Below are positions 1-64,000 of a stretch of DNA of 64,000 nucleotides, piece after piece. Each line of letters opens with the position of its first letter. The stretch's first letter is position 1. The notes beneath the pieces are model-generated. The model made no database searches and had not been told where the DNA came from. It saw nothing but the letters and a program-made list of their open reading frames with translations. Source of the stretch: Pseudoxanthomonas daejeonensis (GTDB taxonomy: Bacteria > Pseudomonadota > Gammaproteobacteria > Xanthomonadales > Xanthomonadaceae); assembly GCF_010093205.1 (NCBI RefSeq), contig NZ_PDWN01000014.1:1-64000 (forward strand), given 5' to 3'. Position numbers and translations under genes: made by a program.

Positions 1-63
1 GCTGAAGCGCGACACAGGTGCGGGCCGCCCCGGGGGCGACCCGCACCTGTGTCGCGCTTCAGC
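1..63 (-). terminator. Perfect 24-bp inverted repeat, terminator- or attenuator-like
   Basis: Bases 1-24 and 40-63 are exact reverse complements around a 15-base loop. The right arm abuts the stop codon of the binding-protein gene on the minus strand. No T-run can be seen because the window ends, so it could be a terminator, or an attenuator that lowers expression of transporter genes lying further left. Confidence 0.5.
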
Positions 64-1206
64 CTAGCGGCCGGTCTTCAGTTCGGTCCACAAGCGGGTG
101 AACTGGCGGTCCACCTCGGGCGGCAGGATCGCCAGGGTGAACAACTTGGCGGCCGTCTCCGGCGGCGGATAGATGGTCGGATCGTTGCGGATCGCCTCGT
201 CCACCATCGGCAACGACGCCGGCACCGGGTTGGGGTAGCTGACGTAGTTGCTGTTGGCCGCCGCGACTTCCGGACGCAGCAGGTAGTCGATGAAGGCGTA
301 GGCGTTGTCCAGGTTCTTCGCGTCGCTGGGGATGGCGAGCATGTCGAAGAACAGCGCCGTGCCCTCCTTCGGGATCGAGTAGGCGACCTTTACACCATTG
401 CCGGCCTCGTTGGCGCGGTCGCGCGCCTGCAGCACGTCGCCGGACCAGCCGATCACCAGGCAGGCGCTGCCGTTGGCCAGCGCATCGATGTACTGCGAGG
501 AGTGGAAGGTCTGGATGTAGGGGCGCAGGGTCTTCAGCAGCGCTGCGGCCTTCTCGATCACCGCAGGATCGGTGCTGTTGGGGTCTTCGCCCAGGTAGTT
601 GAGCACGACCGGAACCACCTCGGACGGCGCGTCCAGGAACATCACGCCGCAGTCCTTCATCTTGGCCAGGTTCTCCGGCTTGAACACCAGGTCCCAGCTG
701 TTGGCGATATCGGTGCTGCCGAAGGCCTCGGTGAGCTTGTCGACGTTGTAGCCGATACCGGTGGTGCCCCACAGGTACGGGACCGCGTACTGGTTGCCGG
801 GATCCTGCACGGCGATGCGCTTCATCAACTCGGGGTCGAGGCCGCCGTAGTTCTTCAGCCGCTCCTTCTGCAGCGGCTGGAACACCCCGGCCTGGACCTG
901 GCGGCCGAGGAACTGCAACCCGGGCACGACCACGTCGAAGCCCGAACCGCCCGCCAGCAGCTTGGCTTCCAGCACCTCGTTGCTGTCGAACACGCCGTAG
1001 TTGACCTTGGTCCCGCGCTCGCGCTCGAACGCCGGCACGATGTCCTCGGCGATGTAGTCCGACCAGTTGTAGACGTTCAGCGTGCCCGCGTCGGCGGGGG
1101 CCGGCGCTCCGTCGGCGGTGGCCGCCGGCTCTTCCTTCTTGCCGCATCCGGCCAGTGCGACCGTCACCAGCGCAACGCACAGCAACTTCGGTGTCCACGT
1201 GCTCAT
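64..1206 (-). CDS. Putrescine-type ABC transporter substrate-binding lipoprotein (copy B)
   Basis: A 380-aa periplasmic binding protein of the PotF/SpuD family, which captures polyamines for an ABC importer. The N terminus is a lipoprotein signal with lipobox LAGC (Cys21), then a polyamine-binding fold that starts LNVYNWSDYI, the usual PotF opening. Conserved motifs GTTGIGYN, GWSGD and YPNPV are present. It lies 194 bases downstream of a very similar paralogue on the same strand, so the two look like a tandem duplication. The ATG at 1206 was chosen because it begins the signal peptide. Permease and ATPase genes are not in the window. Exact ligand (putrescine, spermidine or other) is not known. 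Confidence 0.9.
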   Translation of the reverse strand: MSTWTPKLLCVALVTVALAGCGKKEEPAATADGAPAPADAGTLNVYNWSDYIAEDIVPAFERERGTKVNYGVFDSNEVLEAKLLAGGSGFDVVVPGLQFLGRQVQAGVFQPLQKERLKNYGGLDPELMKRIAVQDPGNQYAVPYLWGTTGIGYNVDKLTEAFGSTDIANSWDLVFKPENLAKMKDCGVMFLDAPSEVVPVVLNYLGEDPNSTDPAVIEKAAALLKTLRPYIQTFHSSQYIDALANGSACLVIGWSGDVLQARDRANEAGNGVKVAYSIPKEGTALFFDMLAIPSDAKNLDNAYAFIDYLLRPEVAAANSNYVSYPNPVPASLPMVDEAIRNDPTIYPPPETAAKLFTLAILPPEVDRQFTRLWTELKTGR

Positions 1207-1400
1207 CGCCGCTTCCCCTTGCCCCGCAGGGCCGTTAGGTTGTCCACGACGCCGCCGACGGGCAGGCGTCCCCGGGTTCCCCTCCCCCTCGACTCCCACA
1301 CCTCTACCGCTTCGATTATTACCGTCCGCGGAAGCGTGCTTCCGCGGGTCCAGCCTGTGGCCAGCCGCGTCGACGGCCGGCACCCCGCATTCGACCGCGC
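1207..1400 (-). promoter_or_regulatory. Intercistronic region with a 10-bp hairpin and possible -10
   Basis: Between the two binding-protein genes, bases 1326-1335 and 1338-1347 form a perfect 10-bp stem with a 2-base loop. Just downstream in the transcription direction is an AT-rich patch (minus strand AATAAT, 1315-1320) in an otherwise GC-rich region, which could be a -10 box for the second gene. A partial stop plus a new promoter would give different levels of the two proteins. This is inference. Confidence 0.35.
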
Positions 1401-2543
1401 TCAGCGGCCGGTCTTGATCTCCGTCCACAGCCGCGTGTACAGCTTGTCGGTCTCCGGCGAATTGATCGCGTAGGTGAACAGCTTGGCCTTGACCTCGTCC
1501 GGCGGGTAGATCGTGGGATCGGTGCGGATCGGCTCGTCGACCAGCGGCGTGGCCGTGGTCACCGGGTTGGCGTACTGGATGAAGTTGGTGTTGTTGGCGG
1601 CCACCTGCGGTTCGAGCAGGTAATTGATGAATGCATACGCATTCTCCGGATGCTTCGCGTCGGCCGGGATAGCCAGCATGTCGAACCACTGCGGCGCGCC
1701 TTCGACCGGGATCGAGAAGCCGACATTCACGCCGTTGCCCGCTTCTTCGGCGCGGTCGCGCGCCTGGATGATGTCGCCCGACCAGCCCACCACCAGGCAG
1801 GTGGTGCCATTGGCCAGCGAGCTGACGTACTGGCTGGAGTGGAAGTTCTGCACGTACGGGCGGATGCCCTTGATCAGGTCGGCCGCCTTCTGGATAACCG
1901 CCGGGTCGGCGCTGTGCGGATCCTCGCCCAGGTAATGCAGCGCGATCGGGATCATGTCCGAAGGCGTGTCGAGCAGCGTTACGCCGCAATCCTTGAGCTT
2001 GCTGATCTTGGCCGGGTCGAACACCAGGCTCCAGCTGTTGGCCACGTCGGTGCTGCCGAAGGCGGCGGTCACCTTGTCGACATTAAAGCCAATGCCGGTG
2101 GTGCCGGACATGTACGGCACGCCGTACTTGTTGCCGGGGTCCTGCGCGGCGATGAGTTCCATCACCCGCGGGTCCAGGTTGGCCAGGTTCGGGATCTTGG
2201 ACTTGTCCAGCGGCTTGAACACGCCAGCCTGGATCTGGCGGCCGAAGAAATTGAGCGTCGGCACCACCACGTCGTAGCCGCTGGAACCGGCCAGCAGCTT
2301 GGTCTCCAGCACCTCGTCGCTGTCATAGACGTCGTAGGTGACGCGGACGCCGGACTGCTTCTCGTAATTGGGGATGGTGTCCTCGGCGATGTAGTCCGAG
2401 TAGTTGTAGACATTGAGCACCTTCTCCTCGCCGGCGGCGGCCGTGCCGCCGGTCGCGTCGCCCTCCTTGTTGCCGCAAGCGGCCAGCAGGGCGGCAGTGA
2501 TGCCGGCAATGAGGAGGCGCGGGGCCGACAGGCGCAGGTTCAT
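1401..2543 (-). CDS. Putrescine-type ABC transporter substrate-binding lipoprotein (copy A)
   Basis: A 380-aa paralogue of the next gene downstream, also PotF/SpuD-like. It has a lipoprotein signal with lipobox LAAC (Cys23) and the opening LNVYNYSDYI. The ATG at 2543 follows a GAGGAA ribosome site; a GTG 18 bases upstream is possible but has no such site. Shared motifs with its neighbour include GTTGIGFN, LDTPSD, GWSGDI and YANPV. It follows spuC by 58 bases on the same strand, so it probably belongs to the puuD-puuA-spuC transcript, linking uptake with breakdown of polyamines. Confidence 0.9.
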   Translation of the reverse strand: MNLRLSAPRLLIAGITAALLAACGNKEGDATGGTAAAGEEKVLNVYNYSDYIAEDTIPNYEKQSGVRVTYDVYDSDEVLETKLLAGSSGYDVVVPTLNFFGRQIQAGVFKPLDKSKIPNLANLDPRVMELIAAQDPGNKYGVPYMSGTTGIGFNVDKVTAAFGSTDVANSWSLVFDPAKISKLKDCGVTLLDTPSDMIPIALHYLGEDPHSADPAVIQKAADLIKGIRPYVQNFHSSQYVSSLANGTTCLVVGWSGDIIQARDRAEEAGNGVNVGFSIPVEGAPQWFDMLAIPADAKHPENAYAFINYLLEPQVAANNTNFIQYANPVTTATPLVDEPIRTDPTIYPPDEVKAKLFTYAINSPETDKLYTRLWTEIKTGR

Positions 2544-2601
2544 GGGGGTATTCCTCGTCACGTCGTGGTCGTGGGATCGGATCAGCGTACCGCCGTGCCG
2601 T

Positions 2602-4008
2602 TCATTTGCCCAGTTCGAGGGCGGTCTCGTCCAGCGCCTTCCAGGCCTTGTCGAACAGCTCGTCCACCTGCCCGCGGCTGATCACCAGCGGCGGCGACAG
2701 CAGCATCGAATCGTAGGTCGCGCGCAGGATCAGCCCGTTGCGCAGCGCGATGTCACGGCACAGCGCGCCCACCTTGCCGCGCTCCTGGAAAAAAGCGCGC
2801 CGGCCCTTGTCGGGCACCAGCTCCAGTGCCCCCATCAACCCGGCGATGCGCGCCTGCCCGACCAGGCGGTGCTCGCCCAGTTCGGCCCAGCGGCCGGCCA
2901 GGTACGGGGCGACGTCGTCGCGTACGTGCTCGACGATCCGCTCCTCCTGCAGGATGCGCAGGTTCTCCAGCGCCACCGCCGCGCACACCGGGTGCCCCGA
3001 ATAGGTGGCACCGTGCGCCAGCTCGCCACCGGCGTCCTTCAGCACGCCGGCCACCCGGTCGTTGAACATCGCCGCACCGAGCGGGATGTACCCCGAGGTG
3101 ATGCCCTTGGCCACCGGCATGATGTCCGGCTGGAAGCCGAAGTACTGCGAACCGAACCACTCGCCGGTGCGGCCGAACCCGCAGATCACCTCGTCGGCGA
3201 CCAGCAGCACGTCGTACTTGCGGCAGATCCGCTCGATCTCCGGCCAGTACGTCATCGGCGGGATGTAGACGCCGATCGCGCCCATGATCGGCTCGCCGAT
3301 GAACGCGGCGACCCGCTCCGGGCCCAGCTCCAGGATCTTCTCTTCCAGCCGGCGCGCGGCGACCAGGCCGTACTCGTCCTCCGGCAGGTCGCCGCCATCG
3401 GCGAACCAGAACGGCGGGTCGATGTGGTGGATGTCGGGGATCGGCAGGCCACCCTGCCCGTGCATGCCCTTCATGCCGCCCAGGCTGGCGCCGGCCATGG
3501 TGGTGCCGTGGTAGCCGTTGTGGCGGCCGATGAAAATGTTCTTGCGCGGCTGGTCCTGGACCGCCCAGAAGTGGCGGACCAGGCGCAGGATCGTGTCGTT
3601 GGCCTCCGAACCGGAGTTCATGAAGAACGCGTGGTTGATGTCGCCCGGCGCCAGCTCGGCGAGCTTGGCGGCCAGGCGGATCGTCGGCTCGGTCGTGCAC
3701 TGGAAGAAGCTGTTGTAGTAGGCCAGCTGCGTCATCTGTCTCGACGCGGCCTCGCCCAGTTCGGGGCGGCCGTAACCGATGTTGACGCACCACAGTCCGG
3801 CGAAGGCATCGAGCAGCTTGTTGCCGTCGGCGTCCCACACGTAGCAGCCCTCGCCGCGGGTGAGCACGCGCGTGCCGCGCTGGGCCAGCGCCGCGTTGTC
3901 GTTGAACGGGTGCAGGTGGTGGGCGGCGTCCAGGCGCTGCAGTTCGCGCAGGTCGGCAGCTTCGATGGGGTGCGGGTCCATGCGGGGTCCGTGGTCCGGG
4001 GGCGTCAT
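2602..4008 (-). CDS. spuC: Putrescine-pyruvate aminotransferase (SpuC-like, class III)
   Basis: A 468-aa PLP-dependent class III aminotransferase that resembles Pseudomonas SpuC closely through its length. SpuC moves the amino group of putrescine to pyruvate, giving 4-aminobutanal and alanine. Visible motifs: GLWCVNIGYGR, NSGSEANDT for phosphate binding, ADEVICGFGR with Asp272, and PLP lysine Lys301 in VAKGITSGYIP. The ATG at 4008 overlaps the stop of the ligase gene by 4 bases (ATGA), which suggests coupled translation; an ATG at 3981 is the alternative. Substrate assignment is from family similarity and operon context. Confidence 0.88.
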   Translation of the reverse strand: MTPPDHGPRMDPHPIEAADLRELQRLDAAHHLHPFNDNAALAQRGTRVLTRGEGCYVWDADGNKLLDAFAGLWCVNIGYGRPELGEAASRQMTQLAYYNSFFQCTTEPTIRLAAKLAELAPGDINHAFFMNSGSEANDTILRLVRHFWAVQDQPRKNIFIGRHNGYHGTTMAGASLGGMKGMHGQGGLPIPDIHHIDPPFWFADGGDLPEDEYGLVAARRLEEKILELGPERVAAFIGEPIMGAIGVYIPPMTYWPEIERICRKYDVLLVADEVICGFGRTGEWFGSQYFGFQPDIMPVAKGITSGYIPLGAAMFNDRVAGVLKDAGGELAHGATYSGHPVCAAVALENLRILQEERIVEHVRDDVAPYLAGRWAELGEHRLVGQARIAGLMGALELVPDKGRRAFFQERGKVGALCRDIALRNGLILRATYDSMLLSPPLVISRGQVDELFDKAWKALDETALELGK

Positions 4009-5393
4009 ACGTTCAGCAGCAGGAACTCGCGTTCCCATGAGCTGATCACGCGGAAAAAGGTCTCGTACTCCTTGCGCTTCACCGAGACGTAGGCGCGGAC
4101 GAAGCGCGGCCCGAGCATCTCATGCAGTGTCGGACAGCCTTCCAGCCCGTCCAGCGCCTCGCCCAGCGAACGCGGCAGGGCGAAGCCTGCGTCCTGTGCG
4201 CTCTGCGACATCGGCGGCATGGGCTGCAATTTCTCGCGGATGCCCAGCAGTCCGCAGGCCAGGGTCCCGGCCATGGCCAGGTAGGGATTGGCGTCGGAGC
4301 CGGCGAAGCGGCTTTCCACGCGGGTGTTCTCCGGCGTGTCCATCGGCACGCGCAGGCCGCAGGTGCGGTTGTCGTAGCCCCAGTGCACGTTGATCGGCGC
4401 GACCTGGCCCAGCGCCAGGCGCCGGTAGGAATTGACGTTGGGCGCGAAGAACGCCATCGCCATCGGCACGTACTTCTGCAGGCCGCCCAGGTAGTGCAGG
4501 AACGTCGCGCTCAATTCGCCGGCCTTCTTGCCGGCAAACACGTTCGCCCCGGTCTTCACGTTCACCAGGCTCTGGTGGATGTGCATGGCGCTGCCGGGCT
4601 CGTTCTCCATGGGCTTGGCCAGGAAGGTGGCGTACACGCCGTGGCGCAGCGCGGCCTCGCGCATCGTGCGCTTGAACAGGAACACCTGGTCGGCGCGCGA
4701 GAGCGCGTCGGCGTGGGTGAAGTTGACCTCGAGCTGGGCGGCACCGGATTCGTGGATCAGCGTATCCACGTCCAGCTCCATCGCCTCGCAGTAGTCGTAC
4801 ATCAGGTCCAGGATCGGATCGAACTCGTTGACCGCGTCGATCGAATACGACTGCCGCGCCGTCTCCGGGCGGCCGTTGCGGCCAGCCGGCGGCAGCAAGG
4901 GGAAGTCCGGGTCGGTGTTCTTCTGCACCAGGAAGAACTCCAGTTCGGGCGCGACCACCGGCTGCAGCCCCAGCGCCTCGTACTCGGCCAGGACCCGGCG
5001 CAGCACGTTGCGTGGCGCCAGCTCGTGCGGCTGCCCGTCCTTGGTCTGGCAGTCGTGGATGATCTGCGCGGTCGGGTCGGTCGCCCACGGCACCATCCGC
5101 ACCGTGTCCGGATCGGGGCGCAGCAGCATGTCCGAATCCGACGGCGAGGTCAGGTCGTAGTAGTCGTCCGGGTAGTCGCCGGTGACGGTGGTCGCGAAGA
5201 TGCCTTCGGGCAGGCGCGTACCGTAGTCGTGGCTGAACTTGGCGGCGGGGATGATCTTGCCGCGCGCATTGCCGGTGATGTCCGGCACCAGGCACTCGAC
5301 CTCGGTGATGTGCCGCTCCTTGAGCCAGCGCCGCAACGAGCTTTCCTGCTGTGCACTGCTGGCGGGTTTGCGTCGGGTGGGACGGGTGCTCAT
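4005..5393 (-). CDS. puuA: Glutamate-putrescine ligase (glutamine synthetase family)
   Basis: A 462-aa glutamine-synthetase fold protein. PuuA-type enzymes use ATP to join glutamate to putrescine, the first step of the gamma-glutamyl pathway. It has the beta-grasp start (HITEVECLVPDITGNARGK), the GS catalytic signature around ELEFFL, the GSAMHIHQSL ammonium/ATP region and NRTCGLRVP near the C-terminal third. It overlaps both neighbours by 4 bases (ATGA at each junction) in the order puuD-puuA-spuC, a tight operon. Members of this family also accept other amines, so the substrate could be spermidine or a monoamine; putrescine is inferred from neighbours. Confidence 0.85.
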   Translation of the reverse strand: MSTRPTRRKPASSAQQESSLRRWLKERHITEVECLVPDITGNARGKIIPAAKFSHDYGTRLPEGIFATTVTGDYPDDYYDLTSPSDSDMLLRPDPDTVRMVPWATDPTAQIIHDCQTKDGQPHELAPRNVLRRVLAEYEALGLQPVVAPELEFFLVQKNTDPDFPLLPPAGRNGRPETARQSYSIDAVNEFDPILDLMYDYCEAMELDVDTLIHESGAAQLEVNFTHADALSRADQVFLFKRTMREAALRHGVYATFLAKPMENEPGSAMHIHQSLVNVKTGANVFAGKKAGELSATFLHYLGGLQKYVPMAMAFFAPNVNSYRRLALGQVAPINVHWGYDNRTCGLRVPMDTPENTRVESRFAGSDANPYLAMAGTLACGLLGIREKLQPMPPMSQSAQDAGFALPRSLGEALDGLEGCPTLHEMLGPRFVRAYVSVKRKEYETFFRVISSWEREFLLLNV

Positions 5394-6175
5394 GCGGATT
5401 CCGTGAGGTGCAGGCGGGCGGTGGATGCGCGCCGCGCGGCGTAGGCGCGGCAGGCATCGCCGAAGGCGCGGAAGATGCCGAGGTAGAAGGGGTCCTGCGT
5501 GACCTGCCATTCCGGGTGCCACTGCAGCCCGAGCAGGAAGCCGCCCCCGTCGCGGCGGAAGGCCTCGATCGCACCGTCCGGGGCGATCGCCTCCACCACC
5601 AGCCCGTCGCCGAGCCGGGCCACGCCTTGCCCGTGCAGAGAATTGACCCGTGCCTGCGTGCCGCCGGCGATCGCGGCCAGCAGGCCGTCTTCGGCCAGGC
5701 GGATGTCATGCGAGGGCGCGTACTGCACCTCGAGCGGATCGTCCGGGTTCTCGCGGTGGTCGTCGAAGCCGATGGCCTCGTGCAGCTTCTGGAACAGGCT
5801 GCCGCCGAAGGCGACGTTGACCTCCTGGAACCCTCGGCAGATCGCCAGCACCGGCAATCCCAACGCGACCGCGCGCGGGATCAGCCCCAGCGTGGTCGCG
5901 TCGCGGGCCGGGTCGTGCAGGTTGCCTTCGTAGCTGGGTTCGTTGCCGTAATGGTGCGGCTCGATGTTGCTGACCGCGCCGGTCAGCAGCAGGCCATCCA
6001 GCCGCGACAGCCATTCGTCCGCGGCGACCGGCGGCTGCAGGGCCGGCAGCAGGACCGGGGTCGCGCCGGCACCGTCGACCAGCGCGCGCACGTACTTCTC
6101 GCCAACCGCGAGGAACGGATGCAGGCCGATCTGTTTGCGGTCGGTGGGCAGGCCAACCAGGGGCGGCAGGGCCAT
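5390..6175 (-). CDS. puuD: Gamma-glutamyl-GABA hydrolase (class I amidotransferase, PuuD)
   Basis: A 261-aa class I glutamine amidotransferase-like hydrolase. PuuD cuts gamma-glutamyl-GABA to GABA and glutamate at the end of the pathway. The nucleophile is Cys113 in AICRGFQEVN, with His220 and Glu222 in LQWHPEW completing the triad. The family start MALPPLVGLPTDRK fixes the ATG at 6175. It is the first gene of the minus-strand operon and its stop overlaps the puuA start by 4 bases. Confidence 0.92.
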   Translation of the reverse strand: MALPPLVGLPTDRKQIGLHPFLAVGEKYVRALVDGAGATPVLLPALQPPVAADEWLSRLDGLLLTGAVSNIEPHHYGNEPSYEGNLHDPARDATTLGLIPRAVALGLPVLAICRGFQEVNVAFGGSLFQKLHEAIGFDDHRENPDDPLEVQYAPSHDIRLAEDGLLAAIAGGTQARVNSLHGQGVARLGDGLVVEAIAPDGAIEAFRRDGGGFLLGLQWHPEWQVTQDPFYLGIFRAFGDACRAYAARRASTARLHLTESA

Positions 6176-6363
6176 GCGCGGAGGGTTCCGGTGGCGTTCT
6201 GGCAACTTACCGCGGCCGTTTTATTTTTACAACACGACACCCCCCGAACCGCCCCATGCCCTGCTTTGGTGCACAAATCCGCCCCTGCAGCCCGGCAGGC
6301 CGTTGAGTATTCTTGACGACGCACCCTCCTGTTACTCTCGTCCGGCACCTGCCGAGGTCTTCG
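6176..6363. promoter_or_regulatory. Divergent promoter region between puuD and the second ligase gene
   Basis: This 188-base gap must start transcription both ways. It contains the only AT-rich tract nearby (TTTTATTTTTACAA, 6220-6233) and a near-palindrome centred on GTGCAC (TTGGTGCACAAA, 6266-6277). Either could be a regulator site; similar T-rich patches lie before the cupin regulator gene. I cannot assign clear -35/-10 pairs. Confidence 0.4.
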
Positions 6364-7749
6364 ATGAACCGCGAATCCGCCCTGTCCGCGCTGCCTCCCG
6401 GGGACCTGGACACCCTGCGCGCCCTGCCCGGCCACGAGGACGCGCACGTGGACCTGCTGTTGCCCGACTGCAACGGCGTGCTGCGCGGCAAGCGCGTCAC
6501 CGCCGACACACTGAACAAGGTCTACAGCGGCGGCGTGTGCCTGCCGATGTCGCTGGTCGCCGCCGACATCACCGGCAATACCGTCGAGGAAACCGGGCTG
6601 GGTTACGACATCGGCGACGAGGACCGGATCTGCCGGCCGATCCCGGGCAGCCTGCGGCCGGTGCCGTGGTCGCCGCGGCCGGCGTTGCAGTTGCTGCTGG
6701 CGATGGAAGACGGCGCCGGCGGCTGGTTCCAGGCGCACCCGCGCCGCGTGCTGCAGCGGGTGCTCGACCGCTACCACGCCCTGGGCCTGACCCCGGTGGT
6801 TGCGGTGGAACTGGAGTTCTACCTGTTCGACCGCCTGGCCGACGCCGACGGCCGCCCGCAGCCCACCCTCAACGCAAGCGACGGCGCGCGCAACGCCAGC
6901 ACCCAGGTCTATTCGATCGACGACCTGGACGAGAACGCCGGCTTCATCGACGCGGTCGCCCGTGCCTGCCGCGCCCAGCGCATCCCCGCCGACACCGCGG
7001 TGGCCGAGTACGCGCCGGGCCAGTTCGAGATCAACCTCAAGCATCGCGCCGACGCGCTCGCCGCCTGCGACGACGCCCTGCTGCTCAAGCGTGCGATCAA
7101 GGCGATCGCCCTGCAGCAGGGCACGATGGCCAGCTTCATGGCCAAGCCGCTGCATGGCCAGGCTGGCAGCGGCCTGCACCTGCACGTGAGCCTGCTCGAT
7201 GCCGACGGCCGCAACCTGTTCGCTGGCACCGCGGATGCACCGGCCGATGCGTTGCGCCATGCGGTCGGCGGCCTGCAGGCCAGCGCGCGCGACAACCTCC
7301 TGCTGTTCGCACCGCACGCCAACAGCTACCGGCGCTTCGTGACCAATGCCTTCGTCCCGCTCAACGACAGCTGGGGCTTCAACAACCGCACCGTGGCCAT
7401 GCGCATCCCGCACAGCGATGCGGCCAACACCCGCATCGAGCACCGCATCGCCGGCGCCGATGCCAATCCCTACCTCGTCGCCGCGGCGGTGCTGGCCGGC
7501 ATGCTGCACGGCATCGGGCAGCGCCTGGACCCGGGGCCGCCGGTCACCGGCAATGCCTACGAGCAGTTCGAGGTGCGCACGCCGCACTGGCGCGATGCGA
7601 TCGGCGACTTCCTCGACAGCGGTTTCGCCGCCGAGTGGTACGGCGAGGAGTTCCGCCACATCTACGGCCAGCAGAAGCTCAAGGAGATGCGCGACTTCCA
7701 CGCCCTGGTCCCGGACCTGGACTATGCGTGGTATCTGCGCACGGTGTAG
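6364..7749 (+). CDS. Second glutamate-polyamine ligase (glutamine synthetase family)
   Basis: A 461-aa paralogue of the puuA product, divergent from it and clearly different in sequence. Motifs: DGNGVLRGK-like LLPDCNGVLRGKRV near the start, VELEFYLFD catalytic strand, GSGLHLHVSL, and NNRTVAMRIP. A GAGGT ribosome site sits 8 bases before the ATG. The oxidase gene follows on the same strand. PuuA-family enzymes in Pseudomonas (PauA1-7) divide the work on different amines, so two ligases here may cover putrescine and another amine; which does which cannot be read from sequence. Confidence 0.85.
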   Translation: MNRESALSALPPGDLDTLRALPGHEDAHVDLLLPDCNGVLRGKRVTADTLNKVYSGGVCLPMSLVAADITGNTVEETGLGYDIGDEDRICRPIPGSLRPVPWSPRPALQLLLAMEDGAGGWFQAHPRRVLQRVLDRYHALGLTPVVAVELEFYLFDRLADADGRPQPTLNASDGARNASTQVYSIDDLDENAGFIDAVARACRAQRIPADTAVAEYAPGQFEINLKHRADALAACDDALLLKRAIKAIALQQGTMASFMAKPLHGQAGSGLHLHVSLLDADGRNLFAGTADAPADALRHAVGGLQASARDNLLLFAPHANSYRRFVTNAFVPLNDSWGFNNRTVAMRIPHSDAANTRIEHRIAGADANPYLVAAAVLAGMLHGIGQRLDPGPPVTGNAYEQFEVRTPHWRDAIGDFLDSGFAAEWYGEEFRHIYGQQKLKEMRDFHALVPDLDYAWYLRTV

Positions 7750-7790
7750 CGCTCCACGAAGCAGGAGCGGTGGGGTGACCGAAGAGGTTC

Positions 7791-7876
7791 GTTGCGACAC
7801 CTCCCGACTCCATGTCCCCCGGCCACGACCTATGGCCGCGGCCTCCTCCTTTACTTCCGTCGGGAGGCATCGCAAC
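7791..7876 (+). promoter_or_regulatory. Candidate structured RNA element before puuB (copy 1)
   Basis: Outer stem: bases 7791-7797 pair with 7870-7876 and 7800-7808 pair with 7859-7867. The core (7809-7858) holds CCATGTCCCCCGG, a small hairpin (GGCCA at 7821-7825 with TGGCC at 7833-7837) and GCGGCCTCCTCCTTTACTT. A second copy with the same core but a different, still paired, outer stem lies before puuC (26437-26536). It lies in the transcript between the ligase and puuB. Function unknown; it could be a cis-acting RNA or a dispersed repeat. Confidence 0.5.
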
Positions 7877-8010
7877 GGGCCTTCCGGACGTGGCTTGGCG
7901 CCCTTCGTTGCGGAGCCGCTTCAGAAATTGCGAGGACTCCATGCCATCAAATGCGGTAGCTCGGCCTGGAAATTCCCTGGGACGTCCTTTTTTCGCGGGA
8001 GGGTGATGCC

Positions 8011-9291
8011 GTGACCAGTCCCTATCCACCCAGCTGGTACGCCGCCAGCGCCAAGCCACTGCCGCAACAGCCGGCGCTGCAGGGCGCGCTGTCCGACGCG
8101 GACGTGTGCATCCTCGGCGCCGGTTACACCGGCCTGTCGGCTGCGCTGGAACTGGCCGAAGCCGGATACCGCGTGGTCGTACTGGAGGCGCAAAGGATCG
8201 GATGGGGCGCTTCGGGCCGCAACGGCGGCCAGGCCATCGTCGGCTACGGCTGCGAGCAGTCGAAGCTGGAAGGCCTGCTCGGCCAGGACGCCGCGCGCGT
8301 GCTGTTCGATCTTTCGCGCGAAGGCATGGACCTGCTGCGCGCGCGCATCGCCCGCCATGGCATCGAATGCGACTGGCGTGAAGGCCACGCCCACGTGCCG
8401 ATCAAGCCGCGACAGGAACGCGAGCTGCGCGCCGGCATCGTCGAGATGGCCGAGAAGTACGACTACCCGCTGCAATGGTGGGACCGGCGACGCCTGCGCG
8501 ACGAACTCGAGAGCGACCGCTACCTCGGTGCGGTCTACGACGCGGCCAGCGGCCACTTGCATCCGCTCGAATACGCTTTCGGCCTGGCCCGCGCCGCGCT
8601 GGCGGCCGGGGTGCGGATCTTCGAGCACTCGCCGGTGGTCGAGCTGGTGCGCGGCAACCGGCCGCGGATGCGCACCGCGCACGGCGAAGTCATGGCCGAT
8701 TTCGCGGTGATCGCAGGCAACGCCTGGCTGCGCGGGGTCGCGCCGGAACTGGAGTCGCGGGTGATGCCGGTGGGCACGTACATCGCCGCCACCGCGCCAT
8801 TGGGACCGGAGGCGGCGCACGCGCTCATCCGCAACGACATGGCCGTGGCCGACGTGAACTGGGCGCTGGATTATTTCCGCCTCAGCCGCGACCACCGCCT
8901 GCTGTTCGGCGGCCGCGCCAGCTATTCCAGCTATCCGCCGCCGAACCTGCGCGGCGTGATGCGCAAGCGCATCCGTGCCGTATTCCCGCAGCTCGCCGCA
9001 GTTCCGGTCGAATACCTGTGGGGCGGTTATGTCGACATCTCGCTCAACCGCGCCCCGCACTGGGGCCGGCTGGCGCCGAACGTGTACTTCGCGCAGGGAT
9101 TCTCCGGGCACGGCTTGGCCAGCACCGGCCTGGCCGGCACGCTCATCGCCGAGGCGATCCGCGGGCAGTCGCAGCGGCTGGACCTGTTCGCCCGGATCCC
9201 GCACCACCCGTTCCCCGGCGGACGCGCGCTGCGCACGCCGCTGCTGGTACTGGCGATGGCCTGGTACCGGATGCGCGATGTGTTGTGGTGA
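8011..9291 (+). CDS. puuB: Gamma-glutamylputrescine oxidase (FAD-dependent, PuuB-like)
   Basis: A 426-aa DAO-family flavoprotein. PuuB oxidises gamma-glutamylputrescine to the aminobutyraldehyde with release of ammonia and peroxide. The dinucleotide-binding motif ILGAGYTG (residues 34-41) follows a short SYPPSWYAAS-type N terminus common to this family, then GASGRNGGQ for FAD, and a C-terminal FAQGFSGHGLA. The start is GTG at 8011, with GGGAGGG 8-14 bases upstream. It follows the ligase gene after 261 bases that contain the structured element. Confidence 0.9.
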   Translation: MTSPYPPSWYAASAKPLPQQPALQGALSDADVCILGAGYTGLSAALELAEAGYRVVVLEAQRIGWGASGRNGGQAIVGYGCEQSKLEGLLGQDAARVLFDLSREGMDLLRARIARHGIECDWREGHAHVPIKPRQERELRAGIVEMAEKYDYPLQWWDRRRLRDELESDRYLGAVYDAASGHLHPLEYAFGLARAALAAGVRIFEHSPVVELVRGNRPRMRTAHGEVMADFAVIAGNAWLRGVAPELESRVMPVGTYIAATAPLGPEAAHALIRNDMAVADVNWALDYFRLSRDHRLLFGGRASYSSYPPPNLRGVMRKRIRAVFPQLAAVPVEYLWGGYVDISLNRAPHWGRLAPNVYFAQGFSGHGLASTGLAGTLIAEAIRGQSQRLDLFARIPHHPFPGGRALRTPLLVLAMAWYRMRDVLW

Positions 9292-9313
9292 TTGCCTGCG
9301 GTGCATCCGGCAA

Positions 9314-9327
9314 TTGATCGCGATCAA
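9314..9327 (+). promoter_or_regulatory. Perfect FNR/Anr box upstream of bacteriohemerythrin
   Basis: TTGATCGCGATCAA is an exact match to the FNR consensus TTGAT-N4-ATCAA. A -10-like TAGCCT at 9350-9355 would start transcription near 9362, which puts the box centre at about -41.5, the classic activating position. This predicts induction of the downstream gene at low oxygen. Confidence 0.75.
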
Positions 9328-9384
9328 GGCAACACGCGCCACTGCCCCCTAGCCTGCGCGCACCCCCTGCATTCCGGAACGCGC

Positions 9385-9846
9385 ATGGCCCTGCTGCTCT
9401 GGCAAGACGACCTCAACACCGGGATCGAGGTGATCGACGACCAGCACCGTCGCATCGTCTCGATGATCAACCAGCTGCACCAGGCGCAGATCGGCGCCTC
9501 GGCGCTGGTGGTGGCCGACGTGATCGACGAACTGGTCGACTACACCCTCTCCCACTTCGCCTTCGAGGAAGAGCTGATGGAGGAGGCCGGCTACCCGTTC
9601 TGCTCCGCGCACAAGCGCGTGCACGAGGTGTTCACCAAACGGGTCACCGAGTACCGGATGCGCTTCCAGGCCGGCGAGGACGTGGTCGACGAACTGAAGA
9701 GCATGCTCTCGCGCTGGCTGTTCAACCACATCCGCAACGATGACCGCGCGTACTCGGAACAGGTGCGCCGACACCTGGACCGCTTCGCCCGCGAGCACGA
9801 GCAGGGCGGCTGGCTGACGCGCACGGTCAGGCGCCTGTTCCACTGA
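9385..9846 (+). CDS. Bacteriohemerythrin (oxygen-binding diiron protein)
   Basis: A 153-aa cytoplasmic hemerythrin-domain protein. These bind O2 at a diiron site, for oxygen sensing, delivery or storage. All seven ligands are in place: His21, His57, Glu61, His76, His80, His115 and Asp120, with the family spacing. The start [13 protein letters not shown] is the usual opening of the family. A perfect FNR box lies 58 bases upstream of the ATG, so expression is probably raised under oxygen limitation. The gene stands alone, followed by a GTAG repeat pair. Confidence 0.93.
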
Positions 9847-9862
9847 GTACCGGGAGGGACGG

Positions 9863-9930
9863 AGCCGGGCCAGCCCGGCTCTACAGCCAGGGCGCGGGAC
9901 GGCTTCTCGTAGAGCCGGGCTTGCCCGGCT
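9863..9930. repeat. SMAG-like GTAG repeat pair in a convergent gap
   Basis: Two inverted units face each other: 9863-9884 (reverse) and 9909-9930 (forward, GTAGAGCCGGGC then TTGCCCGGCT). GTAG followed by a GC-rich palindrome is the pattern described for Stenotrophomonas SMAG elements. The pair lies between the convergent hemerythrin and MFS genes and could end transcription both ways. Confidence 0.75.
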
Positions 9931-9951
9931 GCACCGCGCCGGAGCGCGCGA

Positions 9952-11214
9952 TCAGTCCAGCGGCTCCTTCGGCACCCAGAACAGCGCCAGCAAGGTCAGC
10001 GCCGCCATCCCGCTCAGGTACCAGCCGACCGCGGCGATGCCATGGCTGCCGGCCAGGCGCGTGGCGATGTACGGCGCCGGCGAGGCACCGAGGATGCCGG
10101 CGAGGTTGAACGCCAGCGAGGCACCCGTATAACGCACGGGAGTGGGGAACATCTCGGCCAGGATCGTGCCGCACGGCCCGTAGGTCAGCCCCATCAGCCC
10201 CAGCCCCAGGCACAGGAACAGCAGCACCTGCACCGGGTGGCCGGCGGCGAACAGCGGCTCGAACAGCAGGCCGAAGGCGATGATTCCCAGCGTGGCCAGG
10301 ATCATCGCCCGGCGCCGGCCGCTGCGGTCGGCATACATCGCCGACAGCGGGATGGTCGCGGCGAAGCACAGCACGCCCACCATCTGCAGCAGCAGGAACT
10401 CCTGGCGGCCGTAGCCCAGCTGCGAGGTGCCCCAGCTCAGCGCGAACACCGTCATCAGGTAGAACAGGACGAAGGTCGCCATCAGCGACAGCGTGCCGAC
10501 CAGCAGCATGCGCGAATGCCGGCGCAGCACGGTGGCCATGGGCAGGCGCTCGCGCTCGTCGCGGTCCACGGTCTTCTGGAACGCCGGGGTCTCGGTGATG
10601 CGCAGGCGTACCCACAGCCCGACCAGCACCAGCGCGGCGCTGGCGATGAACGGGATGCGCCAGCCCCAGGCCATGAACTGCGCTTCATCGAGGAACGCGG
10701 CCAGCAGCAGGAACATGCCGGTCGAGCACAGGAACCCCAGTGGCGCGCCCAGCTGCGGGAACATGCCGTACCAGGCGCGCTTGCCCGGCGGCGCGTTCTC
10801 GGTCGCCAGCAGCACCGCACCGCCCCACTCCCCGCCCAGGCCCAGGCCCTGGCCGAACCGGCACAACGCCAGCAGCGCCGGTGCGGCCACGCCGATCTGC
10901 GCATAGGTGGGCAGCAGGCCGATCAGGACCGTGGAGATGCCCATGGTCAGCAGGGCCGCCACCAGGGTGGCCTTGCGCCCGATCCGGTCGCCGTAATGGC
11001 CGAACAGCGCCGATCCCAGCGGCCGGGCGAAGAAGGCCAGGGCGAACGTGGCCAGCGACTGCAGGGTCGCCGCCGCCGGCTCGGCGCTCGGGAAGAACAG
11101 GTGCGGGAACACCAGCACCGCCGCGGTGGCGTAGATGTAGAAATCGAAGAACTCGATCGTCGTACCGATGAGGCTGGCGAACAGGACGCGGCGTGGAGAA
11201 GCGGGTGCACTCAT
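9952..11214 (-). CDS. MFS transporter, metabolite:H+ symporter type
   Basis: A 420-aa, 12-helix major facilitator protein of the metabolite:H+ symporter (MHS/ShiA-ProP) group. It shows the signature opening IGTTIEFFDFYIYATAA, the loop 2-3 motif GHYGDRIGRK, and GLGLGGEWGGAVLLATENAPPGKR-like text in helix 4-5 (cited here only in part: GEWGGAVLLA). These proteins import organic acids or zwitterions with protons. Close to polyamine genes it might carry a related carboxylate, but nothing in the sequence fixes the substrate. Start ATG 11214 matches the family N terminus. Confidence 0.88.
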   Translation of the reverse strand: MSAPASPRRVLFASLIGTTIEFFDFYIYATAAVLVFPHLFFPSAEPAAATLQSLATFALAFFARPLGSALFGHYGDRIGRKATLVAALLTMGISTVLIGLLPTYAQIGVAAPALLALCRFGQGLGLGGEWGGAVLLATENAPPGKRAWYGMFPQLGAPLGFLCSTGMFLLLAAFLDEAQFMAWGWRIPFIASAALVLVGLWVRLRITETPAFQKTVDRDERERLPMATVLRRHSRMLLVGTLSLMATFVLFYLMTVFALSWGTSQLGYGRQEFLLLQMVGVLCFAATIPLSAMYADRSGRRRAMILATLGIIAFGLLFEPLFAAGHPVQVLLFLCLGLGLMGLTYGPCGTILAEMFPTPVRYTGASLAFNLAGILGASPAPYIATRLAGSHGIAAVGWYLSGMAALTLLALFWVPKEPLD

Positions 11215-11550
11215 CGGTGGCAGGCGGCGGCGTGAAGTCGGACCGATTCTGGCAGATATGCGGCGGCCGCAAGGTCGGACCACCCGGTCCCGGGAGAGCC
11301 GCTCGCGCGGCCCCGTGCGACCGACCCGTCACCCACCGTCGGCTGCCCACGGAATCGGCCGTGGCGCAAGCGTTGCCCGGCTGACGCTGGCCCGTCAGAA
11401 TCCGCATCGCCACGTCGCACCGCGGCCGCAGCCGGCCCCGTCCGCCTCCCGCCGCACGCAGAATCACTTGACGCAATGCCCTCCACGGGCCGATGACGCC
11501 GCGCGCGTCCGAACGCCCCGCCCCCCGCCTGAACGCAGAATGGAATCGCC
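11215..11550. other. Divergent intergenic gap without a recognisable gene
   Basis: This 336-base region separates the MFS gene (leftward) from the RND pair (rightward). I see no credible reading frame and no repeat. TTGACG at 11469-11474 is a possible -35 for the RND operon but its -10 partner is poor. No regulator gene of the TetR or LysR kind is present, unlike many RND loci. Confidence 0.4.
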
Positions 11551-12750
11551 ATGGCCTCACGCAATCCGACCATCCAACCCGCTCGCGAGCCGTCGTTTGC
11601 GCGGCGCATGACCCTGATGCTGATCGGCGTCGCCGTGATCTTCGGTGGCGTATTCGCAATCAAGGCGTTCATGGGCAAGGCGACCAACGATTTCTTCGAC
11701 AACATGCCGCAGCCGCCGGTCGAGGTCAGCACCTTCGACACGCGCGAAGAGCAGTGGAGCGGCAATGCCGAGGCGGTCGGCACGCTGGTGGCCGACAACG
11801 GCACCGACGTGACCACCGAGGCCGGCGGCGTGGTCCAGTCCATCGCCTTCGAGTCCGGGCAGGCCGTGCGCAAGGGCGACCTGCTCCTGCAGCTGAACAC
11901 CGCCAACGAACAGGCCCAGCTCAAGGCACTTGATACGGCCGCCCGCCTGGCCATCACCCAGCGCGACCGCTGGCGCGAGCTGGGCGAGCAGAAGCTGGTC
12001 TCGCGTTCGGAAGTGGACGAGCGCATCGCCGATGCGGCCACCACCCAGGCGCAGGCCGAGGCGCAGCGCGCCCTGATCGCGCAGAAGACCATCCGCGCCC
12101 CGTTCGACGGCGTGCTGGGCATCCGCAAGGTCAACCTCGGCCAGTACCTCAATCCGGGCGACCCGATCGTCAGCCTGCAGGCCCTGGATCCGATCCACGT
12201 CGACTTCACCCTGCCCGAGCAGCGCATGAACCAGGTCGCGATCGGCACGCCGGTGCGGCTGGACGTCGATGCCCGGCCCGGCGAGCCGTTCGAAGCCAAG
12301 GTCAGCGCCATCGAGCCTTCGGTGGACGCCAGCACCCGCAACTTCAAGGTGCGCGCGTCCCTGGCCAACCCGGACGGCGAACTGCGTCCGGGCACCTTCG
12401 GCCGGGTCGGCTTCGACCTGGGCCAGGCCAGCAACGTGGTCGTCGTGCCGCAGACCGCGGTCAGCTTCAACCCGTACGGCAACTCCGTGTATGTGGTCGT
12501 CGATGCACCGAAGCCGGCCGCCGGTGCGGAGCCGGCCGAGGGCATGCCGCAGCCGACCCACGTGGTCAAGCAGCGCTTCGTCACCACCGGCCCGTCGCGT
12601 GGCGACCTGGTCGGCATCACCGACGGGCTCAAGCCCGGCGAGGTGGTGGTGACCAGTGGCCTGCTGCGCCTGCGAAATGATGCGGGCGTGACCATCAACA
12701 ACAAGGTGCAGCCGGCGGCGCAGGACAAGCCCGAGCCCGAGAACCGCTGA
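11551..12750 (+). CDS. RND efflux periplasmic adaptor (MFP/HlyD family)
   Basis: A 399-aa membrane fusion protein linking an inner-membrane RND pump to an outer-membrane channel. It has one N-terminal membrane segment (about residues 15-40), a lipoyl/barrel-sandwich region (GGVVQSIAFESGQAVRKGD), a short coiled hairpin, the second lipoyl half (RAPFDGVLGIRKVNLGQYLNPGD region) and a beta-barrel domain. It lies 86 bases before the pump gene. No outer-membrane partner is adjacent, so a shared TolC-like channel is likely. Confidence 0.92.
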   Translation: MASRNPTIQPAREPSFARRMTLMLIGVAVIFGGVFAIKAFMGKATNDFFDNMPQPPVEVSTFDTREEQWSGNAEAVGTLVADNGTDVTTEAGGVVQSIAFESGQAVRKGDLLLQLNTANEQAQLKALDTAARLAITQRDRWRELGEQKLVSRSEVDERIADAATTQAQAEAQRALIAQKTIRAPFDGVLGIRKVNLGQYLNPGDPIVSLQALDPIHVDFTLPEQRMNQVAIGTPVRLDVDARPGEPFEAKVSAIEPSVDASTRNFKVRASLANPDGELRPGTFGRVGFDLGQASNVVVVPQTAVSFNPYGNSVYVVVDAPKPAAGAEPAEGMPQPTHVVKQRFVTTGPSRGDLVGITDGLKPGEVVVTSGLLRLRNDAGVTINNKVQPAAQDKPEPENR

Positions 12751-12836
12751 GCCGTCGCGACGGCGCGCGCGCCTGGCGCCGCGCCGCCCTTACCTTCTTT
12801 CCGGCCGACTCCCCTCGGGAGCGGCGGAGGACCCGG

Positions 12837-15800
12837 ATGAAATTCACCGATATCTTCATCAACAAGCCGGTGCTGGCGATGGTCGTCAGCCTGTTCATCC
12901 TGCTGCTGGGGCTGCGCTCGTTCAACGAACTGAACGTGCGCCAGTACCCCGAGCTGCAGAACGCCGTCGTCACGGTCAACACCGCCTATTACGGCGCCGA
13001 CGCGGACCTGATGCAGGGCTTCGTCACCACGCCGCTCGAGCGCGAAGTGGCCAGCGCCGAGGGCATCGACTACCTGACCTCGACCAGCGCCGCGGGCATC
13101 AGCACGATCCAGGCCTACATCCGCCTGGACCATGACGCCAACGAGGCGCTCACCCAGATCGCGGCCAAGGTCAACAAGCTGCGCAGCCAGCTGCCGGCCG
13201 AATCCGAAGACCCGGTGATCGACCTGCAGCAGGGCCAGCAGATCGCGGCGATGTACGTGTCCTTCGCCAGCGACCAGCTCAACAACAACCAGATCACCGA
13301 CTACCTGATGCGCGCGGTCGAACCACGCATCGCCACGATCCCGGGCGTGCAGCGCGCCGACATCCTGGGCGCCGGCACCTTCGCCATGCGCGTGTGGATG
13401 AAGCCCGACCGCATGGCCGCGCTGGGCGTGACCGCCAGCGACGTGCATGCCGCGCTGCAGGCCAACAACGTGCTGTCCGCGCTGGGCTCGACCAAGGGCC
13501 AGATGGTCTCGGTCGACCTGACCGCGCGCACCGACCTGCGCAGCGCGGAGGAATTCCGCCAGCTGATCGTGCGCGAGCAGGAAGGCGCGATCGTCCGCCT
13601 GGGCGAGATCGCCGACGTGGAGCTGGGCTCGGAGAACTACGGCACTTCGGTGCGGATCAACGGCGATGCCGCGACCTTCATGGGCATCTTCGTCTCGCCC
13701 GACGCCAATTCGCTGGAAGTGATCGAGGAGGTCCGCAAGGTCTGGGACAACGAAATCCTGCCGCAGCTGCCCGAAGGCATCGTCGCCAGCATCCCCTACG
13801 ACAGCACCGAATCGATCCAGGACGCGATCAACGAGGTGGTCAAGACGATCATCGAGGCGGTGGTCATCGTGATCGTGGTGATCTTCCTGTTCCTGGGCTC
13901 GCTGCGCAGCGTGATCATCCCGGCGGTCACCGTGCCGCTGTCGCTGGTGGGCGCGCTGTTCCTGATGCTGCTGATGGGCTTCACCATCAACCTGCTGACC
14001 CTGCTGGCGATGGTGCTGGCGATCGGCATCGTCGTTGACGACGCGATCATCGTGCTGGAGAACATCCATCGCCACATCGAGGAGGGCATGAGCCCGCACG
14101 ACGCCTCGATCAAGGGCGCGCGCGAGCTGGCCTGGCCGGTGGTGGCGATGACCACGACCCTGGTCGCGGTGTACCTGCCGATCGGCTTCCAGGGCGGCCT
14201 GACCGGCGTGCTGTTCACCGAGTTCGCCTTCACCCTGGCCGGCTCGGTGCTGCTGTCGGGCATCATCGCCCTGACCCTGTCGCCGATGATGTGCGCCAAG
14301 CTGCTCAAGCCGCACAGCGAGCACGGCAAGACCCGGCTCGAGAGCTGGCTGGATGCGCGCTTCGAATCGCTGCGCACCGGTTACGAGCGGCGCCTGCACA
14401 GCGCACTGGAGACCCGCGGCGTGATCGCGGTCTTCGGGGCACTGGTGCTGGTCTCGTGCGTGTTCCTGTACATGACCGCGCCGAAGGAGCCGGCCCCGCT
14501 GGAGGACGAAGGCTTCATCTTCGCGGTCGGCAGCGCCGACGCGTACACCACGCTGGACTACGTGGAGCGCTACACCGAAGAACTGGAAACCGCGGTCAAG
14601 GACATCCCCGAGATCAACGACTTCTTCCTGTTCAACGGCGGTTTCGGCGGCGGCGGCGGCGCCAGCAACAGTGCCATGGGCGGCTTCGTGCTCAAGCCCT
14701 GGAGCCAGCGCGACCGCTCGACCAACCAGATCCTGCAGCAGGAACTGCAACCCAAGCTGGCTTCGATCACCGGCCTGAACACCTTCGCCCTGGTGCCACC
14801 CTCCCTGCCTACCGCCGGCGGCGACGGTGGCGGCGGCGAGTTCCTGGTCCTGGGTATCGGCTCCCTGGCGCAGCTCAGCGAGCTGTCCGACGCGATCCTG
14901 CAGAAGGCGATGGAGAGCCGCCGCTTCATTTTCCTGGACAAGGACCTGAAGATCGACAAGCCGCGCATCGAGGTGCAGATCGACCGCGAGAAGGCGGCCC
15001 TGCTCGGCATCGACATGCGCACCCTGGCCGCGGACATGGCCGCGATGCTCTCGGGCGGCTACGTCAACCGCTTCGCGATGGAGAACCGCTCCTACCGGGT
15101 CATCCCGCAGGTGCAGCGCAGCGACCGGCTCAATGCCGCGCAGCTGGAGAACTACTACACCCGCACCCGCGACGGCGAGCTGGTACCGCTGTCGACCCTG
15201 GTAACGCTGAAGGAAACCGCGCAGCCGCAGACGCTCAAGCGCTTCCAGCAGCTCAACGCGGTCGGCATCACCTTCGCCCCGCGCCCAGGCGTGTCCAAGG
15301 GCGAGGCGCTGCGCGTGCTGGAGGCCGCCGCCGCCGAAGTGCTGCCGCAGGGCTACAGCGTCGACTACGCCGGCGAGTCGCGCCAGTTCAAGCAGGAGGG
15401 CGCGGCGATGCTGGTGACACTGGCCTTCGCCCTGATCGCGATCTTCCTGGTCCTGGCCGCGCAGTTCGAGAGCTTCCGCGACGCGCTGATCATGCTGATC
15501 ACCGTGCCGATGGCGATCTCCGGCGCGCTGCTGGTGCTCAATGCGCTGGCTTTGCTGGCCGGCGTGCTGCAGTTCTCCGGGATCGAGGCGTTCCCGGGCA
15601 TGAGCATCAACATCTACACCCAGGTCGGCCTGGTCACACTGATCGGCGTGATCGCCAAGCACGGCATCCTGATCGTGGAGTTCGCCAACAAGCTGCAGCA
15701 ACAGGGCCTGTCCAAGCGCGAGGCGATCGAGCAGGCCACCGGCATCCGCCTGCGCCCGGTGCTGATGACCACCGCCGCGCTGGTGTTCGCCATGTTCCCG

Positions 15801-15998
15801 CTGCTGATCGCCAACGGCCCCGGTGCCGCGGCCCGCTTCTCGATGGGCATGGTGATCGCCGCCGGCATGACGATCGGCACCGCGTTCACCCTGTTCGTGC
15901 TGCCCGCGGTCTACCTGTACCTGGCCCGCGACCACAGCCACGACCGTGCGGCCATCGAAGCCGAACCCGGCGAGGCGCCGGAACCGCAGGTTTACTGA
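12837..15998 (+). CDS. RND multidrug efflux permease (HAE1 family)
   Basis: A 1053-aa inner-membrane pump that expels hydrophobic or amphipathic compounds using proton flow. It starts MKFTDIFINKPVLAMVVSL, typical of the MexB/AcrB-related group, has two large periplasmic loops, and carries the helix 4 proton-relay motif AIGIVVDDAIIVLEN with the paired aspartates. The C-terminal half repeats the pattern, with GVIAKHGILIVEFAN. A glycine-rich loop (about residue 605, GGFGGGGGASNS) lies in the second periplasmic region and is longer than usual. GCGGAGG ribosome site before the ATG. Cargo is not predictable. Confidence 0.93.
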   Translation: MKFTDIFINKPVLAMVVSLFILLLGLRSFNELNVRQYPELQNAVVTVNTAYYGADADLMQGFVTTPLEREVASAEGIDYLTSTSAAGISTIQAYIRLDHDANEALTQIAAKVNKLRSQLPAESEDPVIDLQQGQQIAAMYVSFASDQLNNNQITDYLMRAVEPRIATIPGVQRADILGAGTFAMRVWMKPDRMAALGVTASDVHAALQANNVLSALGSTKGQMVSVDLTARTDLRSAEEFRQLIVREQEGAIVRLGEIADVELGSENYGTSVRINGDAATFMGIFVSPDANSLEVIEEVRKVWDNEILPQLPEGIVASIPYDSTESIQDAINEVVKTIIEAVVIVIVVIFLFLGSLRSVIIPAVTVPLSLVGALFLMLLMGFTINLLTLLAMVLAIGIVVDDAIIVLENIHRHIEEGMSPHDASIKGARELAWPVVAMTTTLVAVYLPIGFQGGLTGVLFTEFAFTLAGSVLLSGIIALTLSPMMCAKLLKPHSEHGKTRLESWLDARFESLRTGYERRLHSALETRGVIAVFGALVLVSCVFLYMTAPKEPAPLEDEGFIFAVGSADAYTTLDYVERYTEELETAVKDIPEINDFFLFNGGFGGGGGASNSAMGGFVLKPWSQRDRSTNQILQQELQPKLASITGLNTFALVPPSLPTAGGDGGGGEFLVLGIGSLAQLSELSDAILQKAMESRRFIFLDKDLKIDKPRIEVQIDREKAALLGIDMRTLAADMAAMLSGGYVNRFAMENRSYRVIPQVQRSDRLNAAQLENYYTRTRDGELVPLSTLVTLKETAQPQTLKRFQQLNAVGITFAPRPGVSKGEALRVLEAAAAEVLPQGYSVDYAGESRQFKQEGAAMLVTLAFALIAIFLVLAAQFESFRDALIMLITVPMAISGALLVLNALALLAGVLQFSGIEAFPGMSINIYTQVGLVTLIGVIAKHGILIVEFANKLQQQGLSKREAIEQATGIRLRPVLMTTAALVFAMFPLLIANGPGAAARFSMGMVIAAGMTIGTAFTLFVLPAVYLYLARDHSHDRAAIEAEPGEAPEPQVY

Positions 15999-16005
15999 GG
16001 TCCAT

Positions 16006-16046
16006 CGCCACGACGGCTCCCCCGGGAGTCCGTCGTGGCGCCCTTT
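16006..16046 (+). terminator. Rho-independent-type terminator after the RND operon
   Basis: An 11-bp stem (16006-16016 with 16030-16040) with an inner CTCCC/GGGAG pairing is followed by CCTTTG. It begins 8 bases after the pump stop codon. The T-run is short (TTT), so efficiency may be moderate. Confidence 0.65.
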
Positions 16047-16064
16047 GAACGACCACCTGACGGC

Positions 16065-16361
16065 CTAGTCGAAGATCCCCACCGCCAGCTCCGCCCAGAC
16101 CAGCGCGAAGGCCAGGCCCACGGCCGCGATCGCAAGGAGCCGGCTTGGCCGGTTCTTGAACAGCCGCACCGCCACTTCGCACGCGCTGCACGCCGCCAGC
16201 AGCATCGCGCCGAAAACCAGGAAGTCCCCGGGACCCCAGGTGACCTCGCGGGTGAACTGCATCGCCAGCGCGGGCAATGCAAGCAGGATCGCGGCCCCGC
16301 CCCACATCAGCCGGCGCCAGCCGCGGCCGGACCGAGCCGGTATTTCGCTGTTGCCTTCCAT
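16065..16361 (-). CDS. Small membrane protein, three predicted helices
   Basis: A 98-aa protein I do not recognise. After a basic N terminus (GRGWRRLMWGG) it has three hydrophobic segments at about residues 20-36, 45-62 and 75-95, ending in AELAVGIFD. A short charged loop (RLFKNRPSR) separates the last two. It converges on the RND operon, with the terminator between them. Codon use fits the genome. Role unknown. Confidence 0.65.
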   Translation of the reverse strand: MEGNSEIPARSGRGWRRLMWGGAAILLALPALAMQFTREVTWGPGDFLVFGAMLLAACSACEVAVRLFKNRPSRLLAIAAVGLAFALVWAELAVGIFD

Positions 16362-16546
16362 CGTCGCCTCTCCCGTGTATCGGTGCGCAATCGGCCGGCC
16401 GCGGCGATGGCGCCCTCGGTCCGTCCGGGTCGGCAGCTTCGCCGATCGCGGCGAGTCCGGCGCGGTCCGAAGGTGAAGCGTGGGCGAAGTCGCCGGCCTG
16501 CGTTATCCTCGGCCGCGATGCCTTCCCCCGGACATGGGCACGCCAG

Positions 16547-16756
16547 ATGGACGAAGCCGATCCCGAAGTGGTCGCGATGCTCGATGCGCTGGAGGCAGGC
16601 CTGCCGCGGCTGATCATGGACACCCCGCCGTACGAACTGATGGATGCCTTCGCCGACGCGGCCGAGGCGATCGCCGGCGTGGCCGGGCCCGAGCACGCGT
16701 CCTACGTGAGTGCACGCCTGCAGGCGATGGCGGCGACGCTGCCGCTGGGCTACTAG
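16547..16756 (+). CDS. Small acidic hypothetical protein
   Basis: A 69-aa acidic protein (MDEADPEVVAMLDALEAGL start, LPLGY end), with predicted helices and no membrane segment or metal motif. The ATG at 16547 was chosen because upstream codons lose the acidic, helical character; no strong ribosome site is visible. TTATCCT at 16503-16509 may be a -10 box. It is divergent from the preceding small membrane protein gene. Not recognised; could be a conserved xanthomonad orphan. Confidence 0.5.
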   Translation: MDEADPEVVAMLDALEAGLPRLIMDTPPYELMDAFADAAEAIAGVAGPEHASYVSARLQAMAATLPLGY

Positions 16757-16949
16757 CGGGACGCAGTCCCGGGTTTCCGCGCAGGCGCCCGAACCGGCGC
16801 GTGCCCGCCGGCCCGACCGCCCGTGGCGCGCCGCGAACACGTGCGGGCGGCCACCGCCCTACCCTGCCGCTGGTCTCCCCACCTCCGGCACATGGCCCGG
16901 CGATGGCGGCGGTCTATCTTCGATCCAGCCTGGACCCGGGAATCCCTCG

Positions 16950-17381
16950 ATGCCGCAGATTTCGACCTTGCGCCTGTGCCTGCTGCGCGGCATGTACCTG
17001 CTGATCGCCGTCGGGCTCGGACTGACGATCTGGCCTTCGATCATCGCGCCCTCCAGTCCGGCCGCCGATCCGCATTCGGTGATCCGCGCCCTGCTCGGCG
17101 GGCTTTCGCTGATGTGCCTGCTGGGCCTGCGCCATCCGCTGAAGATGCTGCCGCTGCTGCTGTTCGAACTGGCCTGGAAGGTCATCTGGGTGGTCGCCTC
17201 CGCGCTGCCGGCCTGGCGCGCCGGCACCCTGGATGCCTACGGCAGCGAAAGCCTGTTCGCCTGCCTGATGGGCGTGGTGCTGGTGCCGCTGGTGGTGCCA
17301 TGGGGCCATGTCTGGCGCACCTATGTGCGGGGTCCGGGTGAACCGTGGCGCGTGCGCCGTGGGGCCGCCGCCCCACGCTGA
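16950..17381 (+). CDS. Four-helix membrane protein of unknown function
   Basis: A 143-aa inner-membrane protein with hydrophobic segments at about residues 12-32, 45-62, 68-88 and 103-124. The middle loop has GLRHPLKMLPLLLFELAWK, which looks like a conserved core, and the C terminus is arginine-rich (GEPWRVRRGAA). The ATG at 16950 starts the first helix region properly. It lies just ahead of the RIO kinase gene on the same strand, 111 bases apart. I cannot name a family with confidence. Confidence 0.65.
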   Translation: MPQISTLRLCLLRGMYLLIAVGLGLTIWPSIIAPSSPAADPHSVIRALLGGLSLMCLLGLRHPLKMLPLLLFELAWKVIWVVASALPAWRAGTLDAYGSESLFACLMGVVLVPLVVPWGHVWRTYVRGPGEPWRVRRGAAAPR

Positions 17382-17492
17382 CAGCCACGCGGCGGGGCCG
17401 CGCCGGGACTGCGATTGGCCGCGGCGGACCGGAGATGCGAAAATCACGCATCCACGGCCGTGCCCGCCACGGCCCCCACCTTCCGGAATCCA

Positions 17493-18353
17493 GTGAGAAC
17501 ACCCCAAGGCCTGCAGGCGCTGATCGACGACGGCGTCATCGACGAGGTGCTTCGACCGCTCAAGAGCGGCAAGGAAGCGGCGGTCTACGTCGTCCGCAGC
17601 GGCGGCGAAGTGCGCTGCGCCAAGGTCTACAAGGACATGGCGCAACGCAGCTTCCAGCAGCGCGTGCAGTACCAGGAAGGCCGCAAGGTCCGCGGCAGCC
17701 GCGAGGCGCGCGCGATCGGCAAGGCGACCAAGTACGGGCGCAAGCAGCAGGAGACGGCCTGGAAGAACACCGAGGTCGACGCGCTGTACCAGCTGCGCGC
17801 CGCCGGGGTGCGCGTTCCCGAACCGTTCGGCTACTTCCACGGCGTGCTGGTGATGGAACTGGTCACCGATGACCAGGGCTTCAGCGCGCCGCGCCTGGGC
17901 GAGGTCGAACTCGAGGCCGACCAGGCCCGCGAGTACCACAAGGTGCTGGTCCGGCAGGTGCAGCTGATGCTGTGCTGCGGCCTGATCCATGGCGACCTGT
18001 CCGCCTACAACGTGCTGGTCGGGCCCGACGGCCCGGTGGTGATCGATTTCCCGCAGGTGGTCAGCGCCGGCGGCAACAACGCCGCCCGCACGATGCTGCT
18101 GCGCGACGTCAACAACCTCACCGCCAGCCTGGGCCGTTTCGCGCCGGAGCTGCTGGACACCTGGTTCGGCGAGGAGATGTGGGCCCTGTTCGAGGCCGGC
18201 GAGCTGCATCCGGATACCGTGCTGACCGGCGAATTCACCCCGGACGAAAGCAGCATCGACCTGGACAGCGTGCGCCACGCGATCAACGACGCCCGCGAGG
18301 AAGCGCTGATCCGGCAACAGGGGCGCGAAGCGGCGGCGGAAGACGACGCGTAG
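17493..18353 (+). CDS. RIO1-like serine protein kinase
   Basis: A 286-aa atypical protein kinase of the RIO family, seen in a subset of bacteria and linked in eukaryotes and archaea to ribosome maturation. Motifs in order: SGKEAAVYVV with a nucleotide-binding lysine in CAKVYKD, hinge VMELVTD, catalytic loop HGDLSAYNVLV, and metal-binding IDFPQ. A RIO-type insertion (KVRGSREARAIGKATKYGRK) is basic. The GTG at 17493 was preferred because GGAAT lies 5 bases before it and upstream codons look non-coding. Its bacterial target is not known. Confidence 0.85.
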   Translation: MRTPQGLQALIDDGVIDEVLRPLKSGKEAAVYVVRSGGEVRCAKVYKDMAQRSFQQRVQYQEGRKVRGSREARAIGKATKYGRKQQETAWKNTEVDALYQLRAAGVRVPEPFGYFHGVLVMELVTDDQGFSAPRLGEVELEADQAREYHKVLVRQVQLMLCCGLIHGDLSAYNVLVGPDGPVVIDFPQVVSAGGNNAARTMLLRDVNNLTASLGRFAPELLDTWFGEEMWALFEAGELHPDTVLTGEFTPDESSIDLDSVRHAINDAREEALIRQQGREAAAEDDA

Positions 18354-18468
18354 AAGGGTGTGATCGGCGGCGGAAGACGACGCGTGGCCACAAGACGCGA
18401 CTGGTCGCGGAAGGCGACATTGGGGTGGACCGGCACGGCGGAAATACGGCGCTGCGTGGGCCACGGCC

Positions 18469-18655
18469 CCGGTGTCGCGGTCATGCCCGCTCCTACAAGG
18501 GGACAGCCGACGCTCTTGTAGCAGCGGACTTCAGGCCGCGAAGCCGACGCCCTCGGCAGAGCAGCACCCTCAAGTTGCCGACGCCCCCGCCTCCGCGCGC
18601 TTGGCACCATCGTGATTCAGTGGTCCCCGGTGTCGCGGTCATGCCCGCTCCTACA
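18469..18655. repeat. Cluster of GTAG-headed REP units (three copies)
   Basis: The 347-base gap 18354-18700 holds no gene. It carries a reverse B unit (18469-18497), a slightly decayed forward A unit (18517-18551, TGTAGCAGCGG head) and another reverse B unit (18627-18655). A units read TGTAGGAGCGGACTTCAGG then CCGCGAAGCC; B units read TGTAGGAGCGGGCATGACC then GCGACACCG. Each can fold with the GCGG/CCGC pair as stem. The cluster lies between the convergent kinase and pseudouridine synthase genes. Confidence 0.8.
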
Positions 18656-18700
18656 CAGGCGACCGGCCCCTCGAGGGAGCGGACTCCCGGCCGCTTACGC

Positions 18701-19438
18701 TCAAAATCGCTCGCCGGCGGGCAGGTAGCGCCAGGCGCCGGGCGGCATCGCCCCGTCCGGGCCCTTGCCCAGCGAGATCTTGCCGATCCGCAGGCGCCGG
18801 ATCGACACCACCCGCAGGCCGACCTGGCGACACATCTCGCGCAGCTGCCCGCCCTGCACGCCCTTGATCGCGAACCGCAGGCGGGTCTCGTTCTGCCAGC
18901 TGACCTTGCATGCCGGCAGCACGCGGCCGTTGTACGACAGCCCCTGGCCGAGCTTGTGCATGCCGTAGGGGGCCAGTTCGCCGTCGACCTCGACGATGTA
19001 CTCGTGTTCGATCTCGTCGCCGTCCTCGGTGAGCCGGCGCCAGACCCGTCCATCCTGGGTCAGCACCATCAGTCCGCTGGCTTCGGCATCCATCGACACC
19101 AGTGGCGTCAGCCGGTGGAAGTGGCGCTGCAAAGGGCGGATGCCGGACGGATCATCGGCCCAGCGATTCTCCGGCGTCACCAACCCACTGGCCGGCTTGG
19201 CCCCGGAGATCGCATCCCAGCCCGAAGGCTTGTGCAGCAGGATCGTGGCCGGCTCCACCGCTTCCAGGGTGGCGTCCGGATCCAGCTCGACGCGCTCGTC
19301 CGTCACCCGGTGCTGCGGCGCCTCCACCACCTGGCCATCCACGGACACCCAGCCGTTGCGGATGTACTGCTCGGCATCGGCGCGCGAGCAACCGAGCAGC
19401 TCGGCAACGCGATGGGCAAGGCGGACCGGGTCGGACAT
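18701..19438 (-). CDS. rRNA pseudouridine synthase, RsuA/RluB/RluF family
   Basis: A 245-aa enzyme that turns a uridine in rRNA (or tRNA) into pseudouridine. An S4 RNA-binding domain fills about residues 1-60 (RVAELLGCSRADAEQYIRNG), then the catalytic domain with HKPSGWDAISG and SMDAEASGLMVLTQDG, where the aspartate of MDAEASG is the catalytic one. The C-terminal EGVQ-like part is VQGGQLREMCRQVGLRVVSIRR. The usual GRLD reads VSMD, a mild change. Closest by look to RluF. ATG 19438 was chosen; an in-frame ATG 9 bases upstream is equally possible. Confidence 0.88.
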   Translation of the reverse strand: MSDPVRLAHRVAELLGCSRADAEQYIRNGWVSVDGQVVEAPQHRVTDERVELDPDATLEAVEPATILLHKPSGWDAISGAKPASGLVTPENRWADDPSGIRPLQRHFHRLTPLVSMDAEASGLMVLTQDGRVWRRLTEDGDEIEHEYIVEVDGELAPYGMHKLGQGLSYNGRVLPACKVSWQNETRLRFAIKGVQGGQLREMCRQVGLRVVSIRRLRIGKISLGKGPDGAMPPGAWRYLPAGERF

Positions 19439-19517
19439 GGCGGGCATCGCGGACAGGGGCACGCAGTTTAACCACCTGCGGCGATGGCGGCTCCGCGGCG
19501 CGGACGCCGACGGTCGC

Positions 19518-20456
19518 CTACACCCCGCCACCCCATCGATGTTGCCAGGTCACCGCCAGGGCATCGAACTCGTTGCCGGTGCGCGCGTATACGCCACTGC
19601 TGATCGCGAATTTCACCGAGTTCCTGCGATCCACGGGCAGCGACAGCGAGGCGCCGACGCGCCAGTTCTGCTGCAGGTCCCGATTGTGCAGGCCATCGAC
19701 CTGCGAGCGCCCGCCGGCGAAGTAGGTGGCATCCAGCGACCACCACGCACCCGACGCCAGGCCGCGGATCAGGTTGCCCTGCAGCGCGTACAGCGGATCC
19801 TGGGAGCGGGTCGTGCCGCCGTAGAACTCGTCGTTGTCGGTGTAGAAGGTCGCCGCCAGCTTCAGTTCGGTGATCCACGGCCCGGAAGCCCTGGACAGGC
19901 CCAGCTCGGGCTTGAACGACCAGCGGTTGCTGGCGATGTTGACGATGCGGTCGGGGTCGTACTGGCCCAGCGGCGGCGCGACCTGCAGGCTCGCACCGAC
20001 GATCAGGTCCTGCTTCCAGTCCTTGAACCCGGCCATGTCCATCGCCGGCGCGCCGAGGAAATTCACCGACAGGCGCATCGCTGGCCGGCCGAAGCCGCTG
20101 ACCTTGCGCTCGATCGGCATGCCGCGATACTCGGCGCTGCCGCTCAGCCGCGTGTACGGCACGCCCACATCGAACTTGGCCGACTGGCCCCACAGCGCGA
20201 ACGCGCGCGCATAGCCCGTCACCAGGCTGGTGGTTTTCAGGTCCTCGTTCGTGATCGGCACGGAGGCATCGAAACTCAGGCCGCCGCGCGTCTGCACCGC
20301 GCCGGCGACCAGGAAATTCACGCCGATCGGCACGTTGGAATAGGAGCGCGGCTCGATTTCCTGCGCGAAGGCACGCCCGGGCAACAGGGCGAACGCCAGT
20401 GCGGCGAGGGACCGCAAGGCGATCGAAACCCGTACCTCCACCCGTGGCGAATCCAT
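19518..20456 (-). CDS. Outer-membrane beta-barrel protein of the meta-pathway transporter type
   Basis: A 312-aa exported protein. The signal peptide runs to about residue 35 (LAALAFALLPGRAFA then QEIEPR). The rest alternates short amphipathic strands and ends in a phenylalanine-free but barrel-like ALAVTWQHRWGGGV. The text EPRSYSNVPIGVNFLVAGA and ASNRWSFKPELGLSR is typical of the phenol_MetA_deg/transporter family often annotated as hypothetical. A GGGAGAGGG ribosome site precedes the ATG. Substrate not known. A passive channel or sensory role is possible. Confidence 0.75.
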   Translation of the reverse strand: MDSPRVEVRVSIALRSLAALAFALLPGRAFAQEIEPRSYSNVPIGVNFLVAGAVQTRGGLSFDASVPITNEDLKTTSLVTGYARAFALWGQSAKFDVGVPYTRLSGSAEYRGMPIERKVSGFGRPAMRLSVNFLGAPAMDMAGFKDWKQDLIVGASLQVAPPLGQYDPDRIVNIASNRWSFKPELGLSRASGPWITELKLAATFYTDNDEFYGGTTRSQDPLYALQGNLIRGLASGAWWSLDATYFAGGRSQVDGLHNRDLQQNWRVGASLSLPVDRRNSVKFAISSGVYARTGNEFDALAVTWQHRWGGGV

Positions 20457-20552
20457 GGTCACCCGCCCTCTCCCCGTCGCGCCGAGTCTATCCGTGCCGG
20501 CCATGCCGATGTTGCGGGCGGGCACGCCGTCCGTTGGCAAGGCAACGCGAGG

Positions 20553-21227
20553 TCAGCCTGCGTCGCCCCGCGCAGCGTCGGTGGCCGGCGGCTCCAGGCG
20601 CACCACCAGCCCGCGCAGGAACCACTGGGTCAGCGGGCCGACGCCGAACGCGAACACCACCGTGCCCACGCCCACCGTGCCGCCCAGCAGCACGCCGACC
20701 GCCAGCACGCCCAGTTCGATCAGCGTGCGCACGCGCCGCAGTGGCCAGCCGCTGCGGCGCGTCAGCCCGGTCATCAGTCCATCGCGTGGTCCCGGCCCCA
20801 GCTGCGCGCCGATGTACAGGGCGGTGGCGAAGGCGCAGGCGACCACGCCGGCGAGCATGAACAGCGTGCGCAGCCACAGGTCGCCAGGCGTCGGCAGCAG
20901 GGCCAGGTTGATGTCGGCGAACGGCCCCAGCAGGAGCGAGTTGGCCACCGTGCCCAGGCCGGGCATCTGCCGTAACGGGATCCAGGCCAGCAGCACGACC
21001 ACCGAGGTGATCACCATGACCGTGCCGAACGACAGCGGCACCCGTCCGGACACGCCCAGGTGGAATACGTCCCACGGCGCCGCCCCCAGCCCGCCCTCGA
21101 TCATCAGTGCCGCGGCCAGGCCATAACACCACAGGCCGGCCAGCAGGCGCAGCACGCGCTCGGGCAGGCGCCCGGCGCGCAGCTGTTCCATCGGCCCGAG
21201 GTTGAGCAGGCCTGCCGGCCGCGTCAT
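20553..21227 (-). CDS. YczE/YitT-family integral membrane protein
   Basis: A 224-aa membrane protein with about five or six hydrophobic segments. Family marks are GLGAAPWDVFHLGVS after helix 1-2, LGPFADI, and GAQLGPGPRDGLMTGL, which match the YczE/YyaS/YitT group. Function in the cell is not established; some relatives are thought to be transporters. The start codon at 21227 follows GAAGGT and gives MTRPAGLLNLGPMEQL. It is followed after 96 bases by the outer-membrane protein gene and preceded by dapA, all on one strand. Confidence 0.8.
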   Translation of the reverse strand: MTRPAGLLNLGPMEQLRAGRLPERVLRLLAGLWCYGLAAALMIEGGLGAAPWDVFHLGVSGRVPLSFGTVMVITSVVVLLAWIPLRQMPGLGTVANSLLLGPFADINLALLPTPGDLWLRTLFMLAGVVACAFATALYIGAQLGPGPRDGLMTGLTRRSGWPLRRVRTLIELGVLAVGVLLGGTVGVGTVVFAFGVGPLTQWFLRGLVVRLEPPATDAARGDAG

Positions 21228-21249
21228 GGACCGCACCTTCGAAGGCCGC

Positions 21250-22152
21250 TCACGAATCCAGTAGCCCCGCTTCGCGCAGTGCGGCCTCAACCGGCGCCTG
21301 GTTGCGCGGCTCCAGCTCGGTCATCGGCAGGCGCAGCGTGCCACCGCAGCGTCCCAGGCGGGCCATCGCCCACTTCACCGGGATCGGATTGGCCTCGACG
21401 AACAGCTGCCGGTGCACCGGCAGCAGGCGCCGCTGGATCGACATCGCGGTCGCCACGTCGCCGGCCAACGCAGCGGCGCACAGCTCGCGCATCAGGCGCG
21501 GCGCCACGTTGGCGGTGACGCTGACGTTGCCATGGCCGCCGCAGAGCATCAGTGCCACGGCGGTGGCATCGTCGCCGGAGTAGATCGCGAATCCTTCCGG
21601 CGCCTCGCGGACCAGCCACTGCGCACGTTCAAGGTTGCCGGTGGCTTCCTTGATGCCGACGATGCCCGGGACCTGCGCCAGCCGCAGCACCGTGTCGTGC
21701 TGCAGGTCGGCCACGGTCCGGCCCGGCACGTTGTAGAGCACGATCGGCAGGTCGCCCGTCGCCTCGGCGATCGCCTTGAAATGGCGGTACTGCCCTTCCT
21801 GCCCCGGCTTGTTGTAGTACGGCACCACCTGCAGCTGGCTGTCGGCACCGACCTCGCGCGCGAACCTCGCCAGCGCGATCGCTTCGGCGGTGGAATTGCC
21901 GCCGCAGCCGGCCATCACCGGCACGCGCCCGGCCGCCTGTTCGACGGCGACCTTGATGATCTCGCAGTGCTCGGCCACGTCCACCGTCGGCGATTCGCCG
22001 GTGGTGCCGACCACGCCGATGCAATCGGTGCCCTCGGCCACGTGCCAGTCGACCAGTTTCCGCAGCGCGGCGTAATCGACGCTGCCGTCCTCGAGCATGG
22101 GGGTGATGAGGGCGACGATGCTGCCGCGCAGGGGCGTGGACGATGCGGTCAT
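21250..22152 (-). CDS. dapA: 4-hydroxy-tetrahydrodipicolinate synthase
   Basis: A 300-aa cytoplasmic aldolase-class enzyme that condenses pyruvate with aspartate semialdehyde, the committing step to lysine and diaminopimelate. Schiff-base Lys168 (GIKEATGN), Tyr140 (VLYNVPGR) and the GTTGESPT motif at residues 49-56 are present, and the length is typical. The start [19 protein letters not shown] fits the family. It is 22 bases upstream of the YczE-like gene, so the two may share a transcript. Confidence 0.95.
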
Positions 22153-22358
22153 GCGGAGAAGGGCCTGCCGTGTGGGAGCGTCGATTCTAATCGGGCGGAC
22201 GATCGAGGAAGCAGCGGGAACGCAGGCGCGTGCGCAGCGCGGAGCGGTTGCCGCAGCAACCAACCGCGCGCGACGTCCGGCTGCGCCGGTCCCGGCCCGG
22301 TTGCAGCCGGCGGCGGGGGGAGTAGCATCGCCGGCCGGACCGTTCGCACGGGTCATGT

Positions 22359-23111
22359 ATGCCTTCCGCCTCCCATGGAAGCAGGCTGGGCCGACTGCTG
22401 CAGCACGAATGCAAGGTGGCCGCCCAGACACTGGCGGAGACCGGCGACGTGCACGCACGCGTGCATGCGGCGCGCAAGGCGATCCGCCGCGCGCGCTCGC
22501 TGATCGCCCTGGTCGAAGCGGAGCTCGACGTCGAGGCGGCCGACCGGGCCCTGCGCCGCGTGTGCGAAAGCCTGGGGTCGCTGCGCGACGCGCGGGCGAT
22601 CGCGCTTGCCGCGGGCACGCAGGGCCGCAAATCCCGGGACAACCGCTGGAAACAGGCCAGCGACGCCCTGGAACAGCGTGCCGACCGCCTGGCCCGACGC
22701 GAGCAGTCCGCCGATCCCGGCTTCGCGAAACGGCGGCGCGCGCTCGCGCGTGCGGCACGCCTGCTGCAGGCGTTGCCGTGGGACGCGCTGGCCAGGCCGG
22801 GTATCCGTGCCGGGCTGGTGCGCCAGACCCGGCGCGTGGAAAAGGCGGCACGCCGGGCAAAGGCCACCGCCACCCCGGAGGACCTGCATCGCTGGCGTCG
22901 CCGTACGCGCCGCCTGCGCATGCAGATCGATGCCCTCGCCGGACTCAGGCTCGACATCATCGGCCAGGACACGACCGCATCCACGCGCCTGCACAGGCTG
23001 AGCGATGCCCTGGGCGAACACCAGGACCGGACGCTGCTGGCGGCCACGTTGCGGCGGATGCGCGCGCTGGAGCACCGGCGGGCCCTGCTGGAGCAGCTGG
23101 AGCGCAGCTAG
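22359..23111 (+). CDS. CHAD domain protein
   Basis: A 250-aa, strongly helical and basic protein. CHAD domains bind polyphosphate and are often linked to polyphosphate granules. The first helical bundle has [22 protein letters not shown] and the second [17 protein letters not shown], the paired conserved histidine-arginine helices of the fold. No CYTH triphosphatase domain is fused. The gene is divergent from dapA; the ATG at 22359 gives a complete first helix. Binding partner is from family knowledge only. Confidence 0.82.
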
Positions 23112-23311
23112 TGGTTGCGCTGTCCGGTGAAGCTGCCTGCGCGGGGCGCGCCCGCAGCGCGTGCGCGTGCCCAGCCTCGCGCCGCCAGCGCCAGCGCGAC
23201 CGCATCCGCACCTGCGGCGGAATGCAGCGCAGCGGACACATCGCGTGCAGCACGCAGGATCGCTTCGGCCACGTCATCCGCATGGGGATTACCTACGGCT
23301 GGAATGCGCAC
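23108..23311 (-). CDS. Possible small protein opposite the gap after the CHAD gene
   Basis: The region 23112-23470 has no secure gene. On the minus strand a 67-aa frame (GTG start, VRIPAVGNPHADDVAEAIL opening, then an alanine-rich helix) has coding-like character, but no ribosome site. Its stop overlaps the CHAD stop. The rest of the gap (23312-23470) shows no gene; GGGAAGGGAACC at 23457-23468 is the ribosome site for the next gene. Could be a chance frame. Confidence 0.3.
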   Translation of the reverse strand: MRIPAVGNPHADDVAEAILRAARDVSAALHSAAGADAVALALAARGWARARAAGAPRAGSFTGQRNH

Positions 23312-23470
23312 GCCCGCCGGCGTTGGGCCAAGGACCCATTGAACCTCCCAGGCCGGCGCGCAACGCTAAGGTGGCAAGTGGCACGCCCGCGGCCCGCTGT
23401 GCCGTTCCACGTTCTGCAGCGCTCCGGCGCCGGTCGCATCCGTTCTTGACGCCTACGGGAAGGGAACCTC

Positions 23471-24814
23471 ATGCGCGCCCTCGATCCAGGCACCGCGAAT
23501 CCCGCCCGTGCGGACCCCGCCCTTTCGCCGCTGCTGGAATTCGACGCGCGGATCGCCAAGATCGGCAGCAGGATCCGCGTGCTGTCGGGGCTGGCGTGGC
23601 CGGTCGCGATGGAGGCGCGCTTCCTCGAACGCTGGCGCGCCGGCAGCCCGGAAATGCCCGCGCCCCCCACCCAGCCGGTCGACCATGCCGCGACCATCGA
23701 GGCGCTCGATGGCATCCTGCCCCGGCTCGACCGCGGCCATCCGATCGGCGACTGGCTGTACAAGACCGCGTGGAGCTACCGCGTCGCCGCGCTCATGCTT
23801 TCCAGCGTGGGCACGCCCCGGTTCACGGAGTGCTCGGCGCTGCTCTACGGGCATCCGGCCACGCACTACCGTTCACAGGACGCGACCACCACCCAGTCCG
23901 CCGCGAAGATGCTGGAGATAACCGACCAGCTGATCGATTCGCGCTTCGTTCCCGACGTGCCGTACGACATCCCCGCACCCGACTTCGCCGCGCGCCTGCG
24001 CGAGCGGATCGATCCGTTCTTCACCGACGATCCGGTGCAGGTCGTGCTCGACCCCGAGCTCGCTTCCAAGGCGGCGGCGGGCAGCAAGGTCATCCGCATC
24101 CGCGCCGATGCGATGTTCTCCGACCTGGACCTGGACCAGCTGGTCGAGCACGAGGCGTTCATCCACTCGGCGACGATGCTCAACGGCAAGCACCAGCCGT
24201 GGCTGCGCTGCCTGGGCACCGGCGCACCGCGCACCACGCGCACGCAGGAAGGCCTCGCCACGTTCTCCGAGATCATCACCGGCGCCATGGACATCAACCG
24301 CCTGCGGCGCCTGGCGCTGCGCGTCCTGCGCCTGCAGGAAGCGCTCGCCGGCGCCGACTTCATCGAAGTCTTCCGCGCGTTCCTCGCCGCCGGGCAATCG
24401 GAGGCGGACAGCTACCGCAGCGCTGCGCGCATCTTCCGCGGTGGCGATGTCCGCGGGCGCGTCTGCTTCACCAAGGATGGCGCCTACCTCGAAGGCCTGC
24501 TGCTGGTGACCGCCTTCGTCAAGCGCGCCCTGCACGAGAACCGCGGCGACACCCTGCGCCTGCTGTTCTGCGGACGCGTCACCCTGGGCGACCTGGTGAC
24601 CCTGGCCACGTTCCGCGACAGCGGCCTGGTCGCCGCGCCGCGCTACGTGCCGCCGTGGGCGCGGCATCCCGAACGCGTGCTGGCCACGCTGGCGTTCTCC
24701 ACCGCGGCGCAGTCGCTGCGCCTGGATTCCTTCTCGCTGCAGCGGTTCACCGAGTACGAGGACGAGATCATGGCCGAAGCGCCATGGAGCGGCCCGGAGT
24801 CGGCGTCGCCTTGA
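23471..24814 (+). CDS. QEGLA-motif protein (DUF1704), putative zinc metallopeptidase
   Basis: A 447-aa protein of the family named flavohemoglobin expression-modulating QEGLA motif protein. The QEGLA signature is at residues 259-263 (TRTQEGLATFSE). A metal-binding HEAFIH sequence (His227, Glu228, His232) precedes it, the pattern of DUF1704 proteins related to the tubulin carboxypeptidase MATCAP, so a peptidase role is likely. The sequence NGKHQPWLRCLGTGAPRT between them is also conserved. Strong GGGAAGG ribosome site. Natural substrate in bacteria is not known. Confidence 0.85.
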   Translation: MRALDPGTANPARADPALSPLLEFDARIAKIGSRIRVLSGLAWPVAMEARFLERWRAGSPEMPAPPTQPVDHAATIEALDGILPRLDRGHPIGDWLYKTAWSYRVAALMLSSVGTPRFTECSALLYGHPATHYRSQDATTTQSAAKMLEITDQLIDSRFVPDVPYDIPAPDFAARLRERIDPFFTDDPVQVVLDPELASKAAAGSKVIRIRADAMFSDLDLDQLVEHEAFIHSATMLNGKHQPWLRCLGTGAPRTTRTQEGLATFSEIITGAMDINRLRRLALRVLRLQEALAGADFIEVFRAFLAAGQSEADSYRSAARIFRGGDVRGRVCFTKDGAYLEGLLLVTAFVKRALHENRGDTLRLLFCGRVTLGDLVTLATFRDSGLVAAPRYVPPWARHPERVLATLAFSTAAQSLRLDSFSLQRFTEYEDEIMAEAPWSGPESASP

Positions 24815-24853
24815 TGATCGTCACGAAGCGACGGGCCTTGCAGGCAGCCTCCG

Positions 24854-26356
24854 TCAGCCGCCCAGGTTGATCCAGGTCGCCTTCATCTCGGTGTACTTGT
24901 CGAAGGCATGCAGCGACTTGTCGCGGCCGTTGCCTGACTGCTTGTAGCCACCGAAGGGCGCGGTCATGTCGCCGCCGTCCCAGTAGTTGACCCAGACGCT
25001 GCCGGCACGCAGGCCGCGGGCCATGCGATGGGCGCGCGACAGGTTCGCCGTCCACACGCCCGCGGCCAGGCCGTACTCGGTGTCGTTGGCGATGCGCAGG
25101 GCCTGGGCCTCGTCGTCGAACGGGATCACCGCCAGCACCGGGCCGAAGATCTCCTCGCGGGAGATCGCATGGTCCGGGCGCACGTCGTCGAACACGGTCG
25201 GCTCGACATAGCAGCCGCCTTCCACGGTCTGCAGGCGATTGCCGCCCAGCGCCAGGCGCGCACCCTCGGCCTGGCCCTTGGCGATGTAGTCGAGCACGCG
25301 CCGGGTCTGCCCTTCGTCGACCATCGCACCCATCGGCGCGCCGGGTTCCAGCGGGTGGCGCGGCTGCATCTTCCGGCCCGCCTCCACCACGCGGGCGACG
25401 AACTCTTCCTGGATGCTCCGCTCCACCAGCAGGCGCGAAGCGGCGGTGCAGACCTCGCCCTGGTTGTAGAAGATGCCCGACGCCGCGGCCTCGGCCGCCT
25501 TGCCCAGGTCCGGCGCATCGGCGAACACGACATTCGGGCTCTTGCCGCCGCATTCCATGTAGGCGCGCTTCATGTTGGACAGGCCGGCGCACTGCAGCAG
25601 CCGCTTGCCCACCGCGGTCGATCCGGTGAAGACCAGGCCGTCCACGTCCATGTGCAAGGCCAGCGGTTCGCCGGCCTCCTTGCCGAAGCCGGGCACCACG
25701 TTGAACACGCCATCGGGGATGCCGGCTTCTGCCACGAGTTCGGCCAGGCGCAGCACGCTCAGCGGCGACTTCTCCGAAGGCTTGATCACGACCGAATTGC
25801 CCATGGCAAGCGCCGGCGCCAGCTTCCACGCGGCCATCAGCAAAGGGAAATTCCAGGGAACAATCGCCCCGACCACGCCCAACGGCTCGCGGGTGATGAG
25901 GCCCAACTCGTCGTGACCGGTGGGCGCCACTTCGCCATACACCTTGTCCAGCGCCTCGGCGGTCCAGCCGAAGCAGCGGATCGTGGCGGCGATGTCCACG
26001 TTGCGCGCATCGTCGATGGGCTTGCCCATGTCCAGCGATTCCAGCAGCGCCAGCTCGTCGGCATGCCGCTCGATCAGCGCCACGAGTGCCTGCAGGGTCT
26101 TCTTGCGCTTCACCGGCCGGGCCTGCGACCAGCCACCGGCCTCGAAGCTGCGCCGCGCCGCGCGCACCGCGCGGTCGATGTCGGCTTCACTGCCCGACGC
26201 GATCTTGCCCAGCACCCGGCCATCGATGGGGCTGACGCAATCGAACGTCCTGCCGTCGGCGGCATCGACATACCTGCCGTCGATGAAAGCCTGCGTGCGC
26301 AGGACCAGGCCATCGGCCATGGCCTGCCAGTCGGCGCGGGTGCGGGGGTTGCTCAT
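24854..26356 (-). CDS. puuC: Gamma-glutamyl-gamma-aminobutyraldehyde dehydrogenase
   Basis: A 500-aa NAD(P)+-dependent aldehyde dehydrogenase. PuuC oxidises gamma-glutamyl-aminobutyraldehyde to gamma-glutamyl-GABA and also accepts 3-hydroxypropanal or aminobutanal. Catalytic residues: Cys303 in NQGEVCTAASR, Glu268 in MECGGKSP (usual ELGGKSP, here with Cys after Glu), Asn169 in PWNFP, and Lys192 in KPSEKSP. A GGAG ribosome site precedes the ATG at 26356. It is downstream of the regulator gene on the same strand, with the second structured element between them. Role assigned by family and context. Confidence 0.9.
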   Translation of the reverse strand: MSNPRTRADWQAMADGLVLRTQAFIDGRYVDAADGRTFDCVSPIDGRVLGKIASGSEADIDRAVRAARRSFEAGGWSQARPVKRKKTLQALVALIERHADELALLESLDMGKPIDDARNVDIAATIRCFGWTAEALDKVYGEVAPTGHDELGLITREPLGVVGAIVPWNFPLLMAAWKLAPALAMGNSVVIKPSEKSPLSVLRLAELVAEAGIPDGVFNVVPGFGKEAGEPLALHMDVDGLVFTGSTAVGKRLLQCAGLSNMKRAYMECGGKSPNVVFADAPDLGKAAEAAASGIFYNQGEVCTAASRLLVERSIQEEFVARVVEAGRKMQPRHPLEPGAPMGAMVDEGQTRRVLDYIAKGQAEGARLALGGNRLQTVEGGCYVEPTVFDDVRPDHAISREEIFGPVLAVIPFDDEAQALRIANDTEYGLAAGVWTANLSRAHRMARGLRAGSVWVNYWDGGDMTAPFGGYKQSGNGRDKSLHAFDKYTEMKATWINLGG

Positions 26357-26436
26357 TGGAATCTCCAGATCGTCAGCGATCGTGTCCGCGCAAGCGGAAA
26401 CCGTGTGCCTTATCCAGCGGCCTCGCCACGCACCCG

Positions 26437-26536
26437 CGATCCGGTGCGAGGCCTGCCGACGGCAAGTAAAGGAGGAGGCCGCGGCCGCAGGCCGGAGCCG
26501 GGGGACATGGACGTCGGCAGGCCTCGCGCCGGATCG
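26437..26536 (-). promoter_or_regulatory. Candidate structured RNA element before puuC (copy 2)
   Basis: Bases 26437-26460 and 26513-26536 form a 24-bp stem with a single mismatch. The core between them, read on the minus strand, has CCATGTCCCCCGGC, a small GC hairpin and GCGGCCTCCTCCTTTACTT, matching copy 1 at 7791-7876. It reads in the sense of puuC, between the regulator stop and the puuC start. Confidence 0.5.
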
Positions 26537-26600
26537 CCGCCAGCCGCCCATCCCCGCGCTGGAAGCGCCCGAGGACCACAAAGGGCCGAACTGCAGTCCA

Positions 26601-27149
26601 TCAGAACGTCGCCGGCGTATTCGCACTGACGATCACCGCCTCGGTGTCGCCCACGTTGCGGAAGCGGTGCGGGACCTTGCTCTCGAAGTAGTACGCCTCG
26701 CCCGGTCCGAGCACGCGCACCTGCGCGCCAACGGTGACTTCCACCTGGCCGGAAACGATCACCCCACCCTCCTCGCCTTCGTGCTCGATCATCGACTCGC
26801 CGGTGTCGGTGCCCGGCGGCATCACCTCGCGCAGGATGCACATCTGCCGCTGCGGGCGGTGCTGGCCGACCAGGTAATAGTGGATGTCGTTGTTGCCCAC
26901 GTCCGGCAACTCGTCGGCGGCGTAGAACGGCTGCTCCGGCGGCCCCGGATCCAGGTCCAGGGTGAAGAAATCGGCCAGCGAGATCGGCAGCCCGTCGAGC
27001 ACCTTCTTCAAAGAGCTGACCGACGGACTGACCTTGTTCTGCTCGATCAGCGAAATGGTGCTGTTGGTCACGCCCACCCGGCGGGCCAGCTCGCGCTGGC
27101 TCAGGCCGCGGGCCGTGCGTACCCGCTGCAGGCGTGCACCGATGTCCAT
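26601..27149 (-). CDS. puuR: XRE-cupin transcription regulator of polyamine genes
   Basis: A 182-aa two-domain regulator. Residues 1-60 form an XRE helix-turn-helix (RLQRVRTARGLSQRELARRVGVTNSTISLIEQ, given here in parts: SQRELARRVGV and STISLIEQ), and residues 100-182 a cupin with GEEGGVIVSGQVEV and GEAYYFESKVPHRFRN that likely senses a small ligand. PuuR-type proteins repress polyamine breakdown until putrescine binds. It is divergent from the omega-aminotransferase and upstream of puuC. A GGGAG ribosome site lies 9 bases before the ATG. Confidence 0.88.
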   Translation of the reverse strand: MDIGARLQRVRTARGLSQRELARRVGVTNSTISLIEQNKVSPSVSSLKKVLDGLPISLADFFTLDLDPGPPEQPFYAADELPDVGNNDIHYYLVGQHRPQRQMCILREVMPPGTDTGESMIEHEGEEGGVIVSGQVEVTVGAQVRVLGPGEAYYFESKVPHRFRNVGDTEAVIVSANTPATF

Positions 27150-27193
27150 GCGTCTGTCGCTCCCGCCGGCCACTGGCCGGACGTGTTGCGGAT

Positions 27194-27221
27194 ACTTTAC
27201 ATACCGCCCCGTGCAGGTCAA
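27194..27221 (-). promoter_or_regulatory. Predicted sigma-70 promoter for the regulator gene
   Basis: On the minus strand, TTGACC (27216-27221), a 16-base spacer and TAAAGT (27194-27199) give a fair promoter that would start near 27187, 38 bases before the ATG. It lies in the 152-base divergent gap, where AT-rich patches (CAATTTTTGG, GAATTTATCG) could be autoregulatory sites. Confidence 0.5.
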
Positions 27222-27301
27222 TTTTTGGCGTAGACTCGGCCGCAGCGTTGAATTTATCGAACGGCGCCCGCGGCGCCCCGTCCCCCGATGGAGCCTGCCC
27301 C

Positions 27302-28666
27302 ATGAGTCGCGACGACGACGCCATCCGCACCGCCCTGGCCGACCACTACGCCGCGCAGAACCAGGCCGCGCCGGCGGCCATGGATGCGTTCTGGATGCCG
27401 TTCACCGCCAACCGCCAGTTCCGCCAGACCCCGCGCCTGCTGGCCAGCGCCGAAGGCATGTACTACCGCGACGTGGAGGGCCGGCAGATCCTCGACGGCA
27501 CCGCCGGCCTGTGGTGCTGCAACGCCGGCCATGCCCGGCCGCGGATCGTGGAAGCGGTGGCCCGCCAGGTCGCGACGCTCGACTTTGCGCCGAACTTCCA
27601 GATGGGCTCGCCTTTGCCGTTCGTACTCGCCGAGCGACTGAGGGCGATCGCGCCGCGACCGCTGGACCATGTGTTCTATACCAACTCCGGATCGGAGTCG
27701 GTCGACACCGCGCTGAAGATCGCCATCGCCTACCACCGCGCCCGCGGCGAAGGCCAGCGCATCCGCCTGATCGGCCGCGAGAAGGCCTACCACGGGGTCG
27801 GCTTCGGCGGTATTTCGGTGGGCGGCCTGCCCAACAACCGCAAGTGGTTCGGCCCCGGCCTGCCCGGCGTGGACCACCTGCGCCACACCCTGGACATCGA
27901 GCGCAACGCGTTCTCGCGCGGCCTGCCACAGCACGGCATCGAACTGGCCGAGGACCTCGAGCGGCTGGTGCAGCTGCACGATGCCAGCACCATTGCTGCG
28001 GTGATCATCGAGCCGATCTCCGGATCGGCCGGCGTGGTCCTGCCGCCACCGGGCTACCTGCAGCGCATCCGCGAGATCTGCACCAGGCACGGCATCCTGC
28101 TGATCTTCGACGAAGTCATCACCGGCTTCGGCCGCGTCGGCGAGGCCTTCGCCGCGCAGCGCTTCGGGGTGACGCCCGACATGATGACCGTCGCCAAGGG
28201 CCTGACCTCCGGCTGCGTGCCGATGGGCGCGGTGTTCGCGTCGACCGGGATCCACGATGCCTTCATGCAGGGGCCGGACAACGCGATCGACCTGTTCCAC
28301 GGCTACACCTACACCGGCCATCCGCTGGCCTGCGCCGCGGCACTGGCCACGCTGGACACCTACGAGGAGGAAGGCCTGTTCCAGCGTGCCGTGGAGCTGG
28401 AGCAGTACTGGCAGGACGGCCTGCATGCCTTGCGCGGCCCGAACGTGGTCGACATCCGCAACTACGGCCTGATCGGCGCGGTCGAACTGGCGCCGCAGGG
28501 CGCACCGGGCACGCGCGGCTACCAGGTGCTGGAGCGCGCGTTCCGCAAGGGCCTGCTGGTGCGCGTGACCGGCGACACGGTCGCGCTGTCGCCGCCGCTG
28601 ATCGTGGAACGACGCCACATCGACGACATGTTCTCCATGCTCGGCGAGGTCCTGTCGGAGGTATGA
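27302..28666 (+). CDS. Omega-amino-acid:pyruvate aminotransferase (class III)
   Basis: A 454-aa PLP enzyme similar to Pseudomonas beta-alanine:pyruvate transaminases. It moves amino groups from omega-amines (beta-alanine, diamines, GABA-like) to pyruvate, making alanine. Motifs: DAFWMPFTANRQF at the N terminus, TNSGSESVDTALK, FDEVITGFGR with Asp270, and PLP Lys299 in TVAKGLTSGCVP. It faces away from the regulator gene, so the two probably share an operator. The next gene downstream, alanine dehydrogenase, would recover pyruvate from the alanine made here. Confidence 0.9.
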   Translation: MSRDDDAIRTALADHYAAQNQAAPAAMDAFWMPFTANRQFRQTPRLLASAEGMYYRDVEGRQILDGTAGLWCCNAGHARPRIVEAVARQVATLDFAPNFQMGSPLPFVLAERLRAIAPRPLDHVFYTNSGSESVDTALKIAIAYHRARGEGQRIRLIGREKAYHGVGFGGISVGGLPNNRKWFGPGLPGVDHLRHTLDIERNAFSRGLPQHGIELAEDLERLVQLHDASTIAAVIIEPISGSAGVVLPPPGYLQRIREICTRHGILLIFDEVITGFGRVGEAFAAQRFGVTPDMMTVAKGLTSGCVPMGAVFASTGIHDAFMQGPDNAIDLFHGYTYTGHPLACAAALATLDTYEEEGLFQRAVELEQYWQDGLHALRGPNVVDIRNYGLIGAVELAPQGAPGTRGYQVLERAFRKGLLVRVTGDTVALSPPLIVERRHIDDMFSMLGEVLSEV

Positions 28667-28715
28667 GGCGGTGCGCGGCCAGGCAAGCCTGGCCGGATCG
28701 CTGGAATCCAGCTGT

Positions 28716-28817
28716 TGTAGGAGCGGACTTCAGGCCGCGAAGCCTGCGCCCTCGGCCCAGGCGACGCCTTCGCTACTGCAGCGTCTTCGGCTTCGCGGCC
28801 TGAAGTCCGCTCCTACA
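28716..28817. repeat. Perfect inverted pair of A-type REP units
   Basis: Forward A unit 28716-28744 and reverse A unit 28789-28817 are exact 29-base reverse complements around a 44-base loop, followed by GAAAAAA. The pair lies between the aminotransferase and alanine dehydrogenase genes and could form a long hairpin that ends or tempers read-through. An A-run follows on the plus strand, so the T-run would only help minus-strand termination. Confidence 0.85.
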
Positions 28818-28897
28818 GAAAAAACGCGGCACAGCCAGCAGCACACCAAACAACAGACGACAACGCCCCCGCGCCTCGCACTCCACGGAGATCCACC

Positions 28898-30016
28898 ATG
28901 CTGATCGGCGTCCCGAAGGAAATCAAAAACCACGAGTACCGCGTCGGCCTTACCCCCAGTGGCGCACGCGAACTTTCTTCGCGCGGCCACCAGGTGCTGG
29001 TCGAGCGCGATGCCGGCGCCGGCATCGGCCTGGCCAACGAGGCCTACGAGGCCGCGGGCGCGCAGATCGTCGACAGCGCTGCCGAGGTCTATGGCCGCGC
29101 GGAGATGGTCATCAAGGTCAAGGAGCCGCAGCCGGCCGAGTGCGCAATGCTGCGGCCGGGCCAGGTGCTCTACACCTACCTGCACCTGGCCCCGGACCCG
29201 GAGCAGACCGCGGCGCTGCTCGCCTCCGGCTGCACGGCCATCGCCTACGAGACCGTCACCGACGATCGCGGCGGTCTGCCCCTGTTGGCGCCGATGAGCG
29301 AGGTCGCCGGGCGCATGTCGATCCAGGCCGGCGCGCACGCACTGGAGAAAGCGCAGGGCGGCTCCGGCATCCTGCTCGGCGGCGTGCCGGGGGTGAAGCC
29401 CGCCGAAGTGCTGGTGATCGGCGCCGGTACGGTCGGCATCAACGCGGCACGGATGGCGATGGGCCTGGGCGCGCACGTCACCGTCCTGGACCGCTCGCTG
29501 GACCGGTTGAAGTACATCGACGAACTCTATGGCGACCGGCTGACCACGATCTACTCGACCCGCGACGCGATCGAGGATCGCCTGCCCTACACCGACCTGG
29601 TGATCGGCGCGGTGCTGATCCCCGGCGCGGCCGCGCCCAAGCTGCTTTCGCGCAACCATCTCAAGCTGATGCGGCCCGGATCGGTGCTGGTGGACGTGGC
29701 GATCGACCAGGGCGGCTGCTTCGAGACCAGCCGCGCGACGACCCACCAGGAACCGACCTACGAGATCGACGGGATCATCCACTACTGCGTGGCCAACATG
29801 CCCGGCGGCGTGGCCCGCACGTCCACCTTCGCCCTGACCAACGCGACCCTGCCGCATGCGCTGGCACTGGCAGGCAAGGGCGTGGTGCAGGCCCTGCTGG
29901 ACGACGTGAACCTGCGCAACGGATTGAACGTGCACGCGGGCAAGCTGACCTACCGCGCGGTGGCCGATGCGCTCAACCTGCCCTTCACTCCGGTCGCCGA
30001 GGCGCTGTCGCTGTAG
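28898..30016 (+). CDS. ald: Alanine dehydrogenase
   Basis: A 372-aa NAD+-dependent enzyme that interconverts L-alanine with pyruvate and ammonia. It starts [20 protein letters not shown], the family hallmark, has the substrate-site VKVKEPQ-like VIKVKEPQ, and the NAD-binding motif [15 protein letters not shown] near residue 175. The stop TAG lies inside the TGTAGGAGG head of a REP unit. Next to the omega-aminotransferase it completes a cycle that deaminates polyamine-derived nitrogen. Confidence 0.95.
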
Positions 30017-30322
30017 GAGGGGGCTTCGGGCTGCGAAGCCCGTGCCGTCGGATGCACGGCGTCGTCGGTGTCGCGGTCATGCCCGCTCCTACAAGGGCGA
30101 AGCCTTCCACGGGCGTCGGTAGTTGGGCGGCAGTCGATCTCCTGTAGGAGCGGACTTCAGGCCGCGAAGCCGACGCCGTCCGGATCGCGATGACTTTGGA
30201 ATCGCGACGCCCCCGGTTTCGCGGCCATGCACGCTCCTGAAAAGGCTGCCCTTCCGGGTTGGCACCCGCAGCGACGTTCGGCTTCTGTGTAGGAGCGGAG
30301 TTCAGGCCGCGAAGCCGACGCC
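30012..30322. repeat. Five GTAG-headed REP units in the gap after ald
   Basis: The 381-base gap 30017-30397 holds only repeats: a decayed forward unit (from 30012, supplying the ald stop), reverse B (30065-30093), forward A (30143-30177), decayed reverse (30214-30240) and forward A (30288-30322). Forward and reverse units alternate, so several hairpins are possible. The last 75 bases must carry the promoter of the DUF445 gene. Confidence 0.8.
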
Positions 30323-30397
30323 GTCGGAATCGCGTCGATGGGGCGTGCACGCACGGGCCGCTACACTGCATCGCGTCTCCCTCCCTGACGTGCACGC

Positions 30398-31690
30398 ATG
30401 ATCGACGACCCGCGCCGCGCGCAGTTGCGCCGCATGAAAGCCATCGCCCTGGCGATGCTGCTGGCGATGCTGGCCGGCTTCGTGCTGAGCCATGTCATGG
30501 GTAACCAGGGCGTGTGGGCGTGGGTGTCGGCGTTCTGCGAAGCGGCCACGGTCGGCGCGCTGGCCGACTGGTTCGCGGTGGTGGCGCTGTTCCGCCATCC
30601 GCTGGGCCTGCCGATCCCGCACACGGCGATCATCCCGCGCAGCAAGGCACGCATCGCCGACAGCCTGGCCGCCTTCGTGCGCGACCATTTCCTCGAACCG
30701 AAGACGCTGCTGGCCAAGCTCGAAGTGTTCGATCCGGCGGCGAAACTCGGCGAATGGCTGGGGCGCCCGGAGCAGTCGCAACGCCTGGCCCAGCTGGCCC
30801 GCGGCTGGGCTTTGCAGGCGCTGGACCTGCTCGACGAGCGCGCGGTGCGCGAGGCGATCCAGGGCTTCGTCATCGCCCGCCTGCGCAACTGGAACGCGGC
30901 CGCCAGCGCCGGCGACGTGCTCGGCCTGCTGACCGCCGACGGCCGCCATCAGGTACTGCTCGACGAAGCGCTGCGCCGGCTCGGCACCTACCTCGACGAC
31001 GAATCGGTGAAGCAGCGCGCTTCCGAACTGCTGGTCAAACATGCGCGCAAGGAATGGCCGCGACTGGTCGGCACGGTGGATTTCGTCAAACCGGTGGAAG
31101 GCATCGCCGACAACCTCGCCGACCGCATCGCCCGGGCCTTGCTCGACGAGCTCAACGAAATCCTGTCGCAGCCGCAGCACCCGCTGCGCCGTGACTACGA
31201 GCGCTGGCTGCAGGGCTACGTGCGCAGGCTGCGTCGCGATCCGGCACTCGCGGAGAAGGTCGAGGCGATCAAGCAGAAGCTGATCGAGCACGAGAGCGTG
31301 CAGGACTACGTGCGCGGCCTGTGGGACCAGATCCACGCCAGCCTGCGCACCGACCTGGAACGCGAGGACGGCGTCCTGGCGCGCCACCTGCAGCATTCCC
31401 TGGGCGGACTGGGCCAGGCGCTGGAACGCGACCCTGCATTGCGCGAGGCGATCAACCAGCACGTGATGGGCGGCGCGGAAAAACTCGCGCTGCGCCTGCG
31501 CGGCGGCGTCACCGACTACATCGCCCAGACGGTCAAGGCCTGGGACGAGCGCCACCTGGTCGAGCAGCTGGAACTGAGCGTGGGTCGCGACCTGCAGTAC
31601 ATCCGCTTCAACGGCACCCTGGTCGGCGGCCTGATCGGGCTGCTGCTGCATGCGGTGATCGTCTTCCTGGATCGCAGCCCGCCACTTTAG
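30398..31690 (+). CDS. DUF445 family membrane protein (YjiN-like)
   Basis: A 430-aa protein with membrane segments at both ends (about residues 15-38 and 405-425) and a long, charged helical middle likely to be coiled. The conserved opening is GALADWFAVVALFRHPLGLPIPHTAIIP, the DUF445 signature (quoted in part: DWFAVVALFRHPLG). Function is unknown in the family; the shape suggests an envelope-spanning or peripheral scaffold. Upstream and downstream are REP clusters, so it is transcribed alone. Confidence 0.85.
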   Translation: MIDDPRRAQLRRMKAIALAMLLAMLAGFVLSHVMGNQGVWAWVSAFCEAATVGALADWFAVVALFRHPLGLPIPHTAIIPRSKARIADSLAAFVRDHFLEPKTLLAKLEVFDPAAKLGEWLGRPEQSQRLAQLARGWALQALDLLDERAVREAIQGFVIARLRNWNAAASAGDVLGLLTADGRHQVLLDEALRRLGTYLDDESVKQRASELLVKHARKEWPRLVGTVDFVKPVEGIADNLADRIARALLDELNEILSQPQHPLRRDYERWLQGYVRRLRRDPALAEKVEAIKQKLIEHESVQDYVRGLWDQIHASLRTDLEREDGVLARHLQHSLGGLGQALERDPALREAINQHVMGGAEKLALRLRGGVTDYIAQTVKAWDERHLVEQLELSVGRDLQYIRFNGTLVGGLIGLLLHAVIVFLDRSPPL

Positions 31691-31716
31691 GCGCAGATGG
31701 CACGGGGCGTGCCTGT

Positions 31717-31899
31717 TGCAGGAGCGGGCACGACCGCGACACCGAAGGCGCCGCGATTCCGATGTCGATGGGATTGCGAGGACGCGAGTCTGGAAGGTGA
31801 TACCACCCGGATCGAAGAGCCTGGCCAGAACCCGTCCGGCCCGGGCAACGCTCTCGCGATTCCACCGGCGTCGGTGTCGCGGTCATGCCCGCTCCTACG
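31717..31899. repeat. Inverted pair of B-type REP units
   Basis: In the 313-base gap 31691-32003, a forward B unit with decayed head (31717-31745, TGCAGGAGCGG) and a reverse B unit (31871-31899) face each other about 125 bases apart. No gene is seen between them. GGGGAAA at 31993-31999 is the ribosome site of the next gene. Confidence 0.8.
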
Positions 31900-32003
31900 A
31901 AGTCCTGCGGCGCGTACGGTTGCGCCCCCTAAAGAACCTCACCCCCCGGCCGCTATCCCACAACGGGCCGCTCATGCGGTCGCCTTCCAACAGGGGAAAC
32001 GAC

Positions 32004-32372
32004 ATGACCGCACGACCGACCGTGCTGCTTTGCGACGATTCGCGCGCCTTGCGCATGCTTGCGGCCGGCCAGCTGGAAGAAGCGGGTTTCCAGGTGGCGG
32101 GCGAAGCCGGGAACGGCCACGATGCGGTCAGCCAGTACCAGGCGCTGAAGCCGGACCTGGTGTTGCTGGACCTGGTCATGCCCGAATGCGACGGCCGCCA
32201 GGCGCTGGCGAAGATCCTCGAGCTGGATCCGCAGGCGAAGGTGGTGATCCTCAGTTCGCTGGGCGCGCAGAGCGACATCGAGGAGTGCCTGCGCCTGGGC
32301 GCACGCTCCTACCTGCAGAAGCCCATCGACCCCGATGCGATGGAGCGTGTCCTTCGCGACGCGCTCGCCTGA
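32004..32372 (+). CDS. Stand-alone receiver domain (CheY-like response regulator)
   Basis: A 122-aa single-domain response regulator. The acidic pocket is Asp11-Asp12, phospho-acceptor Asp56 (LLDLVMP), switch Ser84 (VILSSLG) and Lys106 (LQKPID). With no output domain it must act through a partner. It is the first gene of a set with a CheX-like phosphatase and an EAL protein, which suggests the receiver is the phosphatase substrate. The ATG at 32004 follows GGGGAAA by 4 bases. Confidence 0.92.
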   Translation: MTARPTVLLCDDSRALRMLAAGQLEEAGFQVAGEAGNGHDAVSQYQALKPDLVLLDLVMPECDGRQALAKILELDPQAKVVILSSLGAQSDIEECLRLGARSYLQKPIDPDAMERVLRDALA

Positions 32373-32411
32373 CCAGCGGCTATCATCCGGACAATCGCAG
32401 AGGGGCATCGA

Positions 32412-33260
32412 ATGGCTGTCAAATTCCTGGGCCAGTTCCTGATGGAGCGTGGCGTGATCACGCCCCAGCAGCTGCTGGCGGCAACCGAGGCGCAGCGCGC
32501 TTCCAACCCTTTGCTGGGCGAACTGGCCGTGCGCCAGGGCCTGCTCACCGAGGCACAGGCACGGCGCATCAACGATCGCCAGCGCGCGGATGATCGTCGC
32601 TTCGGCGACATCGCCCTGGAGCTGGGGCTGCTGGAACCGGCCCAGGTCGAAGTCCTGCTGGCCGCGCAGAAGGCCGGGCGCAAGCTGTTCGGCCAGGTGC
32701 TGGTGGAACAGGGCGTCGTCGATGCGGCAACCCTCGAGTCGGAACTGGCGGTGCACCGCGCCGACCAGGACGCCGCGAACCATGCCCTTGCCGTGGGCGT
32801 GGCCGACCACGCCCTGGCCGACTTCGCCAATGGCGCCATCGCCCTGTGCGGACGCCTGTTCCCGCGCATGCTCGACAGCCAGTGCCAGCCCGCCGGCCTG
32901 CTCGATCCCGGGCAGCTGGCTGCCTATCCACACGTGGCGCATGTGCGCATCGACGGCGAGCAGCCGCTGTTCATCGGCATGGCCTGCGACCTGTCCACGA
33001 TGCGCGCGATGGTCTGCGCATTCCTGAAGATCGGACCCGAGCGTTGCGATGACGCGCTCGCGCTGGACGGGCTGGGCGAAGTGGTCAACGTGCTGATGGG
33101 CTACGTGGTTCGCAACGTGCTGCCCGACGACGTGCAGTACCGCGCGTTCCCACCCGACCTGGCCACGCCGGCCGCGCAGCTCGTCGCAGACCGCGATCGC
33201 AGCCTGGCCCTGCAGATGAACTCCCAGATCGGGCCGTTCGTGCTGCTGATCGGCGACTGA
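32412..33260 (+). CDS. CheX-like phosphatase with four N-terminal MshEN-type repeats
   Basis: A 282-aa two-part protein. Residues 5-115 contain four 24-residue helical repeats with an exact 29-residue period (starting at 5, 34, 63 and 92), each near the pattern LG-x2-L-x3-G-[VL]-x-(T/P)-x2-Q-x5-Q. This resembles the MshEN c-di-GMP-binding motif. Residues 125-282 are CheX-like, with the catalytic ExxN pair Glu223 and Asn226 in LGEVVNVLMG. It likely dephosphorylates the receiver encoded 40 bases upstream, possibly under c-di-GMP control. The repeat-ligand link is inference. Confidence 0.82.
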   Translation: MAVKFLGQFLMERGVITPQQLLAATEAQRASNPLLGELAVRQGLLTEAQARRINDRQRADDRRFGDIALELGLLEPAQVEVLLAAQKAGRKLFGQVLVEQGVVDAATLESELAVHRADQDAANHALAVGVADHALADFANGAIALCGRLFPRMLDSQCQPAGLLDPGQLAAYPHVAHVRIDGEQPLFIGMACDLSTMRAMVCAFLKIGPERCDDALALDGLGEVVNVLMGYVVRNVLPDDVQYRAFPPDLATPAAQLVADRDRSLALQMNSQIGPFVLLIGD

Positions 33261-33341
33261 GGCCCCCTGCCCGCAGCCCCGGACGGGGCGCCGCGCCACC
33301 GCCGGACCCCTGCTATTCTGGGTCCGGCAGCAGGAGGCGCC

Positions 33342-34127
33342 ATGATCACTCCGGAAGACATCCAGGCAGGCCTGGAACGCGGGGAGTTCTTCCTCCAGTA
33401 CCAGCCGATCGTCTCGCTGGCCGATGGACGATGCGTCGGCTGCGAGGCGCTGCTTCGCTGGAAGCGGCTGGGTCGGATGGTCGGCCCGCGCGACTTCATT
33501 CCGCTGGCCGAGGAAAGCGCGCTGGGCGGCCTGCTGACTTACCACGCGATCGAGACGGCCGCCCGCGAACTGGGGCCGTGGCTGCTGGAACGCCCGCATG
33601 TGTTCATCGGCATCAACGTGCCACCGGCGCTGCTGGGCCGGGGCGGCATCGAGTACGCAGCGATGAAGACCGGCTACCAACAGACCCTGCGCGAGCAGCT
33701 GGTGCTGGAAGTCACCGAGCGCGGCATTCCCGATGGCATGGGCATGGCCGAGATGGAGGAAGCCGCGCGCAGCGGCGTGCGCTTCGCCCTGGACGACGTG
33801 ATGCTGGACAGCGCCAACCTGGCGATCCTGGCGCGCTGCAAGTTCCACATCATCAAGATCGATCGCACGCGGGTCGCCGGCATCGCGCCCGGGCAGCCTC
33901 GGCCGGAATGGCTCGAAGGCCTCGCCGCCCTGCTGGCGACCACCAACCTGCAGGTGATCGCCGAGGGCGTTGAAACGCCGGAGCAGGCCCAGGTCCTGCG
34001 CGACGCCGGCATCCCGATGGCGCAGGGATTCCTGTACGGGCAGCCGCTGGCCGCGCGCGCGCTGCAGGCCTTCCATGCCTGGCACGAGCCCGGCGGCCAC
34101 GGCGTGGAGCGCGCGACCGGGCCCTGA
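33342..34127 (+). CDS. EAL-domain protein (c-di-GMP phosphodiesterase-like), altered loop 6
   Basis: A 261-aa stand-alone EAL domain. Metal and catalytic residues are present: Glu35 (CEALLRW), Asn92 (GINVP), Glu123 and Glu126 (LEVTE), Asp151-Asp152, Lys172 (IKID), Glu208/Glu211 (AEGVE) and Gln228. However loop 6, usually DFGTGYSSL after the first Asp, reads DVMLDSANL, which removes the segment that orders the catalytic loop and the dimer. So it may be weak or act as a c-di-GMP sensor. It is the third gene of the receiver-CheX set, 81 bases downstream. Confidence 0.88.
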   Translation: MITPEDIQAGLERGEFFLQYQPIVSLADGRCVGCEALLRWKRLGRMVGPRDFIPLAEESALGGLLTYHAIETAARELGPWLLERPHVFIGINVPPALLGRGGIEYAAMKTGYQQTLREQLVLEVTERGIPDGMGMAEMEEAARSGVRFALDDVMLDSANLAILARCKFHIIKIDRTRVAGIAPGQPRPEWLEGLAALLATTNLQVIAEGVETPEQAQVLRDAGIPMAQGFLYGQPLAARALQAFHAWHEPGGHGVERATGP

Positions 34128-34163
34128 TCTTTCGCGCCCCGTCCCCGGGCCGCCGTGGATCGA

Positions 34164-36419
34164 TCAGGTCGCCGGGTGCTGCAGGCGCCAGGCACGATGG
34201 ATGCGCGCGTTGCGCTCGAAGTCCGGCGGAATGGTCCGCGCGCTGATCTCCTCGCATTGCGCGAACTGCGCCACGGCCGCTTCGTCCAGGCGGAAGCGGC
34301 GGAAGTTGTTGGAGAAATACAGCACGCCATCGGGAACCAGCCGTGCCATCGCCGCCTGCAGCAGGCGCACGTGCTCGCGCTGGATGTCGAAGTCGTCGGC
34401 GCGCGCGGAGTTGGAGAACGTCGGCGGATCGCAGAAGATCACGTCGTAGCGGTGCCGCTCCGCGTCCAGCCAGGCAAGCACGTCGGCCTGGACCAGCCGG
34501 TGCTTCTCGCCGCCGATCCCATTCAACGCCAGGTTGTCGGCGCACCACTGCAGGTAGGTTGCCGACAGGTCGACGCTGGTGGTCGACGCGGCGCCGGCCA
34601 CCGCGGCCTGCACGCTGGCCACGCCGGTGTAGCAGAACAGGTTGAGGAAGCGCTTGCCGCGCGCCTCGACGGCCATCTGCCGGCGCAAGGGGCGATGGTC
34701 CAGGAACAGGCCGCTGTCCAGGTAATCGAACAGGTTCACCCACAAGCGCGCGCCGTTCTCGCGAACGACCATGCGCTCACCCTGCTGCTGGTACTTCCCG
34801 TACTTGGAGCCACCCTTGCCGCGCTCGCGCGTCTTCAGTGCGACCCGCTCGGCGGGTACGGCGAAAAACTCGCGTGCGGCGGCGACCAGTTCGCCTCGGC
34901 GCCGGCGCACGTCGGCCTCGGGAATTTCGGCCGGCGGCGCGTATTCCTGCACGTGCAGGAACGTGCGCTGCTCGCCCCCGTCCTCGGCATAGACGTCGAT
35001 CGCCGACGCGTACTCGGGGATGTCGGCGTCGTAGGCACGGAAGCAGGTCACGCCCTCGCCGCTGCGCCAGTTCTTCAGCTTGCGCAGGTTGCGCTGCAGC
35101 CGGTTGGCGACCATGCGCGCGCCTTCTGACAGTTCGCGCGGCACGACCTCGCGCTGCGGCGGGCGTACCGGGTCGCAGATGATCAGCGCGCACTCCAGCG
35201 CACCGTTGAACAGCTGGTATTTCTTCGCCGCACGCAGGCCCGTGGCGTGGGCAAGTTCGGCGTCGCCGCAGAGCAGGCTGGCGCGCCAGTCAGGCACTGC
35301 GCGCTGCAGGGCCTGGCCCAGGCGCCGGTACAGCGCGCCATCGGCCGCCAGGCGGCGGTCGTAGGGCGGATTGCACACGGCCAGGCCGCGCGCCGTTTCC
35401 AGGACAGGAAGCGCGTCGATGTCGCGCACCTGGAAATCGATCGCCACGGCCACGCCCGCCGCCTGTGCATTGGCACGCGCCGCGGCGATGGCCTGGGCGT
35501 CGATGTCGTTGCCATGGAACGCCGGGCGCAATGCGGCCAGGCCGGCCTGCGCACGCGTGCGCGCCTCGGCCACCAGGGCCGACCACGTGACGGTGTCGAA
35601 ACCGGTCCAGCGCGTGGGCACGGGCGCATCTATCGCCGGGTCCGGGACCTGCGCCTCCGAGGAGGGAGCCACGTGCTCCATCGCCGCCTGCCACGGGCCG
35701 GCTGCGGTCCCGCTCGCCGCACCAGGCGCGGCTTCCTGCACCTTCGACATCCGCCCCAGGCCGGGCGCCATGTCGGCAGCGATCAGCGCGCCTTCGATCA
35801 GCAAAGTGCCGCTGCCGCACATCGGATCCAGCAGAGCGCCGCCTTCGGCGTAGATCGCCGGCCAGCCGCCACGCAGCAGCACGGCCGCGGCCAGGTTCTC
35901 CTTCAACGGCGCCTCGTGCTGCGACGCGCGCCAGCCGCGGCGATGCAGCGGACCGCCGCCCAGGTCCACCGACAGCGTCGCCCGGCCCTTGCGCAGCGAC
36001 AGGTTCAGGCGCAGCCCGGGGGCGTCCACGTCCACCGACGGCCGCTCCAGGCCCTGCGCACGGAACACGTCGACCACCGCATCCTTGACCCGCTGCGCGG
36101 CGAAGCGCGCATGGGTGATCGCCTCGCCGGACACGTGCGCATCGACCGCGAGGGTGTCGCCCTCGCGCAGGTGCTCGTGCCAGGGCAGCCTGGAGGCGCC
36201 GTCGTACAGCGCCTGCTCGTCCGGGCAATCGAACTCGGCCAGCGGCCAGAGCACGCGGCTGGCCAGTCGCGACCACAGCACCGCGCGCTGCGCATCGGCC
36301 AGCGTGCCCTCGGGGTTGGCGCCGGCAATGGTGGCGGTGGCTTTTTCCGCACCCAGCGCGACCAGCTCGTCGGCCAGCAGGTATTCCAGGCCCTTGGCAC
36401 AGGAGACGAAGAACTTCAC
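34164..36419 (-). CDS. rlmL: Bifunctional 23S rRNA methyltransferase RlmKL
   Basis: A 751-aa fusion enzyme. The N-terminal half has a THUMP domain (about residues 50-160) and an RlmL methyltransferase (DPMCGSGT at 198-205, NPPYDRRL) that makes m2G2445. The C-terminal half is RlmK-like ([20 protein letters not shown]), making m7G2069. An inserted stretch near residues 225-260 ([15 protein letters not shown] and following) is longer than in E. coli. The start is GTG at 36419 with GAGGT 6-10 bases before it. Confidence 0.95.
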
Positions 36420-36476
36420 GGCAGACCTCGAATGAAAACAGGGAACGCCGCGCGGGCCGGGCCCGGCGGCGGGAAA

Positions 36477-36496
36477 GCGGCGGCAGTGGCCGCCGC
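36477..36496 (-). terminator. GC-rich hairpin after the hydrolase gene
   Basis: Bases 36477-36484 pair with 36489-36496 (8-bp stem, 4-base loop). Read on the minus strand it is followed by TTTCCC. It lies between the hydrolase stop (36510) and the rlmKL start and could partly end the MOSC-hydrolase transcript. Confidence 0.4.
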
Positions 36497-36509
36497 CATG
36501 TCGCAGCGG

Positions 36510-37040
36510 TTACAGGTCGCGCAGCAGTTCGGCGAATGCGCGTGCGGTCGCGTCGACATGCCCGGCCAGGCGGTGGCCGTCGTCGAGCAGCAGCAAACGC
36601 GCCGAACGCGCGCGCGCCCAGTCGATCACCTCGTTCGCCGGGATCAGCTCGTCGTGCCAGGCATGCACCACCGAGGTCGGCACGGGCGCGGCATCGAGCG
36701 CCGGCATCGGGCCCATCCGCAAGGGCGGCACCATCAGGAACAGCGCGCGGGTCGGCACCTGCAACGAAGCGATCGCCGAAACATAGGCGCCCAGGCTGGA
36801 GCCGCCCAGGACGACCGGACCTCCGCGCGCAACGGCTGCGCCGGCGATGTCGAGCAGGCGCTGCAGTCGGGCCGGGACGTCGCCTACGCGGCTGATGTCC
36901 TGGCGCGCATCCAGGTCGGTGAAATCCGGGCGCTCGGTGGTCCAGCCCAACTGTTCGGCGGCTTCGGCCAGCGCGGTCACCTTGGTCGCGTCCGGGCCGC
37001 TTTCGAAGCCATGCGACAGGATGCAGTGGCCGCGACTCAC
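36510..37040 (-). CDS. Small alpha/beta hydrolase (YqiA/RBBP9-like)
   Basis: A 176-aa compact alpha/beta hydrolase. The oxyanion-side start is HCILSHGFESGPDATK, the nucleophile elbow GGSSLGAY contains the serine, the aspartate is in VHAWHDELIP and the histidine in DDGHRLAGH. Its start is GTG at 37040, overlapping the MOSC stop by 3 bases (GTGA), so translation is coupled. Members of this group act as esterases or serine hydrolases of unclear substrate. Confidence 0.85.
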   Translation of the reverse strand: MSRGHCILSHGFESGPDATKVTALAEAAEQLGWTTERPDFTDLDARQDISRVGDVPARLQRLLDIAGAAVARGGPVVLGGSSLGAYVSAIASLQVPTRALFLMVPPLRMGPMPALDAAPVPTSVVHAWHDELIPANEVIDWARARSARLLLLDDGHRLAGHVDATARAFAELLRDL

Positions 37041-37543
37041 AGCGCCTGCACCGTGTCGCCCAGGCGCAGGGTGCCGCCCTCGACGATGCGTGCGCACAGG
37101 CCGCCGTGTCCGCGCATGGCGTTGAAGCCGCCCGCGCCCAGCGCCTCTTCCATGCGCGAGCACGGATCGCAGGATTCGGTGCCCTCGAGCACCAGCTCGC
37201 CGATGCGGAAGCGGCGCCCCTTCAGCGCTACCAGCGGGATGCCGGAAACGACCAGGTTGCGGCGCAGCGTGGCCGGGGCGACCTGCGCATGCCCGGACAG
37301 GGCCGCGATCACCGGCAGGTGCTCGGCCTGGATCAGGGTGATCCCGCGCTTGCCGCTGCCGCTCTTGTAGCGGTCGCCCGCCAACCCGGCGCCAGCCGTG
37401 GCCTCGACCGCGTCGACCTCGATCATCGCGGTTTCGCGGGCCGGCCGCAGGCCGATCCATTCCACGCGACCGCCTTGCGGCAGGGTCGCCATCAGTTTGC
37501 CGAGCGGGCTGTCCGGATCGGGGCGCGAAGAGAGTGCAGGCAT
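37037..37543 (-). CDS. MOSC domain protein
   Basis: A 168-aa protein with a MOSC beta-barrel, the sulfur-carrier fold found at the C terminus of molybdenum cofactor sulfurases. The opening IGLRPARETAMIEVDAVEA, the ITLIQAEHLPVIAAL segment, LRRNLVVSGIPL and a cysteine pair in GTESCDPCSRM are typical. The cysteines could carry sulfur or bind metal. Stand-alone MOSC proteins help in detoxifying N-hydroxy compounds in some bacteria, a possibility only. Coupled to the hydrolase gene. Confidence 0.88.
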   Translation of the reverse strand: MPALSSRPDPDSPLGKLMATLPQGGRVEWIGLRPARETAMIEVDAVEATAGAGLAGDRYKSGSGKRGITLIQAEHLPVIAALSGHAQVAPATLRRNLVVSGIPLVALKGRRFRIGELVLEGTESCDPCSRMEEALGAGGFNAMRGHGGLCARIVEGGTLRLGDTVQAL

Positions 37544-37567
37544 GCGTGAATGCTAGCATCCCGGCCC

Positions 37568-38137
37568 ATGTCGACCCTGCACGCACTGACTGTCATCGAC
37601 GCCCCGCTGCCGTACGTGGAACGCCTGGAAACGCGCCCGCTGGCGCAGGTGGACCTGGTCGTCATCCACTGCACGGAGTTGCCCGACCTGGCCACCGCTC
37701 GCGAGTACGGCGAGCGCGTGCTCTACGACAGCGGCACCGGCAACAGCGGCCACTACTACATCGACCGCGACGGCACGGTGCTGCGCTACGTGCCCGAGGA
37801 CCGCAGCGCACACCACGTGCGGGGCTGGAACCCGCGCGCGATCGGCATCGAGCTGGTCAACACCGGGCGCTATCCGCATTGGCTGGACTCGCGCCACCAG
37901 GCGATGGCCGAACCCTATCCGGACGCCCAGGTCGACGCTTTGGTCGCGCTGCTGAACCGTCTGGCCGGCGACCTGCCCGGGCTGCGCCACGTCGCCGGCC
38001 ACGAGGACCTGGACCGCGACCGGGTGCCGGCCAGCGACGATCCGGCCGTGCTCGTGCAGCGCAAGCTCGATCCGGGCCCGCAGTTTCCGTGGGATCGCGT
38101 GCTGGCGGCGGTGCCGCTGCCGCGCCTGCCCCTGTAG
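37568..38137 (+). CDS. N-acetylmuramoyl-L-alanine amidase (AmpD/T7-lysozyme type)
   Basis: A 189-aa zinc amidase that cuts the bond between muramic acid and the peptide. Zinc ligands are the histidine in LVVIHCTELP, the one in SAHHVRGWNPRAIGIEL and the one in AGHEDLDRDRV followed by Asp. No signal peptide is seen, so it likely acts in the cytoplasm on recycled muropeptides like AmpD. The stop TAG at 38135-38137 lies inside a TGTAGGAGC repeat head. Divergent from the MOSC gene with a 24-base gap. Confidence 0.88.
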   Translation: MSTLHALTVIDAPLPYVERLETRPLAQVDLVVIHCTELPDLATAREYGERVLYDSGTGNSGHYYIDRDGTVLRYVPEDRSAHHVRGWNPRAIGIELVNTGRYPHWLDSRHQAMAEPYPDAQVDALVALLNRLAGDLPGLRHVAGHEDLDRDRVPASDDPAVLVQRKLDPGPQFPWDRVLAAVPLPRLPL

Positions 38138-38283
38138 GAGCAGCGTTCAGTCCGGCCGGGGCACGCGTTCCCATGACTCGGGTGGCGGCCTCGCGACCCA
38201 GCGGCCCTCGGTGTCGCGGTCATGCCCGCTCCTACGGGAGCCACGCAGCCTTGTAGGAGCGGGGTTTAGCCCGCGACACCGAC
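38133..38283. repeat. Three GTAG-headed REP units after the amidase gene
   Basis: A decayed forward unit starts at 38133 and gives the amidase its stop codon. A reverse B unit (38208-38236) and a forward C-type unit (38252-38283, TGTAGGAGCGGGGTTTAG then CCCGCGACACC) follow. The C unit has a perfect GCGGG/CCCGC stem. The gap 38138-38424 holds no gene. Confidence 0.8.
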
Positions 38284-38398
38284 GCTGCCCGCACGGCGAC
38301 AGCAGGGCGGTTTCGAGTCCGGCGAGGTCGGCACGGGCCCGGCCATCATGGCCCTGGGGCCCGCGTCTACGTCCGTCGGGACACGGTCACCGCGCCGG

Positions 38399-38404
38399 TA
38401 TAAT
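38399..38404 (+). promoter_or_regulatory. Consensus -10 box before tesB
   Basis: TATAAT stands out in a GC-rich gap, 20 bases before the thioesterase ATG. Transcription would start near 38411, leaving a 5' leader of about 14 bases and no clear ribosome site. The -35 partner is weak. The thioesterase mRNA may be nearly leaderless. Confidence 0.5.
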
Positions 38405-38424
38405 TGCCCCCCTCACTCCCGTGC

Positions 38425-39348
38425 ATGGCTCCGCCCTTGTCTTCCGCCCTTGGCCCCGTGGTTTCCGAACTGATCGACCTGCTCGCCCTGGAACGGCTCG
38501 AAGACAACCTGTTCCGTGGCCAGAGCCGCGACATCGGCACCAAGTACGTGTTCGGCGGGCAGGTGCTGGGCCAGGCGCTGGCGGCCGCACAGGCCACCAT
38601 CGACAACGGCCGCCGGGCGCATTCGCTGCATGCCTATTTCCTGCGCGCCGGTGACATCGAGCATCCCATCGTCTACGACGTGGACCGCACCCGCGATGGC
38701 GGAAGTTTTTCGGTGCGCCGGATCACCGCGATCCAGCACGGCAAGGTGATCTTCTTCTGCGCCGCTTCGTTCCAGGACGACGAGCCCGGCGCCGAGCACC
38801 AGCTGAAGATGCCCGAGGTTCCGCAGCCGGAGGACATCATCCCCGCGCCGCCGGTGCCGCCGGAGGTGATGGCCACGTTGCCGACCAAGGTCCAGCGCTG
38901 GCTGTCGCGCGGCGGCCCGTTCGAGTTCCGCCACGTCTATCCGCGCGACGAACTCAATCCGCCCAAGCGTCCGCCCTACCAGCAGGTCTGGTTCCGCCTG
39001 CGCGAGAACGCCGGCGAGATCCCGGTCCAGCTGCACCAGGCCCTCCTGGCGTACGCCTCGGACTTCCACCTGCTCGGCACGGCGACGTTCCCGCACGGGA
39101 TCAGCTACTACACGCCCAACGTGCAGATGGCCTCGCTCGACCACGCGCTGTGGTTCCACCGTCCGTTCCGCGCCGACGAGTGGCTGCTGTATTCGCTCGA
39201 CAGCCCGAGCACCGAGGGCTCGCGCGGCCTCGCCCGTGGCCAGGTGTTCGATCGCCAGGGCCGGCTCGTGGCCAGCACCGCCCAGGAGGGCCTGATCCGC
39301 GTGGTGCCCGATCCGGACAGCGCGCGCCTGGTCCCGGCGAAGGACTGA
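38425..39348 (+). CDS. tesB: Acyl-CoA thioesterase II
   Basis: A 307-aa double-hotdog enzyme that hydrolyses medium and long acyl-CoA to free acid. The N-terminal hotdog has FRGQSRDIGTKYVFGGQVLGQ and HSLHAYFLRAGD, the C-terminal one has HQALLAYASDFHLLGTA with the conserved aspartate and DHALWFHRPFRADEWLLY. Length matches E. coli TesB (286 aa) with a proline-rich linker inserted (PEDIIPAPPVPPE). ATG 38425 fits; a GTG 4 bases upstream is out of frame. The DUF2007 gene follows 2 bases later. Confidence 0.93.
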   Translation: MAPPLSSALGPVVSELIDLLALERLEDNLFRGQSRDIGTKYVFGGQVLGQALAAAQATIDNGRRAHSLHAYFLRAGDIEHPIVYDVDRTRDGGSFSVRRITAIQHGKVIFFCAASFQDDEPGAEHQLKMPEVPQPEDIIPAPPVPPEVMATLPTKVQRWLSRGGPFEFRHVYPRDELNPPKRPPYQQVWFRLRENAGEIPVQLHQALLAYASDFHLLGTATFPHGISYYTPNVQMASLDHALWFHRPFRADEWLLYSLDSPSTEGSRGLARGQVFDRQGRLVASTAQEGLIRVVPDPDSARLVPAKD

Positions 39349-39350
39349 CG

Positions 39351-39875
39351 ATGCGCCAGGTCTTCACCAGCCAGCGCCTGGAAACCGTGGAAGGCGTCGC
39401 CCGCCTGCTGCAGGACGCGGGCATCGACATCTACATCAGCCAGCCGCGCTCCTATCGCGGCCGGCGCCGCGGCCAGTTCAGCTACTCCGAACCGGTCCCC
39501 GCCAACCAGCAGCCGGCAGTGTGGGTGCGCAAGGCCGAAGACCAGCCGCGCGCGCGCGAACTGCTGCGCGAGGCCGGCCTGCTGGCGACCACGCGCACGT
39601 CGTATTCGGGCCTGCCGACACCGGCGACCGAAGCACTGCCCTCGCGCTTCGACGCCACCGAAGGCGGCGACAAGCGCTGGGCCTGGCGCGTGCGCATCGG
39701 CCTGCTGCTGGGGATCGCAGCGGTCGCGATGTTCATCTGGATCGGACGCAAGCCGCATCCGCCGGTCGCGCCCGCCACGCCGGAAGCGTCCACCGCGCAG
39801 CCGGCCCCGGGAACGGAAGAAGCCGGCGACGACGAGGAAGTGCGCGTACGCATCACCCCGCCGCCCGCCGGCTGA
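39351..39875 (+). CDS. DUF2007 signal-transducing-like protein with membrane anchor
   Basis: A 174-aa protein. Residues 1-75 match the DUF2007 pattern (RQVFTSQRLETVEGVARLLQDAGID, quoted in part as RQVFTSQRLETVEGVARLL), with VWVRKAEDQPRARELLREAG. A single membrane helix follows at about residues 108-128, then an acidic, proline-rich tail (EEAGDDEEVRVRI). In Xanthomonas such proteins are labelled pathogenicity-like. It starts 2 bases after the tesB stop, so the two are co-transcribed. Orientation in the membrane is not fixed by sequence. Confidence 0.78.
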   Translation: MRQVFTSQRLETVEGVARLLQDAGIDIYISQPRSYRGRRRGQFSYSEPVPANQQPAVWVRKAEDQPRARELLREAGLLATTRTSYSGLPTPATEALPSRFDATEGGDKRWAWRVRIGLLLGIAAVAMFIWIGRKPHPPVAPATPEASTAQPAPGTEEAGDDEEVRVRITPPPAG

Positions 39876-39897
39876 CGGGCCCGCCTGCGCGGGCCCG
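39876..39897. terminator. 9-bp hairpin between convergent genes
   Basis: CGGGCCCGC (39876-39884) pairs with GCGGGCCCG (39889-39897) around a CTGC loop. It starts right after the DUF2007 stop and lies before the stop of the EF-hand gene on the other strand. No T-run, so a Rho-dependent or stabilising role is possible. Confidence 0.45.
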
Positions 39898-39915
39898 GAC
39901 CACCGTCCGATGCGC

Positions 39916-40497
39916 TTACTTCGCGCTGGCTTGCTTGGCCGGGCTGCCGGCGGCGCCGTGACCGCGCCCGCCCCGCTCACCGCCACGCTTGGCATGCGCG
40001 GCGTCGTACTCGGCGCGGCTGAGGCTGCCGTCCTTGTTGCTGTCGGCCGCAACGAACCATTCGTCACGGCGCTGCTTCCTCGCCACCTCGCGATCGGCGC
40101 GGTCGACGAAACCGTCCTTGTTGGCATCCATGCGCTCGAAGCGTTCGGCGAACTTCGGTTCCGCCGCGGCTTCGGCCTTGCTGATGCGGCCGTCCTTGTC
40201 CTTGTCCAGCTCGGCGAACGGGTGGCCGTGCCGCTTTCCGTCGTGCGAGCGGCGCGGCATCTCGCCACGATCGAGCTTGCCGTCCTTGTTCTTGTCGAGC
40301 GTGTCGAACTGCGCGGCCAGGCGCGGATGCGCGGCGGCTTCGGCGCGATCGACCAGGCCGTCCTGGTTGGTATCCAGCGGCTTGTGCGCCTTCACCGGAT
40401 GCGGCGTGCCGGCAGCCGCAGGCTGGGTTTGCGCCAGGGCAGTGCCGGCGGTGATGGCCAACAGCGCCGCGGCGATCAGGGAAGGGGTCTTGTTCAC
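39916..40497 (-). CDS. Exported EF-hand calcium-binding protein with five loops
   Basis: A 193-aa secreted or periplasmic protein. The signal peptide is MNKTPSLIAAALLAITAGTALA. Five EF-hand-like loops follow: DTNQDGLVDRAE, DKNKDGKLDRGE, DKDKDGRISKAE, DANKDGFVDRAD and DSNKDGSLSRAE, four with Glu and one with Asp at position 12. The last 30 residues are low in complexity (GGERGGRGHGAAG). The start is GTG at 40497 behind GGAG. It likely buffers or senses calcium in the envelope. An odd number of hands is unusual, since they normally pair. Confidence 0.85.
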   Translation of the reverse strand: MNKTPSLIAAALLAITAGTALAQTQPAAAGTPHPVKAHKPLDTNQDGLVDRAEAAAHPRLAAQFDTLDKNKDGKLDRGEMPRRSHDGKRHGHPFAELDKDKDGRISKAEAAAEPKFAERFERMDANKDGFVDRADREVARKQRRDEWFVAADSNKDGSLSRAEYDAAHAKRGGERGGRGHGAAGSPAKQASAK

Positions 40498-40664
40498 GGG
40501 GTTCTCCAGAAGTCGTGGACTCGATGGCCACACCGGGGAAAACGTCGGCGGCTCCCCGCCGTTGACCGCCCGCCGGTTCCGTTCAGCCAGCAGCCGGCCA
40601 GCGCCGCACGGCGCCCACCCTGGCCGACGGCGCTATGCTGCGGCCATCCGTCGACCGCACTGCC

Positions 40665-41402
40665 ATGGGCAACGACTCCTCCCCGACCGACGACCTGCGC
40701 CTGTTCCAGACCGGAGGCCATCCCTGCGGCTACTGGCCCGAGCGCAGCGCGCGCGACCTGGTGCTCGATCCGCGCGACCCGCGCCTGCCCGACATCTATC
40801 CGCAGGCGCTGGACTGGGGTTTCCGCCGCTCCGGCGACCTGGTCTACCGGCCGCACTGCGCGCAATGCCGGGCCTGCGTGGCCGTGCGCATCCCCGTAGC
40901 CGCGTTCGAGCCCGACCGCAGCCAGCGCCGCTGCCTGGCGCGCAACGCCACGGTCCAGACGCGGATCGCAACTGCGCGGCGCACGAGCGAACACTTCGCG
41001 CTGTACCAGCGCTACCTGGGCGCACGCCACCGCGACGGTGGCATGGACGGCCATGGCACCGCCGAGTTCGACCAGTTCCTGGTCGGCAGCTGGTCGGACA
41101 CGCGCTTCATCGAAATGCGCGAGGCCGGCGAAGATGGCCCCGGCAGGCTGCTTGCGGTGGCGGTCACCGACCGGGTCGGCAGCGGGCTGTCTGCGGTCTA
41201 CACCTTCTACGATCCGGAACTGCCGGAGCGCGGCCTCGGCACGCTGGCGATCCTGCACCAGATCCAATGGGCACAACGCGAGGGCCTGGAGCATCTCTAC
41301 CTGGGCTACTGGATCCAGGACCACGCCAAGATGGACTACAAGCGACGCTTCCAGCCGCTGGAGGCGTTCGACGGGCGGCGTTGGCGCCGGTTCACCGGCT
41401 GA
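40665..41402 (+). CDS. bpt: Aspartate/glutamate leucyltransferase (Bpt)
   Basis: A 245-aa aminoacyl-tRNA-protein transferase of the ATE1/Bpt family, which attaches leucine to proteins with N-terminal Asp or Glu, marking them for degradation by the N-end rule. Cysteines for the N-terminal domain are in [11 protein letters not shown] and [15 protein letters not shown]; the C-terminal domain has AVYTFYDPE and [15 protein letters not shown]. Length and motifs are typical. No partner genes are adjacent. Confidence 0.92.
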
Positions 41403-41466
41403 GGCGCGTGGAGGCACCTCGACTGCCTGTCGCATCCGCGCCACCCCGGCGTGCCAGAATCCGCGC

Positions 41467-42675
41467 ATGCCGACCTCCGCCCGCCTCCTGCTTGCCACCC
41501 TCGCCTTGATCCTGTCCGCCTGCGCCGGCAACGGCACCGTCCCCGAAACGACCGCCGCCCCCACGACGCTGCGCGTGGCCACCTACAACACGTCGTTGTA
41601 CGACGACGCCGATGGCGGCCTGGTGCGGCGCCTGCAGGCCGGCGACGCCGGCGCCCGCAAGATCGCAGCGGTGCTGCAGCAGGTGCGCCCGGACCTGGTC
41701 CTGCTCAACGAGTTCGATTACGACGCCGGCGGCATGGCCGCCGACCTGTTCCAGCGCGACTACCTGGAACGCCCGCAGGCGAGCGGCGGCGAGGCACTGC
41801 ACTATCCGTACCGCTACTTCGCCGAAGTGAACACCGGCGTGCCCAGCGGCCTGGACCTGGACCGCAACGGCACGATCGGAGGCGAAGGCCGCGACCGTGG
41901 CAACGATGCCTGGGGCTACGGCCTGCACCCGGGGCAGTACGGGATGCTGGTGCTGTCCAAGCATCCGATCGACGCTGCGCAGGCGCGCAGTTTCCGCCTG
42001 CTGCGCTGGGCGGCGATGCCCGGCGCGCAGCGGCCGGTCGATCCGAAGACCGGCAGGTACTGGCACGACGATGCGGTCTGGGCGCAGCTGCGCCTGTCGT
42101 CGAAGTCGCACTGGGACGTGCCGGTGCGCACGCCGTCGGGCACCGTGCATTTCCTGGTCTCGCACCCGACCCCACCTGTCTTCGATGGCCCGGAAGACCG
42201 CAATGGCTTGCGCAACGCCGACGAGATCCGCCTGTGGCGCGAGTACCTTTTGCCGGGGACGCAGGCCTGGCTGTGCGACGACGCGGGCCGCTGCGGCGGC
42301 CTGGCCGGCGATGCGCGCTTCGTGATCGCCGGCGACCTCAACAACGATCCGGCCGATGGCGACGGCCACCACGAAGCGATCGTGGAACTGCTCGAGCATC
42401 CGCGCGTGCTGCGCATGGCCACGCCGCGTTCGGAGGGCGGTGCGGAAACCGCGCGCGCATACGCGGCCAAGGGCCTGCAGCGGCGCGGCGCGCCCGAGCA
42501 CGTGACCGGCGACTTCGGACCGAAGGCCGGCGCGATGCGGCTGGACTACGTGCTGCCGTCGACCGGCTTCGAACTTCGCGGAAGCGGCGTGTTCTGGCCC
42601 GCGTCGACCGACCCGGCCGCCGCCATCGCCGACGGCAGCGACCACCACCTGGTGTGGGTCGACCTGGCGTTGTGA
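41467..42675 (+). CDS. Endonuclease/exonuclease/phosphatase-fold lipoprotein
   Basis: A 402-aa exported protein. The signal ends in lipobox LSAC (Cys19), so it is likely anchored in the envelope. The domain has the EEP order: VATYNTSLYDD, LVLLNEFDYD with the metal Glu, YGMLVLSKHPI, VSHPTPP, VIAGDLNNDPADGDGHH and a C-terminal SDHHLVWVDL. Such secreted EEP proteins cut phosphodiesters in nucleic acids or lipids; which one is not visible. It resembles proteins linked to alkaline phosphatase-like pathways. Single gene, followed by purT on the other strand. Confidence 0.85.
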   Translation: MPTSARLLLATLALILSACAGNGTVPETTAAPTTLRVATYNTSLYDDADGGLVRRLQAGDAGARKIAAVLQQVRPDLVLLNEFDYDAGGMAADLFQRDYLERPQASGGEALHYPYRYFAEVNTGVPSGLDLDRNGTIGGEGRDRGNDAWGYGLHPGQYGMLVLSKHPIDAAQARSFRLLRWAAMPGAQRPVDPKTGRYWHDDAVWAQLRLSSKSHWDVPVRTPSGTVHFLVSHPTPPVFDGPEDRNGLRNADEIRLWREYLLPGTQAWLCDDAGRCGGLAGDARFVIAGDLNNDPADGDGHHEAIVELLEHPRVLRMATPRSEGGAETARAYAAKGLQRRGAPEHVTGDFGPKAGAMRLDYVLPSTGFELRGSGVFWPASTDPAAAIADGSDHHLVWVDLAL

Positions 42676-42705
42676 GGGCAACGGCGGCGCAGCGAGCGCC
42701 CCCGA

Positions 42706-43896
42706 TTATTCCGGCAGGACTTCGATCCCGATCGCGGCTGCCGCATCACGGGCCACCGCGCGCGCGGCGTCGATGCCGTCGGCGCGCGCCAGGGTCACGC
42801 CCACGCGGCGATGGCCTTCCACGCGCGGCTTGCCGAACAGGCGCAATGCGGTGTCGGGCGCCTGCAGCGTGGCCTCCACGTTGGAGAACACCGGCACGCC
42901 ATGGCCCTGCGCCAGCAGTGCGCATGAAGCCGAAGGCCCGTTCTGCCGGATGACCGGAATGGGGAGGCCCAGGATCGCGCGCGCATGCAGCGCGAACTCG
43001 CTCAGTTCCTGCGAAACCAGCGTCACCAGCCCGGTGTCGTGCGGTCGCGGCGATACCTCCGAGAACCACACCTCGTCGCCCTTCACGAACAGCTCCACGC
43101 CGAACACGCCCCAGCCGCCCAGGTCGTCGGTGACCGCGCGGGAGATCGCCTGCGCGCGTTCCAGCGCCAGCGGCGACATCGGCTGCGGCTGCCAGCTCTC
43201 GCGATAGTCGCCGTCACGTTGCAGGTGCCCGATCGGCTCGCAGAACGAGGTGCCGCCGGCATGGCGCACGGTCAGCAGGGTGATCTCGTAGTCGAAGTCG
43301 ACGAAACCCTCGACGATGCAGCGCCCGGCGCCGGCGCGGCCGCCGGTCTGCGCGTACTCCCAGGCCGCCTCGACCTCGTGCTCGGTGCGCACCGTGCTCT
43401 GGCCCTTGCCCGAGGACGACATGACCGGCTTGACCACGCACGGCAGGCCGACCAGGGCGATCGCGGCGCGGTACTCGTCGAGGGTGTCGACGAAGCGATA
43501 GGGCGAGGTCGGCAGGCCCAGGGTTTCGGCGGCCAACCGGCGGATGCCCTCGCGGTCCATGGTCAGTCGCGCCGCGCGCGCGGTCGGGATCACCTTCTGC
43601 CCGTGCTCCTTCTCCAGCTGGATCAGGGTCTCGGTATGGATCGCCTCGATCTCCGGGACGATCAGGTCCGGCTGTTCCCGTGCGATGAGTTCGCGCAGGG
43701 CGAAGGTGTCGAGCATGTCCAGCACGTGGCTGCGGTGGGCGACCTGCATCGCCGGCGCATCGGCATAGCGGTCGGCGGCGATCACTTCCGCGCCCAGCCG
43801 CTGCAGCTCGAGGGCGACTTCCTTGCCCAGTTCGCCCGACCCCAGCAGCAGGACACGGGTGGCGTGGGGGGATAGCGGGGTTCCGATGCGGACCAT
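42706..43896 (-). CDS. purT: Formate-dependent phosphoribosylglycinamide formyltransferase
   Basis: A 396-aa ATP-grasp enzyme that makes formyl-GAR from GAR, formate and ATP in purine synthesis. It has the [12 protein letters not shown] start for the N-terminal fold, [10 protein letters not shown], the ATP-binding [13 protein letters not shown] loop and [14 protein letters not shown] with the metal site. Length matches E. coli PurT (392). It is convergent with the lipoprotein gene. Confidence 0.95.
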
Positions 43897-44015
43897 GGCG
43901 GCAGGACGGGAGTGAGGGCCGGACAGTTTAGCCGGGGGAGTCCCTGCGCCCGGTCAGGCACGCTCCGCGGGCTGGCAGGCCCCGGATCAGCTCCAAGGCC
44001 CTGTACCCGCGGCCG

Positions 44016-44043
44016 TTGACAACTGATATCACAATGATATCTT
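44016..44043 (+). promoter_or_regulatory. SPFH operon promoter overlapping a TGATATC direct repeat
   Basis: Exact -35 TTGACA (44016-44021), 16-base spacer, -10 TATCTT (44038-44043). Two TGATATC boxes (44024-44030 and 44035-44041) lie 11 bases apart, one helical turn, inside the spacer and -10. The first is the palindrome TGATATCA. Proteins of the ribbon-helix-helix class bind such tandem boxes, and one is encoded in the operon. Confidence 0.65.
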
Positions 44044-44068
44044 TTGTCGGCGACCCAGGAGATCCGCC

Positions 44069-44944
44069 ATGAAAGAGCTTCCGATCCGTTCCCTGCCCGG
44101 CATTCCCGTCCTCATCGTGGCCCTGCTCGCCAGTCTGGCGGCGGCCTGGCTGTTCGCCCGTGGCGTCGGCGTGGCCGGCATGGAGGGCGGCGGCATGTCC
44201 GTCATCGCCTCGGCCGTGCTGGCCCTGGCCATCATCCTGGCCATCACCGGCCTGTACTCGATCCAGCCCAACCAGGCCGCGGTGCTGAGCCTGTTCGGCA
44301 AGTACGTGGGCACGGTCAAGGAAGCCGGCCTGCGCTGGAACAACCCCTTCTACTCCAAGCGCAAGATCAGCCAGCGCGTGCGCAACTTCGAGAGCGGCAA
44401 GCTCAAGGTCAACGACCTGGACGGCAGCCCGATCGAGATCGCCGCGGTGATCGTGTGGCAGGTGGTGGATGCCTCCGAGGCGGTGTTCAACGTCGACGAC
44501 TACGAAAACTTCGTCCACATCCAGTCCGAATCGGCGCTGCGGGCGATGGCGGCCAGCTATCCCTACGACCAGCACGACGAGGGCCAGACCGCGCTGCGCA
44601 GCCATCCGCAGGAAATCTCCGACCACCTGCAGGCGCAGATCGCCGAACGCCTGGGCACCGCCGGCGTCGAGGTGATCGAAGCGCGGATCAGCCATCTGGC
44701 GTACGCGCCGGAAATCGCCCAGGTGATGCTGCAGCGGCAGCAGGCCAACGCGGTGATCGCCGCACGCACGCGGATCGTGGCCGGCGCGGTGGGCATGGTC
44801 GAGATGGCCCTGGCCGAGCTGCAGAAGAACGGCGTGGTGCAGCTGGACGAGGAGCGCAAGGCGCAGATGGTCAGCAACCTGCTCGTCGTGCTGTGCGGCG
44901 AACGCGGCATGCAGCCGGTACTCAACGCCGGCTCGTTGTACTGA
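44069..44944 (+). CDS. SPFH/Band-7 domain membrane protein
   Basis: A 291-aa protein with two membrane segments (about residues 10-30 and 44-65) followed by an SPFH domain ([24 protein letters not shown] and [17 protein letters not shown], quoted in parts). The C-terminal part is helical ([22 protein letters not shown]) as in stomatins, which form ring scaffolds and gather partner proteins. An AGGAG site lies 8 bases before the ATG. First gene of an eight-gene strand-wise run; small membrane, RHH and protease genes follow closely. Confidence 0.9.
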
Positions 44945-44954
44945 GGCGCCGCCG

Positions 44955-45230
44955 GTGGAAGCACTCGTGCCACTGGTCATCGCCATGAGCGGAATGCCCG
45001 CACTGGGTATCGCCGCCTGGTACGCGCGCGCCGACGATGCGCACAGCCGCGGCGCTGCGCTGCGCTGGGCCCTGGTCGCCCTGGCGATGCTGGGCGGCGC
45101 GATCGGCCTCTACTTCGCCGGCGGCAGCACCACCGCCGTGACCACGGTGGTGGTGGCGATGGTGGTGGCGGTCAACGCGCTTCTGGTGTCGGTGGTCCTG
45201 CACCTGCGGCGTAGCGGCGGGAAGCGCTGA
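44955..45230 (+). CDS. Small membrane protein in the SPFH operon
   Basis: A 91-aa protein with three hydrophobic segments (about residues 3-22, 35-54 and 60-82), a basic C terminus (LRRSGGKR) and no known motif. The GTG at 44955 is 10 bases after the SPFH stop; an in-frame ATG at 44985 is an alternative. It may be a membrane partner of the SPFH scaffold. Not recognised beyond that. Confidence 0.65.
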
Positions 45231-45232
45231 CG

Positions 45233-45412
45233 ATGGCGGAGAAGAAGGCCTATCCCCTGCGGGTCAACGCCGACGTGCTGGCGGCGGCGCAGCGGTGGGC
45301 CGACGACGAGCTGCGCAGCCTCAACGCACAGATCGAGTACGTGTTGCGCGACGCACTGCGCAAGGCAGGCCGGCTGCCCAGGCCGGCCGATGACCAGGAG
45401 GACGAAGGATGA
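45233..45412 (+). CDS. Arc-like ribbon-helix-helix DNA-binding protein
   Basis: A 59-aa protein with the Arc/MetJ fold pattern: a short strand (KKAYPLRVNADV), helix A (LAAAQRWADDELRS) and helix B (NAQIEYVLRDALRKAG), then an acidic tail. RHH proteins bind DNA as dimers on tandem boxes one turn apart, which matches the TGATATC pair at the operon promoter. So it may repress its own operon. Its ATG is 2 bases after the previous stop and its stop overlaps the next start (ATGA). Confidence 0.8.
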   Translation: MAEKKAYPLRVNADVLAAAQRWADDELRSLNAQIEYVLRDALRKAGRLPRPADDQEDEG

Positions 45413-45588
45413 GCACGCGCTGGCAGTACCAGGTGGTCGAATTCAAGCCGAGCCTGATGGGTTCGTTCAAGCAGGACGCATTGCAGGAAGCCCTGGCGCG
45501 CCAGGGACAGCTGGGCTGGGAGCTGGTCCAGATCGTATCGCCCGGCCCGATGATGGCGCTGCTGGCGGTGTTCAAACGCGAAGCCTGA
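45409..45588 (+). CDS. DUF4177 small protein
   Basis: A 59-aa soluble protein (MSTRWQYQVVEFKPSLMG start) with the DUF4177 pattern of alternating strand and helix: LGWELVQIVS then ALLAVFKRE. Function of the domain is not known. The ATG overlaps the RHH stop by 4 bases, so translation is coupled. Its place between a repressor-like gene and membrane genes suggests a partner or accessory role. Confidence 0.78.
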   Translation: MSTRWQYQVVEFKPSLMGSFKQDALQEALARQGQLGWELVQIVSPGPMMALLAVFKREA

Positions 45589-45600
45589 CGGAGTACGCCC

Positions 45601-45723
45601 ATGCTGCATATCGTCCACCTGATCGAACGCCGCCATGGGTCCCGCGCGAGGCCGCTCATCATCGCGCTCGTGGTCGCTTCGGGCAGCGCGCTGCTTGCCG
45701 GCGTGGCGCTGGCGCTGCGCTGA
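45601..45723 (+). CDS. Forty-residue single-span membrane peptide
   Basis: A 40-aa frame (MLHIVHLIERRHGSRARPL then a hydrophobic LIIALVVASGSALLAGVALA) with one predicted membrane helix, basic on the cytoplasmic side. GGAG lies 8-11 bases before the ATG. It starts 12 bases after the DUF4177 stop and lies 24 bases before the protease gene, in step with the operon. Could be a regulatory peptide. Too short to recognise. Confidence 0.55.
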   Translation: MLHIVHLIERRHGSRARPLIIALVVASGSALLAGVALALR

Positions 45724-45747
45724 CCCGCGCAGTATTCGAGGCCGCCC

Positions 45748-46563
45748 GTGCCGCACGCGCACCCGAGCTCCATCGCTCCCGCCTCGGCGATCGAGGACCT
45801 GAAGATCGCCGCGGCCTGGGGCGTGCTCGCCGGCCTGTCTGCCGCCGCGCTGATGCCCTACCTCGCCCAGACCATGCCGGACGCCTTCACCCGGGTCCGC
45901 TTGCCGCTCGGCGTAATTGCCGCCGCACAGGGCGCCCAGGCGCTGGTACTGGTCGGCCTGCTGGCGTGGGCCGGGCTGCGCATGGGCCACCGCGTGGGAC
46001 TGGGCAGCCCGGTGCTGCACGCCTGGCTGGTGGCGCGGCGGCGCCCGGACTGGGCGCGCCTGAAACCGCTGCACGCCGTGCTCCTGGGCATCGCGGCCGC
46101 ACTGGCGATCCTGGCGGTGGCACCGCTGCTCGACCGGGCGATGCCGCCGATGCTGCATCCGCCCGCGTCGGCGACCGCGGGCCTGTCAGCGTTCAACGGC
46201 TTCCTTGCGTCCTTCTACGGCGGCATCGTCGAGGAATTGCTGCTGCGGCTGTTCCTGATGACCCTGCTGCTCTGGATTGTGGCGCGGCGGCGGCGGACAG
46301 CGCTGCCGGATTGGGCCTACTGGCTGGCCATCGTGATCGCCGCGTTGCTGTTCGGCGCCGGACACCTGCCCGCAGCGGCGAACATCTGGGGCCTGGAGCC
46401 GGTGGTGGTGCTGCGCACGCTGCTGCTCAACGGCATCGCCGGGCTCGCCTTCGGCTGGCTGTACTGGAAGCGCGGCCTGGAGATGGCGATGCTCGCGCAC
46501 TTCAGCGCCGACATCGTGTTGCACGTCGCCGTTCCCCTGCTTTGGCCCGGAGCCCTGCCATGA
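45748..46563 (+). CDS. CPBP (Abi/Rce1-type) intramembrane metalloprotease
   Basis: A 271-aa membrane protein with about seven helices. CPBP motifs are present: motif 1 Glu-Glu-x3-Arg in GGIVEELLLRLFL, motif 2 in GAGHLPAAANI with the zinc histidine, and motif 3 HFSADIVLHV. Family members cut after prenyl-like or transmembrane substrates, and some confer bacteriocin immunity. The GTG at 45748 follows the 40-aa gene by 24 bases. Its stop overlaps the next ATG by 3 bases. Confidence 0.88.
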   Translation: MPHAHPSSIAPASAIEDLKIAAAWGVLAGLSAAALMPYLAQTMPDAFTRVRLPLGVIAAAQGAQALVLVGLLAWAGLRMGHRVGLGSPVLHAWLVARRRPDWARLKPLHAVLLGIAAALAILAVAPLLDRAMPPMLHPPASATAGLSAFNGFLASFYGGIVEELLLRLFLMTLLLWIVARRRRTALPDWAYWLAIVIAALLFGAGHLPAAANIWGLEPVVVLRTLLLNGIAGLAFGWLYWKRGLEMAMLAHFSADIVLHVAVPLLWPGALP

Positions 46564-47156
46564 CCGATCGCCGCGAGGACGCATCCTTGACCTTGGCCGC
46601 GCCCGGCAGCCGCGCCGGCTTCTGGCTGTTCGCGCTGACCTTCGTCCTGCCGGTGCTGGTCACTACCCTGGCAGTGGCTGTACCGGTGCTCGCCGGCGGG
46701 CCGCTGAAACTGATCGCGGGCAGCCTGCCACTGACCCTGATTGCCACCCTCGGCGGCATCGCCCTGCTATGCGGCGTCCTCTGGTGGGTACTGGCGAGGC
46801 TCATGCGCCGGCAGGCCCTGGTCCTGTCGCCGGAACTGCTGGAAGTACGCTCCAGCTTCTACCGCTGCCGCATCCCGCTGCGCGAGCTGAAGCTGGACCA
46901 GGCCCGCATCGTCGACCTGGACGAGCACACCGAACTGCGCACGATGCTCAAGACCAACGGCTTCGGCCTGCCCGGCTTCCACAGCGGCTGGTTCCTGCTG
47001 CGCAACCGGCGGCGCAGCTTCGTCGCCATCGCCGACGGCCGCCGCAAGCTGTGGCTGCCCGGCAGCGGCAAGCACGACCTGCTCCTCGAAGCGACCGATC
47101 CGGCCGCACTGCTCGCGCGCCTGCGCGCGCTGGCGATGTCGGGCGGGCGTGGCTAA
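46560..47156 (+). CDS. PH-like domain membrane protein
   Basis: A 198-aa protein with two membrane helices (about residues 22-45 and 55-80), then a beta-rich domain (VLSPELLEVRSSFYRCRIPLRELKLDQARIVD, quoted in part: LEVRSSFYRCRIPL) that looks like the bacterial PH domain. It resembles the PH-type proteins often next to CPBP genes. The ATG overlaps the protease stop, so the two are coupled. A role in presenting or gating the protease is a guess. Confidence 0.72.
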   Translation: MTDRREDASLTLAAPGSRAGFWLFALTFVLPVLVTTLAVAVPVLAGGPLKLIAGSLPLTLIATLGGIALLCGVLWWVLARLMRRQALVLSPELLEVRSSFYRCRIPLRELKLDQARIVDLDEHTELRTMLKTNGFGLPGFHSGWFLLRNRRRSFVAIADGRRKLWLPGSGKHDLLLEATDPAALLARLRALAMSGGRG

Positions 47157-47165
47157 CCTGCGTCG

Positions 47166-47969
47166 ATGCGAACGTACCCCGCCCCGCTCCACGCCCGCCT
47201 GCTGAACACCGCCGACATCGAACTGTGGCCGGCGGCGCTGCTCCGGGCCCGCGGCAATGCCGACGCGCGCGCACTGTCGCGCGCCCATGCCGTCCTGCGG
47301 CGCAAGCGCGATGGCCGCTACCTGGCCGCGGCGCTGCCTGAAGGCCTGCTGCCGCTGGTGCCGCGGCTGGCAAACGAAGCCGGCATCGACGAGGCGCTGG
47401 ACCTGCTTGAAGCCGATGGCAGGCGCGGTCCGGCGCGTGCGCCGCGGACGCTGCCGCTGCACCGCCTGCAGGAACGGCTGGAGGCGCTGGGTATCGACGA
47501 CGGTTATGCGCGTCGTACCGGACTGTCGCTGGTCGCCGAGCCGGAGTGGCTGCTGCTGGCCGACTTCGATCGCTATCGCCGCCCCCTGTGGCTGCAACCG
47601 GTCGCAGCGCGATCCTGGCAGGCGATGCGTCGCGCCGCCGCGACGGACGGCATCGGGCTCGAATCCATTTCCGGTTATCGCAGCCACGACTACCAGCTGG
47701 GCATCTTCGAGCGGAAATTCGCACGCGGCCAGTCGCTCGCGCAGATCCTCGCGGTGAATGCCGCTCCGGGCTACAGCGAACACCACGGTGGTCGCGCACT
47801 GGACATCGGCACCCCGGGCGAGCCGGCGGCGGAGGAATCGTTCGAGGCCACGCCGGCGTTCGCCTGGCTGTCGAGCCATGCCGCCGCGCACGGGTTCACG
47901 ATGAGCTACCCGCGCGCAAACCCGCACGGCATCGTGTACGAGCCGTGGCACTGGAGTTTCGCCGGTTGA
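47166..47969 (+). CDS. D-alanyl-D-alanine carboxypeptidase, M15B (VanY-type)
   Basis: A 267-aa zinc peptidase of family M15. Zinc-binding SxHxxGxAxD appears as SEHHGGRALDIG and the catalytic/zinc pair as YEPWHWSFAG. No signal peptide or membrane segment is seen, unusual for an enzyme of the cell wall, so it may act on cytoplasmic recycling products or use another export route. The N-terminal 100 residues do not match the family. It starts 9 bases after the PH-protein stop and ends the operon. Confidence 0.85.
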   Translation: MRTYPAPLHARLLNTADIELWPAALLRARGNADARALSRAHAVLRRKRDGRYLAAALPEGLLPLVPRLANEAGIDEALDLLEADGRRGPARAPRTLPLHRLQERLEALGIDDGYARRTGLSLVAEPEWLLLADFDRYRRPLWLQPVAARSWQAMRRAAATDGIGLESISGYRSHDYQLGIFERKFARGQSLAQILAVNAAPGYSEHHGGRALDIGTPGEPAAEESFEATPAFAWLSSHAAAHGFTMSYPRANPHGIVYEPWHWSFAG

Positions 47970-47991
47970 ACCAGCGCCGGCGCTGGTCGGC

Positions 47992-48005
47992 TTGACCTGG
48001 ATCAA
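47992..48005 (+). promoter_or_regulatory. FNR-type box upstream of cytochrome b561
   Basis: TTGACCTGGATCAA matches TTGAY-N4-ATCAA with one base changed from the strict consensus. A -10-like GATACT (48027-48032) would place the start near 48040, so the box centre is at about -41.5. This is a second FNR-like promoter in the window. Confidence 0.65.
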
Positions 48006-48062
48006 GAGGCCGGGCCTGGATGGGCAGATACTCCAGCCCATCCCCATCGCCATGCCGCCATC

Positions 48063-48632
48063 GTGCCCCAGCAGCCACCTGCCCGTTACCCGCGTGGAAT
48101 CATCGCGCTGCACTGGATCACCCTGCTCCTGCTGATCGCGGTCTACGCGACGATGGAACTGCGCGGCGTGTTCCCGCGCGGCAGCGCACCCCGCGACGCG
48201 ATGAAAACGGCGCACTACTTCCTGGGCATTACGGTCTTTGCCCTGACCTGGCTGCGCCTCGGCCTGCGCCTGTCCGGCCGCATTCCGCCGATCACGCCGC
48301 AGCCGCCTAAGTGGCAGTCGATGATGGCCGCGCTCGTCGCACTCGTGCTGTATGGCCTGCTGCTGGCGATGCCCGTCATCGGCTATCTGATCCTGAATGC
48401 CGAAGGTCACGCCCCGGCCATCGCCGGGATGCAGCTGCCGCTCCTGATTCCCGCGCAGCCAGGCCTGGCCGAAAGCCTTGAGGGCTGGCACGAACGCATC
48501 GCCGTGGCGGGCTACTGGCTGGTCGGATTGCATGCGCTGGCGGCCATCTACCACCACCACGTACGCCGCGACGATGCGCTGTTGCGGATGTCGTTGCGCC
48601 GCCGGGCTCCGGTCAATCCTGGGAACGGTTGA
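48063..48632 (+). CDS. Cytochrome b561 (superoxide oxidase CybB type)
   Basis: A 189-aa inner-membrane di-heme cytochrome b with four membrane helices. Heme histidines are His17 (IALHWI), His51 (KTAHYFLG), His143 (EGWHERIA) and His157 (GLHALAAIYHHH). CybB proteins pass electrons between superoxide and ubiquinone. The GTG at 48063 is the only start in frame that keeps helix 1; an ATG upstream is out of frame. Its 3' end overlaps the AlkA-type gene by 20 bases on the opposite strand. Confidence 0.9.
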   Translation: MPQQPPARYPRGIIALHWITLLLLIAVYATMELRGVFPRGSAPRDAMKTAHYFLGITVFALTWLRLGLRLSGRIPPITPQPPKWQSMMAALVALVLYGLLLAMPVIGYLILNAEGHAPAIAGMQLPLLIPAQPGLAESLEGWHERIAVAGYWLVGLHALAAIYHHHVRRDDALLRMSLRRRAPVNPGNG

Positions 48633-49287
48633 CGGGCTTCTTCGTTTCGGTGGTGAAGTCGGCGATGCGCCACAGGTACAGGCTGGCGTAGCTGCGGTAA
48701 GGCCCCCACTTCTCGCCGCGCGCGAGCAGCTCCTTCGGCGTCGGCATCGCTTCCTGCCTGTCCACCTTCTGCGCACCCTTGCGGATGCCCAAGTCGTCGA
48801 TGGGCAGGACGTCGGGCCGCCCGAGGCGGAACATCAGCATCATCTCGACCGTCCACCTGCCGATGCCGCGTACCGGCACCAGCGCGGCGACGATCTCGTC
48901 CTGGTGCATGGTCGACATGCGACGCAGGTCCGGGATCTCGCCCTGCGCCTCACGCGCGGCGAGGTCGCGCAGCGCAAGGGCCTTGTTCCCGGAAACGCCG
49001 CAGGCACGCAACGCGGTGTCGTCGATCCGGCCCAGGGTGTCGTGGTGCAGGCGGGTACTGCCGATCGCAGTCTCCACGCGACCGACAATGGTTGAAGCGG
49101 CCTTGCCCGACAGCTGCTGGAACAGGATTGCGCGGGCCAGCGCATCGACAGGATCGAATGGTTTGCGCCAGCGCGGTTCGGCCGGCAGCGGCCCCAGCCG
49201 CTTCATCCACGCGCCGAGCTTGCGGTCGCGCCGCGACAGGTGCTCGTAGGCGGCGTCCACGTCGAACCCGCGCGCATGGCGGGGCAT
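48613..49287 (-). CDS. DNA-3-methyladenine glycosylase (AlkA/HhH-GPD)
   Basis: A 224-aa base-excision repair enzyme that removes alkylated purines. The HhH-GPD core is LVPVRGIGRWTVEMMLMF followed by GRPDVLPIDDLGIRKG, with the catalytic aspartate in PIDD. Upstream FQQLSGKAASTIVGRV is the usual helix. It lacks an N-terminal AlkA domain, so it is like the compact bacterial 3-MeA glycosylases. Its start is 2 bases after the stop of the DUF423 gene (TGACCATG). Confidence 0.92.
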   Translation of the reverse strand: MPRHARGFDVDAAYEHLSRRDRKLGAWMKRLGPLPAEPRWRKPFDPVDALARAILFQQLSGKAASTIVGRVETAIGSTRLHHDTLGRIDDTALRACGVSGNKALALRDLAAREAQGEIPDLRRMSTMHQDEIVAALVPVRGIGRWTVEMMLMFRLGRPDVLPIDDLGIRKGAQKVDRQEAMPTPKELLARGEKWGPYRSYASLYLWRIADFTTETKKPVNRSQD

Positions 49288-49289
49288 GG

Positions 49290-49652
49290 TCAGCGCCTCA
49301 CCGAATCGACGGCCAGCAGGATCCAGCTGGCCATCAGCAGCGTGCCGCCGAACGGTGCCAGCCGCGTGGGCCAGCCCAGCAGCGCGCCCCCGGCCAGACT
49401 GCCGGCGAACAGGAGCGTGCCCAGCAACAGGCCCGCCAGCGCCAGCCAGCGCAACCGGCGCGCCGGCGCCTGGGCCAAGGCCACCAGCACCGCGCCGTGG
49501 GCGAACGCGTAAAGGCTCGCGGTCTGCAGGTTGCCGCGCGCGTGCGCATCGGCGATGCCATGGGCCGCGTATGCCGAGGCTCCGATCGCCAGCGCGGCCA
49601 GTACCGCACCGCTCGCCGCAAGCCAGGCTCCCGCCGGTCCGTTCCGCTGCAT
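49290..49652 (-). CDS. DUF423 family membrane protein
   Basis: A 120-aa protein with four hydrophobic helices and the DUF423 marks GASAYAAHG near the N terminus, YAFAHGAVLVALA and APFGGTLLMASW at the end. Function is unknown, often found near DNA repair or envelope genes. The ATG at 49652 was chosen over a GTG 3 bases earlier. Coupled to the glycosylase gene. Confidence 0.8.
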   Translation of the reverse strand: MQRNGPAGAWLAASGAVLAALAIGASAYAAHGIADAHARGNLQTASLYAFAHGAVLVALAQAPARRLRWLALAGLLLGTLLFAGSLAGGALLGWPTRLAPFGGTLLMASWILLAVDSVRR

Positions 49653-49691
49653 CACCCTGCCCCGTCGTCATCGCGCTGGCCGCGAGCCTAA

Positions 49692-49724
49692 ACGAAAAAG
49701 CGCCGCTTGCGCGGCGCTTTTCGT
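49692..49724 (-). terminator. Rho-independent terminator, symmetric
   Basis: GCGCCGC (49700-49706) pairs with GCGGCGC (49711-49717) around TTGC. The flanks AAAAA and TTTT make it work in both directions. On the minus strand it ends the SRPBCC gene (stop at 49760), with TTTTT after the stem. Confidence 0.9.
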
Positions 49725-49759
49725 GGATCCGTATCCCGGCCGGCGATGCCGGCCCCGGG

Positions 49760-50920
49760 TTACTTGATTGCCCAGTAGATGTCGTAGGTGCCTTCGGCGG
49801 TGAAGGACTTGTCGATGCCACCCTTCCAGATCTCGTACGGACGATCGGTCACTTCGTAGCCGTGGGTCAGCGACCAGGCACGCAGCGCGTTGCGGGCGGC
49901 ATCCAGCTCGGCCATGTAGCCGGTGTAGGACGCGAACGCGGCGCGGCGCGGCTCGGTGCGGATGTACTCGACCGGAGCGCCTGCCGGCACCGTCACCTTC
50001 AGCGGCTCGCCTTCGGCGGCCAGCTGCTCGGCGACGTTTTCGGCCGGGGTATCGGTCTCCGGCTCCGGCGTTTCGCCGGCCAGCGGGGCCTGCACGGCCT
50101 GCGCGACCTTGCGGCGGACCGGCACGGCCACGTCGAACGCGTACTTCTCGGCGCCGAAATCGGTGGTGATGATGCGCACCGGACCAGCAGCTTCAAGACC
50201 CGGGTTGGCTTCAAGCGTGCGCTTGATCCATTCCTGGTTGTTCTTGATGGACTGCTTGATCGCCTCGTTGTTGCGCTCGATGTTGCCGGCGTTGACCACC
50301 AGCAGGTCCAGCGCGGGCACGTCGACGATCTTCAGGCCGGTGAGCGGAACGCCTTCGGCGCGATAGTCGAAGTTCGGCACCGTCGCCAGCATGTTGGCCA
50401 TGCGGCTCAGGCCCAGCTTGACGTCGTCGCCGACGTGGCGGCTGACGTACAGGCCCGCGTAGCGACCCAGCAGGTTCCAGCCGTAGTCGACGTCGTAGGT
50501 CTGGGTGATCTTGACGTTGCGGTTGTTCTTGCCGGTCGGCTCGAGCAGGAACTGCACGGTCTTGTCGCTGCCGCGGCGTTCGTCCTCGACCTTGATCACG
50601 ACCTTCTCGTTGGGGACGCTTTCGACGATCTCCCAGCTGCCCTGGCCGACGTGCGCTTCGGTGGAAGCGTAGTCGAGGCGGGAGCCGACGCCGGACTCGG
50701 CACCGGTGACGTTCAGCTGCATCTTCGGATCGCGCAGGACCAGCGGGTTCCAGTCCTTGAAGCGGCGAAGGTTGTTCACCGTGTCATAGGCGATGGTCAT
50801 CTTGCGGTTGGTCTCGACGCTCTCCGAAATGTGCCGGTGCGAAGGCAGAACCAGACCGACCGCCAGGGCCAGAACAGCAACGATGCCCAAGGCGATCAGG
50901 AACTCGATAATGCGGGTCAT
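49760..50920 (-). CDS. SRPBCC (START-like) protein with GyrI-like C terminus
   Basis: A 386-aa protein with one N-terminal membrane helix (residues 5-24, IIEFLIALGIVAVLALAVG) then a polyketide-cyclase-type SRPBCC domain (about 30-185) and a second domain (about 195-386) that resembles the effector-binding GyrI/AraC fold (VPVRRKVAQ, SYTGYMAELDAARNALRAW, KGGIDKSF). Both folds hold small hydrophobic ligands. A charged proline-rich insert is near residues 285-310. The ligand is not known. Ends at the symmetric terminator. Confidence 0.82.
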   Translation of the reverse strand: MTRIIEFLIALGIVAVLALAVGLVLPSHRHISESVETNRKMTIAYDTVNNLRRFKDWNPLVLRDPKMQLNVTGAESGVGSRLDYASTEAHVGQGSWEIVESVPNEKVVIKVEDERRGSDKTVQFLLEPTGKNNRNVKITQTYDVDYGWNLLGRYAGLYVSRHVGDDVKLGLSRMANMLATVPNFDYRAEGVPLTGLKIVDVPALDLLVVNAGNIERNNEAIKQSIKNNQEWIKRTLEANPGLEAAGPVRIITTDFGAEKYAFDVAVPVRRKVAQAVQAPLAGETPEPETDTPAENVAEQLAAEGEPLKVTVPAGAPVEYIRTEPRRAAFASYTGYMAELDAARNALRAWSLTHGYEVTDRPYEIWKGGIDKSFTAEGTYDIYWAIK

Positions 50921-51171
50921 TCAGCAGTCTCCGGCGCCGATCCACGGCAAGTTGGCAATGCGAGCCGCGAATCGTAGCAGGCTTCGCCGTCCGCGCGCAG
51001 CCAGCAGCGAGGACGGAGCCACGATAAACGGAATTCTTACACCCGGCTCGCCGGATGTCCCCCATGGACAGGGCGGGCGCGCCCAAGTTCCTGCCCGGGC
51101 CGGACGCCCGCTGAACGGACCTGTGTCCGCGCAATCGCAGGCTGCCCGGCCGCCCTGGCCCCGAGGCCCGT
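50921..51171. other. Gap between SRPBCC gene and duplicated fragment
   Basis: No gene or strong repeat is seen in this part of the 433-base gap (50921-51353). AT-rich ATAAACGGAATTCTTA at 51023-51038 may be part of the SRPBCC promoter, read on the minus strand. The remaining bases, 51172-51353, hold the duplicated fragment and a 52-base spacer. Confidence 0.4.
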
Positions 51172-51271
51172 CGCGCTGCGGCGGGCCGGACATCCTGACC
51201 CTCAGACCCGTTGGAGCTCGAACGCCTTGAGGACCGCGCGGGTGCGGTCGCGCACGCCGAGCTTGCTCAGG
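51172..51271 (-). pseudogene. Duplicated 3' fragment of the response-regulator gene
   Basis: These 100 bases repeat 51324-51423 with a single difference (C for A at 51210 versus 51362, giving ELQRV instead of ELQLV before the stop). It includes the codons for LSKLGVRDRTRAVLKAFEL and about 30 bases after the stop. The copies are offset by 152 bases. It has no start and cannot make a protein alone. Near identity suggests a recent event. Confidence 0.85.
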
Positions 51272-51353
51272 GTGAGCGGGCGCGGCTTGCGAGCCCCCGG
51301 CTCGCGCGCCTGCGAACGCCCGCCGCGCTGCGGCGGGCCGGACATCCTGACCC

Positions 51354-51995
51354 TCAGACCAGTTGGAGCTCGAACGCCTTGAGGACCGCGCGGGTGCGGT
51401 CGCGCACGCCGAGCTTGCTCAGGATGTTGGACACGTGGTTCTTGATCGTGCCCTCGGCCACGCCCAGCGAATTGGCGATCTCCTTGTTGGAGAAGCCCGA
51501 CGCCATCAGCCGCAGGATCTCGGTCTCGCGGTCCGTCAGCGGGTCCGGCCGGTCCAGGCTGACGAAATCGTTGCGCATGTGCTCCAGGCCCGAGAGCAGG
51601 CGCTGGGTGACCGCCGGCTGCACCAGCGAACCGCCGTCGGCCACCGTCCGGATCGCGCCCACCAGCTGCTCCAGCGAGACGTCCTTGAGCAGGTAGCCCT
51701 TGGCCCCGGCCTTGAGCCCGGCCAGCACGAGCTGGTCGTCATCGAAGGTGGTCAGGATGATGGTCGGCGGCAGCTGCTCCAGGCGCGAAAGCACCTGCAG
51801 GGCTTCCAGCCCGGACATCGCCGGCATGCGCATGTCCATGAGGACCACGTCCGGCTTGACCTGCGGGATCAGCTCGACCGCCTGGCGGCCGTCGCCGGCC
51901 TCGGCAATCACTTCGATACCGCCATCGAGCGCCAGCAGGGAACGGATGCCCTGGCGGACCAGGGTCTGGTCGTCGACCAGGCAGACTCGGATCAT
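51354..51995 (-). CDS. NarL/FixJ-type response regulator
   Basis: A 213-aa regulator: receiver with Asp8-Asp9, phospho-acceptor Asp54 (VVLMDMRMP) and Lys104 region GYLLKDVS, then a LuxR helix-turn-helix (LTDRETEILRLMASGFSNKEIANSLGVAEGTIKNHVSNIL, quoted in parts: LTDRETEILRLM and NKEIANSLGVAEGTIKNH). It overlaps the kinase stop by 4 bases (ATGA), so the pair is coupled. Similar to DesR-like regulators. Its 3' end is duplicated downstream. Confidence 0.93.
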   Translation of the reverse strand: MIRVCLVDDQTLVRQGIRSLLALDGGIEVIAEAGDGRQAVELIPQVKPDVVLMDMRMPAMSGLEALQVLSRLEQLPPTIILTTFDDDQLVLAGLKAGAKGYLLKDVSLEQLVGAIRTVADGGSLVQPAVTQRLLSGLEHMRNDFVSLDRPDPLTDRETEILRLMASGFSNKEIANSLGVAEGTIKNHVSNILSKLGVRDRTRAVLKAFELQLV

Positions 51996-53188
51996 GGAAG
52001 CGCTCCTTCGATGGCCGGGTGGGCCGGGGTGGAGACGGGAATGGACAGGCGCAGCCGGAAGCCGGCGCCCCTGCGGGTCTGGATTTCGAGGGTACCGCCA
52101 CACTGCTGGAGCCGTTCGCGCATGCCGCGCAGGCCATTGCCGGGCACCAGGCCATCCGCCCCCTGGCCATCGTCGACGGCCTCCAGCAGGATCGCCCCGG
52201 CCTCGCGCCAGACCCGGATCGACAGGTGGCGGGCGCTGGCGTGGCGCACGGCATTGGTGATGATTTCCTGGGTGCAGCGCAACATCACGTGGGCGCGTTC
52301 GGGATCATCGATGGCCAGCGGCGACTCGATGTCCAGGGAGATGTCCAGCGCGGGCACGTGGTCGGCCAGCGGCCGCAGCGCTGCCGACAGGTCGATGCCA
52401 CCGCTGGCGTCGCGCAGCTGGCTGACCGCCTCGCGCACGTCGGTCAGCAGCAGCCGCGCCAGGGTCTTGGCCTGGCGCACGTGCTCCTGGGCCCGGCCCT
52501 CGGTCAGGTGGCTGGCCACTTCGAGGTTCAGGCTCAGCGCCGTCAGGTGATGGCCGAGCAGGTCGTGCAGCTCGCGCGAAATCCGGGTGCGCTCGTTGAC
52601 CCGGGCGCTCTCTGCCAGTAGCGCGCGGGTGGCGCGCAGTTCGGCGTTGAGCCGGCGCTGGTCGTCGCGGGCCTGGGCCTGCTGCTTGGCGACCAGGCTG
52701 GTCACGTAAATGAACATCGAGAAGCCGCCGTACAGCAGCGACTGCATCAACGCCTCGAACAGGGGCATCCGGAAGACGTTGTAATAGATCGGAAGCACGG
52801 CCAGCTGGCTCGCCAGCAGCAGGACGACGCCCGCGGTGGCCGGCAACAGCCACGGAATGACCCCGGCCGCCACCATCAGCAGGATGCTGCCCAGCCCGGA
52901 TTCGTTGAAATAGCTCACCCCCAGGGCAAGCACGGTCAGTACCAGCAGCAGCACCCGGTCCGTCCAGTTGGCCGCCGCATGGCCCAGCCCGCGGGTCAGC
53001 CACCAGTAGCAGGCGCCGAAGCCGAGGTAGCAGCCGAACAGCCAGGCGGTACGGCCGCTGTCTGCGGCGAGGTTCTCGCTGCCATAGGCCGGCACGTACT
53101 GCGAATACACCAGCGGCACGCCGACCATCGCCCAGGTGAACAGGCCGGCATAGCGCAACAGGCGGGTATGGCTGAGACGTCCGAACAT
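51992..53188 (-). CDS. Sensor histidine kinase, DesK-like (HisKA_3)
   Basis: A 398-aa kinase with about five or six membrane helices (residues 10-165) and a cytoplasmic kinase part. Phospho-acceptor His208 is in RISRELHDLLGHHL (HisKA_3), followed by an HATPase with EIITNAVRHASARH and DDGQGADG. The membrane part resembles DesK-type sensors of membrane state (temperature or lipid order). It is divergent from the acetyltransferase gene. Signal not known. Confidence 0.88.
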   Translation of the reverse strand: MFGRLSHTRLLRYAGLFTWAMVGVPLVYSQYVPAYGSENLAADSGRTAWLFGCYLGFGACYWWLTRGLGHAAANWTDRVLLLVLTVLALGVSYFNESGLGSILLMVAAGVIPWLLPATAGVVLLLASQLAVLPIYYNVFRMPLFEALMQSLLYGGFSMFIYVTSLVAKQQAQARDDQRRLNAELRATRALLAESARVNERTRISRELHDLLGHHLTALSLNLEVASHLTEGRAQEHVRQAKTLARLLLTDVREAVSQLRDASGGIDLSAALRPLADHVPALDISLDIESPLAIDDPERAHVMLRCTQEIITNAVRHASARHLSIRVWREAGAILLEAVDDGQGADGLVPGNGLRGMRERLQQCGGTLEIQTRRGAGFRLRLSIPVSTPAHPAIEGALP

Positions 53189-53336
53189 GACCGCATCTTA
53201 CGGGGCCATTCGCCGCGCCGCCGCGGACGGAAGTCATGCCCTCGCCCGGGCTTGGCCCCCGTGCGATAATCCCGGCTGGTCGCACCGCCGGCCCCGCTAC
53301 AGCACCAACGCCCCTCACGGAGTCGGCTTTACCCCC

Positions 53337-53933
53337 ATGTCCATCGTCATCCGCGACGTGCGCGAACACGAGCTGGACTCGGTCCTGGCGCTCAACAACA
53401 ACGCCGGCTCGGCGATCCTGCCCCTGGATGCCGCCAAGCTGCGCGGCTTCTTCGACAGCGCCGAGTACTTCCGGGTCGCCGAGCGCGACGGCAACCTGGC
53501 CGGGTTCCTGGTCGGTTTCGGCAGCGATGCCGAACACGACAGCAGCAACTTTGCCTGGTTCAAGGCGCGCTACCCCCACTTCTTCTATATCGACCGGATC
53601 GTGGTGGCCAGCCGGCGCCGTGGCGGCGGCGTGGGCCGCGCGTTCTACGCCGACGTGCAGAGCTACGCCGAACTGCGCTACCCGCAGCTGTGCTGCGAGG
53701 TGTTCCTCGACCACGGCGCCGACCCGGCCCTGCTGTTCCACGGCAGCTTCGGCTTCCACGAGGCCGGCCAGAACGTGATGCCGGACGTGGACGTGCGCGC
53801 CAGCATGATGACCAAGTCCCTGTGCAGCTATCCGTGGGTCCACGAGACCTACGGCGACAACCTGCCCGACCTGCCCTGGGTCGGTCGCTCCCGCCGGCAG
53901 CAGCCGCGCGACAGCCGTGCGACGGGTACCTGA
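53337..53933 (+). CDS. GNAT-family N-acetyltransferase
   Basis: A 198-aa acyltransferase. The CoA-binding motif region is IDRIVVASRRRGGGVGRAFYADV (quoted in parts: VASRRRGGGVGRAFY), with preceding GFLVGFGSDAEHD. The substrate is not visible; several such proteins carry an added 45-residue tail as here (VHETYGDNLPDLPWVGRSRR). Its stop is 1 base before the chosen minC start, so they are likely coupled. Confidence 0.82.
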   Translation: MSIVIRDVREHELDSVLALNNNAGSAILPLDAAKLRGFFDSAEYFRVAERDGNLAGFLVGFGSDAEHDSSNFAWFKARYPHFFYIDRIVVASRRRGGGVGRAFYADVQSYAELRYPQLCCEVFLDHGADPALLFHGSFGFHEAGQNVMPDVDVRASMMTKSLCSYPWVHETYGDNLPDLPWVGRSRRQQPRDSRATGT

Positions 53934-53934
53934 C

Positions 53935-54714
53935 GTGGGGTTGGCGGCGAACGACTACGAACAGGCGGGCGAACTGAAGATCGGCCAGGTCGGCATCGCC
54001 AACCTGCGCATCCGCACCCTCGACGTCGAGCAACTGGTCCGCGAGATGCGCGAGCGCGTCGAGCGCGCACCCAAGCTGTTCGGCCGCGCGGCGGTGATCG
54101 TCGATTTCGGTGGCCTGGCCCAGACCCCGGACCAGGCCACTGCCCGCGCCCTGATCGATGGCCTGCGCGACGCGGGCGTGCTGCCGGTGGCACTGGCCTA
54201 CGGCACCCGCGACAACGACGCGCTTGCCGAGGCCCTCGGCTTGCCGGTCCTGGCGAAATTCCGCGCGCAGTACGAGCGCGCCGAAGGGGCGCCTGCCCCC
54301 GCGCCAGCCCCTGCACCGCGCGAAGCGGCGCCCGCCGCCGCACCGCGCGCGACCCCCAAGGCCGTGCCGGCCGAGCAGCCGCGCGCGCCGGGCCGCATGC
54401 AGAAGACCGCGGTCCGCTCGGGCCAGCAGCTGTATGCCGAAGGCTGCGACCTGACCGTGCTGTCCACGGTCGGCGCCGGTGCGGAAGTGATCTCCGACGG
54501 TTCCATCCACATCTACGGCAGCCTGCGCGGCCGGGCCCTGGCCGGCGCGCAGGGCAATACCGACGCACGGATCTTCTGCCGCGACTTCCAGGCCGAGCTG
54601 GTGGCCATTGCCGGCAACTACAAGGTACTGGACGATGTCCCCGAAAAATTGCGCGGCAAGGCCGTGCAGATCTGGCTGGAAAACGGCCAGCTGAAGCTGG
54701 CCGCACTCGAATGA
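53935..54714 (+). CDS. minC: Septum-site inhibitor MinC
   Basis: A 259-aa division inhibitor. The N-terminal domain (YEQAGELKIGQVGIANLRIRTL, quoted in part: EQAGELKIGQVGIANLRI) acts on FtsZ and the C-terminal beta-helix (SDGSIHIYGSLRGRALAGAQ) binds MinD. A proline/alanine-rich linker of about 45 residues separates them. The start GTG at 53935 matches the family N terminus; a GTG at 53917 would overlap the previous gene. Confidence 0.93.
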   Translation: MGLAANDYEQAGELKIGQVGIANLRIRTLDVEQLVREMRERVERAPKLFGRAAVIVDFGGLAQTPDQATARALIDGLRDAGVLPVALAYGTRDNDALAEALGLPVLAKFRAQYERAEGAPAPAPAPAPREAAPAAAPRATPKAVPAEQPRAPGRMQKTAVRSGQQLYAEGCDLTVLSTVGAGAEVISDGSIHIYGSLRGRALAGAQGNTDARIFCRDFQAELVAIAGNYKVLDDVPEKLRGKAVQIWLENGQLKLAALE

Positions 54715-54786
54715 CCCTGTCGCGCCGGCTGGCGCGCACGCCCACCGCATGCAGCAACATCGCACCCCGCATCCAGGAGACATCCA

Positions 54787-55596
54787 TTGGCTGAAATCAT
54801 CGTAGTCACATCCGGCAAGGGCGGCGTGGGCAAGACCACCTCCAGCGCCAGCATCGCCCTGGGCCTGGCCAAGCGCGGCCACAAGGTGGCCGTGATCGAT
54901 TTCGACGTCGGCCTGCGCAACCTCGACCTGATCATGGGTTGCGAGCGGCGCGTGGTGTACGACTTCGTCAATGTCGTCCACGGCGAGGCCACGCTCAAGC
55001 AGGCCCTGATCAAGGACAAGCGTTTCGACAACCTGTTCGTGCTGGCCGCATCGCAGACCCGCGACAAGGACGCACTGACCAAGGAAGGCGTGGAGAAGGT
55101 GCTCAAGGACCTGGCCGCCGACGGCTTCGACTACATCGTCTGCGACTCGCCGGCCGGCATCGAGAAGGGCGCTTTCCTGGCCATGTACTTCGCCGACAAG
55201 GCGGTCGTGGTGGTCAATCCGGAAGTGTCCTCCGTGCGCGACTCCGACCGGATCATCGGCCTGCTCGATTCCAAGACCCGCCACGCCGAGAACGGGGGAA
55301 CGGTCCCTTCGCACCTGCTGCTGACCCGCTACAGCCCCGCGCGCGTGGCCACCGGCGAGATGCTCAGCATCACCGACGTGGAGGAGGTGCTGGGCCTGAA
55401 GGCCGTCGGCGTCATCCCCGAGTCCTCGGACGTGCTCAACGCCTCCAACAAGGGCGAGCCGGTGATCCTGGAGTCCGAATCGGAGGCCGGCCAGGCCTAT
55501 GACGATGCGGTCGCCCGCCTGCTCGGCGAAGAACGGCCGATGCGCTTCATCACGCTGGAGAAGAAAGGTTTCTTCAGCAAGCTGTTCGGAGGTTGA
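54787..55596 (+). CDS. minD: Septum-site ATPase MinD
   Basis: A 269-aa deviant-Walker ATPase. It binds the membrane with ATP and carries MinC to the poles. Walker A is GKGGVGKTT (residues 10-18) and the C terminus ends in a membrane-targeting amphipathic helix (FFSKLFGG). It starts with TTG (54787), an uncommon start, behind a good AGGAGA site. MinE follows 2 bases later. Confidence 0.96.
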
Positions 55597-55598
55597 GC

Positions 55599-55853
55599 AT
55601 GGGACTGTTCGATTTCCTGAAGGCCAAGAAGGACACCGCGGCGACGGCGAAGAACCGGCTGCAGATCATCATCGCGCAGGAGCGCAGCAGCCGCGGCGCG
55701 CCGGATTACCTGCCACTGCTGCGGCGCGAGCTGCTGGAAGTGATCAAGAAGTACGTCAATGTCGACGTGGACGCGGTCAAGGTCGACGTGATCAAGGACG
55801 GCGACCACGACGTGCTCGACATTTCGGTGGCGCTGCCCGAAGGCCAGGGCTGA
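55599..55853 (+). CDS. minE: Cell division topological factor MinE
   Basis: An 84-aa protein ([20 protein letters not shown] start) that stimulates MinD ATPase and sets up pole-to-pole oscillation. The anti-MinCD segment is [22 protein letters not shown] (quoted in part: [13 protein letters not shown]). Length and spacing are normal. Confidence 0.96.
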
Positions 55854-55913
55854 CGCGACGGCGCGCATTCCGGTGCGCGCCAGTCATTGCCCGCCGCCGG
55901 ACCGCTCCGCCCG

Positions 55914-56390
55914 ATGGACCCCGCGCCCCCGCCCGGCATCCTGTGCCTGCGCGACATCGCGCTGGCCGATGCCACCGCGCTGCTCGACGGTCACGGATTG
56001 ACCCTGGTGGCGGTGGAGGACGGCGCGCCGATCCCGGGCAGCTACTGGGGCGAACCGGAAGCCGGGATCATCGGCAGCACGGTCCATGTGCGCGGCGACA
56101 CGCCGGTGCACTCGATGCTGCACGAGGCCTGCCACCTGATCGTGCTGCCGCCCGAACGCCGGGCCGCGGTGCACACCGACGCGACCGATTCGGTCGCCGA
56201 GGAAGACGCCACCTGTTACCTGCAGATCGTCCTGGCCGACACGCTGCCCGGCGTGGGCAGCGCGCGGCTGATGGCCGACATGGATGCATGGGGATACACG
56301 TACCGCTTGGGATCGACGCGGGCGTGGTTCGAGGGTGATGCCGAAGACGCGCGGCGGTGGCTGGTCGAACGCGGGCTACTGCCGGCCTGA
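55914..56390 (+). CDS. HExxH-motif protein of unknown function
   Basis: A 158-aa protein with a zinc-peptidase-like HEACH motif (SMLHEACHLIVLPPERR) and, 30 residues on, an acidic EEDATCY that could give the third ligand. No signal peptide. The rest is not recognised. It lies 60 bases after minE on the same strand, so it might be read with the min genes. ATG at 55914 was preferred over GTG-like codons upstream. Likely a small metalloprotein. Confidence 0.7.
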   Translation: MDPAPPPGILCLRDIALADATALLDGHGLTLVAVEDGAPIPGSYWGEPEAGIIGSTVHVRGDTPVHSMLHEACHLIVLPPERRAAVHTDATDSVAEEDATCYLQIVLADTLPGVGSARLMADMDAWGYTYRLGSTRAWFEGDAEDARRWLVERGLLPA

Positions 56391-56537
56391 GCGTCGCATG
56401 GCGGCCGTTCCGCCGCGCGTGGCGACGCGCCAATCCTGGACAGCGCCTGCGTTCCGCAGCACCGCGGTTCGCGAAGCCGGCGAAAGCCGCCTGCCGGGAC
56501 CTGCCGCACGCGCGGCCCCTCGTGCCGCCAACCCGGA

Positions 56538-57824
56538 CTAGCCTGCCGGCGCCCCGCCCAGGTCGAGAACCGCCCGGGTTCCCTGCGGCTGGCGCGAGGA
56601 GATGTGCAGCTTCCAGCCCAGGTGTTCGCAAAGCCGCGCGATGAGTTCCAGGCCGATGCCATCGGCCGCCCCGCCAGGGGACTGGCGTGCAAGGCGCGCG
56701 TGGATGGCGCTGATTTCCTCCGGACCCATGCCATGTCCCGGATCCTCGATGGTCGCCACCCCCGCCGGCGACAGCGACACCGTGACCACACCGCTGTCGC
56801 TGTTCTCGATCGCGTTGCGCAAAAGGTTGCCGATCGCCGCCCCCACCACGCCGGGGGGCGCCACGATCGTGCAGGGACTCACCTGGCCGTACTCGATCGC
56901 CAGCTGCTTGTCCCCGAGCAGGTGGCGATGGTCGTCCACGATGGCGGCCAGCAGGCTGTCCAGTTCGATCTTCTCCGACATCGCGGCCAGGCGCGCCGGA
57001 TCGCGCGCCAGCACCAGCAGCAACTGGAACAGCTGCTCCACGCCCTGGAGCGTGTGCAGCACGCGCCGCATCTGCTGTCCCGCCCGCGGCGGCAGGCCCG
57101 GCTGTTCGAGCGCCAGCTCCGTCGCGCCTGCGATCACCGCCATCGGCGTACGCAGCTCATGGCTTGCCGAGGTGATGAACGCGCGTTCGCGCTCCACGAA
57201 ATGCGCATTGCGCTCCAGGTAATCGTTGAGCGCACCGGCGATCACGTACAGCTCCGAGCTGGCGCCGCGCGGGACCTCGATCCGCTGCCTCGGCGCACCG
57301 GGCCGCAACTGGCCGATGTCGGCGGCCAGCGCCGCCAGCGGCCGTACGATGCGTCCGACGCCAAGCCAGGCGGCGAGCCCGGTCACCACGATCAGGACCA
57401 GGCTGCCCAGCAGCGCCGAGCGCTCGGCGAAGGATTCCAGCTCATGGAAATCCTCGATATCCAGCACCAGCGCCAACCGCCCCATCCTCTCCGATGGACG
57501 CACCATGACTACGCTCAACCGGTCCCCGACCACCACGTTGTCGTGCAGCCCGTCATGCAGTCCGCGCAAACTGGCCGGAACCCCGGAGGCATCGTCCAGC
57601 CGGTAAAGCCTGAGCGTGTCCGAGTCCTGCCAGCGATAGTCGGGGTCGCGCGCGCTGTGCTCCTCGATGGCGGCCAGCTCCGATCGCAGCAGCGAGCGCC
57701 AGGCCGCATGCTCGGCGTGCTCGTGCACATTCGTGCCGATCGCGAACACGAGCAGCGAGACCACGCTGCTGAAGACCAGCAGCCACAGCACCATCCGCCG
57801 CCGCAAAGACATCGGGCTACGCAT
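56538..57824 (-). CDS. Sensor histidine kinase, OmpR-type partner
   Basis: A 428-aa two-helix kinase: membrane segments at about 10-30 and 140-160 around a periplasmic sensor, then HAMP-like residues, phospho-acceptor His222 (TSASHELRTPMAVI) and an HATPase (NLLRNAIENSDSG, EDPGHGMG). Resembles PmrB-type sensors of cationic stress by place and layout. ATG at 57824 follows GGAGCAGCGG and overlaps the regulator stop by 8 bases. Confidence 0.88.
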   Translation of the reverse strand: MRSPMSLRRRMVLWLLVFSSVVSLLVFAIGTNVHEHAEHAAWRSLLRSELAAIEEHSARDPDYRWQDSDTLRLYRLDDASGVPASLRGLHDGLHDNVVVGDRLSVVMVRPSERMGRLALVLDIEDFHELESFAERSALLGSLVLIVVTGLAAWLGVGRIVRPLAALAADIGQLRPGAPRQRIEVPRGASSELYVIAGALNDYLERNAHFVERERAFITSASHELRTPMAVIAGATELALEQPGLPPRAGQQMRRVLHTLQGVEQLFQLLLVLARDPARLAAMSEKIELDSLLAAIVDDHRHLLGDKQLAIEYGQVSPCTIVAPPGVVGAAIGNLLRNAIENSDSGVVTVSLSPAGVATIEDPGHGMGPEEISAIHARLARQSPGGAADGIGLELIARLCEHLGWKLHISSRQPQGTRAVLDLGGAPAG

Positions 57825-58524
57825 CCGCTGCTCCGCCATCGGATGCCGCATCGACGATGGCCAGGCGATACCCGACGCGCGGCAAGGTGTGGATCAGCTT
57901 GGCCTCGAACGGTCCGTCGACCACCCGGCGCAGCTCGTAGACGTGCGAACGCAGCAGGTCGCCCTGCGGCGGCTCGTCGCCCCACAACGCGAACTCCAGT
58001 TCGCCGCGCGCGACGGCGGCGGGACTGGCGCGCATCAGCACTTCCAGTACCTTGCGGCACGCGGGATAGAGGTGCAGGAGCTGGCCGTCGCGACGCGCCT
58101 CGAGCGTGGCAAGGTCCAGCACCAGCCCACCGACCTCCAGCACCTTCCTCTGTTGCCGGCCCCGGGCGCGCGTCAGCAATGCCTCCAGGCGGATTTCCAG
58201 TTCCGGAAGCGCGAACGGCTTGGTCAGGTAATCGTCGGCGCCGGCCCGGAAACCAGCGATCTTGTCGGGCAGTTCGTCGCGCGCGGTCAGCATGACCGCC
58301 GGAAGTTCGGAGTGGTGCTGTTCGCGCAACAGGCGGAGCACCTCCGGCCCCTCCATGCGCGGCAGCATCCAGTCCACCACCATCGCGTCGTAATGCTGCG
58401 TGGCGGCCAGGTGCAGGCCGGTCACGCCGTCGGGAGCCACGTCGAGCACGTGACCGCGCGCCTCGAAATAATCGAACAGGTTCGCGACCAGCTGTCGGTT
58501 GTCCTCGATGACCAGCAGCCGCAT
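57817..58524 (-). CDS. OmpR/PhoB-type response regulator
   Basis: A 235-aa regulator: receiver with Glu7-Asp8, phospho-acceptor Asp51 (MVVDWMLPRM) and Lys101 region DDYLTKPF, then a winged helix (LYPACRKVLEVLMRASPAAVARGELEFALWG, quoted in part: RKVLEVLMRASPAAV). It is divergent from the PAP2-eptA operon with direct repeats between. Likely controls that operon, as PmrA does for eptA. The order regulator-kinase with overlap fits a two-component operon. Confidence 0.92.
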   Translation of the reverse strand: MRLLVIEDNRQLVANLFDYFEARGHVLDVAPDGVTGLHLAATQHYDAMVVDWMLPRMEGPEVLRLLREQHHSELPAVMLTARDELPDKIAGFRAGADDYLTKPFALPELEIRLEALLTRARGRQQRKVLEVGGLVLDLATLEARRDGQLLHLYPACRKVLEVLMRASPAAVARGELEFALWGDEPPQGDLLRSHVYELRRVVDGPFEAKLIHTLPRVGYRLAIVDAASDGGAADA

Positions 58525-58571
58525 GTGCGGAACGCTCCCGGGTGGCGAAGGGCCATCTTACCGCCGCAGCC

Positions 58572-58590
58572 GTCGGAATCCGGTCGGAAT
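58572..58590. promoter_or_regulatory. Direct repeat likely bound by the OmpR-type regulator
   Basis: GTCGGAAT occurs twice (58572-58579 and 58583-58590) with an 11-base period, the usual spacing for OmpR/PhoB dimers. It lies 48 bases before the regulator start and 133 bases before the PAP2 gene, so it could serve both. Confidence 0.55.
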
Positions 58591-58722
58591 GCCGGGGGTC
58601 GACAGGAGTCCTCGCGCCTTCGCTGAACCGCCACCTGGCCGTTAACCGGAACGGAACACTGCTCCGACTGCTGTCCGACAGCGGCAGCCACAGCATGGCC
58701 GCACCTTTCCAGACCAGTACCC

Positions 58723-59493
58723 ATGAGTACTTCGTTGCCCGTGCTGCGCTTCCGCGACGATGCCAGCGCCTTCCCGCCCGGCTTCTTCTCCCGCCATCTG
58801 CTGGTCCCGCTGGCCCTCGCCCTGCTCTGCAGCGCTGCACTCAGGCAGGCAGGCGGCGATCTCTGGCTGGCCGACGCGATCTTCGACCTGGAAGGCGGTC
58901 GCTGGATCCTGCGCGAACACTGGTTCACCAGCGGCGTCATCCATCAAGGTGGAAAGTGGGCCAGCGCGCTGGGCGCCCTGCTGGTCCTGGGTGCATACGC
59001 GTTCGCGGCGCGCCGCCACGACTGGCGGCACCTGCGGCAGCCGTTGCTGTACCTGGCGCTGGCCACTGCACTCGGTGCCGGCTCGGTATCGCTGCTGAAA
59101 TCGCTCACGCACGTCGCCTGCCCCTGGGACCTGGCGCGTTACGGAGGACCGCAGGCGACGGCGGCGCCCCTGTACGCCACGCGCGAGGCGGCAGGTGCGG
59201 CGGGCCACTGCTTCCCTGCCGGCCACGCCAGTGCGGGCTATGCATGGGTGGCGCTCTATTTCGCCGCATTGCTGTGGCGGCCACGGTGGCGCTGGCATGG
59301 CCTGGCGATCGGCGTCGCCACGGGCCTGCTGTTCGGCGCGGGCCAGCAGTTGCGCGGGGCGCACTTCCTGTCCCATGACCTGTGGACCCTGGTCGTGTGC
59401 TGGACGATGTCGCTGGCCCTGTACTGCGTGTTCGTCCGAGACCAGCCGCATCCGGTGATGTCGCCGGCCAGCCCCCCTGGAACCACGCCATGA
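58723..59493 (+). CDS. PAP2-family membrane phosphatase (lipid A type)
   Basis: A 256-aa membrane phosphatase with about six helices. The PAP2 motifs are KSLTHVACPWDLARYGG, CFPAGHASAGYAW with the catalytic histidine, and RGAHFLSHDLWTLVVC with the second. LpxE-like and PgpB-like proteins remove or move phosphates on lipid A or related lipids. Overlaps eptA (ATGA-type, 4 bases), so a joint role in lipid A modification is very likely. Confidence 0.88.
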   Translation: MSTSLPVLRFRDDASAFPPGFFSRHLLVPLALALLCSAALRQAGGDLWLADAIFDLEGGRWILREHWFTSGVIHQGGKWASALGALLVLGAYAFAARRHDWRHLRQPLLYLALATALGAGSVSLLKSLTHVACPWDLARYGGPQATAAPLYATREAAGAAGHCFPAGHASAGYAWVALYFAALLWRPRWRWHGLAIGVATGLLFGAGQQLRGAHFLSHDLWTLVVCWTMSLALYCVFVRDQPHPVMSPASPPGTTP

Positions 59494-61145
59494 GCACCCG
59501 GATCCAGCGCCGGCCCGCACGGCAGGCACTTTCGGGCCTGCGGCACTGGCGCCCGCAACTGTCGACCGAGCACGCGATCCTGGGCGCGGCGCTGTTCTTC
59601 AGCCTGGCCTGCAACGGGTTGTTCTGGCGCAGTGCCCTGGTCGTCCATCCGGGCAACCTGCGCCTTGCACTCGCCCTGTTCGGCACCCTCACCGGCTTGC
59701 ACTGCCTGCTGATGGGGCTGGTGGTGTGGCGCTGGAACGCCAAGCCCGTCCTGGGCGCACTGGTGATCGTGTCCCTGCTGGCCGCGCACTACATGGGCCG
59801 CTACCACCTGTACCTGGACGTGGACATGCTGCGCAACGTGCTGGCCACCGACCGCAGGGAATCGGGAGAACTGCTTACGCCTGCCCTGCTGCTGCCCCTG
59901 CTGCAGGCCACGATCCCCCTCGCCCTGCTGTGGCGCATCCGGCTGCGCCCCGCTCCGCTCGCACGTGCCGTGCTGCGCCGCTCCGCCTTTCTCCTCGGGG
60001 CGCTCGTGGTCACCGCCGGCAGCGCGCTGCTCGCGCAGCAGGACCTGTCGGCGCTGCTGCGCAACCAGCGCGAAGTACGCTACCTGGCCACGCCGGCCAA
60101 CGTCCTGGTCGGGCTGCCGCGCGCGCTGCAGGGGGACAGTCCGCTCCGGCACGCGCCGAAGCTGCCGATCGGAACCGATGCCCACGCCGTGCCGCGCGAA
60201 GCGGGCGGAAAGCCGCGACTGCTCGTGCTCGTCGTCGGCGAAACCGCGCGTGCGGCCAACTGGGGACTGGACGGCTACGCGCGCCAGACCACGCCGGAAC
60301 TGGACCGCATGGGCGTGGTCAACTTCCCGGACATGCATGCGTGCGGCACGGCGACGGAAGTCTCGCTGCCGTGCATGTTCTCGCCCTGGGGCCGGCACGA
60401 TTACGACGAGGACAGGATCCGCGGCCACCAGTCGCTGCTGCACGTGCTGGAAACGGCGGGCATCACGACCCTGTGGCGCGACAACCAGTCAGGCTGCAAG
60501 GGCGTGTGCGAGGGCCTGGCGGTGCAGCGCCTGGATGCCGGCGACGATCCGGCGCTGTGCCCGGGCGGACGCTGCCTGGATGGGATCCTGCTGGACGACC
60601 TGCCCGCCCAGGCGCGGGCGCGCCCGGGCGACCGGGTCATCGTGCTGCACCAGCTCGGCAACCACGGGCCCAGCTACTTCGAGCGCTATCCCAGGCAGTT
60701 CCGCCACTACACGCCGACCTGCGACACCCCCGAGCTGGGCGACTGCAGCCGCGAGCAGATCGTCAACAGCTACGACAACGCGCTGCTCTACACCGACCAC
60801 CTGCTGGCCCGCTCCATCGAGCAGCTCGGTCGGATGGACGACTACGATACGGCGATGATCTACCTGTCCGACCACGGCGAGTCGCTGGGCGAGAAGGGGC
60901 TTTACCTGCACGGCGTGCCCTACGCGATCGCGCCGGACGAGCAGACCCGGGTTCCGATGGCGATGTGGTTCTCCTCGGGCTTCGCCGCCAACCGCAAGCT
61001 CGACGTGGCATGCCTGCGCGCGCGCGCGGAGCGTGCCGCCGACCACGACAACCTGTTCTCCTCGGTGCTGGGCCTGATGCAGGTGGATACCGCGCTGTAC
61101 GACCGGAGCCGGGACCTGTTCGCCGGCTGCGTGCCCGCGGGCTGA
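59490..61145 (+). CDS. eptA: Phosphoethanolamine transferase EptA-type
   Basis: A 551-aa inner-membrane enzyme with five N-terminal helices and a periplasmic sulfatase-fold domain. It adds phosphoethanolamine to lipid A and gives resistance to cationic peptides. Motifs: VGETARAANWGLDGY with Glu251, GTATEVSLPCMFSPWG with the nucleophile threonine (residues 286-290), KGVCEG and SDHGESLGE. Six cysteines in the soluble domain fit disulfides. Translationally coupled to the PAP2 gene. Confidence 0.93.
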   Translation: MSTRIQRRPARQALSGLRHWRPQLSTEHAILGAALFFSLACNGLFWRSALVVHPGNLRLALALFGTLTGLHCLLMGLVVWRWNAKPVLGALVIVSLLAAHYMGRYHLYLDVDMLRNVLATDRRESGELLTPALLLPLLQATIPLALLWRIRLRPAPLARAVLRRSAFLLGALVVTAGSALLAQQDLSALLRNQREVRYLATPANVLVGLPRALQGDSPLRHAPKLPIGTDAHAVPREAGGKPRLLVLVVGETARAANWGLDGYARQTTPELDRMGVVNFPDMHACGTATEVSLPCMFSPWGRHDYDEDRIRGHQSLLHVLETAGITTLWRDNQSGCKGVCEGLAVQRLDAGDDPALCPGGRCLDGILLDDLPAQARARPGDRVIVLHQLGNHGPSYFERYPRQFRHYTPTCDTPELGDCSREQIVNSYDNALLYTDHLLARSIEQLGRMDDYDTAMIYLSDHGESLGEKGLYLHGVPYAIAPDEQTRVPMAMWFSSGFAANRKLDVACLRARAERAADHDNLFSSVLGLMQVDTALYDRSRDLFAGCVPAG

Positions 61146-61229
61146 CCCGGCAACGCCCCCCCTTTCGCGCTTGCGGCGACCGCCGGCAGCCACTAGCCTG
61201 CCGGCACTGCATACCTCCGGGGAACCTTC

Positions 61230-63239
61230 GTGAAACAACGCCACCTGCTGCTCCCGCTCGCGATCGCCGCGTGCGTGCTTTCGCTGTCCGCCTGCAAGAA
61301 GGAAGCCTCGCCCGAAGGCGCACCGACCGCCGCGACCCCGGCCAGCTCCGGCGAGACCGCCGACGAGTTCGTCGCCCGGATCAACGCCGAATACAAGACC
61401 GCCCTGCCGGAGATCAGCGCGGCGCAGTGGCTGTCGCAGACCTACATCACCGAGGACAGCCAGCGGGTGGCGGCCAAGGCCAACGAGCGCGCGCTGACCC
61501 AGCTCAACGTGTGGATCGAGGAAGCCAGGAAGTTCGAAGGCCAGCCGATGTCGGAGGACAGCAAGCGCACCCTGGAGCTGCTGAAGCTCATGAGCGCCAT
61601 GCCCGCGCCCAAGGATCCGGCCAAGCTGGCCGAGCTGACCACCATCGCGGCCAAGATGGAGGGCGCGTACGGCGCCGGCAGCTACTGCACGGGCGAGGGC
61701 GAGGCGAAGAAGTGCCGCCAGCTCGGCGAGCTCGAGGACGTGCTGCGTTCCAGCCGCGACTACGACGCCCAGCTCGACGCCTGGCAGGGCTGGCACTCCA
61801 CCGCCATGCCGATGCGACACGACTACGCGCGCTTCGTCGAACTGGTCAATGAAGGCGCCAAGGAACAGGGCTACGCCGACGCTGGCGCGATGTGGCGCAG
61901 CGGCTACGACATGGCCCCCGACGCCTTCGCCGCCGAAACCGATCGACTGTGGGACCAGGTGCGACCGCTGTACGAGCAGTTGCACTGCTTCGCGCGTGAC
62001 CGCCTGCAGCAGACCTACGGCGTGGAGAAGGGCCAGGTCGGCGCCGGGCTGGTGCCTGCGCACCTGACCGGCAACATGTGGCAGCAGGACTGGGGCAACC
62101 TGTGGGACATCCTGCAGCCCTACCCGGGCGCCGGCAGCCTGGACATCACCAGTTCCCTGGAGAAGCAGTACCAGCAGGACCTGGGCGCGGCGCTGTACAA
62201 GCGCGGCCCCGGTGCCGATGCCAAGGCCCGCTTCGAGGCCGAGCGCGAAGCGCAGCTGCAGGTCGCCAAGCAGATGACCGAGCGGGCGCAGGATTTCTAC
62301 GTGTCGCTGGGCATGCCCAAGCTGCCTGAGAGCTACTGGGCCAAGACCCAGTTCATCAAGCCGCTGGACCGCGACGTGGTCTGCCACGCCAGCGCCTGGG
62401 ACCTGGACATGGCCGGCGACGTGCGCACCAAGATGTGCATCAAGCCCAACGAGGAAGACTTCACCACCATCTACCACGAGCTGGGCCACATCTATTACGA
62501 CCTGGCCTACAACCCGCAGCCGCCGCTGTTCCAGGGCGGTGCCAACGATGGTTTCCACGAGGCCATCGGCGACACCATCGTGCTGGCGATGACCCCGAAG
62601 TACCTGGAGTCGATCGGCCTGGTCGGCGCGCAGCAGCAGAGCCAGGAGGCGCTGATCAACGCGCAGATGCGCATGGCCCTGGCCAAGGTCGCGTTCCTGC
62701 CGTTCGGCCTGATGATCGACCGCTGGCGTTGGGGCGTATTCGACGGTTCGATCGCCCCGGACCACTACAACCAGGCCTGGTGGGACCTCAAGGCCAAGTA
62801 CCAGGGCGTTGCGCCGGCCGGCGCGCGCGGCGAGGAGTTCTTCGATCCGGGCGCCAAGTACCACGTGCCGGGCAACACCCCGTACACGCGCTATTTCCTC
62901 TCGCACGTGCTGCAGTTCCAGTTCTACAAGTCGCTGTGCGAAGCCGCCGGCCAGACCGGCCCGCTGTACGAATGCACCTTCTACGGCAACCCGGAAGCGG
63001 GCAGGAAGTTCCAGGCCATGCTCGCCCATGGCTCCAGCCAGCCGTGGCAGGCCACGCTGAAGGAACTGACCGGCAGCGAGCAGATCGACGGCGGCGCGGT
63101 GCTGGAGTACTTCGCCCCGCTGCAGGAATGGCTCAAGCAGCAGAACCAGGGCAAGCAGTGCGGCTGGCAGGCGACGGCGGCCATCCCCGCGGCTCCGCAG
63201 GCGCCGGCGGCGCCGGAAGCGCCGGCCAAGAAAGGCTGA
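61230..63239 (+). CDS. M2-family peptidyl-dipeptidase (ACE homologue), lipoprotein
   Basis: A 669-aa enzyme like angiotensin-converting enzyme. It cuts dipeptides from C termini. Zinc site HELGH at residues 416-420 (YHELGHIYYDLAY) with the third ligand Glu444 in GFHEAIGDT. The N terminus has lipobox LSAC, so it is likely held in the envelope. Bacterial ACE homologues are known from Xanthomonas. The start is GTG at 61230 after GGGGAA. A proline/alanine tail ends the protein. Confidence 0.93.
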   Translation: MKQRHLLLPLAIAACVLSLSACKKEASPEGAPTAATPASSGETADEFVARINAEYKTALPEISAAQWLSQTYITEDSQRVAAKANERALTQLNVWIEEARKFEGQPMSEDSKRTLELLKLMSAMPAPKDPAKLAELTTIAAKMEGAYGAGSYCTGEGEAKKCRQLGELEDVLRSSRDYDAQLDAWQGWHSTAMPMRHDYARFVELVNEGAKEQGYADAGAMWRSGYDMAPDAFAAETDRLWDQVRPLYEQLHCFARDRLQQTYGVEKGQVGAGLVPAHLTGNMWQQDWGNLWDILQPYPGAGSLDITSSLEKQYQQDLGAALYKRGPGADAKARFEAEREAQLQVAKQMTERAQDFYVSLGMPKLPESYWAKTQFIKPLDRDVVCHASAWDLDMAGDVRTKMCIKPNEEDFTTIYHELGHIYYDLAYNPQPPLFQGGANDGFHEAIGDTIVLAMTPKYLESIGLVGAQQQSQEALINAQMRMALAKVAFLPFGLMIDRWRWGVFDGSIAPDHYNQAWWDLKAKYQGVAPAGARGEEFFDPGAKYHVPGNTPYTRYFLSHVLQFQFYKSLCEAAGQTGPLYECTFYGNPEAGRKFQAMLAHGSSQPWQATLKELTGSEQIDGGAVLEYFAPLQEWLKQQNQGKQCGWQATAAIPAAPQAPAAPEAPAKKG

Positions 63240-63263
63240 GCCAGGGCGTCACCCGTGGAAACG

Positions 63264-63293
63264 ACGAGGCCGGCATTGCCGGCCTCGTTTTTT
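63264..63293 (+). terminator. Rho-independent terminator after the dipeptidase gene
   Basis: ACGAGGCCGGC (63264-63274) pairs with GCCGGCCTCGT (63278-63288) around a 3-base loop, followed by TTTTT. A strong terminator 25 bases after the stop. Confidence 0.92.
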
Positions 63294-63312
63294 GCGGCTG
63301 GCGGGCTGCTCC

Positions 63313-63408
63313 TGTAGGAGCGGGCATGACCGCGACACCGAGGTGGCCGGAGTCGCGGGGACATCGCCCGTGCAGACGGCGTCGGTGCGCGGTCATGCCG
63401 CTCCTACA
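63313..63408. repeat. Inverted pair of B-type REP units
   Basis: Forward B unit 63313-63341 and reverse B unit 63382-63408 (with two single-base losses) face each other across 40 bases, between the convergent dipeptidase and hypothetical genes. Confidence 0.85.
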
Positions 63409-63470
63409 CAGAAACCATGCTGCGACCTGCCATTGCAGGCCCCGCCCACTCGTGTACGAAAGAAGATCCT

Positions 63471-63896
63471 TCAGTGCGCCGGTGATGCCGGCGCGTCGTC
63501 TCCGGTCACCGGCTGCGCCGCGGCCATCTCATCTTCCAGCTGCTTCTCGTAATCGGCCAACGACTTGCCCTGGGTGGCGGCCTCGAGTTCGGCGTCGTCG
63601 CGCAACGCATCGGAGTAGACCAGTTTCACCGGCATGCCCTGCTCGTCATGCAGGCGTTGCGCGCGCCGGATCAGCATCAGCATCTGCGCCGCGCTGTCGC
63701 TGCTGCCGACGATGCGCCCGTCCATGCCCAGCACCCATACCCCGGACTGGCGCACGACGCCGGCCAGAAGGTTGCCATCGCGGTCGCGCAGTTCGGCATG
63801 CGGCTCGATCGGCTGTGCTTCGCCGCGCGACTGGTTGCGCTCGCGCAGTTCCTTGCGCTTGCGTGCATCGCGCTTGGCCTTGGACTGGATCGACAT
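63471..63896 (-). CDS. Hypothetical protein with basic N terminus
   Basis: A 141-aa protein I do not recognise. It starts with a highly charged helix (MSIQSKAKRDARKRKELRER), then a small beta-rich middle (RDRDGNLLAGVVRQSGVWVLGMDGRIVGS) quoted in part as GNLLAGVVRQSGVWVLG, and a helical, acidic C terminus (ADYEKQLEDEMAAAQP). No membrane segment. Codon use fits. It could be a nucleic-acid-associated protein from the basic start; this is a guess. Confidence 0.7.
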   Translation of the reverse strand: MSIQSKAKRDARKRKELRERNQSRGEAQPIEPHAELRDRDGNLLAGVVRQSGVWVLGMDGRIVGSSDSAAQMLMLIRRAQRLHDEQGMPVKLVYSDALRDDAELEAATQGKSLADYEKQLEDEMAAAQPVTGDDAPASPAH

Positions 63897-63917
63897 CGAG
63901 GTACTCCGTGGGGAAGG

Positions 63918-64000
63918 TCAGAGCTGTTCGCCCGGTTCCAGCGTAGGCGAGGATGGCGGCGGCGGGAACCGCGCCGAGACCCGTGCCTCCCAGCGCCAGA
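63918..64000 (-). CDS. C-terminal end of a gene running off the window
   Basis: On the minus strand the last 27 codons of a frame are visible (ending ARFPPPPSSPTLEPGEQL, then TGA at 63918-63920). Its stop is 21 bases before the next start, as in an operon. Proline-rich tail; the gene cannot be named from this. Confidence 0.4.
   Translation of the reverse strand, partial: WRWEARVSARFPPPPSSPTLEPGEQL

Follow-up and report, generated by a model that had tools for sequence, protein, structure and literature searches.

The 64,000-nucleotide stretch of Pseudoxanthomonas daejeonensis DNA analyzed here (the window; contig NZ_PDWN01000014.1, positions 1 to 64,000) carries two copies of a palindromic element, both of them single units rather than inverted pairs. 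Copy 1 is neighbored by a gene resembling glutamine synthetase III or gamma-glutamylputrescine synthetase and by a gene for an FAD oxidase, and copy 2 by PuuR-like and PuuC-like genes; the sequence-only reading of the locus had named these genes as given or closely so, but all of the matches fall below curated cut-offs. That reading had further described a common core of the form TGTCCCCCGG-[hairpin]-CCTCCTCCTTTA, a small inner hairpin and two outer stems that differ in sequence yet remain paired, all of which we recover at the expected positions (Table 1). The stems had been put at 18 and 24 bp, and they are indeed paired, but the unit of the family as a whole is a palindrome of about 110 nt in which arms of about 31 bp enclose an asymmetric core, with the segment closest to the core often mismatched.

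Table 1. Features of the two repeat copies and their host gaps in the window
Feature	Position	Strand	Remarks
Copy 1 of palindromic repeat	7779..7888	- (G-rich folding strand)	R1 covariance model match, 78.6 bits, E 5.1e-13
Conserved core, copy 1	7813..7853	+	C-strand TGTCCCCCGG...CCTCCTCCTTTA = G-strand TAAAGGAGGAGG...CCGGGGGACA
Inner hairpin, copy 1	7821..7843	n/a	
Left outer arm, copy 1	7781..7812	n/a	Partner 7855-7886
Right outer arm, copy 1	7855..7886	n/a	Partner 7781-7812
Copy 2 of palindromic repeat	26432..26541	+ (G-rich folding strand)	R1 match, 84.7 bits, E 2.4e-14
Conserved core, copy 2	26467..26507	-	C-strand on minus
Inner hairpin, copy 2	26477..26499	n/a	
Outer arm (lower coordinates), copy 2	26434..26465	n/a	Partner 26508-26539
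Outer arm (higher coordinates), copy 2	26508..26539	n/a	Partner 26434-26465
Site 1 gap	7750..8010 (261 bp)		Copy in 0/14 congeners with both flanks found
Site 2 gap	26357..26600 (244 bp)		Copy in 0/13 congeners with both flanks found; 26-406 bp between flanks

The R1 covariance model used throughout was built from 38 diverse copies, with both window copies among its rows. At one fixed geometry the two copies form 21 and 22 of 23 Watson-Crick pairs, as against 16 for the runner-up over 63,700 window positions, and GGCCTCCTCCTTTACTT with up to three mismatches occurs twice in the window where 0.04 occurrences are expected. Folding z-scores of the two copies are -5.4 and -6.0 on the strand favored by the sequence-only reading and -6.3 and -7.1 on the opposite one. 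A search of the whole window against Rfam gave no match at gathering cut-offs, and at E values up to 1 the matches of nine loci, all of them far below cut-off, were to miRNA families and mraW alone.

The mismatches that interrupt the palindrome reveal which strand folds. Read on the C-rich strand, the inner stem holds 133 A-C mismatches vs. 21 G-T, a ratio that becomes 93 to 6 among the 115 copies with less than 75% arm identity and persists at stricter redundancy (43 vs. 2 at 65%; 12 vs. 2 at 55%); the inner hairpin itself shows 20 vs. 1. Since an A-C mismatch on the C-rich strand is a G-U or G-T wobble on the other, the folding strand is the G-rich one. The asymmetry weakens in the stem's outer half (80 A-C vs. 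31 G-T at 75%; 18 vs. 16 at 55%), and in the set from one Stenotrophomonas site it is reversed there (16 A-C vs. 37 G-T). That site, described further below, carries an inverted pair of units, so that both core orientations can be read on a single chromosome strand: 6 A-C and 1 G-T mismatches occur in the left hairpin, which has the C core, and 3 A-C and 18 G-T in the right hairpin, which has the G core (related rows; the left count omits L311 and L322 for an indel shift, and the right count omits L326, where the left hairpin was matched instead). The kind of wobble thus follows the orientation of the core, and a mutation bias of the chromosome strand is therefore not the explanation. The fold is kept on the G-rich strand, opposite to the sense of the next polyamine gene in which the element had originally been read.

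The polyamine connection itself dissolves once the same gene pairs are inspected in congeners. We examined 16 of them per site and recovered both flanks in 14 for site 1 and 13 for site 2, none of which holds a copy. At site 1 the aligned flanks are 21-66 bp apart in 10 of the 14 and enclose 158-1033 bp of other DNA in the remaining 4, and at site 2 one congener (G012) has a 21-nt relic of one arm; a search of the congener loci that allowed up to three mismatches in each half of the core returned the genome's own copies and four chance matches with six mismatches. Filled and empty orthologous sites, as looked for in miniature inverted-repeat transposable elements (MITEs), are accordingly found at both window positions. 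In the P. daejeonensis genome, R1 yields 13 matches at nine sites, and there are ten occurrences of the core CCTCCTCCTTTACTT when one mismatch is tolerated. The ten proteins adjoining six of the seven other sites (the seventh, on contig C1, was left out of this count) are unrelated to polyamines: lipoyl synthase, a member of the lipoyl ligase family, CTP synthase, enolase, an iron-sulfur subunit, a response regulator, a LysR regulator, an RND efflux protein, a PALP enzyme, and an M1 peptidase. Both window copies do precede genes resembling polyamine genes, the observation from which a cis-regulatory RNA of polyamine catabolism had been proposed; however, congeners lack the element between the orthologous genes, other copies lie beside unrelated genes, and the folded strand is antisense to the genes in question, so that a polyamine riboswitch is rejected and this reading retains practically no chance of being correct. 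The alternative offered alongside it, a structured dispersed repeat, is borne out by the many copies, their intergenic position and the insertions missing from orthologous gaps. Within the broader account that we develop below, the polyamine genes are probably incidental neighbors.

The repeat is dispersed both within and between genomes. In a set of relatives, 15 of 60 genomes (P. daejeonensis included) have R1 matches, 14 of the 15 belonging to its genus, with 0 to 24 matches per genome; ten named genomes, chosen for holding the motif, carry 4-108 copies each. A scan of GTDB genomes for the exact core returned at least 119 stretches, among which, counting the matches listed and going by their record titles, at least 61 fall in Burkholderiales, at least 24 in Lysobacterales, at least 8 in Rhodocyclales and Nitrosomonadales together, and at least 10 in other beta- and gammaproteobacteria, with at least 11 not assigned to a taxon and at least 5 labeled Bacillus. 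All five Bacillus stretches (L060, L088, L097, L144, and L156) come from one assembly, G105, labeled Bacillus subtilis SK7B5; this label is apparently wrong, as the genome, which holds 108 R1 matches, was grouped under the genus to which Stenotrophomonas maltophilia D5.1 belongs. The distribution across Lysobacteraceae, Burkholderiales, and Rhodocyclales-type bacteria is patchy: the exact core pattern is present in 4 of 200 genomes from the Hydrogenophaga order and in 2 of 274 from the window's class, counting the query genomes, and in the family to which Hydrogenophaga flava belongs 56 of 120 genomes have R1 matches at E ≤ 1e-8. Among viral contigs the exact core was found in a single stretch, and blastn with two pair queries against plasmids gave short partial matches in three records, a weak test since the arms of the repeat are free in sequence. 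Several copies at L407-L412 (genomes G761, G732, and G727) have a much longer inner hairpin and a unit of 131-134 nt with an unchanged core, and at L105, L159, L370, and L380 the unit or pair is tandemly duplicated, the period being roughly 100-370 bp.

Across this family the arms differ between copies and nonetheless stay paired, and the covariation of the outer stem is overwhelming. Stem positions 8-29 are paired in 65-96% of 168 distinct copies vs. 27-69% when arms are shuffled between copies, with pairing decaying from position 30 onward; in the 38 nonredundant rows 84.8% of cells are paired vs. 52.7% after shuffling, with double changes in 480 cells vs. 155 shuffled (0/500), and the corresponding values for 45 model-found rows, which call for caution because the rows were fitted to the model, are 97.2% and 63.0%. 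In G105 the palindrome reaches about 45 bp. At the Stenotrophomonas locus alone, the left hairpin can be read in 21 genomes, which show 16 different arm pairs; 10 of these rows are free of mismatches over 19 positions. The sequence-only reading had taken a conserved core within a changed but paired stem as the sign of a selected RNA structure; the pairing is real, but template switching can match arms too and probably supplies part of the covariation, so that covariation alone does not establish a regulatory RNA here.

Template switching is also brought to mind by a second property of the repeat, namely that its core can invert between its arms. In one ortholog of the Stenotrophomonas locus (L326) the core of the right hairpin is reverse-complemented between unchanged GACAAA/TTTGTC arms, whereas the 21 other readable orthologs keep the usual orientation (1 inversion in 22 right hairpins). 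In G105, where 40 loci were taken of the 108 matches, two arm subfamilies, A and B, form pairs, and 17 such A-B pairs show all four combinations of core orientation (6, 6, 3, and 2). The unit also has an internal loop whose strands, in the 45 model-found copies, read T-N-R-R-S-G-R-GGA and GG-R-GGACA. Its two middle purines are A/G in 38 of these copies and G/A in 7, with no other combination; across 354 distinct copies, many of them found via the exact core, the counts are A/G 328, G/A 13, A/A 9, C/G 3, and G/G 1, where the G/A rows may have few origins (7 at less than 80% arm identity, 3 at less than 65%, and 1 at less than 60%). A coupled swap of the two purines is thus suggestive only.

Homogenized arms and inverted spacers are both reported outcomes of template switching between inverted repeats in the excerpted accounts of PMC8604942 and PMC8794818, and both are seen here. 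It could be argued, then, that the repeat is a mutational by-product and nothing else, its arms matched and its center inverted with no enzyme and no function involved. Such a process should, we infer, restore Watson-Crick pairs and ignore the orientation of the core, leaving G-T and A-C mismatches about equally frequent; what is found is 6 G-T vs. 93 A-C, and a kind of mismatch that changes with the core. Nor does it explain the same core across bacterial orders, the A-G/G-A exchange in the loop or the spread of the repeat, and we consider template switching unlikely to be the whole story. The inverted repeats that it is reported to maintain share the homogenized arms and inverted spacers but are single loci, whereas the repeat described here is a dispersed family with strand-specific folding.

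The genomic placement of the copies bears on whether the G-rich strand acts as an RNA. For 88 islands (from the GTDB loci and the window) genes were called on both sides with a custom, unbenchmarked script, 37 further islands at locus edges being left out. None of the 88 lies mostly within a called gene; 54 are in co-directional gaps, 31 in convergent ones, and 3 in divergent ones, the last being underused in view of their 23% share of intergenic bases (26,565, vs. 24,252 convergent and 62,436 co-directional). No neighboring gene recurs at most loci: an all-against-all comparison of 813 called proteins from 119 loci gave components of at most 23 proteins in 16 loci. The 44 single copies in co-directional gaps have their C strand in the direction of the genes in 23 cases and against it in 21; together with the 31 islands in convergent gaps, this lack of an orientation preference among many copies counts further against the polyamine RNA. 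A transcribed G-rich strand might instead give a structured RNA, such as a stabilizer of mRNA 3' ends or a small RNA, or the intermediate of an element that moves through RNA. Wobble pairs and folding of the G strand would suit an RNA, the unit often sits downstream of genes (for 43 single copies, the same-strand gene upstream lies at a median distance of 57 nt), and BRE, a repeat of betaproteobacteria, is described in excerpts of PMC3110155 as overlapping small RNAs that are transcribed in Bordetella. However, co-directional gaps show no bias toward the G strand, 14 of the 20 single copies in convergent gaps have the C strand in the sense of the nearer gene, G105 shows scrambled core orientations, and Rfam holds no match, all of which leaves an RNA a doubtful candidate for the acting form.

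The 31 convergent islands could also be seen as bidirectional transcription terminators or insulators between converging genes. The Stenotrophomonas site, matched in all 81 genomes searched, with the gap extracted from 46 loci and 23 aligned, speaks against this: by inspection the inverted pair is flanked there by two separate, convergent, intrinsic-terminator-like hairpins with T-runs, and the same hairpins are kept in four orthologs (L340, L341, L343, and L345) that have no pair. Likewise, inspection of the 38 alignment rows shows no U-tract after the unit. A terminator role, disfavored chiefly by this one site, is accordingly very improbable. Species differ at the site, some having extra tandem copies and others no pair or a different palindrome that starts with GTAG, and much of this variation looks like old presence followed by loss and duplication rather than recent movement. 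Other palindromes, several of them starting with GTAG as REPs do, are found in the same gaps at L207 and L210 (orthologs of site 1) and at L337, L340, and L346 (the Stenotrophomonas site); gaps of this kind apparently serve palindromic repeats as common landing places.

Pairs account for 22 of the 88 islands, and in 21 of the 22 the C-strand cores face each other (+-), separated by spacers of 37-71 bp (42-57 bp in 19 of 21; in the window's genus spacers are more variable, at 39-155 bp). Inverted dimers in intergenic DNA are what is looked for in REP elements mobilized by RAYT enzymes, and single-strand folding also agrees with a repeat of the RAYT or TIRYT (Y1 HUH) transposase type. Moreover, the unit holds GGGGGACA, and GGGG[AT][CG]A[CG] is typical of most TIRYT end repeats in the excerpted text of PMC6006769. 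Owing to this REP-like layout and end motif, Y1 transposases were sought. Applied to 29 PF01797 loci, R1 gave weak palindromes that did not exceed 32.3 bits, many of them matched on both strands, as compared with 68-110 bits for 45 units of the repeat; the core motif was absent from the first 14 of these loci, and a search for the TIRYT end motif around Y1 loci revealed no link to the repeat unit. Among these loci no unit stands beside a Y1 gene, 2 of 10 copy-bearing genomes lack PF01797, and the GT[AG]G tag has no fixed place at the hairpin foot, reaching at best 4 of 38 rows, or 13 of 45 model-found rows inside the arm. What does precede the core immediately on the 5' side is GAAG or GAAA, and the inner hairpin is preceded by AGGA in 38 of 38 rows. 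A RAYT/TIRYT partner was therefore rejected among the loci searched, and membership in such a REP family appears improbable. The weak palindromes themselves, most of them on both strands, lie among other places at L163 (1047-1318 and 1986-2187), L165 (1324-1430 and 1982-2088), L298 (46-540), and L308 (1333-1401 and 1940-2021). At L295, on either side of a Y1 gene from S. maltophilia D5.1, two palindromes (1295-1336 and 2072-2113) are each formed by facing GGGGTCAGA(T/G)CCCTTTCGC motifs with a spacing of about 41 bp.

Set against known systems, the repeat behaves much as REP dimers and MITE-like repeats do. REP, BIME, and REPIN elements (GTAG- or CGTC-tagged and RAYT-linked) are likewise intergenic, palindromic, and hairpin-forming, often as inverted dimers with 20-100 bp spacers (excerpts of PMC3733652 and PMC6006769), but they measure 20-40 bp; the present repeat has about 110 nt, arms free in sequence, a conserved, asymmetric and invertible core, no fixed GTAG tag, and no linked RAYT found. 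The MITE-like repeats YPAL, RPE, ERIC, NEMIS, and CIR, which are mobile, are also intergenic long stem-loops of about 100-200 bp, CIR consisting of two arms joined by a linker (excerpts of PMC2229807). Here, in contrast, identity across genera resides in the core and structure rather than the arms, and in a unit that is an inverted repeat throughout neither terminal repeats of a known insertion sequence nor target duplications are in evidence. No clean target-site duplication could be defined at the window sites or the Stenotrophomonas site, where insertion ends are undefined and the window insertions exceed one unit. BRE, described from Bordetella, Polaromonas, Delftia, and Rhodoferax, is similar in scale (about 90 bp), high GC content, chromosomal and mostly intergenic location, variable presence, and overlapping hosts; it differs in measuring 75-91 bp in Bordetella, in forming direct tandem arrays, and in that some copies lie within coding sequences (compared by description only, from excerpts of PMC3110155). 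BRE was also the nearest report in a literature search by sequence string and topic, in which no description of this core appeared among the matches listed, and the excerpt of a triplex-motif paper (PMC4666352) contains nothing on these hosts.

In light of these results, we propose that the element is a dispersed, noncoding, and nonautonomous palindromic repeat of bacterial chromosomes, of the REP/MITE-like kind, whose folded G-rich strand is recognized by a putative enzyme, and we hold this to be the probable explanation. An enzyme supplied in trans would recognize the folded G-rich single strand through its purine-rich internal loop, the form recognized most likely being single-stranded DNA exposed during replication or repair, and would copy or move the unit; template switching of a polymerase between the arms may in turn help to match them and cause the inversions of the core. 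Two groups of ten genomes each, probably with one genome in common, were searched for PF01797 and yielded no mobilizing enzyme.

Beyond this proposal, we entertain as a speculative extension, itself rather unlikely, that the repeat represents a new class of structure-recognized mobile element. The internal loop of the G-rich hairpin would here be the address for a putative recombinase, built of two GG-R-GGA strands with a coupled A·G/G·A center and possibly forming a two-tier G-quadruplex capped by a duplex, and the element would have spread across bacterial orders by its fold and loop rather than by an end sequence, since arm sequence is unconstrained and the core can invert. The two GG-R-GG strands across the hairpin recall, as we presume, quadruplexes of the GGAGG type.

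The repeat serves as a warning that even overwhelming covariation is insufficient to prove a regulatory RNA. It also provides a natural system, present in beta- and gammaproteobacteria in hundreds of copies, where the two signs of template switching, matched arms and an inverted center, occur alongside a fold specific to one strand, and, if an enzyme does read the folded strand, it would offer a compact model for structure-guided mobility.
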